Positions 1 to 64,000 of a stretch of 64,000 nt of DNA are shown here, in pieces. Position numbers and translations under genes: made by a program. Location of the stretch: contig NZ_AP025504.1 of the NCBI RefSeq assembly GCF_024347575.1, positions 558,001 to 622,000 on the forward strand, read 5' to 3'. Positions within the stretch are counted from its first letter, which is position 1. Each line of letters begins with the position of its first letter. The stretch is from Vibrio pelagius. Its GTDB lineage: Bacteria > Pseudomonadota > Gammaproteobacteria > Enterobacterales > Vibrionaceae. Below the pieces are notes generated by a model, which saw nothing but the letters and a program-made list of their open reading frames with translations, did no database searches and was not told where the DNA came from.

Positions 1-1085
1 ATGGTCGCTACCCAGTTAAAGACCTTCACACCTGTGGGCACCGCAATCAGCATAGTGCAATACATAAAGAACAGCTCGGCGAAGACTGGCATCCCGGTAG
101 TGAACATATGGTGTGCCCATACCAAGAAAGACAAGATTGCAATACTGCACGTTGCATAAACCATTGAGTGGTAGCCAAATAAACGCTTACCACTGAAAGC
201 CGGAATAATCGCAGAAACGATACCAAACGATGGCAAGATCATGATGTACACCTCTGGGTGCCCAAAGAACCAGAAGATGTGTTGGAACATCACAGGGTCT
301 CCCCCACCAGCCGCATCAAAGAAGCTCGTCCCGAAGTACTTATCGGTTAGCACCATAGTTACTGCGCCTGCAAGTACCGGCATCACCGCGATTAACAAAA
401 ACGCAGTAATCAACCATGTCCAAACGAACATTGGCAGCTTGAACCAAGTCATACCCGGCGCTCGCATATTGACGATGGTAACAATGACGTTGATAGCGCC
501 CATGATCGAGCTGATACCCATGATATGGACGGAGAAAACAAACAGCGCCGTACTATCAGGCCCATAAGTTGTCGATAGAGGCGCGTAGAAAGTCCAACCA
601 AAGCTCGGTCCACCGCCTTCAGTAAACAATGATCCAATTAAAATGAGGAAAGCAAAAGGAAGGATCCAAAAACTGAGATTGTTCATACGAGGCAGAGCCA
701 TATCTGGCGCACCGATCATCATCGGTATCATCCAGTTAGCAAGGCCAGTAAACGCGGGCATAACAGCACCAAACACCATGATCAACCCATGTACGGTTGT
801 CATCTGATTGAAAAAATCAGGCTCGACCAGCTGCAGCCCAGGCTGAAACAGTTCAGCTCGGATGACCATGGCCATCGCGCCACCCGTCAGGAACATGGCA
901 AAACTGAACCATAGATAGAGTGTGCCTATATCTTTATGATTAGTGGAGTAGAGCCAGCGAGCCCAGCCCTTAGGCGCTTCGTGATGGTCATGCTCAGGCA
1001 CGTCGATTAGGTCATCAGCAGTATGACTGGCCGCTAAATCTTCAGCCGGAGCAGACTTCACCGGCTTGTTAATTGGTGAACTCAT
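1..1085 (-). CDS. ctaD: Cytochrome c oxidase subunit I, N-terminal part (cut by window edge)
   Basis: Catalytic subunit of a heme-copper oxidase that reduces O2 to water and pumps protons in the inner membrane. The reading frame is open from the ATG at 1085 to the left edge, about 361 residues. Visible family signatures include [14 protein letters not shown] near the first helix, the heme ligand region [15 protein letters not shown], and [17 protein letters not shown], which holds the CuB and cross-linked Tyr ligands. Further on, the YHSMVYA and WAHHMFTTG stretches carry the adjacent CuB histidines. Its ATG overlaps the TGA of the upstream subunit II gene (ATGA), so translation is probably coupled. 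The C-terminal third lies outside the window. Confidence 0.95.
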
Positions 1086-2290
1086 ATCGCCTCCTTGCTA
1101 TTCGGCGTTGCATTCGAGTTGGTGGCTGCATCCTCACCCCCACCTTCAACTTGCTGCTTGTAAGTGTTGATGTCTGATGCTTGAACAACGTCACCCGTAT
1201 CGTTACCCCATGCATTTCTTTGGTAGGTAATCACAGCGGCGATCTCTTTTTCTGTGAGTTGGTTGTCAAAAGCCTGCATCGCGGTTCCAGAACGGCCATA
1301 GACGATAACATCGATGTGTTCCGATACATCTCCAAGTGCCACTGGACTGCCCTTAATCGCAGGGAACGCACCCGGAATCCCCTCGCCGTTTGCTTGGTGA
1401 CAAACAGCGCAGCGAGATGCATAAACTTGCTCACCAATCGCATTCAATTCTTCTAAAGAAAGTGACGCATCTAATGCTTCCTTCGCAGCTTGAGCCTCAG
1501 CAATCGCAAGCACTTTCTGATCAGCCAGCCACACATCGAATTCATCTTCTTCCATGGCTTGAACTACAATCGGCATAAAGCCGTGAGCACGACCACATAA
1601 CTCGGCACATTGACCACGATAAACACCGGGCTCATCTATTTTTGTCCAAGCTTCGTTGATAAAGCCCGGAATGGTGTCTTTTTTCACTGCAAATGCTGGC
1701 ACCCACCAGGAGTGAATCACATCGTCCGAGGTCATTAAGAATCGGACTTTACGATTGATCGGCAGCACGAGTGGTTTGTCTACCTCGAGCAAATAGTGCG
1801 CGCCTTTCGTTTCAATACCTTCTATCTCTTTGTCACTGGTCGCCAGTAAGCTGAAATACTCGACATCTTCCCCGAAATAGCTGTAGTGCCACTTCCACTG
1901 CGAACCCGTAATCTTGACTGTGAGATCCGATTGAGAGGTATCTTCCATCGCAATCAAGGTTTTAGTGGCAGGGATCGCCATTGCGATAAGGATAATGATA
2001 GGAATGATGGTCCAGATGATTTCTACTTTGGTGCTCTCGTGAAAATGGGCGGCAACGGCTCCCTTCGATTTCCTATGCCTCAATATCGAATAAAACATGA
2101 CACCAAACACAACAAAAGCGATCGCACAACATATGTAGAAGATCAGCATGTGCAGCTCGTAGACTTTGCCACTGATCTCCGTTACCCCTTGCGTCATGTT
2201 GTACTCGCTCGTTGCTTGAGCAAGCGGGACCATTAGCAGTGAAGCACCACTGACCATTAGCAGTACATACCTCAGAAATAATCGTTTCAA
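1082..2290 (-). CDS. coxB: Cytochrome c oxidase subunit II with fused cytochrome c (caa3 type)
   Basis: Takes electrons from cytochrome c through the CuA centre to subunit I. The protein has a signal peptide (residues 1-26), two transmembrane helices (about 46-70 and 90-112), and a cupredoxin domain with complete CuA ligands H193, C228, E230, C232, H236 and M239. An extra C-terminal cytochrome c domain has the heme motif CAVCH at 294-298 and a likely axial Met at 338. This fusion makes it a caa3-type oxidase and explains the length of 402 residues against about 250-290 for plain subunit II. It is the first gene visible in the operon and overlaps subunit I by four bases. Confidence 0.95.
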
Positions 2291-2694
2291 AAGATCTCTC
2301 CTCTATCCATCCGTATTGGATATGTGCGAGCTATCAAACGGCAACCGCCGTCTAAAAAATGAAAGACTTGGAAAAAACCGACAAACAACCTTTACAAGCA
2401 GGTTGCTAACACCGTTCTACGACCCGTTAACAGCCACGAGCAAACTCGATAAAAGGTTCAAAAACAGCGAAGTTGTTACTTTTTGTTATATTTATGTAAA
2501 AGGCTAGTTATCGATACTCAAATATTCAAGGTCATATGAGTTACAAAATGCTCAATTATTTAATTTGTGCCTTAACAAAAAAATCGAACCTTTATCACTG
2601 TTTGCACAAGTTTTACGATTGCCTTCAAGGTAATGCGAATGAATATCAATTAGATTGATTGCAACGCCGATTTAAAACGAGAAGGTTAATGAAT
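2291..2694. other. Intergenic region between divergent coxB and phosphohexomutase genes
   Basis: About 400 bases separating two divergent genes, AT-rich from about 2440 onward. It should hold both promoters, but I see no convincing operator or RNA structure. A 63-codon open frame at 2316-2507 has no good ribosome binding site and no recognisable product, so I do not call it. Confidence 0.5.
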
Positions 2695-4401
2695 ATGCAA
2701 GATGCCATGAACTGGTTGGCGCGAGACCCAGATCCAAGAACTCGCGAAGAACTTCAACAACTGATTGACGAGAAGAATCACGATGAAATTGATGATCGAT
2801 TCAGTCAAAGACTGGAGTTTGGTACAGCGGGGTTACGCGGCAAAGTGGGTTGCGGCCCTAACAGAATGAATCGTTTGGTGATTCAAGAAACAGCAACAGG
2901 TTTAGGCCACTACTTAGCTGACCATGTCCCGCAAGCACTGCAGCGTGGCGTTGTTATTGGTTATGATGGACGACTGGATTCAAAGCAGTTTGCTGCCGAT
3001 ACTGCATCTGTTTTGTGCGCGCTTGGCTTTAAGGTTTACCTGACGAGTAAAGTAGCAGCAACGCCTATCGTCGCCTTTGGTATTGAACGTTTTGGGGCGG
3101 CAGCGGGTATCGTTGTTACCGCAAGTCACAATCCACCGGAGTATAATGGCTTCAAAGTGTACTGGGAGAATGGTGCACAAATCATCCCACCGCACGACAG
3201 TGGTATTGCTGCAGAAATCGATATCGCAGCAACCAAACCCATCCCGCTAATGAGCTTGAGTGATGCAGAGAAAGAAGAGAAGCTGGTTTGGCTAACAGAA
3301 GAGTACTACCAAGCTTATCGACAAGCTGTAAATCAAGCGTCTTTCGTCAGCAAACAAGGTTCCGATCTAGAAACAGTTATCGCCTACACCGCGATGCACG
3401 GCGTCGGTGCACAAATGGCAGAAGACCTTCTCCACGACAATGGGTTCCATAGGGTCTTCAGTGTTGCTGAACAACGTGAACCGGATGGGCATTTCCCAAC
3501 AGTTAATTTCCCTAACCCAGAAGAGAAAGGGGCTATGGATCTGGTTGTCCAATTAGCAGAGAGTGTCGACGCAGACATCGCTTGCGCTAACGACCCAGAT
3601 GCAGACAGATTTGCCGTGGCGGTTAAGCTTCCTGACGGTGGCTACAAGATGCTGACAGGTGACCAAGTTGGTGTACTCTTCGCACACTATTTGTCAGCCA
3701 AAGCACGCACGAAAACGCAACTGATTGGGAACAGTATCGTCTCTTCAACCCTGCTAGAAAAAGTCGCAAACTCGAACGGAGCGAAATACTTCCAAACCTT
3801 AACAGGCTTCAAATGGCTGACTAACGTCGGTATGCAGTTAGAAGATGAACACAATGAATTTCTGTTTGCCTATGAAGAGGCACTTGGCTACACCATAGGG
3901 ACTTTAGTCCGCGATAAGGATGGCTTGTCCGCTCTGGTAGTATTTGCTCAACTCGTTGAGGAGCTCAAATCACAAGGCAAAACCGTGTGGGATCTGCTGG
4001 CTGATATCTACATGCAACACGGCCTTTATACTAATGCTCAGCGCAGCATTGCGCTTGACCCAACCGCCCCTTCGATTGGCTCTAAATTGAGAAGCCAGCA
4101 GCCAACCTCCATCAATGGGATTGCGATAAGAGTTATTGAAGATCTTCAATCATCTATACGTGTTACGGTTGGTGGCGCTACGGAAGCGATCAACCTCCCT
4201 GCAAGTGATGTCCTTATTTATCACCTTGAAGATGGTTCCCGTATTATTGTTCGACCTTCAGGCACAGAACCTAAAGTGAAGGTGTACTATGAAACGGTCA
4301 CTGCTTATGAGCAGGGTGAAAGCTACTCTGAAGCGATTCAACGTGGTGAGGCATATATGAGCCAGCTTATCGAACAGCATCAGAGCGAACTCAACCAATA
4401 G
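2695..4401 (+). CDS. Phosphohexomutase (phosphoglucomutase/phosphomannomutase family, PGM2-like)
   Basis: Interconverts hexose 1- and 6-phosphates through a phosphoserine enzyme. Four-domain alpha-D-phosphohexomutase architecture is visible: active serine in TASHNPPEYNGFK (S144 from the start used here), metal loop DPDADRFAV, sugar loop EEALGYTIG, and phosphate-binding loop RPSGTEPKVKVYYE near the C-terminus. The open frame runs further upstream to a TTG, but AGAAGG at 2680-2685 is nine bases before the ATG at 2695; an ATG at 2689 is too close to it. Length (568 residues) and the N-terminal FGTAGLRG motif fit the PGM2/YqbA-like branch rather than E. coli Pgm. Substrate preference between glucose, mannose and ribose phosphates cannot be told from sequence. 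Confidence 0.9.
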   Translation: MQDAMNWLARDPDPRTREELQQLIDEKNHDEIDDRFSQRLEFGTAGLRGKVGCGPNRMNRLVIQETATGLGHYLADHVPQALQRGVVIGYDGRLDSKQFAADTASVLCALGFKVYLTSKVAATPIVAFGIERFGAAAGIVVTASHNPPEYNGFKVYWENGAQIIPPHDSGIAAEIDIAATKPIPLMSLSDAEKEEKLVWLTEEYYQAYRQAVNQASFVSKQGSDLETVIAYTAMHGVGAQMAEDLLHDNGFHRVFSVAEQREPDGHFPTVNFPNPEEKGAMDLVVQLAESVDADIACANDPDADRFAVAVKLPDGGYKMLTGDQVGVLFAHYLSAKARTKTQLIGNSIVSSTLLEKVANSNGAKYFQTLTGFKWLTNVGMQLEDEHNEFLFAYEEALGYTIGTLVRDKDGLSALVVFAQLVEELKSQGKTVWDLLADIYMQHGLYTNAQRSIALDPTAPSIGSKLRSQQPTSINGIAIRVIEDLQSSIRVTVGGATEAINLPASDVLIYHLEDGSRIIVRPSGTEPKVKVYYETVTAYEQGESYSEAIQRGEAYMSQLIEQHQSELNQ

Positions 4402-4460
4402 TGCTTTGAAGCCCGCGTGTTAGAGAGAAATGAGACTCTCGGTCACTGCTATTTCGATAC

Positions 4461-4491
4461 AAAAATGGACGCTTGAGCGTCCATTTTTATT
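4461..4491. terminator. Bidirectional Rho-independent terminator
   Basis: AAAAATGGACGCT and AGCGTCCATTTTT pair perfectly around a two-base loop. Runs of A and T on both sides make it work for the mutase gene (+) and the LysE gene (-), which converge here. Confidence 0.9.
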
Positions 4492-4510
4492 CCATTGAAT
4501 TGATTTTCGC

Positions 4511-5140
4511 TTAACCAAAAAATGAGGAAAGCATCCACAGTGACAAGATCACAAACACACCACCCATCACTTTTTGCTGATACGTTCTAAACTTCGCATT
4601 TTCCAGCAATGGTTTACCCAAAGTTCCTGCCAACGCAACCAGCAAGAAATTAAAGGTTAAACCTAATAAGTTAAGCAGCAAGCCTAACACCAGCATTTGT
4701 TCACCCGATGTCGCTTCAATGTTAGTTGAAACGAACTGAGGGAGAAACATCACAAAAAACACCAATGCTTTTGGATTGAGCAAATTACTGATCAACGCTC
4801 TTTGGTAGTACGCTTTAGCTGCCGAATTATCACTCAGCGCAGGAGCATCACCTTGATCAGAGCGAAGACAGTCCCATCCCATTTTGAGCAGATAAGCTCC
4901 GCCTAACAGATGCAATGCTTTTAGAGCAAGCGGGCTCATTGCTATCAACGCCGATACGCCCATCGCCGCTAAAACAGTAAGAATGATCCCTGAAGTCGCG
5001 TTACCTAAACTCGCAAACAAGCCTACTTTGCGCCCGTAGCTCATACTAGAGCTGGCGATCAGTAACATGTCAGGGCCAGGAAGAAGAAGCAGTGCAACAA
5101 CGGCAGTTAAGTAAACAGGAAGTATGGCTAAATCGATCAT
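4511..5140 (-). CDS. LysE/RhtB-family amino acid exporter
   Basis: Small inner-membrane exporter of the LysE superfamily, 209 residues with about six hydrophobic segments. The N-terminal family signature LLLLPGPDMLLI lies at residues 18-29, followed by the SYGRKVGLFASLGNATSG loop and, later, NLLNPKALVFFVMFLPQF. Members export amino acids such as threonine, homoserine or lysine; the substrate cannot be assigned here. The gene stands alone, converging on the mutase gene across a shared terminator. A second, distinct LysE paralogue lies at 26503-27117. Confidence 0.85.
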   Translation of the reverse strand: MIDLAILPVYLTAVVALLLLPGPDMLLIASSSMSYGRKVGLFASLGNATSGIILTVLAAMGVSALIAMSPLALKALHLLGGAYLLKMGWDCLRSDQGDAPALSDNSAAKAYYQRALISNLLNPKALVFFVMFLPQFVSTNIEATSGEQMLVLGLLLNLLGLTFNFLLVALAGTLGKPLLENAKFRTYQQKVMGGVFVILSLWMLSSFFG

Positions 5141-5366
5141 TAAATTGTGCGTTGATATAAAAAAGACGGCGAATTTTATACCAACCAGACAGTTTACACT
5201 AGATGCAATTTACTGAAACATTGCTAATTTGACGAATAAAAAACCACTACAAAGCAATTAATCAACCTAACCCTCTAGTCTAGCTCCGGTAACTGGAAAG
5301 ACATTCGTTTTCGGCAACCCTAAATTCAGAGTCACTGATTCATTCGATATCTTACTTAGCTATCCG

Positions 5367-5999
5367 TTACTTAGCCACCCACTCTATCTCGACCAAAGTC
5401 TGCTCACCACATTTCAAGCGCCCCAAAAATAGGTCACCCTGATGAACCTCACCCACACCTTTTGGCGTGCCGGTCATAACCACATCACCATCAAGCAGCG
5501 TGGTGTACGAACTCAGCTCCTCAAGGATAGTTTGCGGTGGATAAAGCATCTGTGAAACGTGCCCTTTCTGAACTCGAACGCAGTTAATAAAGAGTTCTAA
5601 GTGAAGGTCCGATAAATTCAGTCCTTCTGTCGAGACAAAACGGCTGAGCACAGCAGAACCATCGAATGCTTTAGCTCGCTCCCAAGGCAAACCCTTCCCT
5701 TTGAGGTAGCTCTGCAACTCGCGCTTAGTCAAGTCCAGACCTAAACCGACAGCAACATATCGCCCTTGCTCGACAATAAAACAGATCTCCGCTTCATAGT
5801 GAAGCGCTTCTTGATGGAAAGAGGTTAAGGTCGAGGTCACACAGGTACTTGGTTTATTAAAGACCACCATATGTTCAGGAATGGCGTTGTTCAACTCTTC
5901 AATGTGATCAACATAGTTACGACCTACGCAAAGAACTTTGCTTGGTGCTGCGGTAATTTTGGAGTCCTGCCACTGCGGTTCTACGTGAGTGTTGCTCAT
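5367..5999 (-). CDS. Fumarylacetoacetate hydrolase (FAH) family protein, YcgM-like
   Basis: Predicted cytoplasmic metal-dependent C-C bond hydrolase or decarboxylase of the FAH fold, 210 residues. PSKVLCVGRNYVDHIEE begins the domain, followed by the metal-binding EAEICFIV (the family EXE motif), ALDLT-like GLDLTKRELQ, WERAKAFDGSAVL, and the C-terminal GDVVMTGTPKGVG. This order matches E. coli YcgM (acylpyruvate or oxaloacetate-acting members). AGGAAAG six bases before the ATG supports the start. No pathway genes for aromatic catabolism adjoin it, so a housekeeping role on oxaloacetate-like compounds is as likely as ring-cleavage metabolism. Confidence 0.85.
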   Translation of the reverse strand: MSNTHVEPQWQDSKITAAPSKVLCVGRNYVDHIEELNNAIPEHMVVFNKPSTCVTSTLTSFHQEALHYEAEICFIVEQGRYVAVGLGLDLTKRELQSYLKGKGLPWERAKAFDGSAVLSRFVSTEGLNLSDLHLELFINCVRVQKGHVSQMLYPPQTILEELSSYTTLLDGDVVMTGTPKGVGEVHQGDLFLGRLKCGEQTLVEIEWVAK

Positions 6000-6139
6000 T
6001 GTCTTTCCTTGACCATTAATCGAGCAAAGAGTTTAACTGATCAATGATTGAGAATCTTTGACAACCTAACACCTTGTTTCAAATATCTGATCTTTAGCGC
6101 AGTCTAGATAGGATGGATAGAAGAGAAGTTTTTGGAATA

Positions 6140-6183
6140 CAAAATAAAGCAGCCCCTTCAAACCTTTCGGTTAAAAGGGGCCT
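6140..6183 (-). terminator. Rho-independent terminator of the porin gene
   Basis: On the minus strand GCCCCTT pairs with AAGGGGC around a loop that itself contains an AACCGAAAGGTT hairpin, followed by GCTTTATTTT. It lies about 75 bases after the porin stop. Confidence 0.75.
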
Positions 6184-6258
6184 AGCCAGTGTTTAGGACA
6201 GTATCCTAAGAGGGGAAATACTCTTGGGAGTAAACACTATGCTAAATTATGGTTTGGC

Positions 6259-7323
6259 TTATAGGTAGTAACGAGCACCAAGTAGCCACTGGTCATCAGC
6301 TTTTGCTTTGTAAGTACCAGAGCCTTGTAGATCGAACTGGTAGCCAGCAAAACCAACGAACTGAGACGTGAAGTTGTATTCAGCTTGTACAGCAGTTGTG
6401 CTAAATACAGTTTCGTTTAGCTTCTCGTCTTCTACCGCTTCGTAGTTAACGCTTAGGTTTAGGCTGTTAGATAGCGCGTAAGCCGCAAGTAGTTCAACCG
6501 CAGTTGTCTCTTCTAAAGGACCCGCAGAAGTCTTGTTCATGTAGTTGTTCATTGCGTAAACACCAGCTAGGTATAGACCTGAACCGTATGAGCCGTAAGT
6601 TGCACTTACAACGTTAGAATCTGCAGTCTTTGAACCAGAGATGCCTTCAAAGTTCACGTCACCAGTGTTGTATGCGTAGTTCACTGAGAAATCAGCGATG
6701 TTGTAGTTTAGAGCGATTTGAGCGCGGTTGCCGTACTCGTTATCTAAAGTAACAGCGTCGCCGTATTTAACTGAGTCAGCTTTGCGACCTTGCCATGCAA
6801 CACCAAGACCTAGTGAACCAGCATCACCAAAATCTAGTGCGTTAGAGTAGCTAACCATCTCTTCACCACGACCTGTACCTAGGTTACCGTGATCGTCGTA
6901 GATGAAGTCGTTTGCAAATGCGATTGGCATATCTGCAACACCCGCTACGCTGTAATATGGTGCCCACTGAGTACCAACAGCTGCGCGACCAAAGTCATCA
7001 TGAGTTAGACCAACGTAACCAAGACGAGTAGAAAATGCATTATCGCCACCGTCAAGCATGTTAAGCGCCCACTCACCTTTAGCGTCAGCAGTAAAGCCAT
7101 TGCCTAGATCGTGAGTTGCATTGAAGTTGATGCGTGGAGATACAGTTTCAACGCCAATATCGTCGCTGCCGATGCGATCGCCACTGTTTACGTCGCCAAC
7201 AGCAACTGATACGTGACCACCAACAGAGAATGTTGTGCCATCTTCGTTGTAAAGTTCTACTGCAACTGCCTGAGTACCAAATACAGCGCCAGAAACAGCA
7301 AGCGCTAAAAGTTTCTTATTCAT
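6259..7323 (-). CDS. Outer-membrane general porin (OmpU-like, Gram-negative porin family)
   Basis: Forms a trimeric beta-barrel pore in the outer membrane. The start used gives a clean signal peptide, MNKKLLALAVSGAVFGTQAVA, then the mature end VELYNEDGTTFSVGGHVSVAVG typical of vibrio porins. Repeated alternating hydrophobic strands and a C-terminal aromatic ending, LLGARYYL, fit a 16-strand porin. The open frame extends four codons upstream (7335), but GGA seven bases before the ATG at 7323 favours the shorter form. Isolated gene with its own terminator. It is related to, but clearly diverged from, OmpU, so I leave the symbol blank. Confidence 0.88.
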   Translation of the reverse strand: MNKKLLALAVSGAVFGTQAVAVELYNEDGTTFSVGGHVSVAVGDVNSGDRIGSDDIGVETVSPRINFNATHDLGNGFTADAKGEWALNMLDGGDNAFSTRLGYVGLTHDDFGRAAVGTQWAPYYSVAGVADMPIAFANDFIYDDHGNLGTGRGEEMVSYSNALDFGDAGSLGLGVAWQGRKADSVKYGDAVTLDNEYGNRAQIALNYNIADFSVNYAYNTGDVNFEGISGSKTADSNVVSATYGSYGSGLYLAGVYAMNNYMNKTSAGPLEETTAVELLAAYALSNSLNLSVNYEAVEDEKLNETVFSTTAVQAEYNFTSQFVGFAGYQFDLQGSGTYKAKADDQWLLGARYYL

Positions 7324-7764
7324 TGTCATGTCCATTTGTAACTTAAGGGTGTTTACTCACTAACAACCTCTAGATAAAACCCGAAGTTGTTACCTTCATT
7401 TAACAAGTGAGGCAACCGTAAGCGATGAATGACAAAAAAGTTGCATTAAAATATATAAAATAAAACAAAGAGAACTATAGAAAACAAAAAAACATTTAAA
7501 AACAACACATTAAAAAGAAAAACAACCCGAAGAGCTAAAAAACATTTATAGTTATAAAAATACATATGCGACTTGAAATTCATTAATATTAAATAAAAAG
7601 TCACAATAAATTTTACGCTGTCAACCTCACTTTCCACCGAGAAATACTTAGTAACATTATGTAACATGACGAATTTTTTAGCGGCACGTAATTTATTGGC
7701 TCACTATATCAATCAAAAGTGACTACCATGTTTGAATATCAACCAGAAGCAATACAACGCGAAT
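7324..7764. other. AT-rich intergenic region upstream of the porin
   Basis: About 440 bases of very AT-rich sequence with long A tracts near 7440-7560. It must contain the porin promoter and a leader that may be long. A 73-codon frame (7446-7667, minus) is rich in Phe, Leu and Val because of the base composition and has no Shine-Dalgarno, so I do not call it. No other element is evident. Confidence 0.5.
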
Positions 7765-7797
7765 AAAAAAAGCAACCTCTGGTAAAGGTTGCTTTTT
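7765..7797 (-). terminator. Rho-independent terminator of the yegD-like gene
   Basis: AAAAAGCAACCT pairs with AGGTTGCTTTTT across a seven-base loop, with T tracts in both directions. It sits 30 bases after the stop of the Hsp70-like gene. Confidence 0.88.
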
Positions 7798-7826
7798 CGC
7801 TCTCAATCCGACTAGTTTTTTGTCGC

Positions 7827-9179
7827 TTATTTAAAGCAGGTCTCTGCCCAACGCGCTAGCCCTGCAGTAACAGAACCAAAGTAGTTACCACATACAAGGG
7901 GTACATTCGGCACGGCTTGTTCTACGGCTTGACGAAGAATCGGAGAGCGTGCAGAACCACCTGTCATGTAGATAACGTCTGGCCTTTTCTGCCCTTGTTG
8001 TATCGCTTCCTTAACCAATTCAATCATCTTGGCTTTTGGTGCATCAATTGCTTCAACCATTTGTTGAACTGAGATATCCACTTCAACCAATTCAGACGCG
8101 ACCTGAATTGCAGTTCGATACTCACTACTGTTGGCAAGGGCAATCTTTGCTTCTTCGGCACGCCTTACAATGCTGTAGCCTAAGGTGTCGTGATACACAC
8201 GCATTAATCTATCCAGCTTTGCTGGCTCAGCCGCCTCTTTGCGCAACAATTTCAAAGAAGAAAGATTTTCTCGAGAATAGAAGTTCTTCTGAGCCTCAAC
8301 ATTGTTGATCGCAATTGGGTTCCAGAACTGCGTTAATGGCATATCGATCCCTGAGATACTTTTACTCGTCATCCCAAAAGGGTGCATCAAACGTTTAAAG
8401 GCAAGATAGATATCTAAATCATTCCCCCCCACTCGTTGACCGCTATGAGCCAACAAACTTGCACTTCGATCCGCGTTTCCAGCCCATGTCGGCCCCATTT
8501 CAAGCAGTGAACAGTCGGTAGTACCGCCACCAATATCGACCACAAGAACGGTTTGGTTCTGAGTGAGCGTACTTTCGTATTCAAGCCCTGCCGCCACGGG
8601 TTCAAACTGAAAGGCGATATCTGAGAAACCCGCACGCATAGCCGCTCGAGTTAGAATACGCTCAGCTTGTTGGTTCGCCTCTTCACCACCACGGCCATGA
8701 AAGTTGATTGGACGGCCGATAACCGCTTGTTCAATCGCACACTGCGTAGAGCGTTCAGCTTGTTGTTTAATGTTCGCCATCATGGCGCACACCAAATCCT
8801 CAAAAAAACTTACTTGAACGTCATGTAAACCGCTCGCGCCCAAAAACGACTTGGGGGACTTTACGTAGTAGACATCTCGAGGGTCTTCAAGATACAAGTC
8901 CAGCGCTGCCTGCCCAAACGCCATATCTTCCGGCACCAAGTCAATACTCTCCTCGCGGTTAGCCGCAATCGCACGACGCAGTACCTGCTCGCCAATCGCA
9001 TCACTTGGTTTGATGTTTAGGTGACGGAACAAATGTTCAGAGACACTCTCGCGTGTTGGGGCGAAAACCGTCGAGGGAATATAGTGGTTGTCACCTTCAA
9101 GAGGCAATAGGCGAGGTGCCCCCTCGATCATTGCAGCAACTGAGCAGTTTGCCGTTCCATAGTCAAATCCGATGAACAT
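7827..9179 (-). CDS. yegD: Hsp70-like chaperone protein YegD
   Basis: Actin-like ATPase of the Hsp70 superfamily, 450 residues, without the long C-terminal substrate-binding and lid region of DnaK. The phosphate-1 motif FIGFDYGTANCSVA opens the protein, the phosphate-2 motif VLVVDIGGGTTDCSLLEMG is central, and the adenosine motif DVIYMTGGSARSPIL is near the C-terminus, the layout of E. coli YegD. Its partners and clients are unknown. The open frame begins with an in-frame TTG one codon earlier, but the GGGGG at 9189-9193 is well placed for the ATG at 9179. Single gene with its own terminator. Confidence 0.9.
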   Translation of the reverse strand: MFIGFDYGTANCSVAAMIEGAPRLLPLEGDNHYIPSTVFAPTRESVSEHLFRHLNIKPSDAIGEQVLRRAIAANREESIDLVPEDMAFGQAALDLYLEDPRDVYYVKSPKSFLGASGLHDVQVSFFEDLVCAMMANIKQQAERSTQCAIEQAVIGRPINFHGRGGEEANQQAERILTRAAMRAGFSDIAFQFEPVAAGLEYESTLTQNQTVLVVDIGGGTTDCSLLEMGPTWAGNADRSASLLAHSGQRVGGNDLDIYLAFKRLMHPFGMTSKSISGIDMPLTQFWNPIAINNVEAQKNFYSRENLSSLKLLRKEAAEPAKLDRLMRVYHDTLGYSIVRRAEEAKIALANSSEYRTAIQVASELVEVDISVQQMVEAIDAPKAKMIELVKEAIQQGQKRPDVIYMTGGSARSPILRQAVEQAVPNVPLVCGNYFGSVTAGLARWAETCFK

Positions 9180-9315
9180 CAATCATATCCCCCAAGCTAG
9201 AAAAGGGGCGAGATGCTACCTGAAATGCCTTTCGATCGCTAGGTTAAACAGAACTATTCTTAACTTCTATGCTCAGTATGTTACATTGCCACGCAAATGG
9301 CTCAGGAATTAAAAA

Positions 9316-9624
9316 ATGAAAACACCTTGTATCGCAGCTTGTAAAAATAATGGCGGTATTTGCGGCGGCTGCCATCGCACCATCAATGAGATCATCGGCT
9401 GGAAAAACCTTTCCGATGAACAAAGAGAGCAAGTGATGCAGAACCTTTCGGCTGAAGGGGCAACACACCAATGTCCTCAGTGTAACGAAACAGCGCAATG
9501 CGATATCAGCGCGGGTAAAGAGACATGTTGGTGTTTTGAACTAGAGAAGAGAGATACAAGCAGTGTGACCAAGCAAGGCTTATGTATGTGTCGCAAATGT
9601 CTCTCTGCATTACCTATCGAGTGA
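9316..9624 (+). CDS. DUF1289 plus cysteine-rich CWC domain protein
   Basis: A 102-residue protein with eleven cysteines. The N-terminal half (residues 4-35) fits DUF1289: TPCIAACKN, then CGGCHRTINEIIGW. The C-terminal half (54-98) has CPQCNE, then the CWCFEL signature of the cysteine-rich CWC family and CMCRKCL. Both are small putative metal- or Fe-S-binding modules of unknown function that usually occur as separate proteins; here they are joined. No signal peptide or membrane segment. Divergent from yegD, with a terminator immediately behind it. Confidence 0.75.
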   Translation: MKTPCIAACKNNGGICGGCHRTINEIIGWKNLSDEQREQVMQNLSAEGATHQCPQCNETAQCDISAGKETCWCFELEKRDTSSVTKQGLCMCRKCLSALPIE

Positions 9625-9650
9625 CATCAAGCATGACTTATCTATATGAC

Positions 9651-9682
9651 AAGAGGGCCCAATGCGCCCTCTTGTTTTTTGT
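9651..9682. terminator. Rho-independent terminator
   Basis: CAAGAGGG pairs with CCCTCTTG followed by TTTTTT. It ends the DUF1289-CWC gene, and the A-rich complement is weaker for the converging HopJ-family gene. Confidence 0.88.
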
Positions 9683-9702
9683 CTCAATCGAATAGTAAAT
9701 TG

Positions 9703-10047
9703 CTATTTTTTAGCCAATGCTGGTGCGGAAAAACGAATACCCTGCCAACCATGTTTAATAAAATTACGAATGTTTTGGTGATCATCGTTTTCAGGAAACT
9801 CAAGAACATCATGACGGTAGTACTGACCAAAGCAGGTCAAGGTTTGCTGCTCAGATAGCCCTTCCAATTGACCAAACGCAAAGATTTTACACGAGCCGTT
9901 GTTCTGCCCGGCTGCATTCACCACATCTCCGTTGGCAAATTCACGTTCTGTGAACAAGTAGCCATTTTCAATAACTTGCATTGTATCTTCAAACTGAACG
10001 CTTTCTGGCTCGTTGTCTAGTTTAGCCAAAAAAGTTGATAGTTCCAT
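9703..10047 (-). CDS. HopJ type III effector family protein
   Basis: A 114-residue soluble protein matching the HopJ family as I know it: FLAKLDNEPESVQFEDTM at the start, then NGYLFTEREF, NAAGQNNGSCKIFAFGQL, LTCFGQYYRHDVL and DHQNIRNFIKHGWQGIRF. The family was named after a Pseudomonas syringae effector, but it is widespread in free-living gamma-proteobacteria that lack the matching secretion context, so the name should not be read as virulence. No type III secretion genes are nearby. The frame is open to 10062; the ATG at 10047 has GGAG nine bases upstream and matches the family N-terminus. Confidence 0.8.
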   Translation of the reverse strand: MELSTFLAKLDNEPESVQFEDTMQVIENGYLFTEREFANGDVVNAAGQNNGSCKIFAFGQLEGLSEQQTLTCFGQYYRHDVLEFPENDDHQNIRNFIKHGWQGIRFSAPALAKK

Positions 10048-10292
10048 TGCTCTTTTCTCCATTTAAATCATTCTTTGGCAGTGTACCGAGTTTGATTGCA
10101 GCTGCAAGATGACAGCGTCCAGTTGAGCATAAAATAAACACAGTTTTCTGAACTTGCTGACTTACGCGTAAAACCATATGACCTGATTTTCGGTATCTAA
10201 ATATCATCAATTAATATAATGAAACTAATGACATAAAACGATCAGAGCGTTATATTGCTTCAATAATTGTTTAACACTGCTTATATGGAAAT

Positions 10293-10952
10293 ATGCCAAA
10301 AGATACCAACCAAGAACTGTTTAGATATCTGAAATCAGGCACACGTACGGCAGGTGTCCTTGAATTTGGCCCACAAGATTCTATCCAAGTAAGTACTCTT
10401 TATATCGGTCACAAGGAAGATCAATACTTGGTGCTTGAGTTGTCTCAAAAATCGACCGAAGCTTTAACCCTCAGAAAACTAAATAATGTTGATATTATTA
10501 TTAGAGCAATTACTGACACTGAGTTAGGCCATATTGTGGCCTTTAAGACCAGTATTATCTCCCATATCACTCAGCCAGCTCATCTCATTTTTCTGAGACC
10601 ACCTTCCAACTTCGCAACGAAACCAATTCGCGAACATGAGCGCTATAAGATAAACCTTAGCTGTGAAGTCTCCCTCGATACACTAAATCTTGATGCTACG
10701 CTTATCGATTTTTCTATTTCCGGATGTGGCGTGTACGTATCGCAGCAATCCGACATCAATATTGATATGAAGATTAAAGTATCCTCAATATTAGATGAAC
10801 ACCTACCAGAGAGCTTGGTGTATAAAGTAGTGAGTAAAAAGCGGCATGGTCAAGGTTGGCTTCTTGGCATTAAATTCCCAGATCATCTTGATCTCGACGA
10901 AGAGCTAAAAAAGCTTTTACTAGAGTTGGCGTTCAATGCAGGCAACCTCTAA
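10293..10952 (+). CDS. PilZ domain c-di-GMP-binding protein (YcgR-like layout)
   Basis: A 219-residue cytoplasmic protein with an N-terminal beta-rich domain (residues 1-105) and a C-terminal PilZ domain. The two ligand motifs are intact: RxxxR at R113-R117 (REHER) and D/NxSxxG at 139-144 (DFSISG). Binding of c-di-GMP at these motifs normally alters flagellar motor, pili or polysaccharide machinery; the target is not indicated by neighbours. It lies just beyond the converging luxPQ operon with a shared bidirectional terminator. Confidence 0.88.
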   Translation: MPKDTNQELFRYLKSGTRTAGVLEFGPQDSIQVSTLYIGHKEDQYLVLELSQKSTEALTLRKLNNVDIIIRAITDTELGHIVAFKTSIISHITQPAHLIFLRPPSNFATKPIREHERYKINLSCEVSLDTLNLDATLIDFSISGCGVYVSQQSDINIDMKIKVSSILDEHLPESLVYKVVSKKRHGQGWLLGIKFPDHLDLDEELKKLLLELAFNAGNL

Positions 10953-10965
10953 CGTAATTTGTGAT

Positions 10966-10993
10966 AAAAAAGGCGCATAATGCGCCTTTCTTC
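10966..10993. terminator. Bidirectional terminator between PilZ gene and luxQ
   Basis: AAGGCGCATAATGCGCCTT is a perfect palindrome with an A run on one side and TTTCTTCTT on the other. It serves the PilZ gene (+) and luxPQ (-). Confidence 0.88.
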
Positions 10994-11006
10994 TTATTCA
11001 CTGAGC

Positions 11007-13588
11007 TTATACATTACCAGCAACACGTCGATCTGGCAGGTAATGCTCCTTGAAATGGAGGAAAGCTCGATGCAGTGACTCTTCTTTGATTGGTTTCACA
11101 ATCACATAGTTCGCTCCGGCTTCCATAAATCGATCTCGCGTAGAAATTTGCGCATCCGCCGTACAAGCATAGATTGGGGTTTGCAAATTCAACTCCTCTC
11201 TGAGCTTAATCGTAGTCTCTACTCCATCCAAATTGGGAAGTTGGTTGTCCATTAAGATCAGGTCATAGGGTTGAAGTTCAGCATACGCCACAGCCTCTAG
11301 ACCATCTTTGGCCCACGTCACCGACATCCCATATTTTTTGCAAAAGGCTTGTGCAATGAAAGCGTTGGTATGATTATCTTCGACCAACAGTACCTTTAAT
11401 GCTGTGTCAAAGAGATCCCTTGGTGCTACAGACTCACCCTGTAAAGGGCCTGCGATGGGTTCAGTTCGGTAAGTCACTGGGATATCAATAACAAACTCAG
11501 ATCCAGCATTTTTACGACTTCTGACTTTGATATCACCTTCGAGCATGTCCACTAAATTCTTAACAATCGCCAAGCCAAGTCCAGTACCGCCATATTCACG
11601 TGTAGTGGTTTCCTCCGCTTGAACAAAAGGTTCAAACACCTCATCTAGCTTCTCTGGTTCAATACCGATTCCACTGTCTTTTACAGTCACAACCAGCCCG
11701 GCTTGATTGGTGTTAATGGTGGTTTCTAAATCAAATAACACCGATATCCCACCAGAGTGCGTGAACTTCAGAGCATTACTTAGTAGATTAAACATGATCT
11801 GATTCAGGCGAACCTGATCCGTGTAGATCTCAAGCCCTTCAGGAAGTCGACTTTCGATATCAAAACTGATTGACTTCTCGACGCAGAGCGGTCTGTATAT
11901 GCTATCTAACGTATTGATGAGCTCTGAGAGGCGGAACTCTTTCTTCTGGATATTGAATTGACCTTGTTCGATCTTCGAAAAATCTAGAATGTCATTAAGT
12001 ACAGCAAGTAGATGTTCCGCACTGTTACATAAAACATCGACTTTTTCTCTATTGCCTTCGCCAGTCATCGAGCGCTTTAAGAGTTGCGACACACCCAAAA
12101 TACCGTTGAGTGGTGTTCTAATTTCGTGGCTCATTTTAGCAAGAAAATCCGCGCGAACATTGGCGAGGTGCTCAGCTTCTTCGCGTGCGCGATCGGCTTG
12201 ACGCTCAGCCTCTACCAGTTTAGTGATGTCTTGCCCCTGAACAACCACGCCGGTAATGCCATGCTCAACACGTATCGCTGACATGTTCCAACGGAATACC
12301 TTGTCACCAATAGGCACATTAATACCGGTTAGCTTCGCGCCCTGCAGAACCATCAGTACATTGGGCTTTATATTTCTCTCGAACTCCTTGGCGAGCTCGC
12401 CTTTAAAATCGTCATCTGCGAACATCGCCATACGAGCAGCAGGATTCATCTGAATTAGAGTGCCCTTTTCAGACCAAACCAAAATGGGCGAGTGCGCAAA
12501 ATTGAACAAGTCTTGGAATTTTTGACTCTGCTCTGCGAGCCGCTCAAAGGTGTCTTCTAAGGTGCAACCAATATGATGAAATTCATAAATATTTGAGCCA
12601 TCGAATCTATTTCTCTCGTGGTTGTCACTCGCTGAACGAGTAAATTCCATCAGTTTATTCAGCTCTTTAGACACGCGTTTGTGGATCCACCCTCTTGCAA
12701 AAAATGACATAGCAATCAAAACAATCACCACTGCCGCGATAGCACGCTCATAATTTTTTTCTAGCGCAACAAAATTACTGTTCTTCTGCACAGCACGAAT
12801 CGTAAGAGGTGTATCAACGGAATTGATCTTGATGCGTGCAACAGTCACGAAGTGTGCAGGTATCTGTTCGTGAAAACCGTCAGAGATAACATCGCTAAGG
12901 GAGTAAGGTTCATCACCGCTGAATGTCGATGTGACAGGGTCGCCATGAGCTTCAATGACGATATTCTCGCTGTTGCTTCCCTGTTGAATAGACTCGGCTA
13001 AGGAAAAATTATTGTCCAATACAATGGTGATATAGAGTTGCCCAAGTACCTCACCGGTTTTGTTATCGACAATAGGGTTTCTTCGCGCTAACAGATGTCG
13101 TTTGCCAATATCGGTATCTAAATCCAGGAAGTGCCAGTTACTACTAAACGCAACCTGAGAGGATATGTACTCTAAACTGCTCTCGTCAAAACCATAAAAC
13201 TGACCATTGCCGTCTTCCCAAGCCACACCATCATGCGTAGTAACAAAACGCATATCTGGTGCGTGGTTGGGCTCTCGTTGGTCAATACCAAAGAAAAAAT
13301 AGCTTAGCTCTTCTTTATTACCGCTCTCGAAGTACTCTTTGAGCGTGGCACTGTGAGAGCTACTATCTTGGTGGATTTGAAGGACTGACAAGCGGTAATC
13401 AAACATGTTCTGTATCAAGCTCGATGTTTGCTGAACCGTTCGTTTAGTTTCTTGCTTTACAATACTACTACTGGTTTCATAGTTATGAATCAGCACACCA
13501 ATTGCCATCACACCGATCACCAGAATAATAATTCGAGTGATGAGTTTAGCGAGTGTATTACGTGGCGTGTTGGCGTAGCTTTTCTTCA

Positions 13589-13589
<1 letters not shown>
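11007..13589 (-). CDS. luxQ: AI-2 sensor hybrid histidine kinase/phosphatase LuxQ
   Basis: Inner-membrane receptor partner of LuxP. Without AI-2 it acts as a kinase feeding phosphate through LuxU to LuxO; with AI-2-bound LuxP it becomes a phosphatase. Layout: TM1 about 16-36, a periplasmic double-PAS domain about 38-280, TM2 about 282-300, a PAS-like domain about 355-460, HisKA with phospho-acceptor H488 (MSHEIRTPLNG), HATPase with N, G1 and G2 boxes (DSGIGIEPEKL, GGTGLGLAI), and a receiver domain with D781 (LILMDNQLPNLDG). Length 860 residues agrees with V. harveyi LuxQ (859, from memory). The ATG overlaps the luxP stop codon by one base (TAATG), so the two are coupled. Confidence 0.95.
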
Positions 13590-14704
<1,115 letters not shown>

Positions 14705-14932
14705 CTACTTTGGCTCATTTGTACCTAGCTTGACGTCATATCGCCGTATGACTTTCAATACATTATGTAGGACAACCGTGAAAAATGATAGGTTCAAACA
14801 ATAGTTAGAACACCATTCCCATCAACAAAATATGAACTTAATTTTGAAATGATAAAGCGGATTCAGGGTCAACCAAAAACACATTCAAGCAAGTAATACA
14901 GAGAAAATAAAGCTTCCATAGAACGAAATCAA

Positions 14933-15256
14933 CTAAGATTTGAACGATGGTTCAAAATAAACAACTTTCTCATCCTTAATGTCGACGAATAACCGCTGTT
15001 TAACCAAAGACTCTTTGCGCAGCTTAGAGAGTTGCTTAATAGCGTATTCAATTCGAAGCGCTGAACTTTTTGAATCGACGATATGGGTCCATTCCAGAGA
15101 CAAAGGACCTTTTCCTTTGAGAGCTTTCGCGCCTTTACCTTGCTGATGCTGGTCAAAACGACGAGTCAGATTGTTAGTGATACCACAATAGAGGGCGTCA
15201 TGACGAGTGCGGATCAGATAAACAACCCAATCCGCATCGGAATTTTTATCTGTCAT
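14933..15256 (-). CDS. GIY-YIG nuclease superfamily protein (UPF0213, YhbQ-like)
   Basis: A 107-residue single-domain GIY-YIG protein. The motif is split as WVVYLIRTRHDALYCGIT (YLI and YCG correspond to GIY and YIG), followed by the conserved Arg of LTRRFDQH and the metal-site Glu of LRIEYAIKQL. Members of this branch are thought to cleave or bind structured DNA; no physiological role is settled. The ATG directly abuts the stop codon of the upstream yceH-like gene (TAGATG), so the two are co-translated. Confidence 0.85.
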   Translation of the reverse strand: MTDKNSDADWVVYLIRTRHDALYCGITNNLTRRFDQHQQGKGAKALKGKGPLSLEWTHIVDSKSSALRIEYAIKQLSKLRKESLVKQRLFVDIKDEKVVYFEPSFKS

Positions 15257-15910
15257 CTAAATCAGAGATTCAACCAGAGCCTTTAACTCGGCTAGCTCTT
15301 TTTTCAAGCTCTCCACCTCGGCCTCTAGCGCTTCAACGCGTTCGTTACTAGAACCCGATACCATCGCTGGCGCAGCGGATGCCAATGCTTCTACATCAAC
15401 TTCACCGCTCAGCAAGTGTTGATAACGAGACTCACGTTTGCCAGCTTCACGAGGCAGCTTAACCACAAGAGCGCCCTCTTCACGAGCCGCTAACTTGTCT
15501 AAAACCGCTTCTACCTCTTTTACGTCCGTGAAATTCGCCAAACGACCAGTGCGCGTTCTTAGCTCGCCAGGGGTCTGAGCACCGCGTAATAACATGCAGC
15601 AGATAATTGCGCGTTCTTGATCTGTAAATTGCAGATCACCAAACTCGGTATTACAAAAACGATGTTGGTACTTACTCACACGGCTATTAAAGCCACTTTC
15701 ATCACTCACCAAACGGCGTGAAATGAGCCCATCAACAGCGTCAAGTACATCCGATTCAGACAAAGAGAGAACAGGCTCACGATTGCTCTTTTGGTTGCAC
15801 GCGGTTGTTAAACTATTGAGAGTAAGAGGATAGTGATCAGGGGTCGTCACCTCTTTTTCAATCAAACAACCAATAATACGAGCTTCTATTGCGGAAAGTT
15901 GTGTGTTCAT
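15257..15910 (-). CDS. yceH: YceH family protein (UPF0502/DUF480)
   Basis: Conserved 217-residue protein of unknown function built from two winged-helix domains. The N-terminal family signature [16 protein letters not shown], followed by [23 protein letters not shown], is complete, as is the middle [15 protein letters not shown]-terminal coiled coil (about 185-217, heptads of Glu, Leu and Lys) suggests oligomerisation. First of a two-gene unit with the GIY-YIG gene. Confidence 0.92.
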
Positions 15911-15970
15911 TATTTTTCCTTTTTATTATTTTCAACTCCGTCTGTACACATTCAAAGCTAACCTAACCGG

Positions 15971-16183
15971 CTAGTGCTCAGACAGAATCGGGACTCTTCG
16001 TTTTCGGCCTTGTTCATCAATCACCATGATCTTAGAACGATTTAATTCAATTTCCACCACCTCTAGGTTGGTACGCTCTTTTACATAGGCGGTTCGAAGC
16101 TTGTCTTGGTCACTACAAACTTCTTGAGAAATCACTTTCGACTCCTCACTATTGGGTTCTGATTGGTTCATCTCACATTTCAT
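15971..16183 (-). CDS. Small hypothetical protein
   Basis: A 70-residue hydrophilic protein that I do not recognise. It is rich in Glu and Lys, has no membrane segment, and ends in IMVIDEQGRKRRVPILSEH. The open frame continues 29 codons upstream to 16270, but that part looks unlike coding sequence; TAAG six bases before the ATG at 16183 is the better start, and an ATG at 16171 is also possible. It stands between yceH and the divergent yeeX-like gene. Confidence 0.5.
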   Translation of the reverse strand: MKCEMNQSEPNSEESKVISQEVCSDQDKLRTAYVKERTNLEVVEIELNRSKIMVIDEQGRKRRVPILSEH

Positions 16184-16366
16184 ATAATGCTTACGTCTAA
16201 GCAAGATACTATCGTGAACTGTCAGAGAAAAACAATCAGCTGAGCAGCAGAGTGCTGAATTATTAAACAACCTTACTTTTGCTTTGATCTAAAGACTGTT
16301 ACAACCGCATTCGATGTGCTTTAATCAGAATCAGACAACGTATATGACGATTAGGAAAAGGAATCT

Positions 16367-16681
16367 ATGAGTAGCGTATTTGAAATTGTTAACCAGGCAC
16401 GTCGTAAGAACAAACTTAAGCGTGAACTTCTAGACAACGAAAAGAAAGTTCGTGATAACCGCAAACGTGTAGATCTTCTAGACAACCTACTAGACTACAT
16501 CAAGCCAGAAATGTCTCACGATGAAATCTTAGGTATCATCAAAAACATGAAAGCGGACTACGAAGATCGTGTTGATGACCACATCATCAAGAGTGCTGAA
16601 ATCTCTAAAGCTCGTCGCGACATCAGCCGCCGCATCCGTGAACTCACGGAAGAAGACAAGCAGACTCAAGGCAAAAAATAG
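16367..16681 (+). CDS. yeeX: DUF496 family protein YeeX
   Basis: A 104-residue, highly charged helical protein. It aligns end to end with E. coli Yee[33 protein letters not shown] and [28 protein letters not shown] are the family blocks. Predicted all-helical coiled coil; cytoplasmic; function unsettled. AGGAAAAGGA lies just before the ATG. Codon use is strongly biased to common vibrio codons, which suggests high expression. Single gene with its own terminator. Confidence 0.92.
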
Positions 16682-16707
16682 TCCCTTGTTGTCCAACGAA
16701 TGATAGT

Positions 16708-16734
16708 AACCCACTTTAATAAGTGGGTTTTTTA
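16708..16734 (+). terminator. Rho-independent terminator of yeeX
   Basis: AACCCACTT pairs with AAGTGGGTT around a four-base loop, followed by TTTTT. Confidence 0.9.
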
Positions 16735-16814
16735 ACTCTAAATTGAATGGCGATGTACAGATAACTGTTGCCCTATATCCATGAATAGCACAGTACGTAC
16801 AGGGACGATTGTCA

Positions 16815-19442
16815 TTAAACGATTCCCAAGCTATCGAAAAGTTCATACAGCTGGTGAGATTTGTAAGGCTTGGGAAGATAAGCATTCATGCCTGCTTCAA
16901 AGCAGTCTTTAATATCTTCATCGAGCACGCTCGCCGTTAGTGCGATAATAGGTAGTGATGAGATCCCCAGCTCTTTCTCCCAAGCTCGAATTGCCTTAGT
17001 GGCAGTGATGCCATCCATTACTGGCATCATACAATCCATAAGTACTGCATCAAACTGTGCGCCTTGAGTAACCACGTCCACGGCTTCTTGACCGTTACTT
17101 GTGATCGTATATTCATAGCCTGCTTTTTCTAGAAAGAAACTCGCTATTTTCTGATTCATTAAGTTATCTTCTACAATTAATATCCGACGATTGAGTTGAT
17201 GGACATCCTCAGATTTCGTTGGCTTTTCGCTCACTTGATTTGCTCCAGTATCGAGCGCCAAGAGACTATTCGAAAAACGCTTACCTAAGAAAGGAACAGT
17301 ATGTGTCGAATGAACAGGTTCTGTGATTTGATTGGTTTTAAACAGATGATGCTGACAAACAATCACTTTAGATAGTGGGTAGCGCTGCTTCAAAGACGCG
17401 AGATCTTGTTCCATCGATTTATGTAACGTATGACAATAGAGCAAGACGTGACAGTCGAGCTGAGCATTGGATATATCGTCGATAGACGGAACAACTTCAG
17501 GCTGAATGCCAAAACGTTCGCACTCTTTGCTCAACTGAGCCACGTAGTTGAACCCATTGGAAACAATTACAGCATTCTTCAAGTTATCAAATGTTTTGGG
17601 TTTACTCTCTACGATATCGACGTAAAAACTGAAGCTAAAAATTGACCCTTCACCCTTTACAGAATGTGCCGTGATACGTCCGTCCATCAAATCAACTAGT
17701 TGTCGACAAATTGCTAAGCCGAGCCCGGTGCCCCCAAACTGACGCGTGATGCTACCGTCTTCCTGTGTGAAAGGTTCAAATATTGAATCAATTTTACTCT
17801 CTTCAATGCCTATCCCGGTATCGGCAACATGACACTCGATCATGCCTCGGCTCATTGAACCCGGTGTGAAGGTTACTGTCGTACTTATCGCGCCAGAATC
17901 AGTAAACTTGATCGCATTCGACAGCAAATTAGTCAGAACTTGGCGCAATCTATGTTCATCAAACAGCAGCTGATGTGGGGTATTCGCATCAATGTTAATA
18001 TCGAGTTCAACATTCTTACTGATTGCTTTGGATAATATGACGCTAACAGAGTCGTAAACCACTTCACGTAGGTCTGCCGCCTGAGGTGAAAGTAACAAGT
18101 TACCTGATTCAATCTTAGACAAATCGAGAATGTCATTAAGTAACACGAGCAGGGTATGAGAAGAGGACTCAATATCTGAAAGTACTTCTTGTTGATTTGC
18201 ATTCAATTGGCTTTGTGAAAGGATTTCAGCCATACCGATAATGCCATTGAGGGGCGTTCTTATTTCATGAGACATATTCGCCAAAAAAGCACTCTTAGCT
18301 CGATTAGCTGAAATAGCGTCCTCTTTAGCTTCAACCAAATCTCGGTAGTGTTGTTGATTGTCACTCATGATCTCATTGACCTTTTCTGCAAATTGCGTCA
18401 ATTCATCATGCCCTTCTGTCTCAATAGGCTTATGCTCCCCAGTCCCGCGATTTTGATCAGACATTCCATCTAGGATATAGGAGAGGTTTCGATTGAGACG
18501 CAGTGACGTGGTCGATGTCAGCCAAAAAACCAAGGTCGCAAGTGTAATAACCAACATCGTTGTCAGCGTGGTACTAATCTTCTGTGCTTCAATGCGCGAA
18601 GCCAGCTCTGCTTGCAGCTCAGCGGTATAACTATCCACCACTTGTAAAGTCACGATATGGCGCTGCTCTAACCCAGAGACATACTGTTTGACCTCTTGCG
18701 AGTTGAACTGCCGTTTGAAGATTCGCTCGCGAAAATCAACGCTATCTTGATAGTCTTGGCTCGTAAACACATCCAGTAACTGCCCCAACCGAGTCGATGA
18801 ATCACTCCTTCTCAACAGGGCATTTAAATACAGTGATTGACGGTGAATGGTACTCAAATAAAGGTCGAGGTTGCCGTCTCTTAGGTCGGGATAGAGATAA
18901 AGTTTATAACCCACCCACGCTTCTTTCTGTGTCCAAAACACAAAATTGTTGAGGTCGCTGAAAATCTTACCTGCCGTATTGATACTGTCATCGGCAATAA
19001 AGATATCCACATCGTTCAGCTCGACCAATATTTCTTGTAATACGTCAAAAGCCCAGATGCCAAGAGACGGTTTTTGCTCAATAGAGGGATTCGATAGTTG
19101 TTGTAAGATCTGGTCGAGATCATCGAGCTCGTCAATAATGTCCCACTGTGCTGATAACTCTTCGAGTTGCTTATTATACTGGAGAATGCTCCCAAACTGC
19201 TTGGCAGCTGACGCGTATGCACTTTTTCTGATGGGAGAAGAATTGGGCAGGCGCAATAGACGATAAATATCTCCAGACAGCGCACTAAAGGACTGTAGCG
19301 CCTCGATCTTCACTCGAGTCGCCTCCAAGTTCGTCACCTGCTCTCTGTTGTTCAAGGCTTCGTTAATCGTAAAACCGAACATAAAGAGAATCGAAATAGA
19401 TGACAGAAGAATCAATCGCCACCTAATTGATATATTTATCAT
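16815..19442 (-). CDS. Orphan hybrid sensor histidine kinase with receiver domain
   Basis: Membrane sensor kinase of 875 residues. TM1 (about 9-26), a long helical periplasmic region (27-290) with no recognisable ligand motif, TM2 (about 292-312), a HAMP-like linker, HisKA with H392 (NMSHEIRTPLNGIIG), HATPase (DTGIGIEESKI, GGTGLGLAI), a degenerate receiver-like segment, and a C-terminal receiver with phospho-Asp in DAVLMDCMMPVMDG. No response regulator or Hpt gene adjoins it, so phosphate probably passes to an Hpt protein elsewhere. The domain order resembles ArcB/BarA-type kinases; the signal is unknown. Confidence 0.88.
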   Translation of the reverse strand: MINISIRWRLILLSSISILFMFGFTINEALNNREQVTNLEATRVKIEALQSFSALSGDIYRLLRLPNSSPIRKSAYASAAKQFGSILQYNKQLEELSAQWDIIDELDDLDQILQQLSNPSIEQKPSLGIWAFDVLQEILVELNDVDIFIADDSINTAGKIFSDLNNFVFWTQKEAWVGYKLYLYPDLRDGNLDLYLSTIHRQSLYLNALLRRSDSSTRLGQLLDVFTSQDYQDSVDFRERIFKRQFNSQEVKQYVSGLEQRHIVTLQVVDSYTAELQAELASRIEAQKISTTLTTMLVITLATLVFWLTSTTSLRLNRNLSYILDGMSDQNRGTGEHKPIETEGHDELTQFAEKVNEIMSDNQQHYRDLVEAKEDAISANRAKSAFLANMSHEIRTPLNGIIGMAEILSQSQLNANQQEVLSDIESSSHTLLVLLNDILDLSKIESGNLLLSPQAADLREVVYDSVSVILSKAISKNVELDINIDANTPHQLLFDEHRLRQVLTNLLSNAIKFTDSGAISTTVTFTPGSMSRGMIECHVADTGIGIEESKIDSIFEPFTQEDGSITRQFGGTGLGLAICRQLVDLMDGRITAHSVKGEGSIFSFSFYVDIVESKPKTFDNLKNAVIVSNGFNYVAQLSKECERFGIQPEVVPSIDDISNAQLDCHVLLYCHTLHKSMEQDLASLKQRYPLSKVIVCQHHLFKTNQITEPVHSTHTVPFLGKRFSNSLLALDTGANQVSEKPTKSEDVHQLNRRILIVEDNLMNQKIASFFLEKAGYEYTITSNGQEAVDVVTQGAQFDAVLMDCMMPVMDGITATKAIRAWEKELGISSLPIIALTASVLDEDIKDCFEAGMNAYLPKPYKSHQLYELFDSLGIV

Positions 19443-20171
19443 TTTAAATCCAGTTACTCCCTTTCATGCAACTCATTAGGTGCTTTGTTTAATAATAGGA
19501 CACTCACGGAATTTAATTTATCAAATATGCAACTTGTACTCGCTGATTCCTTAGCTGTCATTTATAAATTATGTCAAATTTATAGATTTCATCGCAATTG
19601 ATCACCTTTTAGGTTGCTATTATGAATATTGTTAGTATCGAAATTGAGAACGGTAAGGCGTCAGGAGCCGATTCATATAGGAAAATAGTCGAATGTTTTT
19701 CTTTCAGAATATACAAAATTCATTCGAAATAGGTTGATAGAGAAAGGCAATAGACGTAGGTGGATACATTTCCACCAAGATGTTAACTCATTTCATTTAT
19801 ACACATAGTTAGATCACACTTTACACATCAACAAAGCAACCGTTTGCATCTTGTTTTTGATCTGAGTATTTTTTGACGAAAAATAAGTGCTACAAATCGA
19901 CAAAGTCAATAGTGTTGCATATCACAAAACTCGACGTTATAACCAAAAATTCTAGGTATATCAGCCAATATAGCTGGATTTAATTTTACTAGCAGAATAA
20001 CAGACCGTACCTTACAATCCCGCCACATAAAAATCACAACTTAAATACAAGCCCATACGTGCCATTAAAAGTGACAATTTAAGATCACAGCACAACGGTT
20101 TATCCCCAAGCAGGTAAGCACCCTACACTCGCCAAGCCTGCAAAACTTAACGTGAAAGGTCCCAAGTAAAG
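19443..20171. other. Long intergenic region upstream of the GAPDH gene
   Basis: About 730 bases between two divergent genes, so both promoters lie here. At 19622-19732 (+) there is a 36-codon frame beginning MNIVSIEIENGKASGADSYR, with TTTTAGG eight bases before its ATG; it could be a small protein but has no further support. The last 130 bases before the GAPDH start look like an untranslated leader. I see no confident operator or riboswitch. Confidence 0.4.
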
Positions 20172-21608
20172 ATGAGCCCTGAAAAGCACCTCCTAGACTG
20201 GCAAACTAGTCAAACTATTGCTGAATCTATCGCCCCAACTCTTGGTCAGCTATATCGTCAAAAAGGCGTTGAAGTCATTCTTTTCGGAAAGACGTTAGTT
20301 AACGCAACAACCATTGACATCATCAAAGCTCACCGACTTTCAAAACACTACACAGGCTCCCCGCTTACCCCTTCACAGACACAACCAATCATTCAGCACC
20401 TACTATCAATGCGCCTGTCTCCTTGCCGCGTTGATGTTGGCCGCCTAGCGTATGAATACTGGGAAAACCACGATGATGTAACGGCACTGGATGACTTCCT
20501 TCAAACGGCTCTTATTGAGTCTCTAGAAGGCGAAGCGATGACTAAGCCTCGCGATGTTGTGTTGTACGGTTTTGGTCGCATCGGTCGACTACTGACTCGT
20601 ATTCTTGTTGAAAAAAGTGGTCCAGGTTACCCTCTTCGTTTACGTGCTATCGTGGTTCGTGGCGGTAAAGATGGTGACCTAGAGAAGCGTGCAAGCCTAC
20701 TGCGTCGTGACTCAGTACACGGTCAATTCAACGGCAGCATCGTTGTTGATAGCGAGCGCAAAGCGATCATTGTTAACGGTAACTTTATTCAAGTAATTTA
20801 CGCGAACAAGCCTGAAGATGTCGATTACACAGCTTACGGTATCAACAACGCACTGGTTGTTGATAACACAGGTGTATGGCGTGACGCTGAAGGTCTTGGT
20901 AAGCACGTAGCTTGTAACGGTGCAAGCAAAGTACTGCTTACAGCGCCAGGTAAAGGCGACATCAAAAATGTTGTATTTGGTGTTAACGAAGACGTTATCA
21001 AGCCAGAAGATACGATTATCTCTGCAGCAAGCTGTACGACTAACGCAATCACTCCTGTACTTAAAGCCGTACACGATAAGTTTGGCGTAACATCAGGTCA
21101 CATTGAGACTGTTCACTCATTCACAAACGACCAAAACCTGATTGATAACTTCCACTCAGGCGATCGTCGTGGCCGTGCTGCTTCACTAAACATGGTTCTA
21201 ACGTCAACAGGGGCTGCGAAAGCTGTAGCGAAAGCGATGCCAGAGATGGCTGGTAAGCTAACAGGCAACGCAATTCGCGTACCGACACCAAACGTATCCA
21301 TGGCGGTAGCAAACCTAAACCTTGAAACAGGTACAACAAAAGAAGAGCTAAACACATACCTACGTGAAATGGCACTTTCTTCTCCGCTTTCAGCTCAGAT
21401 CGACTACACAGACTCAACGGAAATTGTTTCTACTGACTTAGTCGGCTCTCGTCACCCGGGCGTTGTTGACGGCGTTGCTACAATTGCACAAGACAACCGC
21501 GCAGTTCTATACATTTGGTACGATAATGAGTTCGGTTACAGCTGCCAAGTCGTTCACTGTATGGAACAGATGATGGGCGTACGCTACAAAACTTACCCAG
21601 CGGTTTAA
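20172..21608 (+). CDS. Glyceraldehyde-3-phosphate dehydrogenase, long form with N-terminal extension
   Basis: NAD(P)-dependent GAPDH-fold enzyme of 478 residues. The Rossmann motif GFGRIGR is at 133-139, the catalytic cysteine is C288 in SAASCTTNAITP, the catalytic histidine is in the following HIETVHSFTND stretch, and the C-terminal NxxxY motif is WYDNEFGYS. About 125 extra residues precede the dehydrogenase; they look helical and match no domain I know. The same long form occurs in other vibrios and in Pseudomonas, beside a canonical GapA elsewhere, so it is not a local fusion. Codon use is that of a well-expressed gene. Confidence 0.92.
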   Translation: MSPEKHLLDWQTSQTIAESIAPTLGQLYRQKGVEVILFGKTLVNATTIDIIKAHRLSKHYTGSPLTPSQTQPIIQHLLSMRLSPCRVDVGRLAYEYWENHDDVTALDDFLQTALIESLEGEAMTKPRDVVLYGFGRIGRLLTRILVEKSGPGYPLRLRAIVVRGGKDGDLEKRASLLRRDSVHGQFNGSIVVDSERKAIIVNGNFIQVIYANKPEDVDYTAYGINNALVVDNTGVWRDAEGLGKHVACNGASKVLLTAPGKGDIKNVVFGVNEDVIKPEDTIISAASCTTNAITPVLKAVHDKFGVTSGHIETVHSFTNDQNLIDNFHSGDRRGRAASLNMVLTSTGAAKAVAKAMPEMAGKLTGNAIRVPTPNVSMAVANLNLETGTTKEELNTYLREMALSSPLSAQIDYTDSTEIVSTDLVGSRHPGVVDGVATIAQDNRAVLYIWYDNEFGYSCQVVHCMEQMMGVRYKTYPAV

Positions 21609-21717
21609 TCCTCTAGGTATAACAAGCTCCACAACATAATAATCATATAAGCGAAGTTCGTATGAGCTTCGCTCCCCCCCTTTCCTCGAGAACTTTACGG
21701 TCAATTCTAGGAAAGTT

Positions 21718-21757
21718 GCCACTTGGTTCTGCTCTCTCTAACTGAACTAAGTGGCCT
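21718..21757 (+). terminator. Rho-independent terminator of the GAPDH gene
   Basis: GCCACTT and AAGTGGC close a long stem, with GTTC/GAAC pairing inside, followed by CTTTTTC. Confidence 0.75.
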
Positions 21758-21811
21758 TTTTCATTCTAGTAATTCGTCTCATTGAATGCGCAGAGCAGAT
21801 CAAACAGAAAA

Positions 21812-22861
21812 TTACCCAAGTTCGACTTCCAGTTCGCTATCAATAGTGCTTGAACATGCCAACACATAGCCTTGCTCTATCTCCTCTGATGTCAGAGTTT
21901 CTTGGCTACTGGATCTGACACTGCCTTTGGTCACTTTGCATTTACATGATCCGCAAATACCACTGCGACATGCAATGATGATTGGAACGCCCGCTTTCTC
22001 TAGTGAGTCGGCTAACGGAGTTCCTAATTCTGCTTCAACCTTGGCACCAAACGCCGGCACAAATACTTCAACAGGTCCGCTCGTTTCATCGACTTCTACT
22101 TGATTTGCTGTCTCCAGCTTTGAGGTTGGTGTGAAGCTCTCTTGGTAAAAGTTCGCCATGTTAAATTCAAGTTCAGTTAGGTAACGTTCTACGTCTTCCA
22201 TGAATCCAACTGGCCCGCATAAGTAGACGGTTCTTTCTAGAATGTCAGGAGATAGGCGAACCAGCCAACTCTTATCTAAACGCCCTTGAGGTGCCGTGGT
22301 TCCTTGATTATCTTTTAGCAATAGCTTGAGGTTGAAATTCTCATGCATTTCATCCAACTGATTAAGCTCTTCAAAATATATGGTTTCTTGCTTGCTGCGT
22401 GCCATGTGGATGAAATCAATGTCAATCGCAGGATCATGTTTTAACCAGTACTTCACCATCGAGATAACTGGTGTAATACCGCAGCCCGCGCTTACCAAAG
22501 TAACCTTCTTAGTCGTGCTAGGCTTGCAATCAATGCAGTTAAACTCACCCGCAGGCTTCAGTACCGTGACTTCATCACCTTCGTCCAGTTCATCCACAAT
22601 AAAGTTTGACACTAACCCGCCATCGACACGTTTGACTGTCAGTTTCAAACGGTTGTCATCCGTATCTGAGGCAATCGAATAAGCTCGATAGTCCATTTTC
22701 TGTGGCATGTTCAAGCCTAGAGTGATGAATTGACCCGGCTTGAAGTTGAAATGGAGATCTTGCGGAATTGAGCCCAGCTCAAAGCTAACCGTATCTGGTG
22801 TTTCATGCCATTTTTTAAGACAAACCAAAGAGATTGAATCGCTATCAGACCACGCGTACAT
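21812..22861 (-). CDS. hcr: Hybrid-cluster protein NADH oxidoreductase Hcr
   Basis: Passes electrons from NADH to Hcp. A 349-residue flavoprotein with an FAD domain (RAYSIAS, the RxYS motif), an NAD domain (SAGCGITPVISM and CGPVGFM), and a C-terminal plant-type 2Fe-2S ferredoxin domain with CRSGICGSCKC and a distal Cys in VLACSS. Its position directly after hcp confirms the partner. The open frame starts at a GTG (22873), but GTGAG seven bases before the ATG at 22861 makes that ATG the better start. Confidence 0.92.
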   Translation of the reverse strand: MYAWSDSDSISLVCLKKWHETPDTVSFELGSIPQDLHFNFKPGQFITLGLNMPQKMDYRAYSIASDTDDNRLKLTVKRVDGGLVSNFIVDELDEGDEVTVLKPAGEFNCIDCKPSTTKKVTLVSAGCGITPVISMVKYWLKHDPAIDIDFIHMARSKQETIYFEELNQLDEMHENFNLKLLLKDNQGTTAPQGRLDKSWLVRLSPDILERTVYLCGPVGFMEDVERYLTELEFNMANFYQESFTPTSKLETANQVEVDETSGPVEVFVPAFGAKVEAELGTPLADSLEKAGVPIIIACRSGICGSCKCKVTKGSVRSSSQETLTSEEIEQGYVLACSSTIDSELEVELG

Positions 22862-22889
22862 AGTAATACTCACTTTTTATAATTTGGGA

Positions 22890-22943
22890 TGAACGACAAA
22901 AGCCTCGGGCCTTAAATAGATTCAGTCTATTAGGCACGAGGCT
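22890..22943 (-). terminator. Intercistronic hairpin between hcp and hcr (attenuator or processing site)
   Basis: On the minus strand AGCCTCG pairs with CGAGGCT, with AGGC/GCCT and AATAGA/TCTATT stacking inside, followed by TTTTGTCG. It looks like a weak terminator inside the operon, which would lower hcr expression relative to hcp. Confidence 0.65.
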
Positions 22944-22955
22944 TAGTTAGCGAGA

Positions 22956-24617
22956 TTAAGCCGCTAAGATTGTTTTAAGATCTTGTTCAGGCGTAGAAAT
23001 AGCACGCATGTCGAACTCGTCTTGAATGATCTTCAACAGGTTCTCGGTTAGGAACGCAGGTGCGGTTGGACCTGTGTAAATACCTTTCACACCCAGTGCA
23101 AACAGAGTAAGCAAGATCACAATTGCTTTTTGCTCAAACCAAGAAAGGACCAGAGTCAATGGAAGCTCATTGATCCCACAATCAAACTCTTGAGACAGAG
23201 CTAAAGCAAGCTGAATTGCAGAGTATGCGTCATTACATTGGCCAACATCGAGAAGACGTGGAATACCGTTAATGTCGCCAAATTGGTTCTTGTTGAAACG
23301 GAACTTACCACAAGCCAAAGTCAGAATAACCGAATCGTCAGGAGCTTGAGCAGTAAAGTCTGTGTAATAGCTACGTTCCGCTTTATCACCATCACAACCA
23401 CCCACTAGGAAGAAATGTTTGATGTTGCCCTCTTTCACTTGCTCAACCACCGCTGGAGCCGCTTCCATAAGTGCATTGCGACCAAAGCCTACAGTGATCA
23501 TCTGTTCGATCTCGTCGTGCTTGAAGCCCTCTTGTGCTAATGCACAATCGATAACGGCGCTGAAGTCATCACCTTCAAGATGCGCGACACCCGGCCACCC
23601 CACGATACTACGGGTAAATAAGCGATCGGCATAAGCACCAACATCTGGGTTAAGCAGACAGTTAGACGTCATCACGATCGCACCTGGGAAATTAGCGAAC
23701 TCTTTTTGCTGGTTTTGCCATGCACTACCGTAGTTACCTGCTAAATGCGGGTATTTGCTGAGTTCAGGGTAACCGTGAGCAGGAAGCATTTCGCCGTTAG
23801 TGTAGACATTAATGCCCTTACCTTCTGTCTGTTGCAGGATCTTTTCTAGGTCGTGTAGATCATGACCAGAAACAAGAATGCAATGACCTTTCTTCGTTTT
23901 AACATTAACGGCTGTTGGCTGTGGGTGACCAAAAGTATCCGTCTCGCCTTTGTCCAACATCTCCATGACTTTGTAGTTCATCAAGCCGATCTGCATTGAT
24001 GTATCAAGCAGCTGTTTCAGATCCGTAGGATCTGTACCCAAGAACGCCATGATTTGGTGGTATTCAGCATGAATGTCTTGGTTTGTTTGACCAAGAACAC
24101 GTGCGTGTTCCATGTATGCTGCCGCGCCTTTTAAGCCGTATAGACAAAGTAAACGCAAGCCAATCACGTCCTCATGTTGAGAATCATGACCACGGTTAAC
24201 CGCAGCTTGTGGTGCAAGTGCAAGCAACTGACTGCTATCTGTTGGAAGATCAAATTGAGCGGCTGGTGACAGTGCTGGAATTTCAAAACCAACCACCAGC
24301 GCAGCAGCACGAACTTGTTGCTCTAAACGCTGCTTATATTCGTGTGACTGTTGAGCAAATTCAATGATTCGCTCAGGGTCAAAGTTCACGTTAGTTAATG
24401 TCGCGAAAAACGCTTTTGGTGCCCACTCATCGATTTCCGTATCAATGATGTTGCAAGCGCGGCCTAAATTGGCCCAAAAAGAAACCCCTTGCAGTGAGTA
24501 CACCAACACATCTTGCAGATCAGAAACTTCAGAAGTTTTACCACACATACCTTGTGCGAATGAGCAGCCTTTAACGGTTGGCGTTTGAATAGTTTGTTCA
24601 CATTGAATACAGAACAT
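22956..24617 (-). CDS. hcp: Hybrid-cluster protein (nitric oxide/hydroxylamine reductase) Hcp
   Basis: Reduces nitric oxide (and hydroxylamine in vitro) during anaerobic nitrosative stress. The protein has 553 residues. The N-terminal cluster ligands are C3, C6, C18 and C25 ([16 protein letters not shown]), the compact spacing of the class found in facultative anaerobes such as E. coli. Hybrid-cluster ligands are visible as [23 protein letters not shown] and [11 protein letters not shown]. First gene of hcp-hcr. In relatives the operon is controlled by NsrR and FNR; the 280 bases upstream contain no site I could call with confidence. Confidence 0.95.
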
Positions 24618-24896
24618 ATTGGGCTCCAGTCATAGTCGTTTGTTGTAAGTTCTTGGCTCACAATGATTTATTTTTCCTACTCCCTAGAGCACCTTCCATG
24701 CCAACTTTTAACTTACTGTTTTATATAACAAAAAACACAAAGCCATATTTGAAGTGCGTATTTATGACTACAAGATTCTACTGAAAATAAACACACTCAG
24801 GTCAATATGACTTCCAAAGATTTTTTTGAACACCGTTCATGTTTCGTTCAGAAAAGCTTTGTTAGAGTGACAACATAGAAAAAGAGGAAATGAATT

Positions 24897-25127
24897 ATGA
24901 AAAATATCTTAGTTACTGTTGCAGCGCTCTTCACTGGTCTTATCGCACTATTCACCAGCTTGCTACTTGCTATCCCTCTAACGATTGCAGCTCTAATCAC
25001 AGGGAAAAAAATTCAGAAGCAAATGACCCAACATGGCTTTACATCACGTATGAATAACCACTTCTCTCCGAATCGAGATGCTGGTGTTATCGAAGGCGAG
25101 TATGAAGACTTGTCGAACAAACGATAA
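24897..25127 (+). CDS. Small membrane-anchored hypothetical protein
   Basis: A 76-residue protein with one long or two short hydrophobic helices (residues 4-36), then a short basic segment (GKKIQKQM) and an acidic tail (EGEYEDLSNKR). GAGG lies nine bases before the ATG. I do not recognise a family. It is divergent from hcp and 89 bases upstream of the lipoprotein hydrolase gene on the same strand, so the two may share a transcript. Confidence 0.7.
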   Translation: MKNILVTVAALFTGLIALFTSLLLAIPLTIAALITGKKIQKQMTQHGFTSRMNNHFSPNRDAGVIEGEYEDLSNKR

Positions 25128-25216
25128 GCGCAAGATTCGTTAGCATGAGCACAACACAGTGGGCTTGGTGCTCACTGTACAAGCAACATCAAATAAACCC
25201 GATTACTAAGTGCAAC

Positions 25217-26398
25217 ATGAAGAATATCATTACATTAAGCTTGCTAACGCTAACATTGATGGGTACATACGGCTGCTCCAACGAACCTATTATCCCCGCA
25301 TATCAAGCGTCTGGTGAACTCCCTGATTATCAGCAAGATAGCTTCGAGCGCTACAAAGCAGAAACACAACAGTGGTTAGCTTCACACCGTATTTTTGTCT
25401 CAAATGATCACTTAAAAGAGATTGAGCTAAACTCTCCGACCGAATACCGGCCAGACGCTCCAAACGGCGAAGCTGTTCTGCTTGTGCACGGCCTTGGTGA
25501 TTCTCCGTACTCATTCCATGATGTGGCCACTTACCTTGCTCAACAAGGCTACCTGGTGCGTACTGTATTGCTGCCAGGCCACGGCAGTCGTGTTGCAGAT
25601 CTAATGCTGCCTAGTATTGAGGACTGGCAAGGCGTTGTGGATCATCACACCAAACTGCTTCAACAAGAGTTTGACTCTGTCTGGCTCGGAGGTTACTCAA
25701 CCGGTGCCAATCTCGTCACCTCACAAGCGATAAAGGACCATACGATTTCCGGTCTACTTTTGTTCTCTCCGGCGTTCCAACCGAACTCTTCGGTCGTACA
25801 ATTTGCTGAGCTAGCAAGCTACTTTGTCACATGGGCGGATCAAGATCCTGAGGACAATATGCTGCGTTACAACTCGTTACCAATGAACGGCGCATCGGTT
25901 TACTACCAAACTTCTGTCAACGTGCGCAATGACCTCCAACAAGGGCAATACGACAAACCAGTATTTGTGTTAATGAGCGAAGGTGACAGTGTGATTGACA
26001 CTCAATATGTGGAGAGTGTCTTTAGCCAATTGATGCCTAATCCAAGCAACGTGATGATCTGGCAAGGGGAGCGTGATTTAAGTGATCCAAGGGCTGTGCG
26101 TTATACCATGAAACTAACAGATCAACGTATCTCTAACGGCTCTCATATGGGGCTTCTCTTCTCTCCACAAAATCCTTATTACGGAGTCAATGGTAGCGAA
26201 AAGATCTGCTCTAATGGTCAAGTTGAGGGACGAGAAGAAGAGTGCCAAGCCGGTCAAGAAACTTGGTATTCCGCTTGGGGTTATCAAGAGCCGGATAAGA
26301 ACCACGCTCGCTTAACTTTCAACCCATATTTTGAAGACAATATGCACAAGCTTAGTGAAGTGATGGCGTCTGGTAACGTTATGGCAAACTCAAAGTAG
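25217..26398 (+). CDS. Alpha/beta-hydrolase, predicted lipoprotein or exported
   Basis: A 393-residue serine hydrolase. The oxyanion region is VLLVHGLGDSPYSF, the nucleophile elbow GGYSTGAN, and the likely acid and histidine are in MSEGDSVID and NGSHMGLLF. The frame opens at 25145, but the ATG at 25217 gives a proper signal peptide, MKNIITLSLLTLTLMGTYGCS, ending in a Cys that may be lipidated (the lipobox is imperfect: TYGC). The domain resembles monoglyceride lipase or carboxylesterase proteins; an insert of about 40 residues with a Cys pair precedes the C-terminus. Substrate unknown. Confidence 0.8.
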   Translation: MKNIITLSLLTLTLMGTYGCSNEPIIPAYQASGELPDYQQDSFERYKAETQQWLASHRIFVSNDHLKEIELNSPTEYRPDAPNGEAVLLVHGLGDSPYSFHDVATYLAQQGYLVRTVLLPGHGSRVADLMLPSIEDWQGVVDHHTKLLQQEFDSVWLGGYSTGANLVTSQAIKDHTISGLLLFSPAFQPNSSVVQFAELASYFVTWADQDPEDNMLRYNSLPMNGASVYYQTSVNVRNDLQQGQYDKPVFVLMSEGDSVIDTQYVESVFSQLMPNPSNVMIWQGERDLSDPRAVRYTMKLTDQRISNGSHMGLLFSPQNPYYGVNGSEKICSNGQVEGREEECQAGQETWYSAWGYQEPDKNHARLTFNPYFEDNMHKLSEVMASGNVMANSK

Positions 26399-26447
26399 TT
26401 TTATAGCCAGTTATCCTAGTTAACAATCCAGTTATCCTAGTCAATAG

Positions 26448-26484
26448 TAAAAAGGCTCACCACGAAACACGGTGAGCCTTTTTG
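26448..26484. terminator. Bidirectional Rho-independent terminator
   Basis: AAAAAGGCTCACC pairs with GGTGAGCCTTTTT around a nine-base loop. It separates the hydrolase gene (+) from the converging LysE gene (-). Just before it, CCAGTTATCCTAGT occurs twice (26407-26420 and 26428-26441). Confidence 0.92.
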
Positions 26485-26502
26485 GTTTCTACAACGTGTT
26501 TG

Positions 26503-27117
26503 CTAGATTGTCCACACCACACGTGCCGCCAATAGGATCAATACCACACCCGATAGCCTATCTATCAACTGGGCTTGAGAACGGATGCGGTCAACAATCA
26601 GCGGGCTCGATAATACCAGTGTAATGAAGGTGTACCATAGGCCGTCCACAATCAACGGTGTCGACACAATGATGACCTTGTTCATCAGCTCATTACCTAA
26701 AGCGACAAACTGGCTGAACAGAGCGATAAAGAACAACGCGATCTTTGGGCTAAGAATTGAGATAAGAAAGGCCTCACGAGCAGACTGCATGTAAGTGACA
26801 GGCTCCCCACCTTCTAATTTTTCCGCAACACCCCCTTTCGAGCGAAGCGCATTAACTCCAAGATATGCCAAGTAAGCGGCACCGGCTAAGCTAATGCCTT
26901 TAAACAGCATTGGCGACTGTTCTAACACGACCGCCAAACCGATAATAGTGGCAAACGCATAGATACCTATCCCTGCTGCATGTGCCCAAGCCGCGATCAG
27001 ACCATTCATTCGTCCACCAGCTAAGCTGTGTTTTGCAATCATTGCCAAACTTGGTCCCGGAGACATCGCACCCAATAAGCAGATAGCTAATAAAGAAAAC
27101 CAAATCGTTATTGTCAT
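26503..27117 (-). CDS. LysE-family amino acid exporter
   Basis: A 204-residue inner-membrane protein with about six hydrophobic segments. The signature LLGAMSPGPSLAMIAKHSLAGGRMNG lies at residues 14-39 and ILSPKIALFFIALFSQF near 121. It follows the LysR-type regulator gene on the same strand with an 87-base gap. The pair is reminiscent of LysG-LysE, where the regulator senses the exported amino acid, although there the genes are divergent. Substrate unassigned. Confidence 0.85.
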   Translation of the reverse strand: MTITIWFSLLAICLLGAMSPGPSLAMIAKHSLAGGRMNGLIAAWAHAAGIGIYAFATIIGLAVVLEQSPMLFKGISLAGAAYLAYLGVNALRSKGGVAEKLEGGEPVTYMQSAREAFLISILSPKIALFFIALFSQFVALGNELMNKVIIVSTPLIVDGLWYTFITLVLSSPLIVDRIRSQAQLIDRLSGVVLILLAARVVWTI

Positions 27118-27204
27118 TATTCCATTCCTACACTCAATTACTGCGAGCAGACTATCCTCGCTGACTATGTTGTCACCTTAATTTGAACAAGATATAAATT
27201 GAAA

Positions 27205-28152
27205 TCAAAGATAATCATCATTGCTATGATTTGAAATCATACTGATATTGTAACTGGATTTCTGCATAGCAAGATACGCCTTCTCACGTACCCACTTATG
27301 AGCAGAATCATTATCAAATTTAGGGTGCCACATCAGCCAATAGGTATGGCTATCGGTCTCAAAAGGTAAGGAGCGGTAAGTCAATGGTTGATGACGAGCT
27401 AAGTTATAAGCAATATGCTCTGGCACAATCATCAGATAATCATCTTGGTTTAGTACGTTACACGCGGCTGAGAAAAACGGTACTTTCAAAGCCACTCTTC
27501 GAGTACGCCCTAGCTGCTTTAAAGCGATATCAGCTTGAGTGTCTTTGTCTCCACCTCCCGTCACTTTAATATGTGCAAAGTTAACAAGATCATCGATACT
27601 CAATTTTTTTTGCTGCGCCAGTGGGTGTGAGCTTCTCATCAGACATACCGATTTGTCTTCACCAAGCTTCATGCTTGAAACATGCTCAGGTTTTTTTGGA
27701 AACATGCTAGATGCCAAATGAATGCCCATGTCATGAAGGCGTTCAAGGTAACTGGGATCCCACAACCGGTAAGCGAGATTGATATGCGGCGCAACTTCAG
27801 AAACATCGGCAACAATATTAGGCAGTATGTACTGAGCAACATAATCACTCGACGCCAGAACTAACTCCCCTTTCCACTCTTTAGGATCAAAAGGCTGATC
27901 ATCAAGAAGGTGGTCAAATTCACCTAGCAACGCATCCAATTTATCTTTGAGCAACAAAGCGCGTGAAGTCGGAATGAGTTTATTGCCATCTCTGACCAAT
28001 AAGGGATCATTACACAGCTCTCTCAATTGTGAGAGCTGACGGCTAACCGCTGATTGAGTGATATGGAGTCGCTCCGCAGCTCGACTAACATGGCACTCTT
28101 CAAGCAAAACATGCAGTGAACGCAGCAGATTAAGATTAATATTGCCTAGCAT
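27205..28152 (-). CDS. LysR-type transcriptional regulator
   Basis: A 315-residue regulator. The N-terminal winged helix-turn-helix is clear (residues 5-64: LNLLRSLHVLLEECHVSRAA, then LHITQSAVSRQLSQLREL), followed by a LysR substrate-binding domain (about 90-300). The effector is unknown. Likely targets are the LysE gene behind it and the YjeH-like gene divergent from it, judged only by position. Confidence 0.9.
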   Translation of the reverse strand: MLGNINLNLLRSLHVLLEECHVSRAAERLHITQSAVSRQLSQLRELCNDPLLVRDGNKLIPTSRALLLKDKLDALLGEFDHLLDDQPFDPKEWKGELVLASSDYVAQYILPNIVADVSEVAPHINLAYRLWDPSYLERLHDMGIHLASSMFPKKPEHVSSMKLGEDKSVCLMRSSHPLAQQKKLSIDDLVNFAHIKVTGGGDKDTQADIALKQLGRTRRVALKVPFFSAACNVLNQDDYLMIVPEHIAYNLARHQPLTYRSLPFETDSHTYWLMWHPKFDNDSAHKWVREKAYLAMQKSSYNISMISNHSNDDYL

Positions 28153-28458
28153 GCGAGCCTTACTGAGCTGCGCCCATCATTGTTTAGAATATCGACGATT
28201 TGACGATCAAACTTATCCATTATGCTTACGACTTCCATTGCTATCGTTATTTCAGCGTTCTAATTTGACACAAATTTCGACGTTAGAACAGCCGACACTT
28301 TCACCTCTAAGATACAAAACACCGTTAAAATGACACCAAGTTAAGACGTTTCTCTAGCTGCATTCTCAGTAATGAAAGGGTATGCTTTTGCACTAAAACA
28401 TAGCGCTAGCGAATCCCAATAAGCACGTTAGCGAGAAAAAGAGCTTCAAGGACGGCGC
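28153..28458. other. Intergenic region between lysR-type and yjeH-like genes
   Basis: About 306 bases between divergent genes, containing both promoters and presumably the LysR binding site. I see no clear T-N11-A palindrome worth calling and no RNA structure. Confidence 0.4.
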
Positions 28459-29718
28459 ATGACACAACTCAAACAAGAAATTACCCTGCTTTCCGGTATC
28501 GGGCAGCTTTCCACTACCCTACTCGGAACTGGGTTGTTTATGATCCCTGCAATAGCAGCAGGTATCGCAGGACAACTATCGCTACTGGCTTGGTTACTGC
28601 TATTTATTGCCATTTGCCCAATTGCCCTCACTTTCGCCGCACTTGGAAAACGCTACCCCAATGCCGGGGGGACTGCCTATTTTGTGCGTCAAGCGTTTGG
28701 GCAACGTATGGAGACGGCGGTCGCTTGGTTATTTGTAAGTGTCATTCCTGTGGGCATCCCTGCGGCGATCGCTTTGGCCGGTGGTTTTGCTCAACAACTA
28801 CTTCCCGTACCGCTAAACGCACCACTCAGTGCCCAGTTTTTGACTGTCGTACTGCTGATCATTGTCAACCTTTTAGGCAGTAAGTCCTCAGGTCGGCTAC
28901 AAACTGTCATTGCACTCTCTATTCTTGCGCTCGTTGGTGCTTTTATTTGGAAAGCAGATATCGGTATGGCTGACGTCGCGATTCCAAATGTCGATTCAAA
29001 TTCAATGTGGGCTATCGGGTCTGCCTTGGCCGTGATGTTTTGGTGTTTTGTCGGCATTGAAGCATTTGCGCATATGGGAGAAGAGTTTAAGAATCCGCAA
29101 CGCGACTTTCCCCTAGCCATTATCGCAGGTTGCTTTGTCGCAGGTTTGGTTTACTGGGCATGTTCAGTGGTGATTTTAAAATTGGGCGCATATGGTTCCG
29201 CTGAATTTGATGCGACGGCGATTCCTTGGGTCACAGAGCAACTGTTTGGTAATGGACTCAAAACTGTGATCAGCATTCTCGGCTTCTTTGCCTGTTTTGC
29301 CAGCCTCAATCTGTATACGCAGAGTCTATCACGCATGATTTGGGCGCAAGCTCGTCAACACAATCCACTTGGTAAAATGGCTCAACTCAATACTCGCGGC
29401 GCTCCACTTTATCCAACCATTGTTATCGGTGTTGTCGCACTGCTGTCCTGCGTGATTGGTGAGCTATCTTCGTTAGATCTTGAGTTTTTCCTCAAACTTG
29501 CCAACGGGATCTTTGTGTTGGTTTACCTATTGGCAATGCTCGCAGCCTGTCGCTTGCTGTCAGGTTCGGGCCAATACATCGCAATCTTATCGCTGCTATT
29601 GTGTACCTTAGTTTTCATCTGCCTAAGTTGGTCAATGCTCTATGCATGCTTCGTGTTTGTTGCACTGTTGTTACCTTGGCGTCGTTGGCTAGGTCGACCT
29701 CGCGTGTCGTTAGAGTAA
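28459..29718 (+). CDS. yjeH: APC-family amino acid exporter, YjeH-like
   Basis: A 419-residue inner-membrane transporter with about twelve hydrophobic segments. The start MTQLKQEITLLSGIGQLSTTLLGTGLFMIPA and the block RYPNAGGTAYFVRQAFG with WLFVSVIPVGIPAA follow E. coli YjeH, which exports methionine and branched-chain amino acids. The GxG substrate-binding loop of TM1 (GTGLF) is intact. Divergent from the LysR gene; together with the nearby LysE gene this makes a small amino acid export neighbourhood. Confidence 0.85.
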   Translation: MTQLKQEITLLSGIGQLSTTLLGTGLFMIPAIAAGIAGQLSLLAWLLLFIAICPIALTFAALGKRYPNAGGTAYFVRQAFGQRMETAVAWLFVSVIPVGIPAAIALAGGFAQQLLPVPLNAPLSAQFLTVVLLIIVNLLGSKSSGRLQTVIALSILALVGAFIWKADIGMADVAIPNVDSNSMWAIGSALAVMFWCFVGIEAFAHMGEEFKNPQRDFPLAIIAGCFVAGLVYWACSVVILKLGAYGSAEFDATAIPWVTEQLFGNGLKTVISILGFFACFASLNLYTQSLSRMIWAQARQHNPLGKMAQLNTRGAPLYPTIVIGVVALLSCVIGELSSLDLEFFLKLANGIFVLVYLLAMLAACRLLSGSGQYIAILSLLLCTLVFICLSWSMLYACFVFVALLLPWRRWLGRPRVSLE

Positions 29719-29753
29719 TCACCGGCTCGTAGCCAGAGATATTTTCTGCGCCA

Positions 29754-31199
29754 TTACTCACGATAAAAAATTTGAGCAATGGCGCGCATTTTCTGAGGTA
29801 TTCGCTCCAAAGGAACATTTCCAAAGCCCAAAATTACAGCGCGCCAGTCACGGTCACTGTTTTTCGTGTATTCGTAAAAGCTAAACGGACGCACGACAAT
29901 GTTTTCTTTCTCCGCCCTTTCACTCCAATCTCGTTCCGAAATCCCGTCATACCACTTCACCGTCACATGCAGACCAGCCGCTTGGCTTATCACTTCAAGA
30001 TCTTGACCAAACTCATTCTCCAACGCTGCTAACATCGCTTCATGCTTCTGTTTGTAAAGGCGTCGCATTTTTCTAATGTGTCTTAATAGATCACCTTCAT
30101 TGATAAAGTCTGCCAACGCTTCCTGTGTATGCGTGGGTGAGTCGCCAGTAATAGCGTCTTTAATTTCTAAACAACGAGGGACCAACTGTTTGGGTACTAC
30201 CATGTAGCCAATTCTCAAACCGTTGAACATCACTTTGCTGAGCGAACCCACGTAAATCACCCGTTCGTCTTGCTCTAGCTTGCCTGCTAAGCCTTGCATA
30301 CTGGTGTAAGGACGGTGTGCAAACTGAAATTCACTATCGTAGTCATCTTCAATGATCCAAGCCCGATTCTGTTTTGCCCAATCAATGATCTTCAGTCTCT
30401 GCTCTATGGTAAGCGTAGTACCCATTGGGTACTGATTACTTGGTGTGACATAGAGTGCTTGAGCTTTACTCGCCAGTACTTTGTCCAAACACAACCCCTG
30501 CTTCTCACGCACCGGAACAGGCTGCATCCTGAGTTGTAAAAGGTCGATTATTTTATGTACTTGACGGTATCCAGGCTCCTCCATCAAGACCCCATCTCCC
30601 GCCTTAAGTGTCGCCATCAACGCGATTGAAAGCGCCTGTTGTGCACCAACCGTAATAATGATTCGACTGGAATCACAATGAACAGATCGGCTACTCGCCA
30701 AGTAATGACTCAAGGCCTTACGAAGTGCAATCGATCCTTGAACCTGTTGATTTCCCGCAAGGTTTAATCGCGTCACATGCCTCTGCAATAAGCGCTGCCA
30801 TTTAGCGAATGGAAAAGCTTGAAGATCGGGAACGCCGGGAGCAAAGCCATGATTCACATCAAAAGCCGGCTTTCCATTCACGTCATGTGATTCTTTGCTT
30901 ACCGTTTCCGATGGAGCATCTAACGCCCCTAGATAGTATTCGGGCTGTTCTATCGAAACAAAATAGCCTGCTCCTTTTCGGCTCTCTATATAACCTTCAC
31001 TCATTAATTGCTCGTAAGCAAAAATCACTGTGTTACGGCTGACATCAATCTCCAGAGCTAACTTGCGAGTAGAGGGAAGTTTATTCCCTTTGCTCCAAAA
31101 ACCACGCACGATCTTTTCCCGGATAGCATGAAATAAGGCGTTCTGACGTGTTGTTGTACTGAGATCTAATGACAGGTCTCCGATATCTATTGGCTGCAT
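29754..31199 (-). CDS. MocR-type GntR regulator with aminotransferase-like domain
   Basis: A 481-residue PLP-binding transcription factor. An N-terminal GntR winged helix (about 18-85; KLPSTRKLALEIDVSRNTV) is joined to a fold-type I aminotransferase domain with the PLP-lysine in YVGSLSKVMFNGLRIGYM and the Asp of IIEDDYDSEF. Members sense PLP, often with an amino acid, rather than catalyse. It is divergent from a PNPOx-like gene, and a long-spaced inverted repeat lies between them. PdxR is possible, but no PLP-synthase genes adjoin it, so I give no symbol. Confidence 0.9.
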   Translation of the reverse strand: MQPIDIGDLSLDLSTTTRQNALFHAIREKIVRGFWSKGNKLPSTRKLALEIDVSRNTVIFAYEQLMSEGYIESRKGAGYFVSIEQPEYYLGALDAPSETVSKESHDVNGKPAFDVNHGFAPGVPDLQAFPFAKWQRLLQRHVTRLNLAGNQQVQGSIALRKALSHYLASSRSVHCDSSRIIITVGAQQALSIALMATLKAGDGVLMEEPGYRQVHKIIDLLQLRMQPVPVREKQGLCLDKVLASKAQALYVTPSNQYPMGTTLTIEQRLKIIDWAKQNRAWIIEDDYDSEFQFAHRPYTSMQGLAGKLEQDERVIYVGSLSKVMFNGLRIGYMVVPKQLVPRCLEIKDAITGDSPTHTQEALADFINEGDLLRHIRKMRRLYKQKHEAMLAALENEFGQDLEVISQAAGLHVTVKWYDGISERDWSERAEKENIVVRPFSFYEYTKNSDRDWRAVILGFGNVPLERIPQKMRAIAQIFYRE

Positions 31200-31249
31200 A
31201 ACTGGATCTAAACACTCTTTAAAAGTGGCTCTATTTATGTATCCAGTTA
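31199..31249. promoter_or_regulatory. Inverted repeat in the divergent mocR-PNPOx promoter region
   Basis: TAACTGGAT (31199-31207) and ATCCAGTTA (31241-31249) are a perfect 9-base inverted repeat separated by 33 bases, so the centres lie 42 bases or about four helical turns apart. This fits a MocR dimer gripping two distant half sites. Operator assignment is inference. Confidence 0.5.
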
Positions 31250-31289
31250 ACCGTTAGATTGAATAAAAAGCAATCATGGAGATGTCATT

Positions 31290-31970
31290 ATGTTATCGAG
31301 AACCAACAGAACAACGATTAAGAAAGGAACTCACAAAGCAGAGTTCGAACAGCACAAGCTATACGACATCATTGATGAAAGCCTCATTGCCCACATCGCC
31401 TTAGACGGAGATCAAGGTCCGGTAGTGATCCCTATGTTGGCATGGCGTGTTGACAACCATGTCTACATCCACGGCGCAAAAAACAGCCGTCTACTAAAAG
31501 GGCTAAAAACAGGGGCTCAGACTTGCCTAACCTTCACCCTGTTTGACGGCTGGGTATTAGCACGTTCGGCTTTTCATCACAGTGCTCACTATCGTTCTGC
31601 GGTGGTATTTGGATCATTTGAAATCATTGACGACGCCGACGAGAAAGACAGACTACTCAATCATTTCATTGAACAGATAGCGCCAGGTCGAACAAAAGAA
31701 GTGCGTCTGAGTAGCCCGAGAGAACTTGCGGCCACAGAGCTACTCGCCATTCCGTTGACAGAGGCCTCGGTTAAAATTGGTAAGCACGGCGTTAACGACG
31801 ATGAAGCTGACCTCGACATTCCCGTTTGGGCAGGAGTACTGCCTTATAGAACCGTCGTAGGTCCACTCGAAACCGTACCTGAACTAGAAGGTAAGATAGA
31901 TCTGCCGGACTATTCAGCAGCCTACGGCTCTCGTTGGAGTAATGCGCCGAACAGCAGTAACAGCAAGTAG
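31290..31970 (+). CDS. Pyridoxamine 5'-phosphate oxidase-like flavin protein
   Basis: A 226-residue split-barrel protein of the PNPOx-like/NimA type. HIALDGDQGPVVIPML and VYIHGAKNSRLLKGLKTGAQTCLTF form the flavin-binding barrel, and FHHSAHYRSAVVFGSFEIID follows. These proteins bind FMN, F420 or heme; the reaction is not set by sequence. It is divergent from the MocR gene, a common pairing, and probably its target. No vitamin B6 synthesis role is implied. Confidence 0.8.
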   Translation: MLSRTNRTTIKKGTHKAEFEQHKLYDIIDESLIAHIALDGDQGPVVIPMLAWRVDNHVYIHGAKNSRLLKGLKTGAQTCLTFTLFDGWVLARSAFHHSAHYRSAVVFGSFEIIDDADEKDRLLNHFIEQIAPGRTKEVRLSSPRELAATELLAIPLTEASVKIGKHGVNDDEADLDIPVWAGVLPYRTVVGPLETVPELEGKIDLPDYSAAYGSRWSNAPNSSNSK

Positions 31971-31982
31971 CACTGAAGCCAC

Positions 31983-32990
31983 TTAGAAATGAGCTCGAAA
32001 ACGATCGCGATACTGCCTGGGTGTTAAGCCTCTATGTTTTTTAAACATGCGGTTAAAGCTCGCTGTATTGGTGTAGCCAAGGCGTGTCGCGATCTCATTG
32101 ATGGGTGTGGAATACCGCAATAGTTCAACCGCCACGTTACTCAACACATAACCGGTAATGGTTGAGAACGTGACGCCTAGACGATTCAATCGCCTCTGAA
32201 ATTGCTGCTCAGATAACCCAAGCAAGGAAGAAACCTTGGCAAGCGTTGGTAAACCAAAATGCCGACTGTAATTGATCATTTCGTAAATCACCTTATGCTC
32301 ATCTTCAGCATCAGGCATATTTAGGTAATTATCCAAATCATGGTAATTCATGGCTAAGTTAGCACGCCCGGTAGAGCGAACTTGATTGACAGATAACCTC
32401 AGATTACTAGGCAACCACACTTCGGTTCTCGGTTGTCCCCATTGAATTGGGCAATCGAAGTAAGCTTGATAAACCTCGACATTTTTACGATGGCCAGCAA
32501 TACACACTGCCGCAGGCTTGAAATCGTGACCAAGATACATGCGCAATATCTTCGTCATGAAAATAGCGACTCGAATGGAGTCGTGAACCTTACCCTTATC
32601 ACTGTATGCCGGGTTCTCGTAACACCATTTAATCAGAGGTCCTACTTCCGCTCCATAGAGATACGCACCAGACTGTAAACAATGAAGGCTTAGATTTATT
32701 CTGCGAATAGTCGAAGCCAAATCATGCCCAGAGAAGAACCAATTCGCCAGTGGTCCCGCCTTCTCAATATCAACCTTTTGTCCTATTTGTAAAATGATGT
32801 CTGGGTTTTGTGTCCGTTGCTCTAAGTTGTGATACCACTCATCCACTTCTCTCACTGGTATCAGGTTCATCGGATTATCAAACACCGATCTAGGAATACC
32901 TAAGCTCTCAATGTGTTCTACCTCATTTGCTGCGACTTGCTGATAAATACTGAATATACCCAGAGCACGCAAAAAGTTAACGTTATGCAC
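31983..32990 (-). CDS. AraC-family transcriptional regulator
   Basis: A 335-residue regulator with an N-terminal ligand domain of the Arabinose_bd type (about 20-200) and a C-terminal double helix-turn-helix (about 235-330). The second recognition helix and signature IATRLGYTNTASFNRMFKKHRGLTPRQYR are intact. Related members control amino acid, mycobactin or quorum-linked genes; the target is unknown. It converges on the PNPOx-like gene with only 12 bases between stops and is divergent from the yiaW-like gene. Confidence 0.88.
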   Translation of the reverse strand: MHNVNFLRALGIFSIYQQVAANEVEHIESLGIPRSVFDNPMNLIPVREVDEWYHNLEQRTQNPDIILQIGQKVDIEKAGPLANWFFSGHDLASTIRRINLSLHCLQSGAYLYGAEVGPLIKWCYENPAYSDKGKVHDSIRVAIFMTKILRMYLGHDFKPAAVCIAGHRKNVEVYQAYFDCPIQWGQPRTEVWLPSNLRLSVNQVRSTGRANLAMNYHDLDNYLNMPDAEDEHKVIYEMINYSRHFGLPTLAKVSSLLGLSEQQFQRRLNRLGVTFSTITGYVLSNVAVELLRYSTPINEIATRLGYTNTASFNRMFKKHRGLTPRQYRDRFRAHF

Positions 32991-33146
32991 TAAACCACCA
33001 ACCCATCAGAGAAACGAAACAATTTTAATATCATAAATTACAGATCTCATCAAAAGAACGCACATAGAGAAATAATCTGTATCTTTACAACCGTATCATC
33101 TGACATAGCTCACAATTGCGTGTCTTAGTTAACATAGGGTTTATCA

Positions 33147-33497
33147 ATGAGTCTTCTTAGTGTCCCGTTTGTTGGAACCAGTGCCGATACAGCACTTCAC
33201 GTTGTAGCCGGAATTGTGCTTATCGCGACGATTGCTGCTGCAGGTTACGGTTTCTGGCGAGTTCATGAATTGCCAATTAATAAAGCGCACAGTAAAGAAC
33301 ATCACCAACTGGGGCTGATCACTGCGCTCACCTGGATCGGGTTTATCTGGCATTGGGTATGGGTACTGGCTGTGATCCTCGCATTTGTCGACATGGAAAA
33401 AGCAATCATCAATTTGCGGGATACTTGGCGAGCACCCTCGCCAGAGAAAACAGCAGATCAAGAGAATGAGAATAACAAGGAGACACCAGCATGTTAG
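33147..33497 (+). CDS. yiaW: DUF3302 inner-membrane protein, YiaW-like
   Basis: A 116-residue protein with hydrophobic segments at about 15-38, 54-70 and 68-82. The cytoplasmic tail is charged and rich in Glu and Asn. It corresponds to E. coli YiaW, which is always paired with the HlyD-like YiaV. The stop codon lies inside the start of the next gene (seven-base overlap), so the two are translationally coupled. Function unknown; by context it is an accessory of a membrane-fusion protein. Confidence 0.8.
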   Translation: MSLLSVPFVGTSADTALHVVAGIVLIATIAAAGYGFWRVHELPINKAHSKEHHQLGLITALTWIGFIWHWVWVLAVILAFVDMEKAIINLRDTWRAPSPEKTADQENENNKETPAC

Positions 33498-34714
33498 AAG
33501 GTTTAGCTATTTGGGCTCTTTTCATTTATCTGCTTAGATTAGTCGGTATGCCTTGGAACAAGGGAACCAAAGCGTTCGCTTACTTAGGGGGTACATCGTG
33601 GTTGCTGTTTGTATGGGTTGGATTGATTAACTATACCCCGATGGATCTGTCGGGCGGCTCAGTGGTTCAATCACCACATATTCAATTGCGACCAGATTCG
33701 ACTGCAGTGTCTGGTAAAACAACTAAGGTTCATATCACGCCAAACCAAGATGTAAAAGAAGGTCAGCTAATCTATGAAATTGATGACACCAAATATGTTA
33801 TCGCTCGTGACAAGGCAAAGATCCAACTTGAATCTGCGCAGGTTGCTCTAGAAACTGCTCATCAAGAAGTCGATATCGCGAAGATTTCGTATCAGTCGTC
33901 ACTTGAAGATATCCATTCAACTGAAGCAAAAATTGAATCTGCGAAAACCGACCTTGTATTGCAAGAAAAGACTCTTAAGCGTTATTTACGCCAGAACAGC
34001 GTGGTAGAGCATACGATTACGGAATCGGACATCGATCAACAAACCGCTACTGTCGATTTGGCCAAACACAGCCTAACCACATTGAAGTCTGAACTTAGTA
34101 AGAAAAAGGTCGATGCCGAAAACGCTAAACTCAATATTCAAAAAGCAGAAACCAATGTCACTAAAAAGCAGACTGATGTGGACACAGCTAGCTCTACATT
34201 AGCTCAAGCGGAATGGGATCTAAAAAGCACTAAGGTGACCGCCCCAACAGACGGCTTTGTTACCAACTTTATTCTTCGTGAAGGTCAACGTGTTTCGATG
34301 ATGCCACGTATTCAGATGTACACCGAAGAGAAGTACGTACTGATGCGAGTGAATCACCAAGCGATTCGGAACATTAAAGTGGGTCAGCCTGCGGAGTTTG
34401 CGACAGCGGTATACCCAGGTAAGATCTTTTCGGCAACCGTTGAAGGCATTGTCGAGGCGACTGGCGAAGCGCAAGCAACGCTATTAGGTATGGACGAATC
34501 GGTTAGAACAACGACAGGCAAGAACCTACAGAACAAGCATCATTTCGTTCGTTTGAAGATTGAGGAAACGGAAGGCTATGACATCCCCGTCGGATCAGTT
34601 GGCCTTGCATGGGTAAGTGGCGAGAAACCCATTAGTTTTATGGCATTCTTAGACGCCATACGTGGCATCATTATTCGAATGAAATCTCAGCTGTACTTCT
34701 TCTACTCGATATAA
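33491..34714 (+). CDS. yiaV: HlyD-family membrane fusion protein, YiaV-like
   Basis: Periplasmic adaptor of 407 residues. Two hydrophobic segments at the N-terminus (about 4-20 and 30-46) anchor it. A split biotinyl-lipoyl domain (VSGKTTKVHITPNQDVKEGQ and TKVTAPTDGFVTNFILREGQRV) brackets a long alpha-hairpin of about 110 residues (about 105-235), and beta-barrel sequences follow. The pair YiaW/YiaV lacks a dedicated transporter or outer-membrane channel here. It may serve lipid or drug export. Confidence 0.85.
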   Translation: MLEGLAIWALFIYLLRLVGMPWNKGTKAFAYLGGTSWLLFVWVGLINYTPMDLSGGSVVQSPHIQLRPDSTAVSGKTTKVHITPNQDVKEGQLIYEIDDTKYVIARDKAKIQLESAQVALETAHQEVDIAKISYQSSLEDIHSTEAKIESAKTDLVLQEKTLKRYLRQNSVVEHTITESDIDQQTATVDLAKHSLTTLKSELSKKKVDAENAKLNIQKAETNVTKKQTDVDTASSTLAQAEWDLKSTKVTAPTDGFVTNFILREGQRVSMMPRIQMYTEEKYVLMRVNHQAIRNIKVGQPAEFATAVYPGKIFSATVEGIVEATGEAQATLLGMDESVRTTTGKNLQNKHHFVRLKIEETEGYDIPVGSVGLAWVSGEKPISFMAFLDAIRGIIIRMKSQLYFFYSI

Positions 34715-34799
34715 CGGACCAGTACTTCCAAACTAAAGAGTAACAAGGTCAATATTTGACAGGCATTTTCCTACTCAACACATTGCATTTGTAAGCTAT

Positions 34800-34825
34800 T
34801 TGCAATTTGGAGTTGCAAATTGCAA
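34800..34825 (+). promoter_or_regulatory. Tandem LuxO-type binding sites upstream of qrr (left copy)
   Basis: TTGCAAATTGCAA (34813-34825) matches the LuxO consensus TTGCAWWWTGCAA exactly, and the preceding 13 bases from 34800 match 11 of 13. They end about 88 bases before the RNA start, an enhancer-like distance suitable for a sigma-54 activator. Confidence 0.88.
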
Positions 34826-34886
34826 AATCCAAGGTCAACTACGCATCAAATTGATATAAAACAGCCGAAAATGGGCCTGTAAAAGT

Positions 34887-34903
34887 TGGCACACTATCTG
34901 CAT
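34887..34903 (+). promoter_or_regulatory. Sigma-54 promoter of qrr (left copy)
   Basis: TGGCACACTATCTGCA has GG at -24 and GC at -12 with the correct ten-base separation. It places the RNA start at about 34913, one or two bases before the first conserved stem. Confidence 0.9.
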
Positions 34904-34912
34904 ATCATATAG

Positions 34913-35020
34913 CGACCCTTCTTAAGCCGAGGGTCACCTAGCCAACTGACGTTGTTAGTGAACCTTTATTGTTCACACTATATATAAGCCAATTGCCATT
35001 TTGCAGTTGGCTATTTTTTT
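34913..35020 (+). ncRNA. qrr: Qrr quorum-regulatory small RNA, left copy
   Basis: Hfq-dependent sRNA that pairs with luxR/hapR-type, aphA, luxO and other mRNAs at low cell density. The first stem is GACCCT/AGGGTC around TCTTAAGCCG, the invariant pairing core is CTAGCCAACTGACGTTGTTA, then a GTGAAC/GTTCAC stem and a terminator AGCCAATTGC/GCAGTTGGCT with seven T. The first stem has the longer form, including the nine bases that Qrr1 lacks, so this is a Qrr2-5-type RNA expected to regulate aphA. The number within the family cannot be assigned from this window. About 108 nt. Confidence 0.95.
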
Positions 35021-35114
35021 ATCTAAAACCTTGCAACAATTTACAGACATCCGTTCATTCCAATAACAAGTTATTTTTATAACCAATCCCTTCCAAAAGA
35101 AACATAACTACTAG

Positions 35115-35130
35115 TAGAAAACGTTTTCGT
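35115..35130 (+). promoter_or_regulatory. PurR-like operator upstream of codBA
   Basis: GAAAACGTTTTC is a perfect 12-base palindrome inside a 16-base window that matches ACGAAAACGTTTTCGT at 14 positions. codBA is a PurR target in E. coli, so a purine-responsive operator is expected here. The site is about 190 bases before codB. Confidence 0.7.
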
Positions 35131-35321
35131 TATAAATAATTCAAAAAAACAAGAACCACTAACTAATTGTTTGTATTGAAAATAAAAACACCACGCTGAT
35201 TTTTAAACAACTTAATGACAAAAACATCATTGACTCTGTGGTTTATATCACCATAATGCGCACGTTTGTCTGAAATATGACGGGCGTAATTAATTTAATT
35301 GATCAATTGCGGAGGTAAAAT

Positions 35322-36560
35322 ATGGCTGCGGATAACAACTACAGTCTAGGGCCGGTTCCAACATCGGCTAGGAAAGGAGTCGCTTCATTAACAATGGTAA
35401 TGTTAGGTTTGACTTTCTTCTCCGCAAGTATGTGGACAGGCGGTTCACTCGGTACTGGTCTCACCTTCAATGATTTCTTCCTCGCCGTTCTCATTGGCAA
35501 TCTAATCCTTGGTATTTACACTTCTTTTCTTGGCTACATCGGCTCTTCTACTGGCCTCTCAACTCACCTTCTCGCTCGATTCTCTTTTGGTACTAAAGGC
35601 TCTTGGCTTCCTTCTGCTCTCCTTGGCGGCACACAAGTAGGCTGGTTCGGCGTTGGCGTAGCAATGTTCGCAATCCCTGTACAAAAAGCGACCGGCATCG
35701 ATACCAACACCCTAATTATCGTTTCTGGTTTATTGATGACGGCGACAGTGTATTTTGGTATCAAAGCATTGATGGTCTTATCGGCAGTTGCTGTTCCTGC
35801 AATTGCAATCTTAGGTGGCTACTCAGTGATGACGGCTGTAGATAGCGTTGGCGGCTTGGAACAACTTCAGCTTATCAAACCAGAAACACCAATGGACTTC
35901 TCAATGGCGCTCGCTATGGTTGTAGGCTCTTTCGTTAGTGCAGGTACGCTCACTGCCGATTTTGTGCGCTTTGGTAAAAAACCTGCAAGCGCAGTGCTGG
36001 TTACTATGATCGCTTTCTTCATCGGTAACTCGCTAATGTTCATTTTTGGGGCAGCGGGTGCGGCGGCAACAGGCCAGTCTGACATCTCTGATGTGATGAT
36101 CGCTCAAGGTCTACTGCTTCCTGCTATTATCGTGTTAGGTCTGAACATTTGGACGACCAATGAAAACGCGCTGTATGCATCGGGTCTAGGTTTCTCAAAC
36201 ATCACAGGTCGCTCTAGTACACTAATGTCGATCATTAACGGCATCATCGGTACGATTTTCGCACTCTGGTTATACAACAACTTTGTAGGTTGGCTAACGT
36301 TCCTATCGTTAGCGATACCACCGATTGGTGGTGTAATCATCTCCGATTTCTTTGCTAACCGTAAACGCTACAAAGATTTTGCAAAAGCAGAGTTCCAAAC
36401 CGTGAATTGGGCTGGCATTATCGCGGTTGCAATTGGTGTTGCTGCAGGTCACTTCCTACCAGGTGTTGTTCCTATCAACGCTGTATTAGGCGGTGCTATT
36501 AGCTACCTAGTGCTCAACCCTTTTATCAACAAAAACGCTATGAAATCTCAGACGGCTTAA
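35322..36560 (+). CDS. codB: Cytosine permease CodB
   Basis: Cytosine:proton or cation symporter of the NCS1 family, 412 residues with about twelve membrane helices. It follows CodB through VPTSARKGVASLTMVMLGLTFFSASMWTGG, the first-helix loop SLGTGLTFNDFF, and GGTQVGWFGVGVAMF. GGAGG lies close before the ATG. The next gene, cytosine deaminase, begins nine bases after the stop, forming the classic codBA salvage operon. Confidence 0.95.
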   Translation: MAADNNYSLGPVPTSARKGVASLTMVMLGLTFFSASMWTGGSLGTGLTFNDFFLAVLIGNLILGIYTSFLGYIGSSTGLSTHLLARFSFGTKGSWLPSALLGGTQVGWFGVGVAMFAIPVQKATGIDTNTLIIVSGLLMTATVYFGIKALMVLSAVAVPAIAILGGYSVMTAVDSVGGLEQLQLIKPETPMDFSMALAMVVGSFVSAGTLTADFVRFGKKPASAVLVTMIAFFIGNSLMFIFGAAGAAATGQSDISDVMIAQGLLLPAIIVLGLNIWTTNENALYASGLGFSNITGRSSTLMSIINGIIGTIFALWLYNNFVGWLTFLSLAIPPIGGVIISDFFANRKRYKDFAKAEFQTVNWAGIIAVAIGVAAGHFLPGVVPINAVLGGAISYLVLNPFINKNAMKSQTA

Positions 36561-36569
36561 GGAAAAACT

Positions 36570-37847
36570 ATGACTACTTTATTGATCAAGAACGCGAAGC
36601 TTCAAGACCAAGATGGCTTGAAACAAATTCTGATTGAAAATGGTCAATTCAGTCGCATTCTAGACAATGATGATCAGATTGCTCATCAAGGCGACACTCT
36701 CGACGCTCAAGGTGGCATTGCGGTTACTCCTTTTTGTGAACCACACATCCACCTTGATACGACTCAGACAGCCGGTGAACCAAACTGGAATATCTCAGGT
36801 ACGCTTTTTGAAGGTATCGAACGCTGGGCGGAGCGCAAAGAGTTACTGTCAATCGAAGACGTAAAAGCGCGCGCGAAACAAACACTGAAATGGCAAATTG
36901 CTAACGGTGTGCAACACGTTCGAACTCACGTCGATGTTTCAGACCCGACACTTATCGCGCTTAAAGCGATGATTGACGTTCGTGAAGAGATGAAAGAGTG
37001 GGTTGACATCCAGATCGTTGCATTCCCTCAAGAAGGCATTCTTTCTTACCCGAACGGCAAAGAGCTGCTTGAAGAGGCGGTTCAGCTCGGTGCCGATGTC
37101 ATCGGTGCGATTCCTCATTTCGAATTCACTCGTGAATACGGCGTTGAGTCTCTCCATTATGTATTTGAACTTGCACGTAAATATGACCGCCTAATTGACG
37201 TTCACTGTGACGAAATCGATGACGAACAGTCTCGCTTCGTTGAAACCTTAGCCGCTCTTGCACATAAGTTTGACATGGGTGACAAAGTTACGGCGAGCCA
37301 CACGACCGCAATGGGTTCTTACAATGGTGCTTACGCCTCTCGCCTATTCCGCCTCCTACGTATGTCAGGGATCAACTTCGTAGCAAACCCATTAGTGAAC
37401 ATTCACTTACAAGGCCGATTCGATGATTACCCGAAACGCCGAGGTGTAACACGAGTAAAAGAGATGCTCGCTTCAAACATCAACGTCTGTTTTGGTCACG
37501 ACGATGTTTTTGACCCGTGGTATCCACTGGGTACAGCGAATATGCTGCAAGTACTGCATATGGGTCTGCACGTAACGCAGGTGATGGGTTACGATCAAAT
37601 CAACCAATCATTAGATTTGATCAGCAAGAACTCAGCTCGCACACTGAATATCCAAGATCAGTTTGGCATTGAAGTGGGTAAACCTGGCAGCCTGTTGATT
37701 CTTCCTGCTGACAATGGTTTTGATGCTGTGCGTCGCCAAGTACCGGTTCAGTACTCTGTGCGACATGGTAAGGTGATCGCAGAAACACAGCTTGCGCAAA
37801 CCAAAATCAACCTAGATAAATCAGAAGCAATTAACTTTAAACGTTAG
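36570..37847 (+). CDS. codA: Cytosine deaminase CodA
   Basis: Converts cytosine to uracil and ammonia for pyrimidine salvage and nitrogen supply. An amidohydrolase of 425 residues that follows E. coli CodA closely throughout. Metal ligands are H59 and H61 in EPHIHLD, the His of [11 protein letters not shown] (about 212) and the Asp of [11 protein letters not shown] (about 311); the catalytic Glu is in the HCDE motif. Substrate-contacting QTAGEPNW and SHTTAM are present. GGAAAA precedes the ATG. Operon with codB. Confidence 0.97.
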
Positions 37848-37864
37848 TATCGTCTACACTGATA

Positions 37865-37892
37865 GGAAAGGAGCGGGTGCGCTTCCTTTTTG
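37865..37892 (+). terminator. Rho-independent terminator of codBA
   Basis: AAGGAGCG pairs with CGCTTCCTT (one bulged base), followed by TTTTTG. It lies 20 bases after the codA stop. Confidence 0.75.
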
Positions 37893-38202
37893 TTTGTCGA
37901 TTAGAGTGAAAAAGTAGCCGCTGAAAATGCAGCAAGCCCTTATTTTTTCGGCCCTAAGAGGCAAAAAAGTCGCCAAATTCGTAATGAATGTGTGTACAAA
38001 GATGCAGACTGTGTTAACATGCTCTTGCTCTGTTAGCCGGAGTTATTTAAGTTAGAACCAAAGTAAAATTGACAAGTAAAATCGTTACCCGTTTTTGTAA
38101 GTAGTTTTTCCTTATTTCTTAGCAATATTAAATAATTCAATTATCAGCGCATTGCATTAATGCAATCAACAATTTAGTAATTTTTTGAATAAGGGACAAA
38201 TT
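37893..38202. promoter_or_regulatory. Promoter region and probable long 5' leader of the cold-shock gene
   Basis: About 310 AT-rich bases without an ORF. cspA-type genes carry long structured leaders, and the length and T-rich stretches here fit that. A TTGACA hexamer at 38069-38074 could be a -35 box, but no good -10 follows at the usual distance. I cannot place the start site. Confidence 0.45.
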
Positions 38203-38415
38203 ATGTCTAACACAAATACTGGTACTGTAAAATGGTTTAACGAAGAGAAAGGTTTCGGCTTCATTTCTCAAGATAACGGCGGTGCTGACGTATTCGTTCA
38301 CTTCCGTGCTATCGTTTCTGAAGGTTTCAAAACTCTGAAAGAAGGCCAAAAGGTTTCTTTCGAAGTTGAAAACGGTCAAAAAGGCCTACAAGCAGCTAAC
38401 GTTGTTGCTCAATAA
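38203..38415 (+). CDS. cspA: Cold-shock domain protein, CspA family
   Basis: A 70-residue single cold-shock domain that binds single-stranded RNA and DNA and melts mRNA structure. RNP1 (KGFGFIS) and RNP2 (VFVHF) are perfect, and [14 protein letters not shown] is the family start. The frame opens six codons upstream, but AGGGA six bases before the ATG at 38203 and the family N-terminus fix the start. Codon bias is strong, as expected for an abundant protein. Whether it is cold-induced, rather than constitutive like CspE, is not settled by sequence. Confidence 0.93.
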
Positions 38416-38438
38416 TAGCTTTTAGCTAAAAAGATTTT

Positions 38439-38469
38439 AAAGCGCTGGTTTCTACCGGCGCTTTTTTGT
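38439..38469 (+). terminator. Rho-independent terminator of the cold-shock gene
   Basis: AAAGCGC pairs with GCGCTTT around TGGTTTCTACCG (which itself can pair), then T tract. Confidence 0.88.
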
Positions 38470-38708
38470 TTCTGCTCGCCCCCTTTATCACTCTCGCCCA
38501 GATCTACTTGTTGCGCCAACATCTCATAGCCTCGTTTGGTGATGCTTTACTCAACAAACACTTAAAAACATAAAAGCCTCAAAAAAATAGGGTAATTTAT
38601 ATAACCCGCATCCATTAATTGCATAATTTTTAAAGCAAATAGAGTGAAAATCCGCTAGTCTTGAATCCACGTTAGATTTAGCTGGTTTACATATCTGCAA
38701 GTAAGATA

Positions 38709-39725
38709 ATGAAAAAAGACGAATTTCAGAAATCCACCGCAAATTTAAAGAAAGCGGTGCCACTTATGATGAAAAATAGAGTGTCCACCACACCTGCGAA
38801 CTACGCCCTGTGGTACACCTATGTCGACAACGCCATCCCACAACTCAACAAAGATATGGACGGCGTACTAGAACATTATGGTATCTGTCCACCGGCACTG
38901 GGTGAACAACTCTACAACGAATATGTTGCGAGTAAGTCCGAAACTACCATCAATGATTTGCGCGCCAATCTAGAGCTGTTGGTTTCTGAAGTATCGAGTT
39001 CAATGAACGACACACTGACCGATACATCTGCATTCTCTGAAATGATCGACAAGAGCTTTGAAGACTTATCCCAAGTCGAGAACAACAGCATGTCGATAGA
39101 TGAGGTTATGTCTCTTGTTCGTCAGTTAGTTTCTGAGTCGCAAAATATCCGTCACTCAACCCAATTTCTTAATTCTCAGTTAAATGCCGCGACTTCCGAG
39201 ATCAGTAAACTAAAAAATCAGTTAGTTGAGGTTCAAAAAGACGCACTTTTTGACAGTCTAACCACACTTTATAACCGTCGCTCCTTCAATAAAGATCTGC
39301 AGATGTTGTGCGAGTCCGATCAAGCACTGAGCTTAGTACTGCTGGATATTGACCACTTTAAAACCTTTAACGATACCTATGGTCACCTGTTTGGCGATAC
39401 AGTTATAAGAGGCATTGCTCGTAAACTAAAAGTCGCTTGTCGTGACGGCATCTCAGCCTATCGCTTTGGCGGTGAAGAATTCGCAATGATCATTCCTAAT
39501 AAGTCACTGCGCATTGCTCGTCAAATTGCTGATACCAGTCGCCGTTCATTAGAGAAGCTTTCGATTAAAGATCGTCGCAGTGGTGAGCAGGTAGGTAATA
39601 TCACCGCGTCATTCGGTGTGGCGGAGCTACAGCCCAACGAGACGGCTGACTCATTAATCGAGCGTGCGGATAAGCTTCTATACGAGGCCAAATCTCTGGG
39701 TCGAAATCGAGTGATGCCACTGTAA
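38709..39725 (+). CDS. Cytosolic diguanylate cyclase (GGDEF domain)
   Basis: Makes c-di-GMP from two GTP. 338 residues without membrane segments: an N-terminal helical region (1-175) that is probably a sensory or dimerising domain, ending in a coiled coil, then the GGDEF domain with active motif GGEEF at 254-258 and the conserved DIDHFKTFNDTYGH. The four residues at the I-site position read RDGI instead of RxxD, so product inhibition is probably lost. The cspA/GGDEF gene order resembles V. cholerae VCA0166/VCA0165 as I recall it. Confidence 0.9.
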   Translation: MKKDEFQKSTANLKKAVPLMMKNRVSTTPANYALWYTYVDNAIPQLNKDMDGVLEHYGICPPALGEQLYNEYVASKSETTINDLRANLELLVSEVSSSMNDTLTDTSAFSEMIDKSFEDLSQVENNSMSIDEVMSLVRQLVSESQNIRHSTQFLNSQLNAATSEISKLKNQLVEVQKDALFDSLTTLYNRRSFNKDLQMLCESDQALSLVLLDIDHFKTFNDTYGHLFGDTVIRGIARKLKVACRDGISAYRFGGEEFAMIIPNKSLRIARQIADTSRRSLEKLSIKDRRSGEQVGNITASFGVAELQPNETADSLIERADKLLYEAKSLGRNRVMPL

Positions 39726-39810
39726 GTCATCAGTATCACTCGAGAAGCCATCACTATCGCTCAAGCGCTTTTTATAAGACGACACTGGATGAGCTTGCCT
39801 CAGTATTAGA

Positions 39811-39848
39811 CAAAGCCCCGCTGCGTTAAACGGGGCTTTGATATTTTT
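39811..39848. terminator. Bidirectional Rho-independent terminator
   Basis: CAAAGCCCCG and CGGGGCTTTG form a perfect ten-base stem around a ten-base loop, followed by ATATTTTTG. It serves the GGDEF gene and, less well, the converging gene on the minus strand. Confidence 0.88.
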
Positions 39849-39907
39849 GTCGTTGCATTCTACACATCAGTCAGTTGGTATCATCTCGTTGTGAGCATCT
39901 AATACAC

Positions 39908-40501
39908 TTATATGTTGTAGCAGTAATTTAGGCAGTAATCCTCGCCACTTTTTGCACGAAACTCTTTGTCTTCACTGCTTGCTTTGGGTTTACCCTTCTC
40001 ATCGCCTTGAACCAAACTGATCCAGTGACGTAATGCTGACGTCTCACACTGTTCATCTTGAGCCGCTTCCATTGGTGAATGACCGAAAGTCGTACAAGTT
40101 TCTAACTGAATATCATCAATATCGACCAGCTCAATACGCCCTGTCCCTTTGTGGCAACCAAGCATGACTTCAAGGTGGCTGCCACTTCCATCGCGGAACA
40201 AAATTGAATCTGGGTCACATTTCTCACCCATGTAAGCAACAAACTGCTTAGGATGTTTAAGCCCACTATGTCGGCCGTCTTTGAAATATGCCATGATATG
40301 ATTGTAATCGATTACATAGCTGGTTACATCCTGATGGGAACCATTCTCCAATGGAAATAGACGATCCAAAAGCTGTTTCGCTTTGATCTGTTTTTCCGTT
40401 TGCTGGTTTGCACTGATCGTCTCTACGGCAAAGACAGCTTCAGCGATAAATGGCTTGGATTGTTTTTGGATTTCAGTTTTATCGAATGTCAGCATATTCA
40501 T
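39908..40501 (-). CDS. Stand-alone malate-synthase-G-like domain protein (non-catalytic?)
   Basis: A 197-residue protein. From about residue 48 it reads LDRLFPLENGSHQDVTSY, then SGLKHPKQFVAYMGEKCDPDSILFRDGSGSHLEVML and DIDDIQLET. This recalls the N-terminal accessory domain of malate synthase G (LFPLxxGSHADVTxY, then QFVGxxGDxxxPxxVLLKxxGLHVEI, then VKDVxLEA, from memory). The TIM barrel with the catalytic Arg, Glu and Asp is absent, and there is no trace of it downstream, so it is not an enzyme of the glyoxylate shunt. The start at 40501 has GAGGGAA about six bases upstream. It is divergent from a ScfR/RamB-like regulator, a family that controls acetate and glyoxylate genes. The relation to malate synthase is moderate-confidence inference. 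Confidence 0.55.
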   Translation of the reverse strand: MNMLTFDKTEIQKQSKPFIAEAVFAVETISANQQTEKQIKAKQLLDRLFPLENGSHQDVTSYVIDYNHIMAYFKDGRHSGLKHPKQFVAYMGEKCDPDSILFRDGSGSHLEVMLGCHKGTGRIELVDIDDIQLETCTTFGHSPMEAAQDEQCETSALRHWISLVQGDEKGKPKASSEDKEFRAKSGEDYCLNYCYNI

Positions 40502-40660
40502 AGTCTTTCCCTCTTGACCAGTCCGATGAAAAGTCATCGATTTTCATAGCAAATGTGTGTCCTAGAGCAATTATTCCAAACAAACGTTTAATTTCTTCGT
40601 CATTTTGTGAATTGCTTAGTTTGTAGACTAGCGCTTTTTTACCTACAATTTCACAACAAA

Positions 40661-40684
40661 AATTTTACAATGTGAATTTTACAA
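40661..40684 (+). promoter_or_regulatory. Direct repeat just before the regulator start, possible autoregulatory site
   Basis: AATTTTACAA occurs at 40661-40670 and 40675-40684, a 14-base period, ending two bases before the ATG. TTCACA/TGTGAA half sites surround the first copy. It lies in the divergent promoter region shared with the malate-synthase-like gene. Confidence 0.4.
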
Positions 40685-40686
40685 AT

Positions 40687-42204
40687 ATGGCCTTGTCAAA
40701 AAGTTTAGTTCGTCAATCTCACTTCCTAGGTACAAAGATACGTAACCTACGGAAACGCAACCATTTAACGATGGAAGATCTCTCTGCGCGTTGCATTAGA
40801 GTGAACCCTGAGTACGCCCCTTCGGTCTCTTATCTCTCGATGATTGAGCGAGGAAAGCGCGTCCCGAGTATCGATATGCTCGAAGTGATCGCAGAAGTGT
40901 TTCAGAAAAATCCCACTTGGTTTTTGGACGATGAACCAGAGCAACAAGCGATAACGCCAGACAAAGGAAATCGCGGCGGAATAAACGGAATGGCTTTAGA
41001 GCCTAGCTTTTTGTTCTCTAACGACATTCTTCAGATTGCCATTCCAGAAATGCTCTCACAAACGGGCATTTCTGGACGGCAATTTGCCCACCTACTCATT
41101 CGAGCGCATCAAGAAAGCAACCAAAACCACTTTCCAGACTTGGAACGCGCAGCCGAAGAGGTTGGGCTAAAACGTCTTAATTTGAGTGTTGAAGACCTAA
41201 TCGATATTGCTCGCAGCTTGGGGATACAGATTCGCTGGGTAACGCGCACCCCGCAGGATGTAGTGGACGAGCTAGGGATAAACGCAAAACAGTTGGTCAC
41301 ATCATTTTTCGAGCCTCCAGGCACCATTTACCTCAATGAGATCCTCAAGGAGTACCCAACCCGCCTCAAGTACGATCTTGCTGTTTATATTGGACACTGC
41401 ATTTTGCATAGCAAAGAAGGGCTAAAGAGCGTGCTTTCTGTAGGCAATAACAACACTTGGGACGATGCCCAAAACAAAACCTCTTCCCAGCTTAACTCAC
41501 AAGATATTCTGCAAGCATGGCGAGACTTCGAATCAAGCTTCTTTGCGGGTGCCCTGCTTTGTCCAAAAGTTCCCTTTCGACAACTCCTAGACAGAACTGG
41601 CTACGAGATCGATGTACATAAAAGAGCGGGGGTTTCCCCCTCTGTTGCGATGCGAAGAATGACGGTAGTATCACCTTACCCTCATTGGCACTACTTTGAT
41701 GCTTATGGACCGGGCAAGCTCAAGGCAGTATATCGTGGAAACGGAATCCCGCTTCCGTGGGGCAATATGCGAACGGTCGCAGACCCATGTCAGCACTGGG
41801 CAGTGTTTCGTCGATTATCAGAGCCTAGAGATGGCAGTTCAGCTCAAATTTCAATTTTAAATGTGGGTGACGAACCAAGAATCTATTGTTGTGAATCCAT
41901 CAATATGACTGACCCAGCGGGTAACAACCGTGTATTGTGTGCAGGTATCGACCTAAACCCTGCTATTGATGCGCAAGGCGGTAATTCGCGAGAAATAGCT
42001 GAACAGCTTAAAGCATCCTGTGTTAACAATGGCGGGTCAGTTGCTATTCCACGTAACATCAAGAAAGACCTTACGACTATAGCTAAGATTCTTAACATTA
42101 ACTGGATTGAACGTGGGATTGAAGCAGAAGCGAGACTTATTTGTTCGCGAGGTGGGGAGTGTCCACGTCAGCCAAGCTGTTATTCAAAATGCGGGGAACG
42201 TTAA
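40687..42204 (+). CDS. XRE-family regulator of the ScfR/RamB type with DUF3612 C-terminus
   Basis: A 505-residue regulator. The N-terminal Cro/CI helix-turn-helix is at about 10-75 (LRKRNHLTMEDLSARC, then SYLSMIERGKRVPS). A middle segment has an IrrE/ImmA-like layout (FFEPPGTIYLNEILKE, then RLKYDLAVYIGHCILH) without the HExxH metal motif. The C-terminal part is cysteine-rich at the end (CSRGGECPRQPSCYSKC) and fits DUF3612. Relatives respond to short-chain acyl-CoA and regulate isocitrate lyase, malate synthase and methylcitrate genes. The frame opens at a GTG (40672), but neither start has a good Shine-Dalgarno; I use the ATG at 40687. Its stop lies 36 bases from the 3' end of the converging Qrr gene. 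Confidence 0.8.
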   Translation: MALSKSLVRQSHFLGTKIRNLRKRNHLTMEDLSARCIRVNPEYAPSVSYLSMIERGKRVPSIDMLEVIAEVFQKNPTWFLDDEPEQQAITPDKGNRGGINGMALEPSFLFSNDILQIAIPEMLSQTGISGRQFAHLLIRAHQESNQNHFPDLERAAEEVGLKRLNLSVEDLIDIARSLGIQIRWVTRTPQDVVDELGINAKQLVTSFFEPPGTIYLNEILKEYPTRLKYDLAVYIGHCILHSKEGLKSVLSVGNNNTWDDAQNKTSSQLNSQDILQAWRDFESSFFAGALLCPKVPFRQLLDRTGYEIDVHKRAGVSPSVAMRRMTVVSPYPHWHYFDAYGPGKLKAVYRGNGIPLPWGNMRTVADPCQHWAVFRRLSEPRDGSSAQISILNVGDEPRIYCCESINMTDPAGNNRVLCAGIDLNPAIDAQGGNSREIAEQLKASCVNNGGSVAIPRNIKKDLTTIAKILNINWIERGIEAEARLICSRGGECPRQPSCYSKCGER

Positions 42205-42239
42205 TTATAACCAAAGCATTAACATAAAAACTGCAGGCA

Positions 42240-42348
42240 AAAAAAAACCAACCACAATAAACGTGATTGGCTATATATTTTATGTGAACAATAAAGGTTC
42301 ACTAACAACGTCAGTTGGCTAGGTGACCCTCGGCTTAAGAAGGGTCAC
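42240..42348 (-). ncRNA. qrr: Qrr quorum-regulatory small RNA, right copy
   Basis: Second Qrr gene, on the opposite strand. The 5' stem GTGACCC/GGGTCAC with loop TTCTTAAGCCGA is fully paired, and the pairing core CTAGCCAACTGACGTTGTTA is identical to the left copy, as is the GTGAAC/GTTCAC stem. The 3' part differs: CCAATCAC/GTGGTTGG is the terminator stem, followed by nine T. It is also a Qrr2-5-type RNA with the long first stem. About 109 nt. It points toward the converging regulator gene without overlapping its coding region. Confidence 0.95.
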
Positions 42349-42357
42349 TATAAGTAA

Positions 42358-42373
42358 TGCACTATGTGTGCCA
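42358..42373 (-). promoter_or_regulatory. Sigma-54 promoter of qrr (right copy)
   Basis: On the minus strand TGGCACACATAGTGCA carries GG at -24 and GC at -12, giving an RNA start at about 42348. Confidence 0.9.
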
Positions 42374-42436
42374 ACTTTTCAAAGCCCCATTTTACTACGC
42401 ATCCGCACACTTATTAGTCGTTTATAGCTTAGTAAT

Positions 42437-42462
42437 TTGCAATATGAAATTGCATTTTGCAA
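42437..42462 (-). promoter_or_regulatory. Tandem LuxO-type binding sites upstream of qrr (right copy)
   Basis: TTGCATTTTGCAA (42450-42462) matches the LuxO consensus exactly; the abutting 13 bases 42437-42449 match 12 of 13. The two-box arrangement is the same as at the left copy. Confidence 0.88.
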
Positions 42463-42603
42463 ATTACACTAATTACGCTAGTGATTATGTTATTATTACT
42501 AAGAATCAATAGCCCCTCTTGATAAACAATTTTTCAACGACCTCTCACCTAAAATAGATACAGCTTACGTAATATATTGAAAACAAAAGCCTATTTCTTA
42601 AGA

Positions 42604-42641
42604 CCAAAAAAAACGCAAACATGATTAAATCAGTTTGCGTT
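42604..42641 (-). terminator. Rho-independent terminator of the rhlE-like gene
   Basis: On the minus strand AACGCAAAC pairs with GTTTGCGTT, followed by TTTTTTT. It lies 40 bases after the stop. Confidence 0.88.
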
Positions 42642-42680
42642 GTTGTTTCTTAGGCTAGCACCGCGTCATCTGAGAGCTTA

Positions 42681-44279
42681 TTACTTGTTGTGCGTTCCAG
42701 GTCTTGGCTTGCTGCGACTACCGGTGTTCGATTTATTCGTAGATCCCTTAGGACCATAGCTTGAGCCATAGCCAGACTTACCCTGACCAGATTGGTTAGC
42801 TTTGCCACCGCTGCGTTTCGCTGGAGACGGCTTTTTTCCGACTGATGCAGGCTTAGCATTTGCTTCTTCACCAGTCGCTGGTTTTCTCCCTTTTCTGCGC
42901 TTAAAATTGCTCCCATTATTCTTAATAGAGTCATCACCACCTTGCGCCTTTTGAGCGGCAGCCGGCTTGCGCGTAGGCGCTGGGCCTGTACCAGGTGCAT
43001 GGCGTTTGTTTTTACCTACTGGCTTATGACCACGTGCGTTGTCTGATGAGCGTTGTCCGTCCGCATGCTCTGTCTTTGGCTTCTTAGGCTTTTTCGGTTT
43101 CTTCGCCTTAATCGGACGCGTATCTAACTTAGATTCTGGCAATGTGTTTACCGGGCTGAAACCTTCTAACTCACGACGTTCTAAGACTTGCTGAATAAGT
43201 CGCTCAATACCAAATAGCTCTGAAGCTTCATCTGCACATACTAAAGAGATCGCCTTGCCCACTTCACCCGCACGACCTGTACGTCCAATACGGTGTACAT
43301 AGTCTTCAGAGACATGAGGAAGATCGAAGTTAACCACTTGAGGAAGCTGCGGAATATCGATACCACGCGCCGCAATATCCGTTGCAACCAAGACTCTCAC
43401 CTGACCCGTTTTAAAGTTATCCAACGCTTTGGTACGAGCGCCTTGGCTCTTATTGCCGTGAATTGGCGCAGCTGTAATACCTTGGTCGCCAAGAAAACGA
43501 GCCAGTTTATTTGCTCCGTGTTTTGTTTTGCTAAACACCAACACCTGCTGCCAATCATTATCTTTAATAAGCTTAGCCAGCATTGGCGCTTTCTTTTTCT
43601 TGTCGGCAGGGTAAATGCTCTGCTCTACCGTTTTCGCCGTCGAATTCGCAGGATTAACTGAGATCTCGACAGGGTTATTTACGAGCCCTTTCGCTAAACT
43701 GCGAATGTCATCTGAGAATGTTGCTGAGAACAGTAAGTTTTGACGCTTTTTGGGCAGAAAAGCTAAGATCTTACGAATATCGCGAATAAAGCCCATATCT
43801 AGCATTCGATCAGCCTCGTCTAAGACTAAGATTTCTAGCTGATCAAAGCGCACTGCATTTTGATTATAGAGATCAAGCAAGCGTCCCGGAGTCGCGACTA
43901 GCACGTCGCTACCTTTGCGAAGCTTCTGCATTTGGGGATTAATCTTCACTCCACCAAATACCACCGATGAGTTCAAAGGCAAGTTGATGCCATATTTAAC
44001 AACGCTTCCGTTAACTTGTGCAGCGAGTTCGCGAGTCGGGGTTAGAACTAGGGCGCGAACTTGATTCGCTCGTACACGTGGACCTTTAGAAAGAAGCTCA
44101 AGAATAGGCAGCGTGAAGCCAGCTGTTTTACCTGTACCAGTCTGAGCGGCGGCCATGACATCCTTTCCTTTCAAAACGGCTGGGATCGCCTTTTCTTGGA
44201 TAGGTGATGGCTTATCATAACCTTGTGCTTCAATCGCTTTTAAAATAGGAGCAGAAAGGCCTAGGGAGGTAAAACTCAT
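42681..44279 (-). CDS. rhlE: DEAD-box ATP-dependent RNA helicase, RhlE type
   Basis: Unwinds short RNA duplexes in ribosome assembly and mRNA decay. 532 residues. Q motif ([14 protein letters not shown]), motif I (AAQTGTGKT), [23 protein letters not shown] box ([13 protein letters not shown]), SAT (FSATF), and the second RecA domain with [22 protein letters not shown] and [10 protein letters not shown] are all intact. The C-terminal 150 residues are low-complexity, very rich in Lys, Gly, Pro and Ser, and probably an RNA-binding tail. Several RhlE paralogues exist in vibrios, so the exact orthologue is uncertain. Confidence 0.92.
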
Positions 44280-44429
44280 AGAATAATGTCTCAGTTAACG
44301 AAAAGGTAAGCTCAGTACGGAGTTCGCATGGGCTGTGTAACGCTAAATCGTGATCAACATGGCGCTACAAAGCGCGGTATTCTGAGGCTTTTAACCCAAT
44401 TCAGCAACTAAATTCTAATTCGACTTGTA

Positions 44430-45782
44430 TTAACTTGCGCGCTTTCTCTGATACATTTTTTTATCTGCGGCTTTTAGTAGCTCATCGACATCGTTAAACG
44501 TCTCTGTGTACGCTGCCCATCCGATACTGGCATTCAGAGCAATATTTTGCCCATCAAACTCCACCGGGCGCAGACAGATATCTTGTTCTAACTTACTGCG
44601 GATTGATAGTAGGTTCTGGCCATCATGCACTCGCGGAAGTAGAATCAGGAACTCATCGCCCCCCATACGTGCCACGATATCAGAGCTTCGAAGTACTGCG
44701 CGAATACGTTTCGAAACCTCAACCAACACCTTATCGCCCGCAGCATGGCCATAGGTATCATTGATTGATTTAAAGCCATCAAGATCAATATTCATCACCG
44801 CAAAACGTTCTGAGCCACTATGCTTAGCCTCTTTGAAAGCCAGGTTGAGGCTGTACATGAAATAACGTCGGTTTGGCAACATCGTCAGGTCGTCGTGCAT
44901 TGCGCGACCGTGAGCGACGGTATAAAGCCGATAGATAGTAAAAAAGGCTAACGAAGCCAAAAGAAGTGCAGAATAGCCGATAATACGCATAATATTTACG
45001 CGCCCCCATGACACATCCGCCAGTGCCTTTTCTTCACCTGACAGAGCTAAAAACCAGCCACCATATGGGAAACTTGCCATTTCTGTAGCGAATGCGGATT
45101 CAAAAACGGCCTCGTCACCGTAGAAAACGTCGCCATCTTTACCTGCACTGTTAGAGCCTCGGATGGCGAAGTGATAACGCTCCTCTAATTGCTCTGCGCC
45201 TGCATCTTTTAACAAGGAATCCAAATCTATAACTGCGCTGGATACCCCCCAATACTCATGATTAAACGGAGGGTCCATAAAGATTGGAGTTCGGGTAATC
45301 AATGCCCATCCTCCTTGAAAGAGTTCAAAAGGCCCTGAGATAAAGGTTCTTTCCAACTGACGGGCTAAGGCGACCGAACGCCATTGGTCTGGGTGGTCTC
45401 GGTAGTCGATACCCAAAATGCTTTCATTCCCTTCTTTTGGGTAAACAAAGCTCAGTACATCGTTTTTTGCTAACCCAATCAATTGAATATGAGAACCATC
45501 TCGAATGATACTTTCGGCGATCTTGTTCCACTCATCGACATCAGCTCGCGGAGCAATAGCAACCTGAGTGGACATGCCATTGAGAAGATACATATCAGTA
45601 ACGATCACCGCCTCAATGCGTGATCGTACGATCGCCAACTGTTTTTGAGCCTCTGCAAAGGCTTCATTTTTTAAGAAGGTTACCTGCTTTCTGTGAAAAA
45701 ACTCAACGGCACTGATGGTCGTAATCAAAAATAAACAAGATAACATCCTAGCAGACCACTGCTTACCTGAACGATTCGTCAT
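44430..45782 (-). CDS. CHASE-GGDEF membrane diguanylate cyclase
   Basis: A 450-residue protein: TM1 (about 12-28), a periplasmic CHASE-type sensor domain (about 50-250; IQLIGLAKNDVLSFVYPKEGNESILGIDYRD is typical), TM2 (about 264-286) and a GGDEF domain. The active motif GGDEF is at 374-378 and the I-site RSSD at 365-368 is intact, so it should be an active, product-inhibited cyclase. NIDLDGFKSINDTYGHAAGD is present. Single gene; the ligand is unknown. Confidence 0.9.
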   Translation of the reverse strand: MTNRSGKQWSARMLSCLFLITTISAVEFFHRKQVTFLKNEAFAEAQKQLAIVRSRIEAVIVTDMYLLNGMSTQVAIAPRADVDEWNKIAESIIRDGSHIQLIGLAKNDVLSFVYPKEGNESILGIDYRDHPDQWRSVALARQLERTFISGPFELFQGGWALITRTPIFMDPPFNHEYWGVSSAVIDLDSLLKDAGAEQLEERYHFAIRGSNSAGKDGDVFYGDEAVFESAFATEMASFPYGGWFLALSGEEKALADVSWGRVNIMRIIGYSALLLASLAFFTIYRLYTVAHGRAMHDDLTMLPNRRYFMYSLNLAFKEAKHSGSERFAVMNIDLDGFKSINDTYGHAAGDKVLVEVSKRIRAVLRSSDIVARMGGDEFLILLPRVHDGQNLLSIRSKLEQDICLRPVEFDGQNIALNASIGWAAYTETFNDVDELLKAADKKMYQRKRAS

Positions 45783-46095
45783 AATTCGTTCTCTCCTGCT
45801 CTGTCTATTTTTGTAATTTTACTGACGTAAGATGAGGCTCAATTAACATCAATCACTACTTTTGGCTCTAGTTTGCTTTAAGTATGCATTTACTAGATTA
45901 AAAATCCATAACTTGTAAACAACACATGTAAATATTGAGCTTTTCATCAACAATAAACCTTGATCAAATTTATCACGTTGCCTTAATTGACATTTCCAAG
46001 CTATAAAAGATAACAACAAGTTGACTAAACACTTACATTCACTATTTAGCTCAGTGCTATTTTTGAACTATCCTCCCTTGCTCGGTAACTTTGAT
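45783..46095. other. Intergenic region between divergent GGDEF and DUF3541-like genes
   Basis: About 310 bases with both promoters, AT-rich throughout. The open frame of the next gene extends to 46021, but that part is unlikely to be translated. I see no operator or RNA structure that I would call. Confidence 0.4.
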
Positions 46096-47241
46096 ATGAA
46101 GCTAAAAACGATAACACTGTGTATTTTGCTATCGGCCTCCACTATTGCTTGTGCCTATGCTCAGTCTAATGCTCTCGTTAAGGATGCAACGCAAGAAAGA
46201 GTCCTCCAAAGCAAGCTCATAGGATCACAAAAACAAAGCTTCAAAGCCTCAGCAGATCTCATTAAACACACATACGAAAGCCAACTTTACACGCTGTCTG
46301 CATTTAAAGAGGGACATTACGGCGTTCGTATGTTTCGTCAAACGCAAGATGAAAAATACACGGCAGCTGTTTGGAGTGACATGGCACGTGTTGCCAGCAA
46401 ACTGAGTCGACTTTCTAACGATGTTTACTCCCAAGAGCAAATTGTTCTCTACTCTGAGAAGCGCATCGCATCGTATGTTGATGATGAAGATGAGCGCAGT
46501 GTTCGACGCTACAACATCACTAAGCACATGCCAGAATATCTATTCTTAGGGGTTGATCTACTTGGTTCAATGGCTCGTGCTAACGAGTACGGGTTAGAGC
46601 ATAAAAATGACGCCAAGCTGCGAGAAATTATCCGTCGCTATGACTTCTCTAAATACGTGACCAACGAAGAGATGATCAAAGCTTGGGCTGCACAACTCGC
46701 AAATCAAGTGTATTGGTTGCGTCAGTTAGGTGAACAAGATGTCGTTGACGAGTTTGTTAAAACGTTCAGGGCCACTTACCCTGACAGCCAGGACAAGAAA
46801 CTCTCGACTCAGCAGTTCGGTAATAAGATCTACGGAATGACGCATATCATTTTCGGAGATTCAGAGTATTACCAACATCAAGTCAGCGAAAAAGAACATC
46901 AATGGATTTATGATTACTTCCGACAAAACATCGACACAATACTTCTGCGTGCCAAAGAAGATGTGATTGCTGAAGTAGGTATAACCTTCTTACTGGCAGG
47001 CTTAGAAAATGATCCCGTAGTAGAAAAAACACGCCTTGCCATTCAAGCCTCTATCGATAAAGAACAAGGCATGATTCCATCTATAACGGGGGATTTTGAT
47101 TTAGAGTATGGTGAGCATCGGAACGTTCTCGCTATTATGCTGCTCGACTGGCAACAGGTGAATGAAGCGCCAACCTTCCAAAAGCATCCGGAAGTATTCA
47201 AAAGTCTGCCTTATGGTTTAGTGGAGAACAAGTCAAACTAA
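46096..47241 (+). CDS. Exported protein, DUF3541-like
   Basis: A 381-residue secreted or periplasmic protein. The start MKLKTITLCILLSASTIACAYAQS is a signal peptide, which is why I prefer this ATG to the upstream one at 46021. The mature part is all-helical by eye, with repeated Tyr- and Arg-rich helices (DMARVASKLSRLSNDVYS, YRRYNITKH-like RRYNITKHMPEYLFLGVDLL, YGMTHIIFGDSEYYQH). The family resembles DUF3541, which I know mainly from vibrios; function unknown. No neighbours suggest a role. Confidence 0.65.
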   Translation: MKLKTITLCILLSASTIACAYAQSNALVKDATQERVLQSKLIGSQKQSFKASADLIKHTYESQLYTLSAFKEGHYGVRMFRQTQDEKYTAAVWSDMARVASKLSRLSNDVYSQEQIVLYSEKRIASYVDDEDERSVRRYNITKHMPEYLFLGVDLLGSMARANEYGLEHKNDAKLREIIRRYDFSKYVTNEEMIKAWAAQLANQVYWLRQLGEQDVVDEFVKTFRATYPDSQDKKLSTQQFGNKIYGMTHIIFGDSEYYQHQVSEKEHQWIYDYFRQNIDTILLRAKEDVIAEVGITFLLAGLENDPVVEKTRLAIQASIDKEQGMIPSITGDFDLEYGEHRNVLAIMLLDWQQVNEAPTFQKHPEVFKSLPYGLVENKSN

Positions 47242-47282
47242 GGACTCGAATTACAGTTGCTCAGCACTCAACTCTATACAAC

Positions 47283-47314
47283 AAAGCCAAGCTTTCTCTG
47301 CTTGGGTTTATTTC
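47283..47314. terminator. Possible Rho-independent terminator
   Basis: AAGCCAAGC and GCTTGGGTTT form a 6-8 base stem, followed by TTTATTTC. It lies between converging genes. Confidence 0.65.
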
Positions 47315-47351
47315 ATTGGGTGATTGTTTTTACGTTACTTCCGCTTGCGGT

Positions 47352-47960
47352 TCACTTCGCTTTGTTCATTACAATCGTAAAGTCACCATCGCAATAGCCT
47401 TCGACTAGCCTGACATCTTCACACAGTGTTTTACAGAATCGATAAACCCCTTGTGGATGATAGCTGACAAGCAACTGCCGAGTTGGATAATAATCTTTGT
47501 CTAGCAGGTTAAACACCAGCGTTTTATTCGCCAACGCATACATTCTTATGATCATCGAGGTAAGATAGTGTTCATTTCTTGAGGCATAATTCAATGAACC
47601 ACTCGCCACAACCACATCATAGGGTCTCAAGGAAATTGTACTGATGTCACCGCGCTTAAAGGCACAGGTGGCATTTTGATATCGTGCTTTGGCCTGCTGA
47701 TAAAACGCCGAATGCTGTTCCACCCCAAGATAAGACCGAATTGCATATTGCGCCGTCAAGAACGGATACAAGTCGCCATACCCGCAACCTAGATCAAGTA
47801 CGGTCTGCCCATCAAACTCGACATGATTAGCTATAACGGAAAAACGAGCATATTGAGAAGCTCTATCAGTCCAACCAAGAGAACGAGCGCCATTTTCAGG
47901 CCAGCATTTGGATTGCTTTCTGTGATACCAATATATTCGGAGTCGATCTAACCAGTGCAT
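47352..47960 (-). CDS. Class I SAM-dependent methyltransferase
   Basis: A 202-residue Rossmann-fold methyltransferase. Motif I is TVLDLGCGYGDLYPFL, the acidic residue at the end of strand 2 is in YLGVEQHSAF, motif II FKRGDIST and motif IV DVVVASGSLNY follow. It begins with a basic segment, RLRIYWYHRKQSKCWPENG. The substrate is unknown. It overlaps the small membrane-protein gene upstream by one base (TAATG), so the two form a coupled pair. Confidence 0.82.
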   Translation of the reverse strand: MHWLDRLRIYWYHRKQSKCWPENGARSLGWTDRASQYARFSVIANHVEFDGQTVLDLGCGYGDLYPFLTAQYAIRSYLGVEQHSAFYQQAKARYQNATCAFKRGDISTISLRPYDVVVASGSLNYASRNEHYLTSMIIRMYALANKTLVFNLLDKDYYPTRQLLVSYHPQGVYRFCKTLCEDVRLVEGYCDGDFTIVMNKAK

Positions 47961-48232
47961 TACTTCGTGTCGCTACAGGTTGGTAAATAACTGCCAACCT
48001 TGTAGCCAATGGCATAGCCCACCACAGCTACCGTGATAAAAACCATCGCAGAAAAAACGTAAGCGACACTTGCCATTACACCGCCACCCCAGACCACGCT
48101 AAATACCAAACCTAGATACGCTTCTTTAGGCCACTGCGTCACTGGAAAATGGCTATCACCCGCCAACAAAAAAATCAGAGCTGATATTAATGAAGTAGCA
48201 AACAGCAAGCCAATACATACTCTTGTTTTCAT
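47960..48232 (-). CDS. Small membrane protein, hypothetical
   Basis: A 90-residue protein with three hydrophobic segments (about 4-24, 36-56 and 60-82) and a short polar C-terminus. I recognise no family. It is the first gene of the pair with the methyltransferase. The start at 48232 follows an AAGAAAGG-like sequence. Confidence 0.65.
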   Translation of the reverse strand: MKTRVCIGLLFATSLISALIFLLAGDSHFPVTQWPKEAYLGLVFSVVWGGGVMASVAYVFSAMVFITVAVVGYAIGYKVGSYLPTCSDTK

Positions 48233-48365
48233 AAAAAGCCTTTCTTAAATAGCAGGATAAAACAGCGCTTCTAGGGTTAAGCACCTTCGAAGTATATACG
48301 AGATAGATTGACCTCACTATTCCCCTTATGAGCGATACTGATTTTTCCATAGTGAACAACGCAAA

Positions 48366-48409
48366 AACAAAAAAACGGGCACTTAAGGGGAGAACCCAAG
48401 TGCCCGTTA
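48366..48409 (-). terminator. Rho-independent terminator of nupC
   Basis: AACGGGCACTT pairs with AAGTGCCCGTT around a 13-base loop; on the minus strand it is followed by TTTTTGTTTTTG. Confidence 0.9.
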
Positions 48410-48484
48410 AATAGATATATGGTTCTACTCTGCTGCTCTCGCATCGTCATAAAGACGGCAACTGAGAGAAAGAGTAACCGCAGG

Positions 48485-49693
48485 TTATAGCAAGATAAAG
48501 ATACCCGCTAAGCATGCGCTCATTAGGTTAGCCAATGTACCTGCTGCAACCGCTTTAAGACCAAGGTTTGCCACCTCAGCACGACGCTCAGGAGCGATAA
48601 CACCGATAGAACCTAATTGAATCGCAATAGAACCGATGTTCGCAAAGCCACACAATGCAAACGTGATGATCACTTGGCTGTGCTCTGAAAGTAACGCTTT
48701 GTTCTCGACGAAATCGATGAAAGCAACAAACTCATTCATAATGATCTTTTGACCAATGTAAGAGCCTGCCATTAGCACTTCATCACTTGGAATGCCGATA
48801 ACCCACGCCAATGGTGAGAATAGGTAACCAAATACCGCTTGTAGAGTGATACCAGTAAAGCCAACCGCTTCACCTAAGCTCTCAAGACCTGTGTTCACCA
48901 TCGCGATAACACTAACGAAAGCAATCAGCATAGTACCAACCGCAACCGCCACTTTCATACCGTTCATTGCGCCACTTGCTAACGCGTCGATCACATTACT
49001 TTGGTCAGCTTTGTCTAGTTCAATATTGTCGTAACTACTTGGTGTATCAAGTTCAGGCACAATAATTTTAGCCATTAGTAGACTACCCGGCGCGGCCATA
49101 AAGCTTGCTGCAATAAGGTACTTAAGTTCAACACCTAGACCAGCATACCCCCCTAACACGCTGCCCGCGACCGATGCCATACCACCAGCCATCACTGCGA
49201 ATAGCTCTGAACGAGTCATTGATTTTAAGAAAGGACGAATAAGAAGTGGCGACTCGCCTTGAGAAAGGAAAATATTACCAGTAGCAACCAAAGACTCTGC
49301 TTTACTCGTACCCAACAGTTTCTGAACAGCACCACCTAGAACTTGGATTACTTTCTGCATCACACCCAGATAGTAAAGTGCAGAAATCAGCGCGCTAAAG
49401 AAGATGATAATAGGAAGTACACGCACTGCGAAGATAAACCCTTCAGTAGCAAGGCCACCAAAAAGAAATGAGATACCCGCATCTGCAAAGCCAAGTAAGC
49501 TTGATACGCCGCTACTTAAACTTGTTAACGCCATTTGTCCCCAAGGAAAATATAGCACTAAAGCAGCAAAACTAATTTGAAGTAGAAAGGCACGAATTAC
49601 CGTTTTCCAGTTGATCGCCGAGCGGCTCTCAGATAGCAAATACGCGCAAGCGATTAGTGCAAAAACACCAACAAAACCAAATAAAATATTCAT
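48485..49693 (-). CDS. nupC: Concentrative nucleoside transporter, NupC family
   Basis: Imports nucleosides with a cation across the inner membrane. 402 residues with about ten hydrophobic segments. The CNT signatures SQGESPLLIRPFLKSMTRSELFAVM and AGGMASVAGSVLGGYAGLGV are intact, as are GIPSDEVLMAGSYIGQKIIMNEFVAF and FALCGFANIGSIAIQLGSIG, which line the nucleoside and sodium sites. AGGA eight bases before the ATG. A leader of about 245 bases precedes it, with a structured RNA and a 39-codon ORF. Single gene with its own terminator. Confidence 0.93.
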   Translation of the reverse strand: MNILFGFVGVFALIACAYLLSESRSAINWKTVIRAFLLQISFAALVLYFPWGQMALTSLSSGVSSLLGFADAGISFLFGGLATEGFIFAVRVLPIIIFFSALISALYYLGVMQKVIQVLGGAVQKLLGTSKAESLVATGNIFLSQGESPLLIRPFLKSMTRSELFAVMAGGMASVAGSVLGGYAGLGVELKYLIAASFMAAPGSLLMAKIIVPELDTPSSYDNIELDKADQSNVIDALASGAMNGMKVAVAVGTMLIAFVSVIAMVNTGLESLGEAVGFTGITLQAVFGYLFSPLAWVIGIPSDEVLMAGSYIGQKIIMNEFVAFIDFVENKALLSEHSQVIITFALCGFANIGSIAIQLGSIGVIAPERRAEVANLGLKAVAAGTLANLMSACLAGIFILL

Positions 49694-49712
49694 AAAATTG
49701 TCCTAGAAATCC

Positions 49713-49832
49713 TTAAAGAGTGAGCATGAGCCAAGCGAATGACATCAAAGGAAAAGGACAAAGAATCGCAAGCAATACGCTACGCGAAGAGGGTGTTAAC
49801 AACGTTAACGAATGTAACAACGAATTGTTCAT
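49713..49832 (-). CDS. Leader peptide ORF upstream of nupC
   Basis: A 39-codon frame beginning MNNSLLHSLTLLTPSSRSV and ending SFAWLMLTL, rich in Leu and Ser. AAGGTGA is seven bases before its ATG, a good ribosome binding site, and its stop lies 19 bases before the nupC start. The position between a structured RNA and the transporter gene suggests a translated regulatory leader rather than a functional protein. Leu accounts for roughly a quarter of the residues, but the codons do not show an obvious stalling run. Homologues not known to me. Confidence 0.55.
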   Translation of the reverse strand: MNNSLLHSLTLLTPSSRSVLLAILCPFPLMSFAWLMLTL

Positions 49833-49840
49833 GTAAGATC

Positions 49841-49938
49841 ACCTTATACAAGCAGTGGAACGCAGCTGGTCCGGTCCGTGGGGTCATTCACATATCCATG
49901 TGACGGCTTGTATTGGCTAAGCACCGGCTTAAAACCGG
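49841..49938 (-). ncRNA. Candidate structured 5' leader RNA of nupC (unassigned class)
   Basis: Read on the minus strand from about 49938: hairpin CCGG/CCGG around TTTTAAG, then an eight-base closing helix ATACAAGC (49914-49907) with GCTTGTAT (49853-49846). Inside are an arm CCGT/ACGG enclosing the hairpin CACAT-GGAT-ATGTG and the sequence AATGACCCC, and a second arm with GGACCGGACCAGCTGCG. Helix, two arms and a conserved-looking purine/pyrimidine core resemble a riboswitch aptamer. It matches none of the classes I can recall (purine, c-di-GMP, TPP, guanidine, preQ1, ZTP). The closing helix ends right next to the leader-ORF Shine-Dalgarno. Structure drawn by eye. Confidence 0.5.
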
Positions 49939-49944
49939 AAGAGA

Positions 49945-49976
49945 AGTATAAACAACTCAATGAGACTTTCATCACA
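49945..49976 (-). promoter_or_regulatory. nupC promoter with CRP-like site
   Basis: TGTGATGAAAGTCTCA (minus, 49976-49961) matches TGTGAN6TCACA at nine of ten fixed positions. TATACT at 49950-49945 can be the -10, giving a transcript start near 49938, just at the first hairpin. nupC genes are CRP/CytR targets in relatives. Confidence 0.55.
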
Positions 49977-50053
49977 TTTTTTAACGCAAACGATCGCGCG
50001 ATTAAAATTGCATCAATTCGTTCAAATTTGATGAGCTTTGTAAAAAAACATCG

Positions 50054-51334
50054 TTAAAAAGTTGCGCTAACCTGTACATCACGACACTTGTCAGTTGACA
50101 ATTCAAAGCAGTATTGCGCGTGTTTTTTTAAGCAGTTGAAAACTTCTGCATCGAGTTTGTGGTTTTGCACATGATCCTCCAATATCGCCAACGTTTGCTC
50201 TAAGCTCATTCCTGGGCGATAAGGACGAGATTGTGTTAACGCTTGAAATACATCAACAACCGCCACAATCCGACTTGGCCTATCAAGCTGCTCGGCCGTT
50301 TTACCCATCGGATAGCCCGAGCCGTCAAGACGCTCGTGGTGGTTGGAAGCCCACTCACAAATTTGCGGCGAACTAAATAACTCATGCAGAGCAAAGCGCG
50401 AGTCTGTCGCATGTCGCTTAATACAACAGTATTCTTCTGGAGTAAGAGGCCCCGGCTTATGTAAGATCTCTCGTGGCGTTTGCAGCTTACCGATATCGTG
50501 CACGAGTCCAGCCAGATATAGTTTTCTCTGCGTTGTATAGGAGTAACCTAACTGTTTCCCTAGGTACTCTGACAACTGCCCTACTTTCAACGAATGCTTA
50601 AACGTAAAAGAGCTCTTAGCATCGACCACGTTGGCAATGAACTCTGCGAAAGCGACCGTCTCATCTAGTGACATTTGCTGAGAAAAGAACGGGACTGGCT
50701 CAAACCTGTCGCTCATGATCTGAATGTAGGACACATCCATAGAGAACCAGAAATCATCAGTATCGACCAACTCACACATGTGCTGAACCAGGTTGGTCTC
50801 AAACAAAAGGTCTGCCTGTTCAGTTAAGCGCTCAATAATGTAAGTCTTGCCAGCAGGCGTTAGGTTACCAAAACGGTCTGCAGACGCGACACCGCATAGG
50901 TAATCGACCCGATCCGCTAGCATCACAACGGCTGCTAGCTCTTTCTCTAGTTGACTAATTGGTAAATCTTTCAGTTCATTCCACGGAGTATGGTGATATA
51001 GCACAGGTTTAGCAAAGATGGAGAGTACCGGACACTCTTTGAGTATCTGATAGCCCTTCTTACAGTGGTGATGCGTAGAGTCTGGTATAAATTCAGCGAT
51101 GAGGCTGAGCTGTTCATCTATCTGAGACACTCCACAGTCGTGGATAAGCCCAAGCGAAAAGGCAAGTTGGGCTTGCTCTTCTTCCCAACCTACACTCAGT
51201 GCACATCGATACGCGATGTACCCAACTCTTTGTCCGTGATGTTTACTCTCAAAACCGACATTATCCAAAGCCTTAGCAATACCAAATAGCGCTTTACGCA
51301 AATCTACCGTCACGTTCTGGCAGTACAAATTCAT
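50054..51334 (-). CDS. HD-GYP domain protein, c-di-GMP phosphodiesterase
   Basis: Hydrolyses c-di-GMP to pGpG or GMP. 426 residues with two HD-type halves. The N-terminal half (about 35-160) has HGQRVGYIAY and LGLIHDCGVSQ. The C-terminal HD-GYP domain (about 245-410) has HSLKVGQLSEYL, the metal pair of GLVHDIGKLQTPREILHKPG, HHERLDGSGYP (the GYP motif) and VDVFQALTQSRPYRPG. All metal ligands of the catalytic domain are present. No membrane segment. Isolated gene between the nupC unit and a divergent GNAT gene. Confidence 0.92.
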   Translation of the reverse strand: MNLYCQNVTVDLRKALFGIAKALDNVGFESKHHGQRVGYIAYRCALSVGWEEEQAQLAFSLGLIHDCGVSQIDEQLSLIAEFIPDSTHHHCKKGYQILKECPVLSIFAKPVLYHHTPWNELKDLPISQLEKELAAVVMLADRVDYLCGVASADRFGNLTPAGKTYIIERLTEQADLLFETNLVQHMCELVDTDDFWFSMDVSYIQIMSDRFEPVPFFSQQMSLDETVAFAEFIANVVDAKSSFTFKHSLKVGQLSEYLGKQLGYSYTTQRKLYLAGLVHDIGKLQTPREILHKPGPLTPEEYCCIKRHATDSRFALHELFSSPQICEWASNHHERLDGSGYPMGKTAEQLDRPSRIVAVVDVFQALTQSRPYRPGMSLEQTLAILEDHVQNHKLDAEVFNCLKKHAQYCFELSTDKCRDVQVSATF

Positions 51335-51558
51335 AAATTAAGCCTAGTTTTTATCATTTTTATATTTATTGGAGGCAATACTAATCGATTACTTGAATGC
51401 ATAGTCACAAATTATGTAAGGTTTATTGAGTTTCGTGACATGAATAACGTATAACAAACTTTTCGTGCCACAGATTGCATAAAAATTAGACAGGTAAGGG
51501 TATAAAGAGCAAACTAGTACCAAAGTATAATGACCTTAACGCTGTTAATGAGGACACG

Positions 51559-52089
51559 ATGTTTCAAATAAAAATCAACGACGATATTTCAATTGCGCTA
51601 ATACAGGAAAGCTTTGCTTCTCATTATGCAGAGCTGGTATCAACACAGTCTGATTATTTAGGGCAATGGCTTGCTTGGCCAACTCATTGTAAAACCGAAC
51701 AAGACTTTCGTATATTTATACAGCGCTCGCTCCACGACTATGCAGAAGGAAAAAGCATGACCTGCGCGATTGTTTACCAAAATAACATCGTTGGTAATTG
51801 TAGCTTTAATACCATCAGTCACGATCTGAAAAAAGTCACTGTCGGTTATTGGTTGTCCGAGCATCAACAAGGTAAAGGCATTGTCACGCAGGTCGTTCGC
51901 AAACTCATTCAGATAGCGTTTGAAGAGCTAGGGATGGAGAAAGTAGAGATCTCGGCAGCCGTCGAGAACAGCGCAAGTCGAGCGGTTTGTGAACGACTTG
52001 GATGTAAACTTGAGGGAATCATTACTCGAAGCGAAAATTTAAATGGTCGAGTTGTCGACCATGCTATTTACGGATTAACACGCGAATAA
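51559..52089 (+). CDS. GNAT N-acetyltransferase of the RimJ/RimL type
   Basis: A 176-residue acetyl-CoA-dependent acetyltransferase. The pyrophosphate loop is WLSEHQQGKGIVTQVVRKLI, followed by VEISAAVENSASRAVCERLGCKLEGI, the RimL-type block. N-terminal YLGQWLAWP is typical of ribosomal-protein-serine acetyltransferase relatives (YdaF/RimL). The target is a protein or a small amine and cannot be told. ATG at 51559 after AATGAGGAC. Confidence 0.88.
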   Translation: MFQIKINDDISIALIQESFASHYAELVSTQSDYLGQWLAWPTHCKTEQDFRIFIQRSLHDYAEGKSMTCAIVYQNNIVGNCSFNTISHDLKKVTVGYWLSEHQQGKGIVTQVVRKLIQIAFEELGMEKVEISAAVENSASRAVCERLGCKLEGIITRSENLNGRVVDHAIYGLTRE

Positions 52090-52115
52090 TAATCTGCTTT
52101 GAATAATTGAAGCTT

Positions 52116-52145
52116 AGGAGGGGTAAATATTCCCCTCCTGTTTTA
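52116..52145 (+). terminator. Rho-independent terminator of the GNAT gene
   Basis: AGGAGGGG pairs with CCCCTCCT around an eight-base loop, followed by GTTTTAC. Confidence 0.8.
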
Positions 52146-52252
52146 CTATCGAAATCGAAATATTAATTCCGATCACGAAAACTTATACTTACACGAATGA
52201 AATAAATTCAAAGAAAGACTGAACAGCACTTTATTTGTACATTAACTCTAAA

Positions 52253-53620
52253 TCAGGAATTACTGTCGGCCTTACGTTTAGGAACAATAATAATGAACTT
52301 TGCTCCACCGTGAACACTGTCCTCTAATTTAAGCTGCCACCTCATCTTTTTCACTGCAGCATTTGCGATAGCTAACCCTAGACCAAACCCACCTGTTTTA
52401 GCTGTTCGACTTTGATCAAGACGCGCAAAAGGCAATAGAACTTCATCACGCTTGTCTTCAGGAATTCCATCACCGTTATCTTCGATTTGTATCAGCCAAC
52501 TTTCGGAGTTTTCGTCCAGCGTCACCCAAACTTTATCGCGCGTATAATTTCCTGCATTTTTTAGGATGTTGTCCAGCACCAATCGAGCCATAGTACAGTC
52601 GCACTTAGTGGCAAAACTATTGATAACAAACGACTCAAACTCAACATTTTCAATCTCTGAGTAACGAATGCGATCCAAACAGTGGTCAACTAAATTACAA
52701 CTCGTCGTGATTAAATCGAAATACTCGTTGTCGATAACGTTCAACTTAGAGAGCATGATAATTTCAGACGTAAGCTGATCAATATCACCAATATAACCAT
52801 CAATATCATCGAACAAAAGTTGCTGTTCAGCCGGCGCCCCTCTGCGCAAAAGATCAGTCGCAAGTTGAATCCGACTCAAAGGCGTTCGCACTTCATGAGG
52901 AATAGCTTGAGCAAATATATGATTCTGCTTGACCTTACTCTCGATCTCCTCAGCCATCAGATTAAAACTGTTGGCTAATTCTGATATAGGGTGAATATCA
53001 TCTATATCAGAACGGGTACTCAGTCTACCTCGACCAAATTGCTGCTGTTTTTCTACCAAAAGCTCTATCCGCTCTTGAAAACGGCGAACAGGTATATAGA
53101 TACTTGCCCCAATAGCGATAATGACAGCAATAAGCAATGCGATCAGAAAGTTTCTTTCTGAATCTTCATACCACTCTATGGCGGGAGAAAAAAAGTCACC
53201 GACCTCACTAAACACAAAGCTGTGCTTTGAATTAGGAAGCTGAAATACCGCAGAGTAGAGATTCCGATCACTGAGGTAAATTGGCACGCCATTCAGTGTC
53301 GTGAAATGAGTACAGCTCAAACATGGAGCTTGGCCATCCCAATTTTCAATAAGACGAAGATTAAAAATGTAGAATTGCTGATAGCCGGTTTTGTCTAACT
53401 CTCTGTATAGTGACGTAGGATGATTATGTTGATGAATATACTGCTCAACAAAATAGGATCCGTCATTAAGAAACGTTTCAATCTCTGTCCGGCGCATATG
53501 TCCTTCACCTAAACTGAGAAACAGGTAGATCGTTGCAATAATCCCTGTCACGATCCCAATATAGAGCCTAGCGAACATCGAAACATTTCCTAGCTTGCGG
53601 ACAACACCTTTACGAAACAA
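52253..53620 (-). CDS. Sensor histidine kinase, RstB-like
   Basis: Inner-membrane sensor kinase of 455 residues. TM1 (about 16-36), a periplasmic domain of about 135 residues containing a CLSC motif, TM2 (about 154-174), a HAMP domain, HisKA with PHEVRTPLSRIQLATDLL, and HATPase with N-box (LDNILKNAGNYT), IEDNGDGIPEDKRDEVLLPF and GFGLGLAIA. Its start lies inside the end of the response regulator gene (11-base overlap), so they form a coupled pair. The closest relative by layout seems to be RstB, but the stimulus is unknown. Confidence 0.88.
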   Translation of the reverse strand: MFRKGVVRKLGNVSMFARLYIGIVTGIIATIYLFLSLGEGHMRRTEIETFLNDGSYFVEQYIHQHNHPTSLYRELDKTGYQQFYIFNLRLIENWDGQAPCLSCTHFTTLNGVPIYLSDRNLYSAVFQLPNSKHSFVFSEVGDFFSPAIEWYEDSERNFLIALLIAVIIAIGASIYIPVRRFQERIELLVEKQQQFGRGRLSTRSDIDDIHPISELANSFNLMAEEIESKVKQNHIFAQAIPHEVRTPLSRIQLATDLLRRGAPAEQQLLFDDIDGYIGDIDQLTSEIIMLSKLNVIDNEYFDLITTSCNLVDHCLDRIRYSEIENVEFESFVINSFATKCDCTMARLVLDNILKNAGNYTRDKVWVTLDENSESWLIQIEDNGDGIPEDKRDEVLLPFARLDQSRTAKTGGFGLGLAIANAAVKKMRWQLKLEDSVHGGAKFIIIVPKRKADSNS

Positions 53621-54296
53621 GCATGTACCCCTTGTTTCTTACTGTTCTAATCAGTTGTTTGTCTTTAGCATGATTACGCAATTTACGTCGTAGACCAGAG
53701 ATTCTCATATCAATCGAGCGATCGTTGAACGCATAATCAATCCCACGAAACAGCTGGCAACATTGATCTCGTGTGACAACTTGACCAAAATTATTCACTA
53801 ACAAGTTTAAGATTTCGAACTCAGCGGAAGTGAGCTGTAAATCCTGACCATACAAGGTTGCACTTTGAATTGTCGGATTAACGACGATATCGCACCTCTT
53901 CTCAGCATTACTCTCCAATTGAGAGCTAGATGAAGCTCGGCGCAATAATGCTTCAATGCGCGCCAACAAAGCATGACCTCGAATCGGCTTTGTTACGTAA
54001 TCATCGGCACCAAACTTAAACAAGCTAACTTCACTCATCTCGTCAGCAGATGCTGTCAGTACGAGAATAATACCGTTATAAAACTCACGAGCTTGTCGAC
54101 AAACCTGTGCACCACTTAGTCCAGGTAGCATCAAGTCTAAAAGCACTAAATCTGGCTCTACGTCTCGAATCACTTGTACTGCCAAGTTACCTTCATTAAC
54201 CACCTCAACCAGATAACCTTCAGCTTCAAGATATAGAGTTGTTAAACGTGCGATCTCTTGGTCGTCTTCGACTATGAGCACTTTTGCTTTAGACAT
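53610..54296 (-). CDS. OmpR-family response regulator, RstA-like
   Basis: A 228-residue regulator with a receiver domain (phospho-Asp in DLVLLDLMLPG, Lys in DDYVTKPIRG) and a C-terminal winged helix (LTSAEFEILNLLVNNFGQVVTR, RSIDMRISGLRRKL, IRTVRNKGYM). The block AVQVIRDVEPDLVLLDLMLPG follows RstA. Starts at 54302 and 54305 are possible; GGTGA about six bases before the ATG at 54296 supports the one used. Operon with the sensor kinase; an inverted repeat sits upstream of its promoter. Confidence 0.9.
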   Translation of the reverse strand: MSKAKVLIVEDDQEIARLTTLYLEAEGYLVEVVNEGNLAVQVIRDVEPDLVLLDLMLPGLSGAQVCRQAREFYNGIILVLTASADEMSEVSLFKFGADDYVTKPIRGHALLARIEALLRRASSSSQLESNAEKRCDIVVNPTIQSATLYGQDLQLTSAEFEILNLLVNNFGQVVTRDQCCQLFRGIDYAFNDRSIDMRISGLRRKLRNHAKDKQLIRTVRNKGYMLVS

Positions 54297-54327
54297 TTCC
54301 ATCACCAGTGTTTATTAATGCGCGGGC

Positions 54328-54386
54328 AGTATATAGAATGGAAATACATCATCAATACTGTAACCCAACTCACCATTTTACAGTAT
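54328..54386 (-). promoter_or_regulatory. Promoter and inverted repeat upstream of the RstA-like gene
   Basis: On the minus strand TTGATG (-35, 54355-54350) and TATACT (-10, 54333-54328) are 16 bases apart. Directly upstream ATACTGTAA (54355-54363) and TTACAGTAT (54378-54386) form a perfect nine-base inverted repeat, centres 23 bases apart. Likely operator, possibly for autoregulation. Confidence 0.55.
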
Positions 54387-54956
54387 GCAAAACAATTTAT
54401 TCATTGATGTACAGCTATTTTTACGGTTTAACGTCCCTGCTCCCCCTTGTTGCGCCTTCATCAATACCCTTTAAAAGTTAGTTTTAAAATTGACAACATA
54501 GTAACGTGCTCGTCTTACATCTCCTTTATTTTCTTACCCTCTCTTACATAACTATCATTTACAACAACCCAGAAGTTTATTCAGTCAAACAATCCTATCG
54601 ATACAACACATACACCCACAAAAGTGAAATAAATAAGCACAAAACACTACCAGACAAGCGGAAAAATGTAACAAAAGCGGAAATCTTGAGTAACAGGTAG
54701 TGAAATCAACCTAACATCGAGATTCACCCTATATTTTTAATCTCACCGATTGAGTAGCATTGACTCAAGTTGTCTATTTAAGATCATGTTACCTATGAAA
54801 AGAATGCTCTCTACTAAGCTGCGTGTCACTGACTCCTCCTTTCTGAGTTCAGCGATCGCTGCGCAAACAGATAAGACAGCTCATCCATTTGAGAAATTGT
54901 GTAGTCATCCGTTGCGATTGCTACAGCCTTTTTACTCCACACATTAAGCCTTGATT
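54387..54956. other. Intergenic region upstream of the GGDEF-EAL gene
   Basis: About 570 bases. The first half is AT-rich and contains short frames (54506-54700, 54750-54947, both plus) without ribosome binding sites or recognisable products. The promoter of the GGDEF-EAL gene must be here, but I cannot place it. Confidence 0.4.
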
Positions 54957-56903
54957 ATGCAGAGTTATTTACCATTTGAGCATCTAAAATGTCCTATTTG
55001 GGTGTACGACATCGACAACAAATTGATCATTTGGGCGAATAGCAGCGCACTACCACTCTGGGAGACAGATTCGATTCAAGAGCTCACTTCGCGCGATCTT
55101 GGAAAAGAGATGTCTAAGGCTATTGAGGCAACACTCGAAGAGTACCAACGACAATTCCACCTAAACCAGACCATTAAAACATGGTGGAACTTCACTCCTA
55201 AGCACATAGCCAAAAGGGCATTGTGCCAATTTTCAGGCATCCCTCTACCAGACGGTCGGATAGGTATGTTGGTGCAGGTTGTTGCTGAAGAAAATAGTTT
55301 GAAGCACGACTTGGCTTGTTCAGACGGATCTAACCTTTCTTTGCTTTTCGATAAAACTGGCCAGATATTAAGTGTCAATACGGCTTTTTATCAAAGCTAT
55401 GGGAAACCATTTACTCAGTTGATCGATTTTCTCGGCGACGATGAAACCGTTGACCTGTGGCTATTTTCAGCTATGCGCGGGCAAGAGATCCTAGAAGAAG
55501 TGAGTTGTCAAATTGGCGATAAAACCCATTACTTTGATGTACAAGGCAAGTGGTTATTCGACAAAAATCAGTTGTTGCTTAATCTGACATGCACCACTCA
55601 ACAAAAAGAGCGTCTTCTACTCGCCAAATACAATGCAGAACATGATTGCCTAACCGAACTGCATAATCGCAGAGGAATCACAAACCTATTGCAAACGAGC
55701 ATTGAGTACCGCTCCCCATTTGAACTGATGTTTGTCGACCTCGACGGCTTTAAGTTAGTTAACGACACCTATGGGCACAATGTTGGCGACCAACTCCTTA
55801 AACAAGTAGGTATAAGACTTAAAGAGCTGGTTGATGATACTTGTATGATTGGCCGCTTTGGTGGTGACGAATTCATAATCATTGCTCACACCTGTCGAAA
55901 TCACAACATCCCTCTATTATGCTCTCGCATCATCAACGCGCTTAACAAGAGCTTTGACCTCACTGGTATCGGCGCCCTATCGGTAGGGTGCAGTATCGGA
56001 ACGGCACACTTTCCAGACAACGCTATGGATCAAGAGTCGTTGCTTAAGCAAGCCGGAATGGCAATGCATATGGCAAAGACAAATGGAAGAAACCGGTACC
56101 AAACCTTCACTCCAGATCTTGCCAAAGCACTGCATCGAAAGGTCAATATTCGACATCGACTTGCACGTGCAATAGAGAACGATGATTTAAAGCTGCATTA
56201 TCAGCCCATCATTCATAATGATCATAATCGAATCAAAGGCTTTGAAGCATTACTGCGTTGGAAAGATCATGAACTGGGTGACATTGCACCGCGAGAATTT
56301 ATCAATCTAGCCGAAGAGACTGGTCAAATCGTACCGCTTGGGCGTTGGGTGTTGAATGCTGCGCTCAAACAGCTCGCGAAATGGCACAAAAAATACGGCC
56401 CAGAGCTGACTCTGAGTATCAACATCTCTGGAAAACAGATCCATTCAGCATTTGCCGACCAACTGTCTGCGATGCTCAAATTTTATCAACTACCAGCAAA
56501 CAAGGTCGCACTTGAGATCACGGAGTCTTCAATGATCTTCAAACATGGGGAAGTTGAACAGGCGCTTTACGACATAGCGGATCTTGGAGTTGAGCTCCAC
56601 CTCGATGACTTTGGAACGGGTTATTCATCTCTATCCATGTTGCATGACTTGCCCATCAGCACAGTAAAACTGGATAAGAGTTTTGTTCACGGTTCACATC
56701 AGGGAAGTAAAGCCATCGTAAAAGCAACACACGCCATTTGTGAAAAACTAGAGCTCAAAGTAGTAGCCGAAGGTGTAGAAACCGAAAGCCAAAAGCAATT
56801 TCTCATAAATTGCGGCTACCAATATTTTCAAGGGTTCTTATTCAGCAAGCCAATCCACCCTGATGAAATTGAAGAGTATTTTTTAGGCCCGACTTATCAC
56901 TAA
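54957..56903 (+). CDS. PAS-GGDEF-EAL bifunctional c-di-GMP protein
   Basis: A 648-residue cytoplasmic protein. The N-terminal 215 residues hold two PAS-like segments (PIWVYDIDNKLIIWANSSALPLW; LLFDKTGQILSVNTAFYQSYG). The GGDEF domain has an intact GGDEF at 302-306 but no RxxD I-site. The EAL domain is complete: EALLRW (430), the Asn of LSINISGK, LEITESS, LHLDDFGTGYSSLSML, VKLDKSFV and VAEGVET. Both activities could therefore work; the phosphodiesterase looks fully competent. The frame starts at a TTG two codons earlier; I use the ATG, although its ribosome binding site is weak. Confidence 0.9.
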   Translation: MQSYLPFEHLKCPIWVYDIDNKLIIWANSSALPLWETDSIQELTSRDLGKEMSKAIEATLEEYQRQFHLNQTIKTWWNFTPKHIAKRALCQFSGIPLPDGRIGMLVQVVAEENSLKHDLACSDGSNLSLLFDKTGQILSVNTAFYQSYGKPFTQLIDFLGDDETVDLWLFSAMRGQEILEEVSCQIGDKTHYFDVQGKWLFDKNQLLLNLTCTTQQKERLLLAKYNAEHDCLTELHNRRGITNLLQTSIEYRSPFELMFVDLDGFKLVNDTYGHNVGDQLLKQVGIRLKELVDDTCMIGRFGGDEFIIIAHTCRNHNIPLLCSRIINALNKSFDLTGIGALSVGCSIGTAHFPDNAMDQESLLKQAGMAMHMAKTNGRNRYQTFTPDLAKALHRKVNIRHRLARAIENDDLKLHYQPIIHNDHNRIKGFEALLRWKDHELGDIAPREFINLAEETGQIVPLGRWVLNAALKQLAKWHKKYGPELTLSINISGKQIHSAFADQLSAMLKFYQLPANKVALEITESSMIFKHGEVEQALYDIADLGVELHLDDFGTGYSSLSMLHDLPISTVKLDKSFVHGSHQGSKAIVKATHAICEKLELKVVAEGVETESQKQFLINCGYQYFQGFLFSKPIHPDEIEEYFLGPTYH

Positions 56904-56944
56904 AATAAAAAATAGACACCACGATAAAAAACAGTTGATTATTT

Positions 56945-56980
56945 TTGTAACAGGTTTAGTGTTATACCTATATATAACAC
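56945..56980 (+). promoter_or_regulatory. Promoter and YtrA-type operator of the GntR-ABC operon
   Basis: TTGTAA (56945-56950) and TATATA (56969-56974) are 18 bases apart. GTGTTATA and TATAACAC (56959-56980) form a perfect eight-base inverted repeat with a six-base spacer covering the -10 region. This is the expected form for YtrA-subfamily GntR repressors, so the operon is probably autorepressed. Confidence 0.75.
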
Positions 56981-56987
56981 CATACAG

Positions 56988-57368
56988 ATGAGCGATATGA
57001 CAGATTGGAAAGATGACCAACCCATCTTCCGACAACTGGCTAGCAAAATCACAGAACAGATCATTCAAGGGGTCTGGAGAGAGCAACAACCACTACCTTC
57101 GGTGAGAACAATTGCATCTGATCTCAAAATCAACCACCTCACTGTGATGAAAAGCTATCAGTTATTGGTCGACGACGGATTAGTCGAAAAAAGACGCGGG
57201 CAAGGAATGTTTGTCGCACAAGGTGCAGAAGCAAAGCTGAAACAGAACGCCTACAGCGACTTTGTCACCAACAGAGTGCCTGAGATTGCAAATACACTTA
57301 AGAATCTAGACATGAGCATCGATGAGCTCGTCTCTTTGTTAGAACAACACAGAAAGGAAAAGTTATGA
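56988..57368 (+). CDS. GntR-family regulator, YtrA subfamily
   Basis: A 126-residue repressor with a winged helix (about 12-80; PIFRQLASKITEQII, LPSVRTIASDLKINHLTVMKSYQLL, RGQGMFVA) and the short helical tail typical of YtrA regulators. It controls the ABC transporter genes behind it. The ATG at 56988 is only seven bases after the operator and would leave almost no leader; the ATG at 56997 is a fair alternative. Its stop overlaps the next start (ATGA). Confidence 0.9.
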   Translation: MSDMTDWKDDQPIFRQLASKITEQIIQGVWREQQPLPSVRTIASDLKINHLTVMKSYQLLVDDGLVEKRRGQGMFVAQGAEAKLKQNAYSDFVTNRVPEIANTLKNLDMSIDELVSLLEQHRKEKL

Positions 57369-58219
57369 AGACATTACTTTCCGCTAAGAACGTCACCAAA
57401 CGCTATACCAATAACACTGGGATAGAAGAAATCAGTTTTGAGCTCAAAGCCGGACAAGTCTTAGGACTGTTAGGCCACAATGGTGCTGGCAAATCAACTT
57501 TAATCAAATCGCTGCTCGGTGGACATCGCTTCCAAGGAGAGATTGAGATAAATGGTTGTCACCCTATCGAACAGCACGCCGAACTGATGCAGCACCTCTC
57601 TTACATCTCTGATGTCAACGTGCTCCCAGAATGGATGAGCGTCAAACAGTTACTTAAATACACTGCTGGCGTCCACCCAAGTTTCGACCGCTCACACGCC
57701 GAGCGCCTGCTTAACGGCACAGACATCAAACTTACCTCTAAAATCAAACAGCTTTCTAAAGGAATGAAGGTACAACTTCACCTTTCTATCATTATCGCCA
57801 CCGACACTAAGGTGCTGATCCTAGATGAGCCAACCCTAGGGCTTGATCTTATCTATCGAGAAACCTTTTATCGCCACCTATTAGAGTGGTTCCACGATGG
57901 TGAGCGAGCCTTGATTATCGCTAGCCACGAAGTGTCTGAGATCGAACACCTACTTACCGATGTATTGATCATTAAACAGGGCAAATCTGTTCTGTACAAA
58001 AGTATGGAACAAGTTGAGAGCGACTACTTCATTCTTGATGCGTCAAATGAGCACAGCTCAACCATTGCACAACTCAAGCCTCTCAGCTCTCAAGCTGGCC
58101 TTGGTAGTACCAAATGGCTTCTTGAGAGTCAATACAAGCCGCAAACTGAGGAATTTGGCCAAAGATTCAATGTCGGGCTATCGGACCTTTTCCTTGCCAC
58201 ACAGAAGGAGGCTATCTAA
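57365..58219 (+). CDS. ABC transporter ATP-binding protein (BcrA/YtrB-like)
   Basis: A 284-residue ATPase. Walker A GHNGAGKST, Q-loop, signature LSKGMKVQL (a variant of LSGGQ), Walker B VLILDEPTLGLD and the switch His of IIASHEVSEI are present. The C-terminal 70 residues are an accessory domain. It works with the next gene product to move a lipid, peptide or drug at the membrane. Coupled to the regulator by ATGA and abutting the permease start (TAAATG). Confidence 0.92.
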   Translation: MKTLLSAKNVTKRYTNNTGIEEISFELKAGQVLGLLGHNGAGKSTLIKSLLGGHRFQGEIEINGCHPIEQHAELMQHLSYISDVNVLPEWMSVKQLLKYTAGVHPSFDRSHAERLLNGTDIKLTSKIKQLSKGMKVQLHLSIIIATDTKVLILDEPTLGLDLIYRETFYRHLLEWFHDGERALIIASHEVSEIEHLLTDVLIIKQGKSVLYKSMEQVESDYFILDASNEHSSTIAQLKPLSSQAGLGSTKWLLESQYKPQTEEFGQRFNVGLSDLFLATQKEAI

Positions 58220-59077
58220 ATGCACTCTAGCGTTTACATGATTGAAAAAGAGCTCATCGAACATAAGGTGATCATTCGTCTTCCTTTATTCATTGCTCTG
58301 TTTGGCTTAGTAGTTGGCGTCGGCTTAATGTTTAACGTCCAAGCTCAACATGATTTCTTCTTTCAAATGGAGGTCAACGGTGACATCAGCGAAATCCATC
58401 AAGAGATTGCACGTGACCTTAACTCTCTGATTTTCGCCATTGCGGGAACAGTGTCACTGATCTTATCGACACTATTTATACCTAAAACACTACGAAAAGA
58501 GCGTCAAGAAGGTAGCTCTATGTTTTGGCGTAGTATGCCTGTATCAAACCACCTGACTCATGCAGTAAAACTCGCTGTAGGTTTGGTCATTATCCCGCTG
58601 ATCTGCGCCCTACTGGTGTTGTTTACTGATGTGATGTTATGGATGCTTCAAACATTCAGTGATAAACCGTTGGCCCTCCTAATTGAACAACAATCACTCT
58701 TTTATGTGTTCACTAACTGGCTCGTTTTCCTCGCGAAAATGCTGTTGGTGTCTATTGTTCTGTTGCCTCTATCCTTGGTCGCGTTGGCGATCTCACAAAT
58801 TGTAAGCTCACCCTTACTGGTCATGTTTATCGGCGGTTACGTAATAAAATGGCTGTCACTGACCCTACTAGCTAGCGATGGGATCAGCCAGTTCTTAGCT
58901 CACGTTGTCTCCCTACCCATTGATGTGCTGTTTGAACCAAATCCATTCCGGGCGATTGTAGAAGCACCAGCACTATCGTTAATGGTTTATGCTGCCATCG
59001 GGGTTCTCGCTTACCTCACCAGCGTTAGGCTGAACCGAACTGAAGATGTGACGTGGAGAAACCTCTTTCAACGCTAG
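58220..59077 (+). CDS. ABC transporter membrane protein, ABC-2 type
   Basis: A 285-residue permease with about six hydrophobic segments (about 21-38, 72-90, 110-140, 165-200, 205-220, 250-270). A periplasmic loop of about 35 residues (39-70) precedes TM2. Sequence is otherwise unspecific. Third gene of the GntR-ABC operon, directly following the ATPase; the substrate is unknown, envelope stress or antimicrobial peptides being usual for this operon type. Confidence 0.85.
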   Translation: MHSSVYMIEKELIEHKVIIRLPLFIALFGLVVGVGLMFNVQAQHDFFFQMEVNGDISEIHQEIARDLNSLIFAIAGTVSLILSTLFIPKTLRKERQEGSSMFWRSMPVSNHLTHAVKLAVGLVIIPLICALLVLFTDVMLWMLQTFSDKPLALLIEQQSLFYVFTNWLVFLAKMLLVSIVLLPLSLVALAISQIVSSPLLVMFIGGYVIKWLSLTLLASDGISQFLAHVVSLPIDVLFEPNPFRAIVEAPALSLMVYAAIGVLAYLTSVRLNRTEDVTWRNLFQR

Positions 59078-59100
59078 ATCGTCTTTAACCGATAACGTAG

Positions 59101-59127
59101 AGCCTCTGAAATTCAGGGGCTTTTTAT
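59101..59127 (+). terminator. Rho-independent terminator of the ABC operon
   Basis: AGCCTCTGA pairs with TCAGGGGCT (one G-T pair) around AAT, followed by TTTTAT. Confidence 0.88.
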
Positions 59128-59830
59128 CGCTTACGATTAAACTAATGGATTCGGTTGAATAGACCTTTAGGGTGAGTAAAAAAAGATAATCGTTAAAGGG
59201 AATAATCGAGCTGGCATTATTGAATCTTTGTATAGATTTACCAGCTCTGGGTTGGTTATGTGCTTAGGTCACGAGTCGCCTATCTGCGCACAAGGGGAAA
59301 TGCCAATATGGCTAATTTAAGCTGTCATTGACAAGCTTATTTTTTTGACGCTTCTTTCGCTGTGTCTTTCCAGTATTGAATACGAACGCGATGAAGCTGT
59401 GCTCTTCTCATTTTTTTCATAAGGGTTATATCCTTTCCGTTTGACTGCTCTTCATGAGCTTTTCTTATTTGCCAACTATTCGAATCTAACGGTGTTTCAT
59501 GGTCAGTTCAACGATACACATCACAAAATAATAAGACTTTATCGTACCTGTTGCATCAAAACATGACACTGTTATCAACTATAGCTCAGTTCAATCCATT
59601 GAGCTAAGTTTCATATCTAACACTAAATTCGCTGCGTGACAAATATATTTCAAACGCACTACGATTTAATGAAACCAGAATTGATCTTGATCTCTTTTTA
59701 GCTCCCAATTCGCAAAGCCAGTCGCATAAGTCAGCTATATCATTGCTAAATACGAAATTTACCCGCCTAATCAAGCATTAACGTCAAATTATGTAAGCCT
59801 CCTAAGTTTGGATTATCCTAGGGTCTGCCA
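59128..59830. other. Intergenic region with a possible small gene
   Basis: About 700 bases between the ABC operon and the next clear gene. It holds one plausible very small ORF on the minus strand (listed separately) and otherwise AT-rich sequence with no ORF, repeat or operator that I can support. Confidence 0.4.
59337..59420 (-). CDS. Possible 27-residue basic small protein
   Basis: ATG at 59420, TAA at 59337. The peptide begins MKKMRRAQLHRVRIQYW and ends EASKK: eleven of 27 residues are Lys, Arg or His. AAAGGA lies ten bases upstream. Composition is far from that of the surrounding AT-rich noncoding DNA, and the codons are common vibrio codons, which supports a real gene. I know no family; a ribosome- or nucleic-acid-binding role is only suggested by charge. 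Confidence 0.45.
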   Translation of the reverse strand: MKKMRRAQLHRVRIQYWKDTAKEASKK

Positions 59831-60277
59831 ATGAAGAAACCTTTATTGTTAGCTTTTACCGCCGGTTTTATTCTGTTTGTCGTCGCCGGGCAGAAAATGG
59901 GTTGGTTCAAATCCGGTAATTCAGAGTCCTTCCCCAAATTCCCAAAGATACCAGGTTACAGCGTCACTAAAAACTTCGACGGAGAATGGGTCGGCAGCCG
60001 AATAAACACCACTAACAACAACCTTTGTGAGCGCACTACCATCACTGGCCGTATCGAGAATGGCAAAGCCACATTGCGCCTCACCTACAATGGCACTTCA
60101 CTTAAAGGCTGGGTGGCCGAAGACACCCACATACTCACCTTATATGCTAATCACAGGCAGTGGGACTACCGCTTTTCAGGAAAAGTCTCTGCTGATAAGG
60201 TGACAGGTGATTGGTATCTCACCAACGGCCCGTGTCGAGGCCATTGGTATTTAGAACGCGTAACAGGGAAGAGTTAA
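59831..60277 (+). CDS. Membrane-anchored hypothetical protein
   Basis: A 148-residue protein. Residues 5-21 are a hydrophobic anchor or signal peptide without a clear cleavage site; the rest is a small beta-rich domain with FDGEWVGSRINTTNNNLCERTTITGRI, ATLRLTYNGTSLKGWV and TGDWYLTNGPCRGHWYLER. Two cysteines may form a disulfide in the periplasm. No family recognised. The monooxygenase-like gene follows after seven bases, probably on the same transcript. Confidence 0.75.
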   Translation: MKKPLLLAFTAGFILFVVAGQKMGWFKSGNSESFPKFPKIPGYSVTKNFDGEWVGSRINTTNNNLCERTTITGRIENGKATLRLTYNGTSLKGWVAEDTHILTLYANHRQWDYRFSGKVSADKVTGDWYLTNGPCRGHWYLERVTGKS

Positions 60278-60284
60278 GTGAATT

Positions 60285-60572
60285 ATGTCTAAGATTGTTT
60301 TAACAGGGTACATTGAGGTTCCAACGGAAGACCTTGAAGCCGTGCTCACTGCACTACCAATTCATAAAGCCCTGACGAACCAAGAACCAGGCTGCTTGAT
60401 CTTCGAGGTCACTCAAGATCAACATATCCCAAATAAATTCAGTGTTTACGAAGAGTTTGTTGATCAACAAGCTTTTGACACACACCAACAACGTGTTAAA
60501 AGCTCTGAATGGGGAAAAATCACTCACAAGGTTGAACGCCACTATCAAATCATTGGTAGCAGCTCATCGTGA
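60285..60572 (+). CDS. Antibiotic biosynthesis monooxygenase (ABM) domain protein
   Basis: A 95-residue dimeric alpha-beta barrel of the ABM/YgiN type. IVLTGYIEVPTEDLEAVLTAL, EPGCLIFEVTQDQHIPNKFSVYEEFVDQQAFDTHQ is the family core. Members act on quinols or polyketides, or have no enzyme activity; no antibiotic pathway is nearby. Second gene after the anchored hypothetical. Confidence 0.85.
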   Translation: MSKIVLTGYIEVPTEDLEAVLTALPIHKALTNQEPGCLIFEVTQDQHIPNKFSVYEEFVDQQAFDTHQQRVKSSEWGKITHKVERHYQIIGSSSS

Positions 60573-60622
60573 GTGAGGTTGAGGTCAATACTTTTTGAGG
60601 TCTAAGCTAACTTAACGCGATC

Positions 60623-61075
60623 CTAAACTAACTTAACGCAATAAAGCGGATTAGGCGCTTTGTTAACGAAATACTCCCAGATATGGTCATAGACTGCATG
60701 TTGATTTGGGAACGGCGCTAACTGTTTCGCTTCTTCCAGCGAGCACCAACGAAACTCTGTATGCTCTTCATTCAACTGCACATTTTGATTGGGTGGGCAC
60801 ACTACCGCGAATACTGGAATCAACTGTATAACGTTAACATGATGCTCATAGAACTGCTCCAAGAACTGCGCGTTATACAAGGCTTGCACATCAATTTCTG
60901 TCTCTTCTTTGAATTCACGAACAATCGCCTGCCAACCCTTCTCACCGCTCTCAATAGAGCCCGCCACATGACACCAAAAGCCCCCCTTCACACGCTTCAT
61001 CAATAGCATTTTCATCTGGCCATCGATTTCAGAAAGAGCCACACCGGAAACGATCGAAGTATTTAGCGGAATCAT
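60623..61075 (-). CDS. Nudix hydrolase
   Basis: Cleaves a nucleoside diphosphate linked to another moiety. 150 residues; the Nudix box GSIESGEKGWQAIVREFKEETEID (GX5EX7REUXEE) is complete at about 38-61, so magnesium binding and catalysis are expected. The substrate is not set by sequence; the length and WCHVAGSIE start recall the dNTP/NDP-sugar-type members. The C-terminus overlaps a 12-base direct repeat CTAACTTAACGC (60606-60617 and 60628-60639). Confidence 0.88.
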   Translation of the reverse strand: MIPLNTSIVSGVALSEIDGQMKMLLMKRVKGGFWCHVAGSIESGEKGWQAIVREFKEETEIDVQALYNAQFLEQFYEHHVNVIQLIPVFAVVCPPNQNVQLNEEHTEFRWCSLEEAKQLAPFPNQHAVYDHIWEYFVNKAPNPLYCVKLV

Positions 61076-61132
61076 AAGCTTACCTGTTCATATAAAACAC
61101 GAAAGCATATCACGTTCATTCCAACTTGTTAC

Positions 61133-61400
61133 TAGGGCGTGTTGATCTTTCGAGCTGATTTTTGCAGCGAGTTGCTGGGTATTTCTACAAGGCAGAGGTT
61201 TTGATGTGTAGCTAGCCTACATGAAAAGCCGATAACGCAGTAGAAATGACCAGCAAACGCTGCCCAAAGGGTTCGGCTAAAAGCGTTTTACTCTTTGTTG
61301 AGGGGGATTTGCTTAGAATGACTAGGCTACTTCCCCCTCGCCGCGATTAAAACGCTTTTATCTCGAACAAAACTTAACCACGAAAGGTCAACACGCCCTA
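61133..61400. mobile_element. MITE-like palindromic element, 268 bases, no ORF
   Basis: Ends are 20-base terminal inverted repeats (61133-61152 and 61381-61400) that match at 19 positions, outer bases TAGGGCGTGTTGA. Inside, 61164-61188 and 61239-61262 form a long imperfect stem (GCAGCG/CGCTGC, TTGCTGG/CCAGCAA, ATTTCTAC/GTAGAAAT), and two more pairs occur: AAAAGCGTTTT/AAAACGCTTTT and GAGGGGGA/TCCCCCTC. No coding capacity, so it must be moved in trans if mobile. TA at the tips may be part of a target duplication. Element type not matched to a named family. Confidence 0.75.
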
Positions 61401-61533
61401 CTTAAACAGCCCATGCAACAAAAATAACAGTGTTCTCATTGAACAGATTTGAGGCGTGTATCGATAAGGAGTAGAATCGGCCGCCTAACATCGAACTCCT
61501 TGCGATTTCATCCATTAGATAAAAAGACACACT

Positions 61534-63246
61534 ATGCACTCATCGACTTCTTTGCACGCTTCAGAATTTCTACACACACCTGAAAACTGCTTTACCCGAT
61601 TCAACCAATCGATTGAGTCATACACGCTTCCAGAACGCTTTACGTTTCCTTTTTACTACGAGCCCCACCCTCTTTGTGAACTGGCCTCAGAGCAGCTCCA
61701 GGCTCACCTGGAAACACAGACCGATTGGTACCACGATTTCGGCCTAGAGTCGGAAGAGGGTCGTGGAAAAATGTTTGGGGTGCTTATCGTTCGCAGCCCA
61801 CAAAGTGAAATTGGCTACTTTTCTGCATTCTCTGGCAAGATCGCAGACCAAAACCTGTTGCCGCACTTCGTTCCACCAGTATTTGATATGTTAAACAGTG
61901 AGAGCTTCTTTCATCAAGATACAGCCGACATGATGGCGGTAAATGCAAAATACAAGGCTCTGAAATCAGATGAGACTTACCTAGCACTGTGTGAGCAAAT
62001 GGCGAAAAACAAAGCGCAAGCGGAACAAGAGAATGAAGACCAGCGCCAACAGGTCATCGAAGGCCGTAAGCTTCGTAAACAGCAACGTGAACAAGGTAAG
62101 CTAGAACTTGATGAAGCCGCGTTTGAACAGCTAAGTATTGAGCTAGGTAAAGCCAGCGTTGCAGATAAAAACCAGCAAAGGCACCTTAAGCTCGCTTGGG
62201 AAAAACGCCTAGCTGAATTGCAATCTAAAATTGATGTCTATACCGAGCAACTGGATCAACTAAAAGAGCAACGCGCAACTCTCTCTCACCAGTTGCAACA
62301 TAAACTTTTCGCTCAATACGCGTTTCTAAATGCTGAAGGAAAAACGGAAGATCTAAACCATATCTTCGCACCATTGACGAACCCAGTACCACCAGCGGGT
62401 TCTGGCGAATGTGCTGCGCCTAAGATGCTGCAATATGCCTACCTACATGGTTATACACCATTGGCTATGGCCGAGTTTTGGTGGGGGCGGTCACCAAAAT
62501 CAGAGGTGCGTAAACACAAGAAATACTACGCGTCTTGTCAAAGTAAATGTGTACCGATCTTAGGTCACATGATGAAAGGGCTAGAAGTCGATCCAAATCC
62601 GTTACTCGAGAACCCAGCAGAGGGCAAAGAGCTAGATATTCTATTTCAAGATGAACACATCGTTGTGGTGCACAAGCCATCTGGATTCTTGTCAGTACCT
62701 GGAAAAACCATCAAGGACTCAGCATACACTCGCGTTCAGGAAATGCATCCCGATGTTGAAGGGCCTTTCGTTATTCACCGCTTGGATATGGCAACCTCGG
62801 GGATACTGGTTTTCGCACTCACTCGCCGAGCGAACAAGAGCCTACAGAAGCAGTTCATCACTCGAGAAGTTAAGAAGCGTTATGTCGCTCTGATTGAAGG
62901 TAATCTAGAACAAGAAGAGGGTTACATTCGTTTGCCGTTGTGCGGAGACCTTTATGATCGCCCACGTCAGATCGTCTGCTATGAGCATGGCAAGCCTGCA
63001 GAAACCAAATGGGAAGTGATTGAGCGTCGTGATGGCAAAACCAAGGTTTATCTCCATCCGAAAACAGGTCGTACTCATCAATTAAGAGTGCACTGTTCTC
63101 ATGAGGAAGGTCTGAATATGCCGATCGTAGGTGATGTTCTCTATGGGCATAAAGCGGACAGGCTTCACCTCCATGCTGAGAAGCTGTGCTTGAGTCATCC
63201 AATTACCAATGAATGGATGACGTTCCAATTCGAGGCTGAGTTTTGA
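61534..63246 (+). CDS. RluA-family pseudouridine synthase with long N-terminal extension
   Basis: Converts uridine to pseudouridine in rRNA or tRNA. The protein has 570 residues. The catalytic RluA domain occupies about 365-570: FQDEHIVVVHKPSGFLSVPG, the signature HRLD at 415-418 with catalytic D418, TRREVKKRYVALIEG-like REVKKRYVALIEG, and LHPKTGRTHQLRVH. The first 360 residues are not found in E. coli RluA: a globular part (1-140), a charged coiled coil (about 150-262), then GECAAPKMLQYAYLHGYTPLAMAEFWWG (291-318), a block known from other long vibrio and Shewanella members. Target unknown. Coupled with the next gene. Confidence 0.9.
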   Translation: MHSSTSLHASEFLHTPENCFTRFNQSIESYTLPERFTFPFYYEPHPLCELASEQLQAHLETQTDWYHDFGLESEEGRGKMFGVLIVRSPQSEIGYFSAFSGKIADQNLLPHFVPPVFDMLNSESFFHQDTADMMAVNAKYKALKSDETYLALCEQMAKNKAQAEQENEDQRQQVIEGRKLRKQQREQGKLELDEAAFEQLSIELGKASVADKNQQRHLKLAWEKRLAELQSKIDVYTEQLDQLKEQRATLSHQLQHKLFAQYAFLNAEGKTEDLNHIFAPLTNPVPPAGSGECAAPKMLQYAYLHGYTPLAMAEFWWGRSPKSEVRKHKKYYASCQSKCVPILGHMMKGLEVDPNPLLENPAEGKELDILFQDEHIVVVHKPSGFLSVPGKTIKDSAYTRVQEMHPDVEGPFVIHRLDMATSGILVFALTRRANKSLQKQFITREVKKRYVALIEGNLEQEEGYIRLPLCGDLYDRPRQIVCYEHGKPAETKWEVIERRDGKTKVYLHPKTGRTHQLRVHCSHEEGLNMPIVGDVLYGHKADRLHLHAEKLCLSHPITNEWMTFQFEAEF

Positions 63247-63542
63247 AAACCAAAAAGCCCGACCTAACATCTGCAATGTTAAGTCTAATTGAAGACGTAA
63301 AACATGAATTACCACTATACGAGTCAGACACTTTTGTATGCGGTCCAAAAGGTGACTGTCTTGGTTGTCCGAAAAAATTGTTAGAGATGGTTGATGGAGA
63401 GCTGATGTATTGGGAACACCAGATCAAAGTGGGACGTGTACCTAATTTTGAAGAACTGCGCCGTTTCGGCAAGATGTGCAGCAGTGTAAGGCGTGGCCTA
63501 GAGCGCAATGGACTGGTAGAAAAACAGGTTCGCTCTCGATAG
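63243..63542 (+). CDS. Hypothetical protein with a Cys-rich motif, probable TTG start
   Basis: A 99-residue protein. The motif CGPKGDCLGCPKKLLEMVDGEL (about 33-54) may bind a metal; a helical basic C-terminal part follows. No family known to me. The natural start appears to be TTG at 63243, whose codon overlaps the TGA stop of the synthase gene (TTGA), with GAGG seven bases before it. The first ATG (63276) lacks a ribosome binding site. Translational coupling with the synthase is likely, suggesting a shared RNA-modification role. Confidence 0.7.
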   Translation: MKTKKPDLTSAMLSLIEDVKHELPLYESDTFVCGPKGDCLGCPKKLLEMVDGELMYWEHQIKVGRVPNFEELRRFGKMCSSVRRGLERNGLVEKQVRSR

Positions 63543-63586
63543 ACAACATCTCTTACAAGCGCACTTAAATCGAGAAGTTAAACCCA

Positions 63587-63615
63587 TTAAAAAAGGCTCA
63601 TGCGAGCCTTTTTTG
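63587..63615. terminator. Bidirectional Rho-independent terminator
   Basis: AAAAAAGGCTC pairs with GAGCCTTTTTT around ATGC. It serves both converging genes. Confidence 0.92.
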
Positions 63616-63634
63616 TTATCTATCCATCAGAGCA

Positions 63635-64000
63635 TTATCCATTGTCTGCTGTATCAAGTTTAGCGGTTCGGGTTGGATGCTTAATAAACACAGCAATCAC
63701 CGCCACGATAGCCAATGCGAAACAGTAATACGAATTAGATACGATCTCTAACGGCGATAGCTTAAAAACAGAGCCTAGCAGTAAAACCTGAGCGCCGTAT
63801 GGCAGAACACCTTGAACCACACATGAGAAAATATCCAACAAACTCGCCGCACGACGAGGTGAAACATCATTCTCTTCGGCTAGTTGGCGAGCGACACTGC
63901 CCGACACAATGATCGCAACTGTGTTGTTTGCAGTACATGCATTGACCATTGAAACCAGACCTGCGATACCTAGCTCACTGGCACGCCCATTGGCTTGCTT
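63635..64000 (-). CDS. Na+/H+ antiporter of the NhaC type, C-terminal part (cut by window edge)
   Basis: Inner-membrane transporter; only the last 121 residues are inside the window, open to the right edge. MVNACTANNTVAIIVSGSVARQLAEE is the NhaC-type motif in a late helix pair, and hydrophobic segments at about 48-68 and 82-101 of the visible part follow. The stop at 63635 lies 20 bases from the terminator. The true start is outside the window, so the exact family member is not decided. Confidence 0.7.
   Translation of the reverse strand, partial: KQANGRASELGIAGLVSMVNACTANNTVAIIVSGSVARQLAEENDVSPRRAASLLDIFSCVVQGVLPYGAQVLLLGSVFKLSPLEIVSNSYYCFALAIVAVIAVFIKHPTRTAKLDTADNG

Follow-up and report, generated by a model that had tools for sequence, protein, structure and literature searches.

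The leader of nupC in Vibrio pelagius contains a conserved RNA of about 85 nt which, judging from sequence comparison, is likely to represent a new class of translational OFF riboswitch with a nucleoside-related ligand. The RNA occupies positions 49920-49837 on the minus strand of the window (the whole stretch of 64,000 nucleotides that was analysed, i.e., positions 558,001 to 622,000 of contig NZ_AP025504.1, to which all coordinates refer), its limits being given by genome comparison. It consists of a closing helix (P1), a hairpin arm (P2) with an NGGA loop and a core of the form CCC..NGGA..GGRCCNGC. Searches of order genomes with covariance model R2 locate this RNA in Vibrio and, within the order, in seven other families.

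In the window, nupC (48485..49693, minus strand) encodes a nucleoside transporter of the CNT family (Pfam PF07662/PF01773/PF07670; NCBIfam TIGR00804 nupC), and all elements of its leader lie on the same strand. A promoter scan identified the -10 element TATACT at 49945..49950, which together with ATGAAA at a spacer of 16 gives 9 of 12 matches; three sites were found in the region against 0.8 expected. From these sequences a transcript start near 49938 is proposed. Further upstream, a 22-mer read directly in the window sequence (AAATGTGATGAAAGTCTCATTG, 49958..49979) resembles the CRP consensus and is a putative CRP site. Its centre lies about 30 bp before the proposed start and thus differs from the usual centring of CRP sites at -41.5. 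Both TATACT and a CRP-like sequence at a similar distance from it are present in most of 30 Vibrio upstream regions compared. Upstream of the CRP-like site we find GATCGTTTGCGT at 49984-49995 (minus strand), where the other compared Vibrio leaders mostly have GAACGTTTGCGT or similar; this element looks like a half-site for a regulator of the LacI family, e.g., PurR, and suggests an extra layer of purine or nucleoside control.

The transcript would begin with a CCGG hairpin (CCGGUUUUAAGCCGG, 49924..49938), seen in the window sequence and in its single-sequence fold. This hairpin varies in form and is missing from some of the Vibrio clades whose upstream regions were compared, and it is probably an accessory part. 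It is followed by the anti-Shine-Dalgarno GCC (49915..49917), which pairs with GGU at 49843-49841 in the MFE fold, and by the 5′ strand of P1 (AUACAAGC, 49906..49913), which in the fold pairs with 49853-49846. Within P1, fold and comparison define the P2 hairpin CGUCAC-AUGGAUAU-GUGAAUG (49885..49905), with GGA at 49897-49895 in its loop. The conserved core comes next (ACCCCACGGACCGGACCAGCU, 49864..49884), with a second loop GGA at 49877-49875; its columns are near-invariant in alignments A1 and A3. The 3′ strand of P1 (GCUUGUAU, 49846..49853), supported by fold and alignments, leads directly into the Shine-Dalgarno AAGGUG (49840..49845), which was read directly and is predicted to be paired with the 5′ flank. 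This Shine-Dalgarno serves a leader ORF of 39 codons (MNNSLLHSLTLLTPSSRSVLLAILCPFPLMSFAWLMLTL, 49713..49832 with the stop), and 19 bases separate the end of the ORF from the start of nupC, which has its own AGGA shortly upstream. The layout predicted by the initial annotation, i.e., CCGG hairpin, closing helix of eight bases, Shine-Dalgarno, 39-codon ORF, 19 bases and nupC, was thus recovered at its minus-strand positions.

Taken singly, the window RNA does not fold better than shuffled sequences (z -0.26, with 73 of 200 shuffles as good; in a further comparison z -0.48, with 64 of 200), and therefore the evidence for a structured RNA is comparative. BLAST with the 283-nt leader matches 117 of the 196 genomes of the genus. 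Among Vibrio records, the leader matches Vibrio sp. THAF190c with 97.7% identity over 98% of the query, while V. campbellii and V. parahaemolyticus match over a short stretch of the core. In distant genomes the core alone aligns (e.g., 51 nt at 86-94% identity) and the rest of the leader hardly does. The covariance model R1, built from 53 of the Vibrio leader loci, likewise matches 117 of the 196 genus genomes and extends to other families, with 50 of 394 order genomes matched at E ≤ 0.001. Using R2, matches were obtained in 71 of 121 family genomes and in 61 of the 394 order genomes at E ≤ 0.01; in 369 class genomes the window's own genome was the sole match. Large covariance-model searches of this kind use Infernal's stricter filters, by which weak matches are lost.

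In Vibrio the RNA goes together with nupC. A NupC match lies downstream of all 108 Vibrio loci examined (nine further genus matches, out of 117, fall outside this set), including one locus cut by a contig end (L077) and one, L076, where the match covers the C-terminal part only. Among 99 Vibrio genomes, the RNA is found in exactly the 59 whose NupC reaches 70% identity or more, and in none of the other 40, which carry more distant NupC paralogs or have no match at E ≤ 1e-100. Of the R2 matches in order genomes (E ≤ 0.01), 36 lie outside the window's family, and 35 of them were checked for the adjacent gene (G278 was left out): the gene that follows is nupC in 22 and an ORF of the CBU_0592 type in 12, and the remaining match (L234, E 0.006) stands before neither and was treated as a false positive.

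Several single loci were noted besides. Second NupC copies with 68-69% identity and without an RNA match of their own are present in three genomes (G049, G064 and G077). Two RNA-bearing copies of nupC look incomplete, namely that of L076, with the C-terminal part alone matched near the leader, and that of G058 (C41, 113347-114489), which has an in-frame TAG. Finally, a linear record of 68 kb submitted as a plasmid of V. parahaemolyticus (L252, NZ_CP141289.1) carries an RNA core with nupC, and the locus there adjoins DUF2913, DUF3541 and AlkB genes.

Compensatory changes were analysed in A1 and A4, alignments of 53 and 82 hand-chosen sequences, respectively. A1 alone (53 Vibrio sequences, RNAalifold) contains no double changes, and wider sampling was needed. 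In A4, standard pairs make up 92.9% of the P1 and P2 cells against 91.4% in shuffles; the covariation score is 0.145 against 0.117 in shuffles, a value reached by none of 500 shuffles and also above that of slid structures; and 10 cells are changed on both sides against 1.7 in shuffles (0/500). Two further measures do not exceed the controls: the number of pairs with a change on both sides is 2, reached by 96 of 500 shuffles and also by slid structures, and the number of further pair types is 10, reached by 90 of 500. Given these two measures, the incomplete pairing of P1 and the fitting of A4 to the structure, we regard the covariation as supportive and short of proof. In the nupC type most of the core is invariant, so that its inner pairs offer no variation to compare.

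Considering the helices separately, 99.8% of the P2 cells in A4 are paired. Among 98 distinct sequences, P2 keeps its pairing through swaps of A-U to U-A in eight and of C-G to A-U in one, together with many G-U/G-C changes; a non-standard third pair occurs in two. These P2 counts depend on parsing: 20 of 251 loci did not fit a strict parser and 10 of 253 a looser one, whose triplet counts include some parse artefacts. Some Vibrio clades have an extra hairpin inside the P2 loop, and in two leaders (L069 and L075, both at 656-798) about 60 nt are inserted in this loop with the core intact. P1 is paired in 87% of the A4 cells, and its outer pair changes from U-A to A-U in 6 of 78 distinct rows. 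The initial annotation had named covariation in the closing helix as a check; this helix shows the swap of its outer pair, with pairing that is incomplete. The central proposal of that annotation, an aptamer-like RNA outside the listed classes in front of a gene for nucleoside uptake, is strongly supported insofar as the RNA is conserved, covaries and is tied to nupC.

The second associated gene encodes a small membrane protein of about 86-96 aa. The assignment of the 12 order loci rests on one match to NCBIfam CBU_0592, eight tblastn matches obtained with it and three near-identical loci recognised by eye. When named genomes were scanned by pattern, 13 records emerged (five from Rheinheimera, two from Thalassotalea, single ones from Ferrimonas, Alginatibacterium and Agarivorans, and three from gammaproteobacterial MAGs, one of these labelled Psychrobiaceae), at least five of which likely repeat loci already counted and are not independent. 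A CBU_0592-type ORF was seen in 12 of them; in the remaining one, L241, the start of the ORF alone was seen, and its sequence is that of L255, recovered by the protein search for CBU_0592. One family was searched both ways: CBU_0592 is present in 15 of its 79 genomes, and the RNA in 4 of the 79 (E ≤ 0.05), in all four directly before CBU_0592. With the filters off, 6 of the 16 CBU_0592 loci of this family match the RNA model, one of them (L259) on the opposite strand, where a CBU_0592 ORF also occurs. A diverged form of the RNA is visible by eye before CBU_0592 in L258, and in the remaining nine loci no form of it could be seen by eye.

In the RNAs of the CBU_0592 type the conserved core is enclosed by a further helix, P3, with at least five pairs in 12 of 12 distinct flank pairs. 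Its stems vary (CGUCC, UGUCC, GAUCC, UCGCUC and others), each standing beside its own complement, and in L256 the stem AACCC/GGGUU was read by eye. The test of P3 has limits: swapped flanks average 4.4 pairs against 5.3 for own flanks, 30% of shuffled 3′ sides reach five pairs, and a second helix ties in one of the 12 flank pairs. An outer P3 of this kind was not seen in the nupC-type RNAs. As for the protein, nothing significant was found with CBU_0592 in Pfam, nor with its alignment among the sequences of solved structures; a protein database lists PF26604 for its relatives. A predicted three-helix model of medium confidence (mean pLDDT 73, pTM 0.50) has SemiSWEET as its top Foldseek match, a weak one (E 0.6, TM about 0.6). 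Transporters of the PnuC type are SWEET-like, and such a likeness would fit a nucleoside-type substrate for CBU_0592.

We then consider how the RNA could act on translation. The 3′ strand of P1 is followed by the Shine-Dalgarno, and the 5′ flank of P1 is complementary to that region. Over 55 flank pairs, pairing with the region behind P1 is stronger for the actual 5′ flanks than for shuffled ones (-4.4 versus -3.6 kcal/mol, 0/300). Of 98 parsed sequences, 90 have a GG within 22 nt behind P1 and eight have none; in the 90, the first such GG is predicted to be paired with the 5′ flank with a mean probability of 0.88. Own flanks and flanks swapped between species do not differ significantly, the observed mean being reached by 963 of 5000 permutations, probably because nearly all flanks carry CC and GG. 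Five Vibrio leaders (L055, L057, L060, L061 and L065) are without an adjacent Shine-Dalgarno, and in this group the ACC/GGU extension is replaced by CAG versus UCUG or similar. No terminator-like site is present at 49600-50120 of the window. Where the initial annotation left a choice between ligand-controlled translation and attenuation, the predicted pairing of the Shine-Dalgarno points to control of translation, whereas attenuation finds no terminator-like site in this region.

What the Shine-Dalgarno behind P1 serves differs within the genus. Two of the 108 leaders (L036 and L108) were not parsed, and among the other 106 it is nupC's own in 25, where nupC starts there directly. In 75 it is followed by an ORF of 33-59 codons (39 codons in 36 of them), whose stop falls between 19 nt upstream and 17 nt downstream of the point where nupC begins; five leaders have neither arrangement and one is unmapped. 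An ORF of this kind survives in 561 of 3750 shuffled gaps, and close relatives of the window account for about 30 of the 75 leaders that have one. In the window's clade (L001-L030) there are 19 distinct ORF sequences, all of 39 codons, with a pN/pS of 0.19, the other two frames giving 0.73 and 2.56; L031, L032 and L033, which are next in relatedness, were left out of this calculation, their ORFs differing in length (44, 33 and 59 codons, respectively). Hence, from its substitution pattern, the ORF of this clade looks translated and under purifying selection. A pN/pS of 0.68, 0.48 and 0.38 was obtained for three further groups, the first value belonging to the clade with a peptide beginning MSNY, where the other frames give 0.80 and 0.83. 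The peptide sequence differs between clades. The leader ORF predicted for the window is consequently borne out within its own clade, but by comparison of these leaders it does not appear to be a constant or defining part of the system. Its simplest role would be that of a spacer which couples translation.

These features can be combined in a mechanism in which the ligand, the direction of control and the coupling are inferred. A plentiful nucleoside-related metabolite (a nucleoside, nucleobase, nucleotide or nucleoside-containing cofactor) would bind the junction and the loops and stabilise P1 and its 5′ extension; the latter would pair with the Shine-Dalgarno behind P1, so that ribosomes are blocked. 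In part of the genus the blocked Shine-Dalgarno would be nupC's own and control would be direct. In the window's clade it would be that of the 39-codon leader ORF ending 19 nt before nupC, and control would proceed by translational coupling. Coupling is not strongly indicated, since the nupC start region of 20 leaders is just slightly less accessible than shuffles (0.39 versus 0.48). The ligand is taken as nucleoside-related because of NupC alone; the NupC of E. coli is reported to carry adenosine and pyrimidine nucleosides (PMC13328217). A broader and more tentative proposal, which we hold possible without favouring it, is that the switch senses a nucleoside or a nucleoside-bearing metabolite (e.g., of the NAD type) and shuts off the translation of importers, CBU_0592, with its weakly SemiSWEET-like predicted fold, being an unrecognised importer of the nucleoside type.

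Other explanations of the leader must be weighed against a riboswitch. The leader might be bound by a protein, the two loop GGAs, about 20 nt apart, being sites for a CsrA/RsmA dimer that keeps the hairpin with the Shine-Dalgarno locked, as happens in psl mRNA. We regard this as unlikely. The ANGGA loops do come close to the consensus RUACARGGAUGU found for CsrA by SELEX and to the ANGGAN hexaloop (PMC7652899), and position -2 of the first GGA holds A in 94 of the 110 cores that were parsed; however, 14 cores have C there and 2 have T, and L256 and L258, inspected by eye, keep the second GGA and have lost the first, so two ANGGA loop sites are not kept in relatives. Moreover, conservation is wider than GGA, reaching to GUGAAYGACC, GGRCCNGC and P1. 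Since CsrA is reported to bind riboswitches as well, e.g., moaA (PMC7652899), the two readings may both hold.

It is less probable still that ribosome stalling in the 39-codon ORF controls nupC, the leader acting as a leader-peptide attenuator. The strong Shine-Dalgarno of the ORF, its low pN/pS in the window's clade and in two small clades (0.48 and 0.38), and the excess of such ORFs over shuffled gaps, albeit with many close relatives among them, speak for an attenuator, but the lack of a terminator-like site (in the window alone), the 25 leaders in which nupC follows directly, so that the ORF is not in all members, and the change of peptide between clades, with a pN/pS near that of the other frames in the MSNY clade, argue against it. 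Finally, we consider it very improbable that a small RNA acting in trans targets the conserved core: the VadR sRNA has been reported to target the NupC-type gene vc2352 in V. cholerae (PMC7695739), but the stems of the leader keep their pairing by compensatory changes, which an antisense target does not need.

A riboswitch of a new class remains the reading that we prefer, and several known RNAs stand near it. Rfam 15 gives no match at gathering score for the RNA in a search of the whole window; at 49600-50080 and E ≤ 10 there are seven matches, which belong to families of snoRNA and miRNA and to one of sRNA and none of which comes near its gathering score. Elsewhere in the window lie two Qrr small RNA genes (Rfam RF00378; 34913-35020, plus strand, and 42238-42347, minus strand), about 7 kb apart, and a cspA thermoregulator leader (Rfam RF01766; 38093-38468, plus strand). 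Our literature search found no description of the RNA; it did not reach a collection of 224 candidate RNAs reportedly published in 2017, so that an earlier description is possible.

The purine riboswitch family (guanine, adenine, 2′-dG and guanine-II variants) is similar to the window RNA in being a junction RNA found upstream of genes for the transport of purines or nucleosides, and is set apart by the Rfam search, which did not detect it here at E ≤ 10. Guanine-II is, by the title of its report, a variant of the guanine class (PMC9295807). The NAD+-II riboswitch (pnuC motif) likewise precedes a gene for a nucleoside-type transporter, draws the ribosome binding site into its fold, as is predicted for the window RNA, and is proposed to be an OFF switch (PMC7749635); it is set apart by its description, from pnuC genes with a Streptococcus example (PMC7749635), and the window RNA is without any Rfam match. 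CsrA-bound leaders and riboswitches (psl, moaA) share GGA in loops (PMC7652899) and, with the pairing predicted here, a paired Shine-Dalgarno, and differ from our RNA in that the latter has lost its first loop GGA in two relatives and is conserved beyond GGA. As to the TwoAYGGAY motif, listed from human gut, gamma-Proteobacteria and Clostridiales (PMC2864571), its name describes two loops resembling the ANGGA of this RNA; the likeness rests on the name, and no Rfam match to it was found at the window RNA.

If the RNA binds a ligand, it would constitute a riboswitch class that is new and extends from Vibrio to seven other families of the order, with named members including Agarivorans, Alginatibacterium, Ferrimonas, Rheinheimera and Thalassotalea. 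It would also provide a functional hint for the CBU_0592 family. The system offers a leader ORF placed between switch and gene in some species and absent in others. With an RNA of 85 nt, two target genes and natural versions without the leader ORF, the question of the ligand is directly testable.
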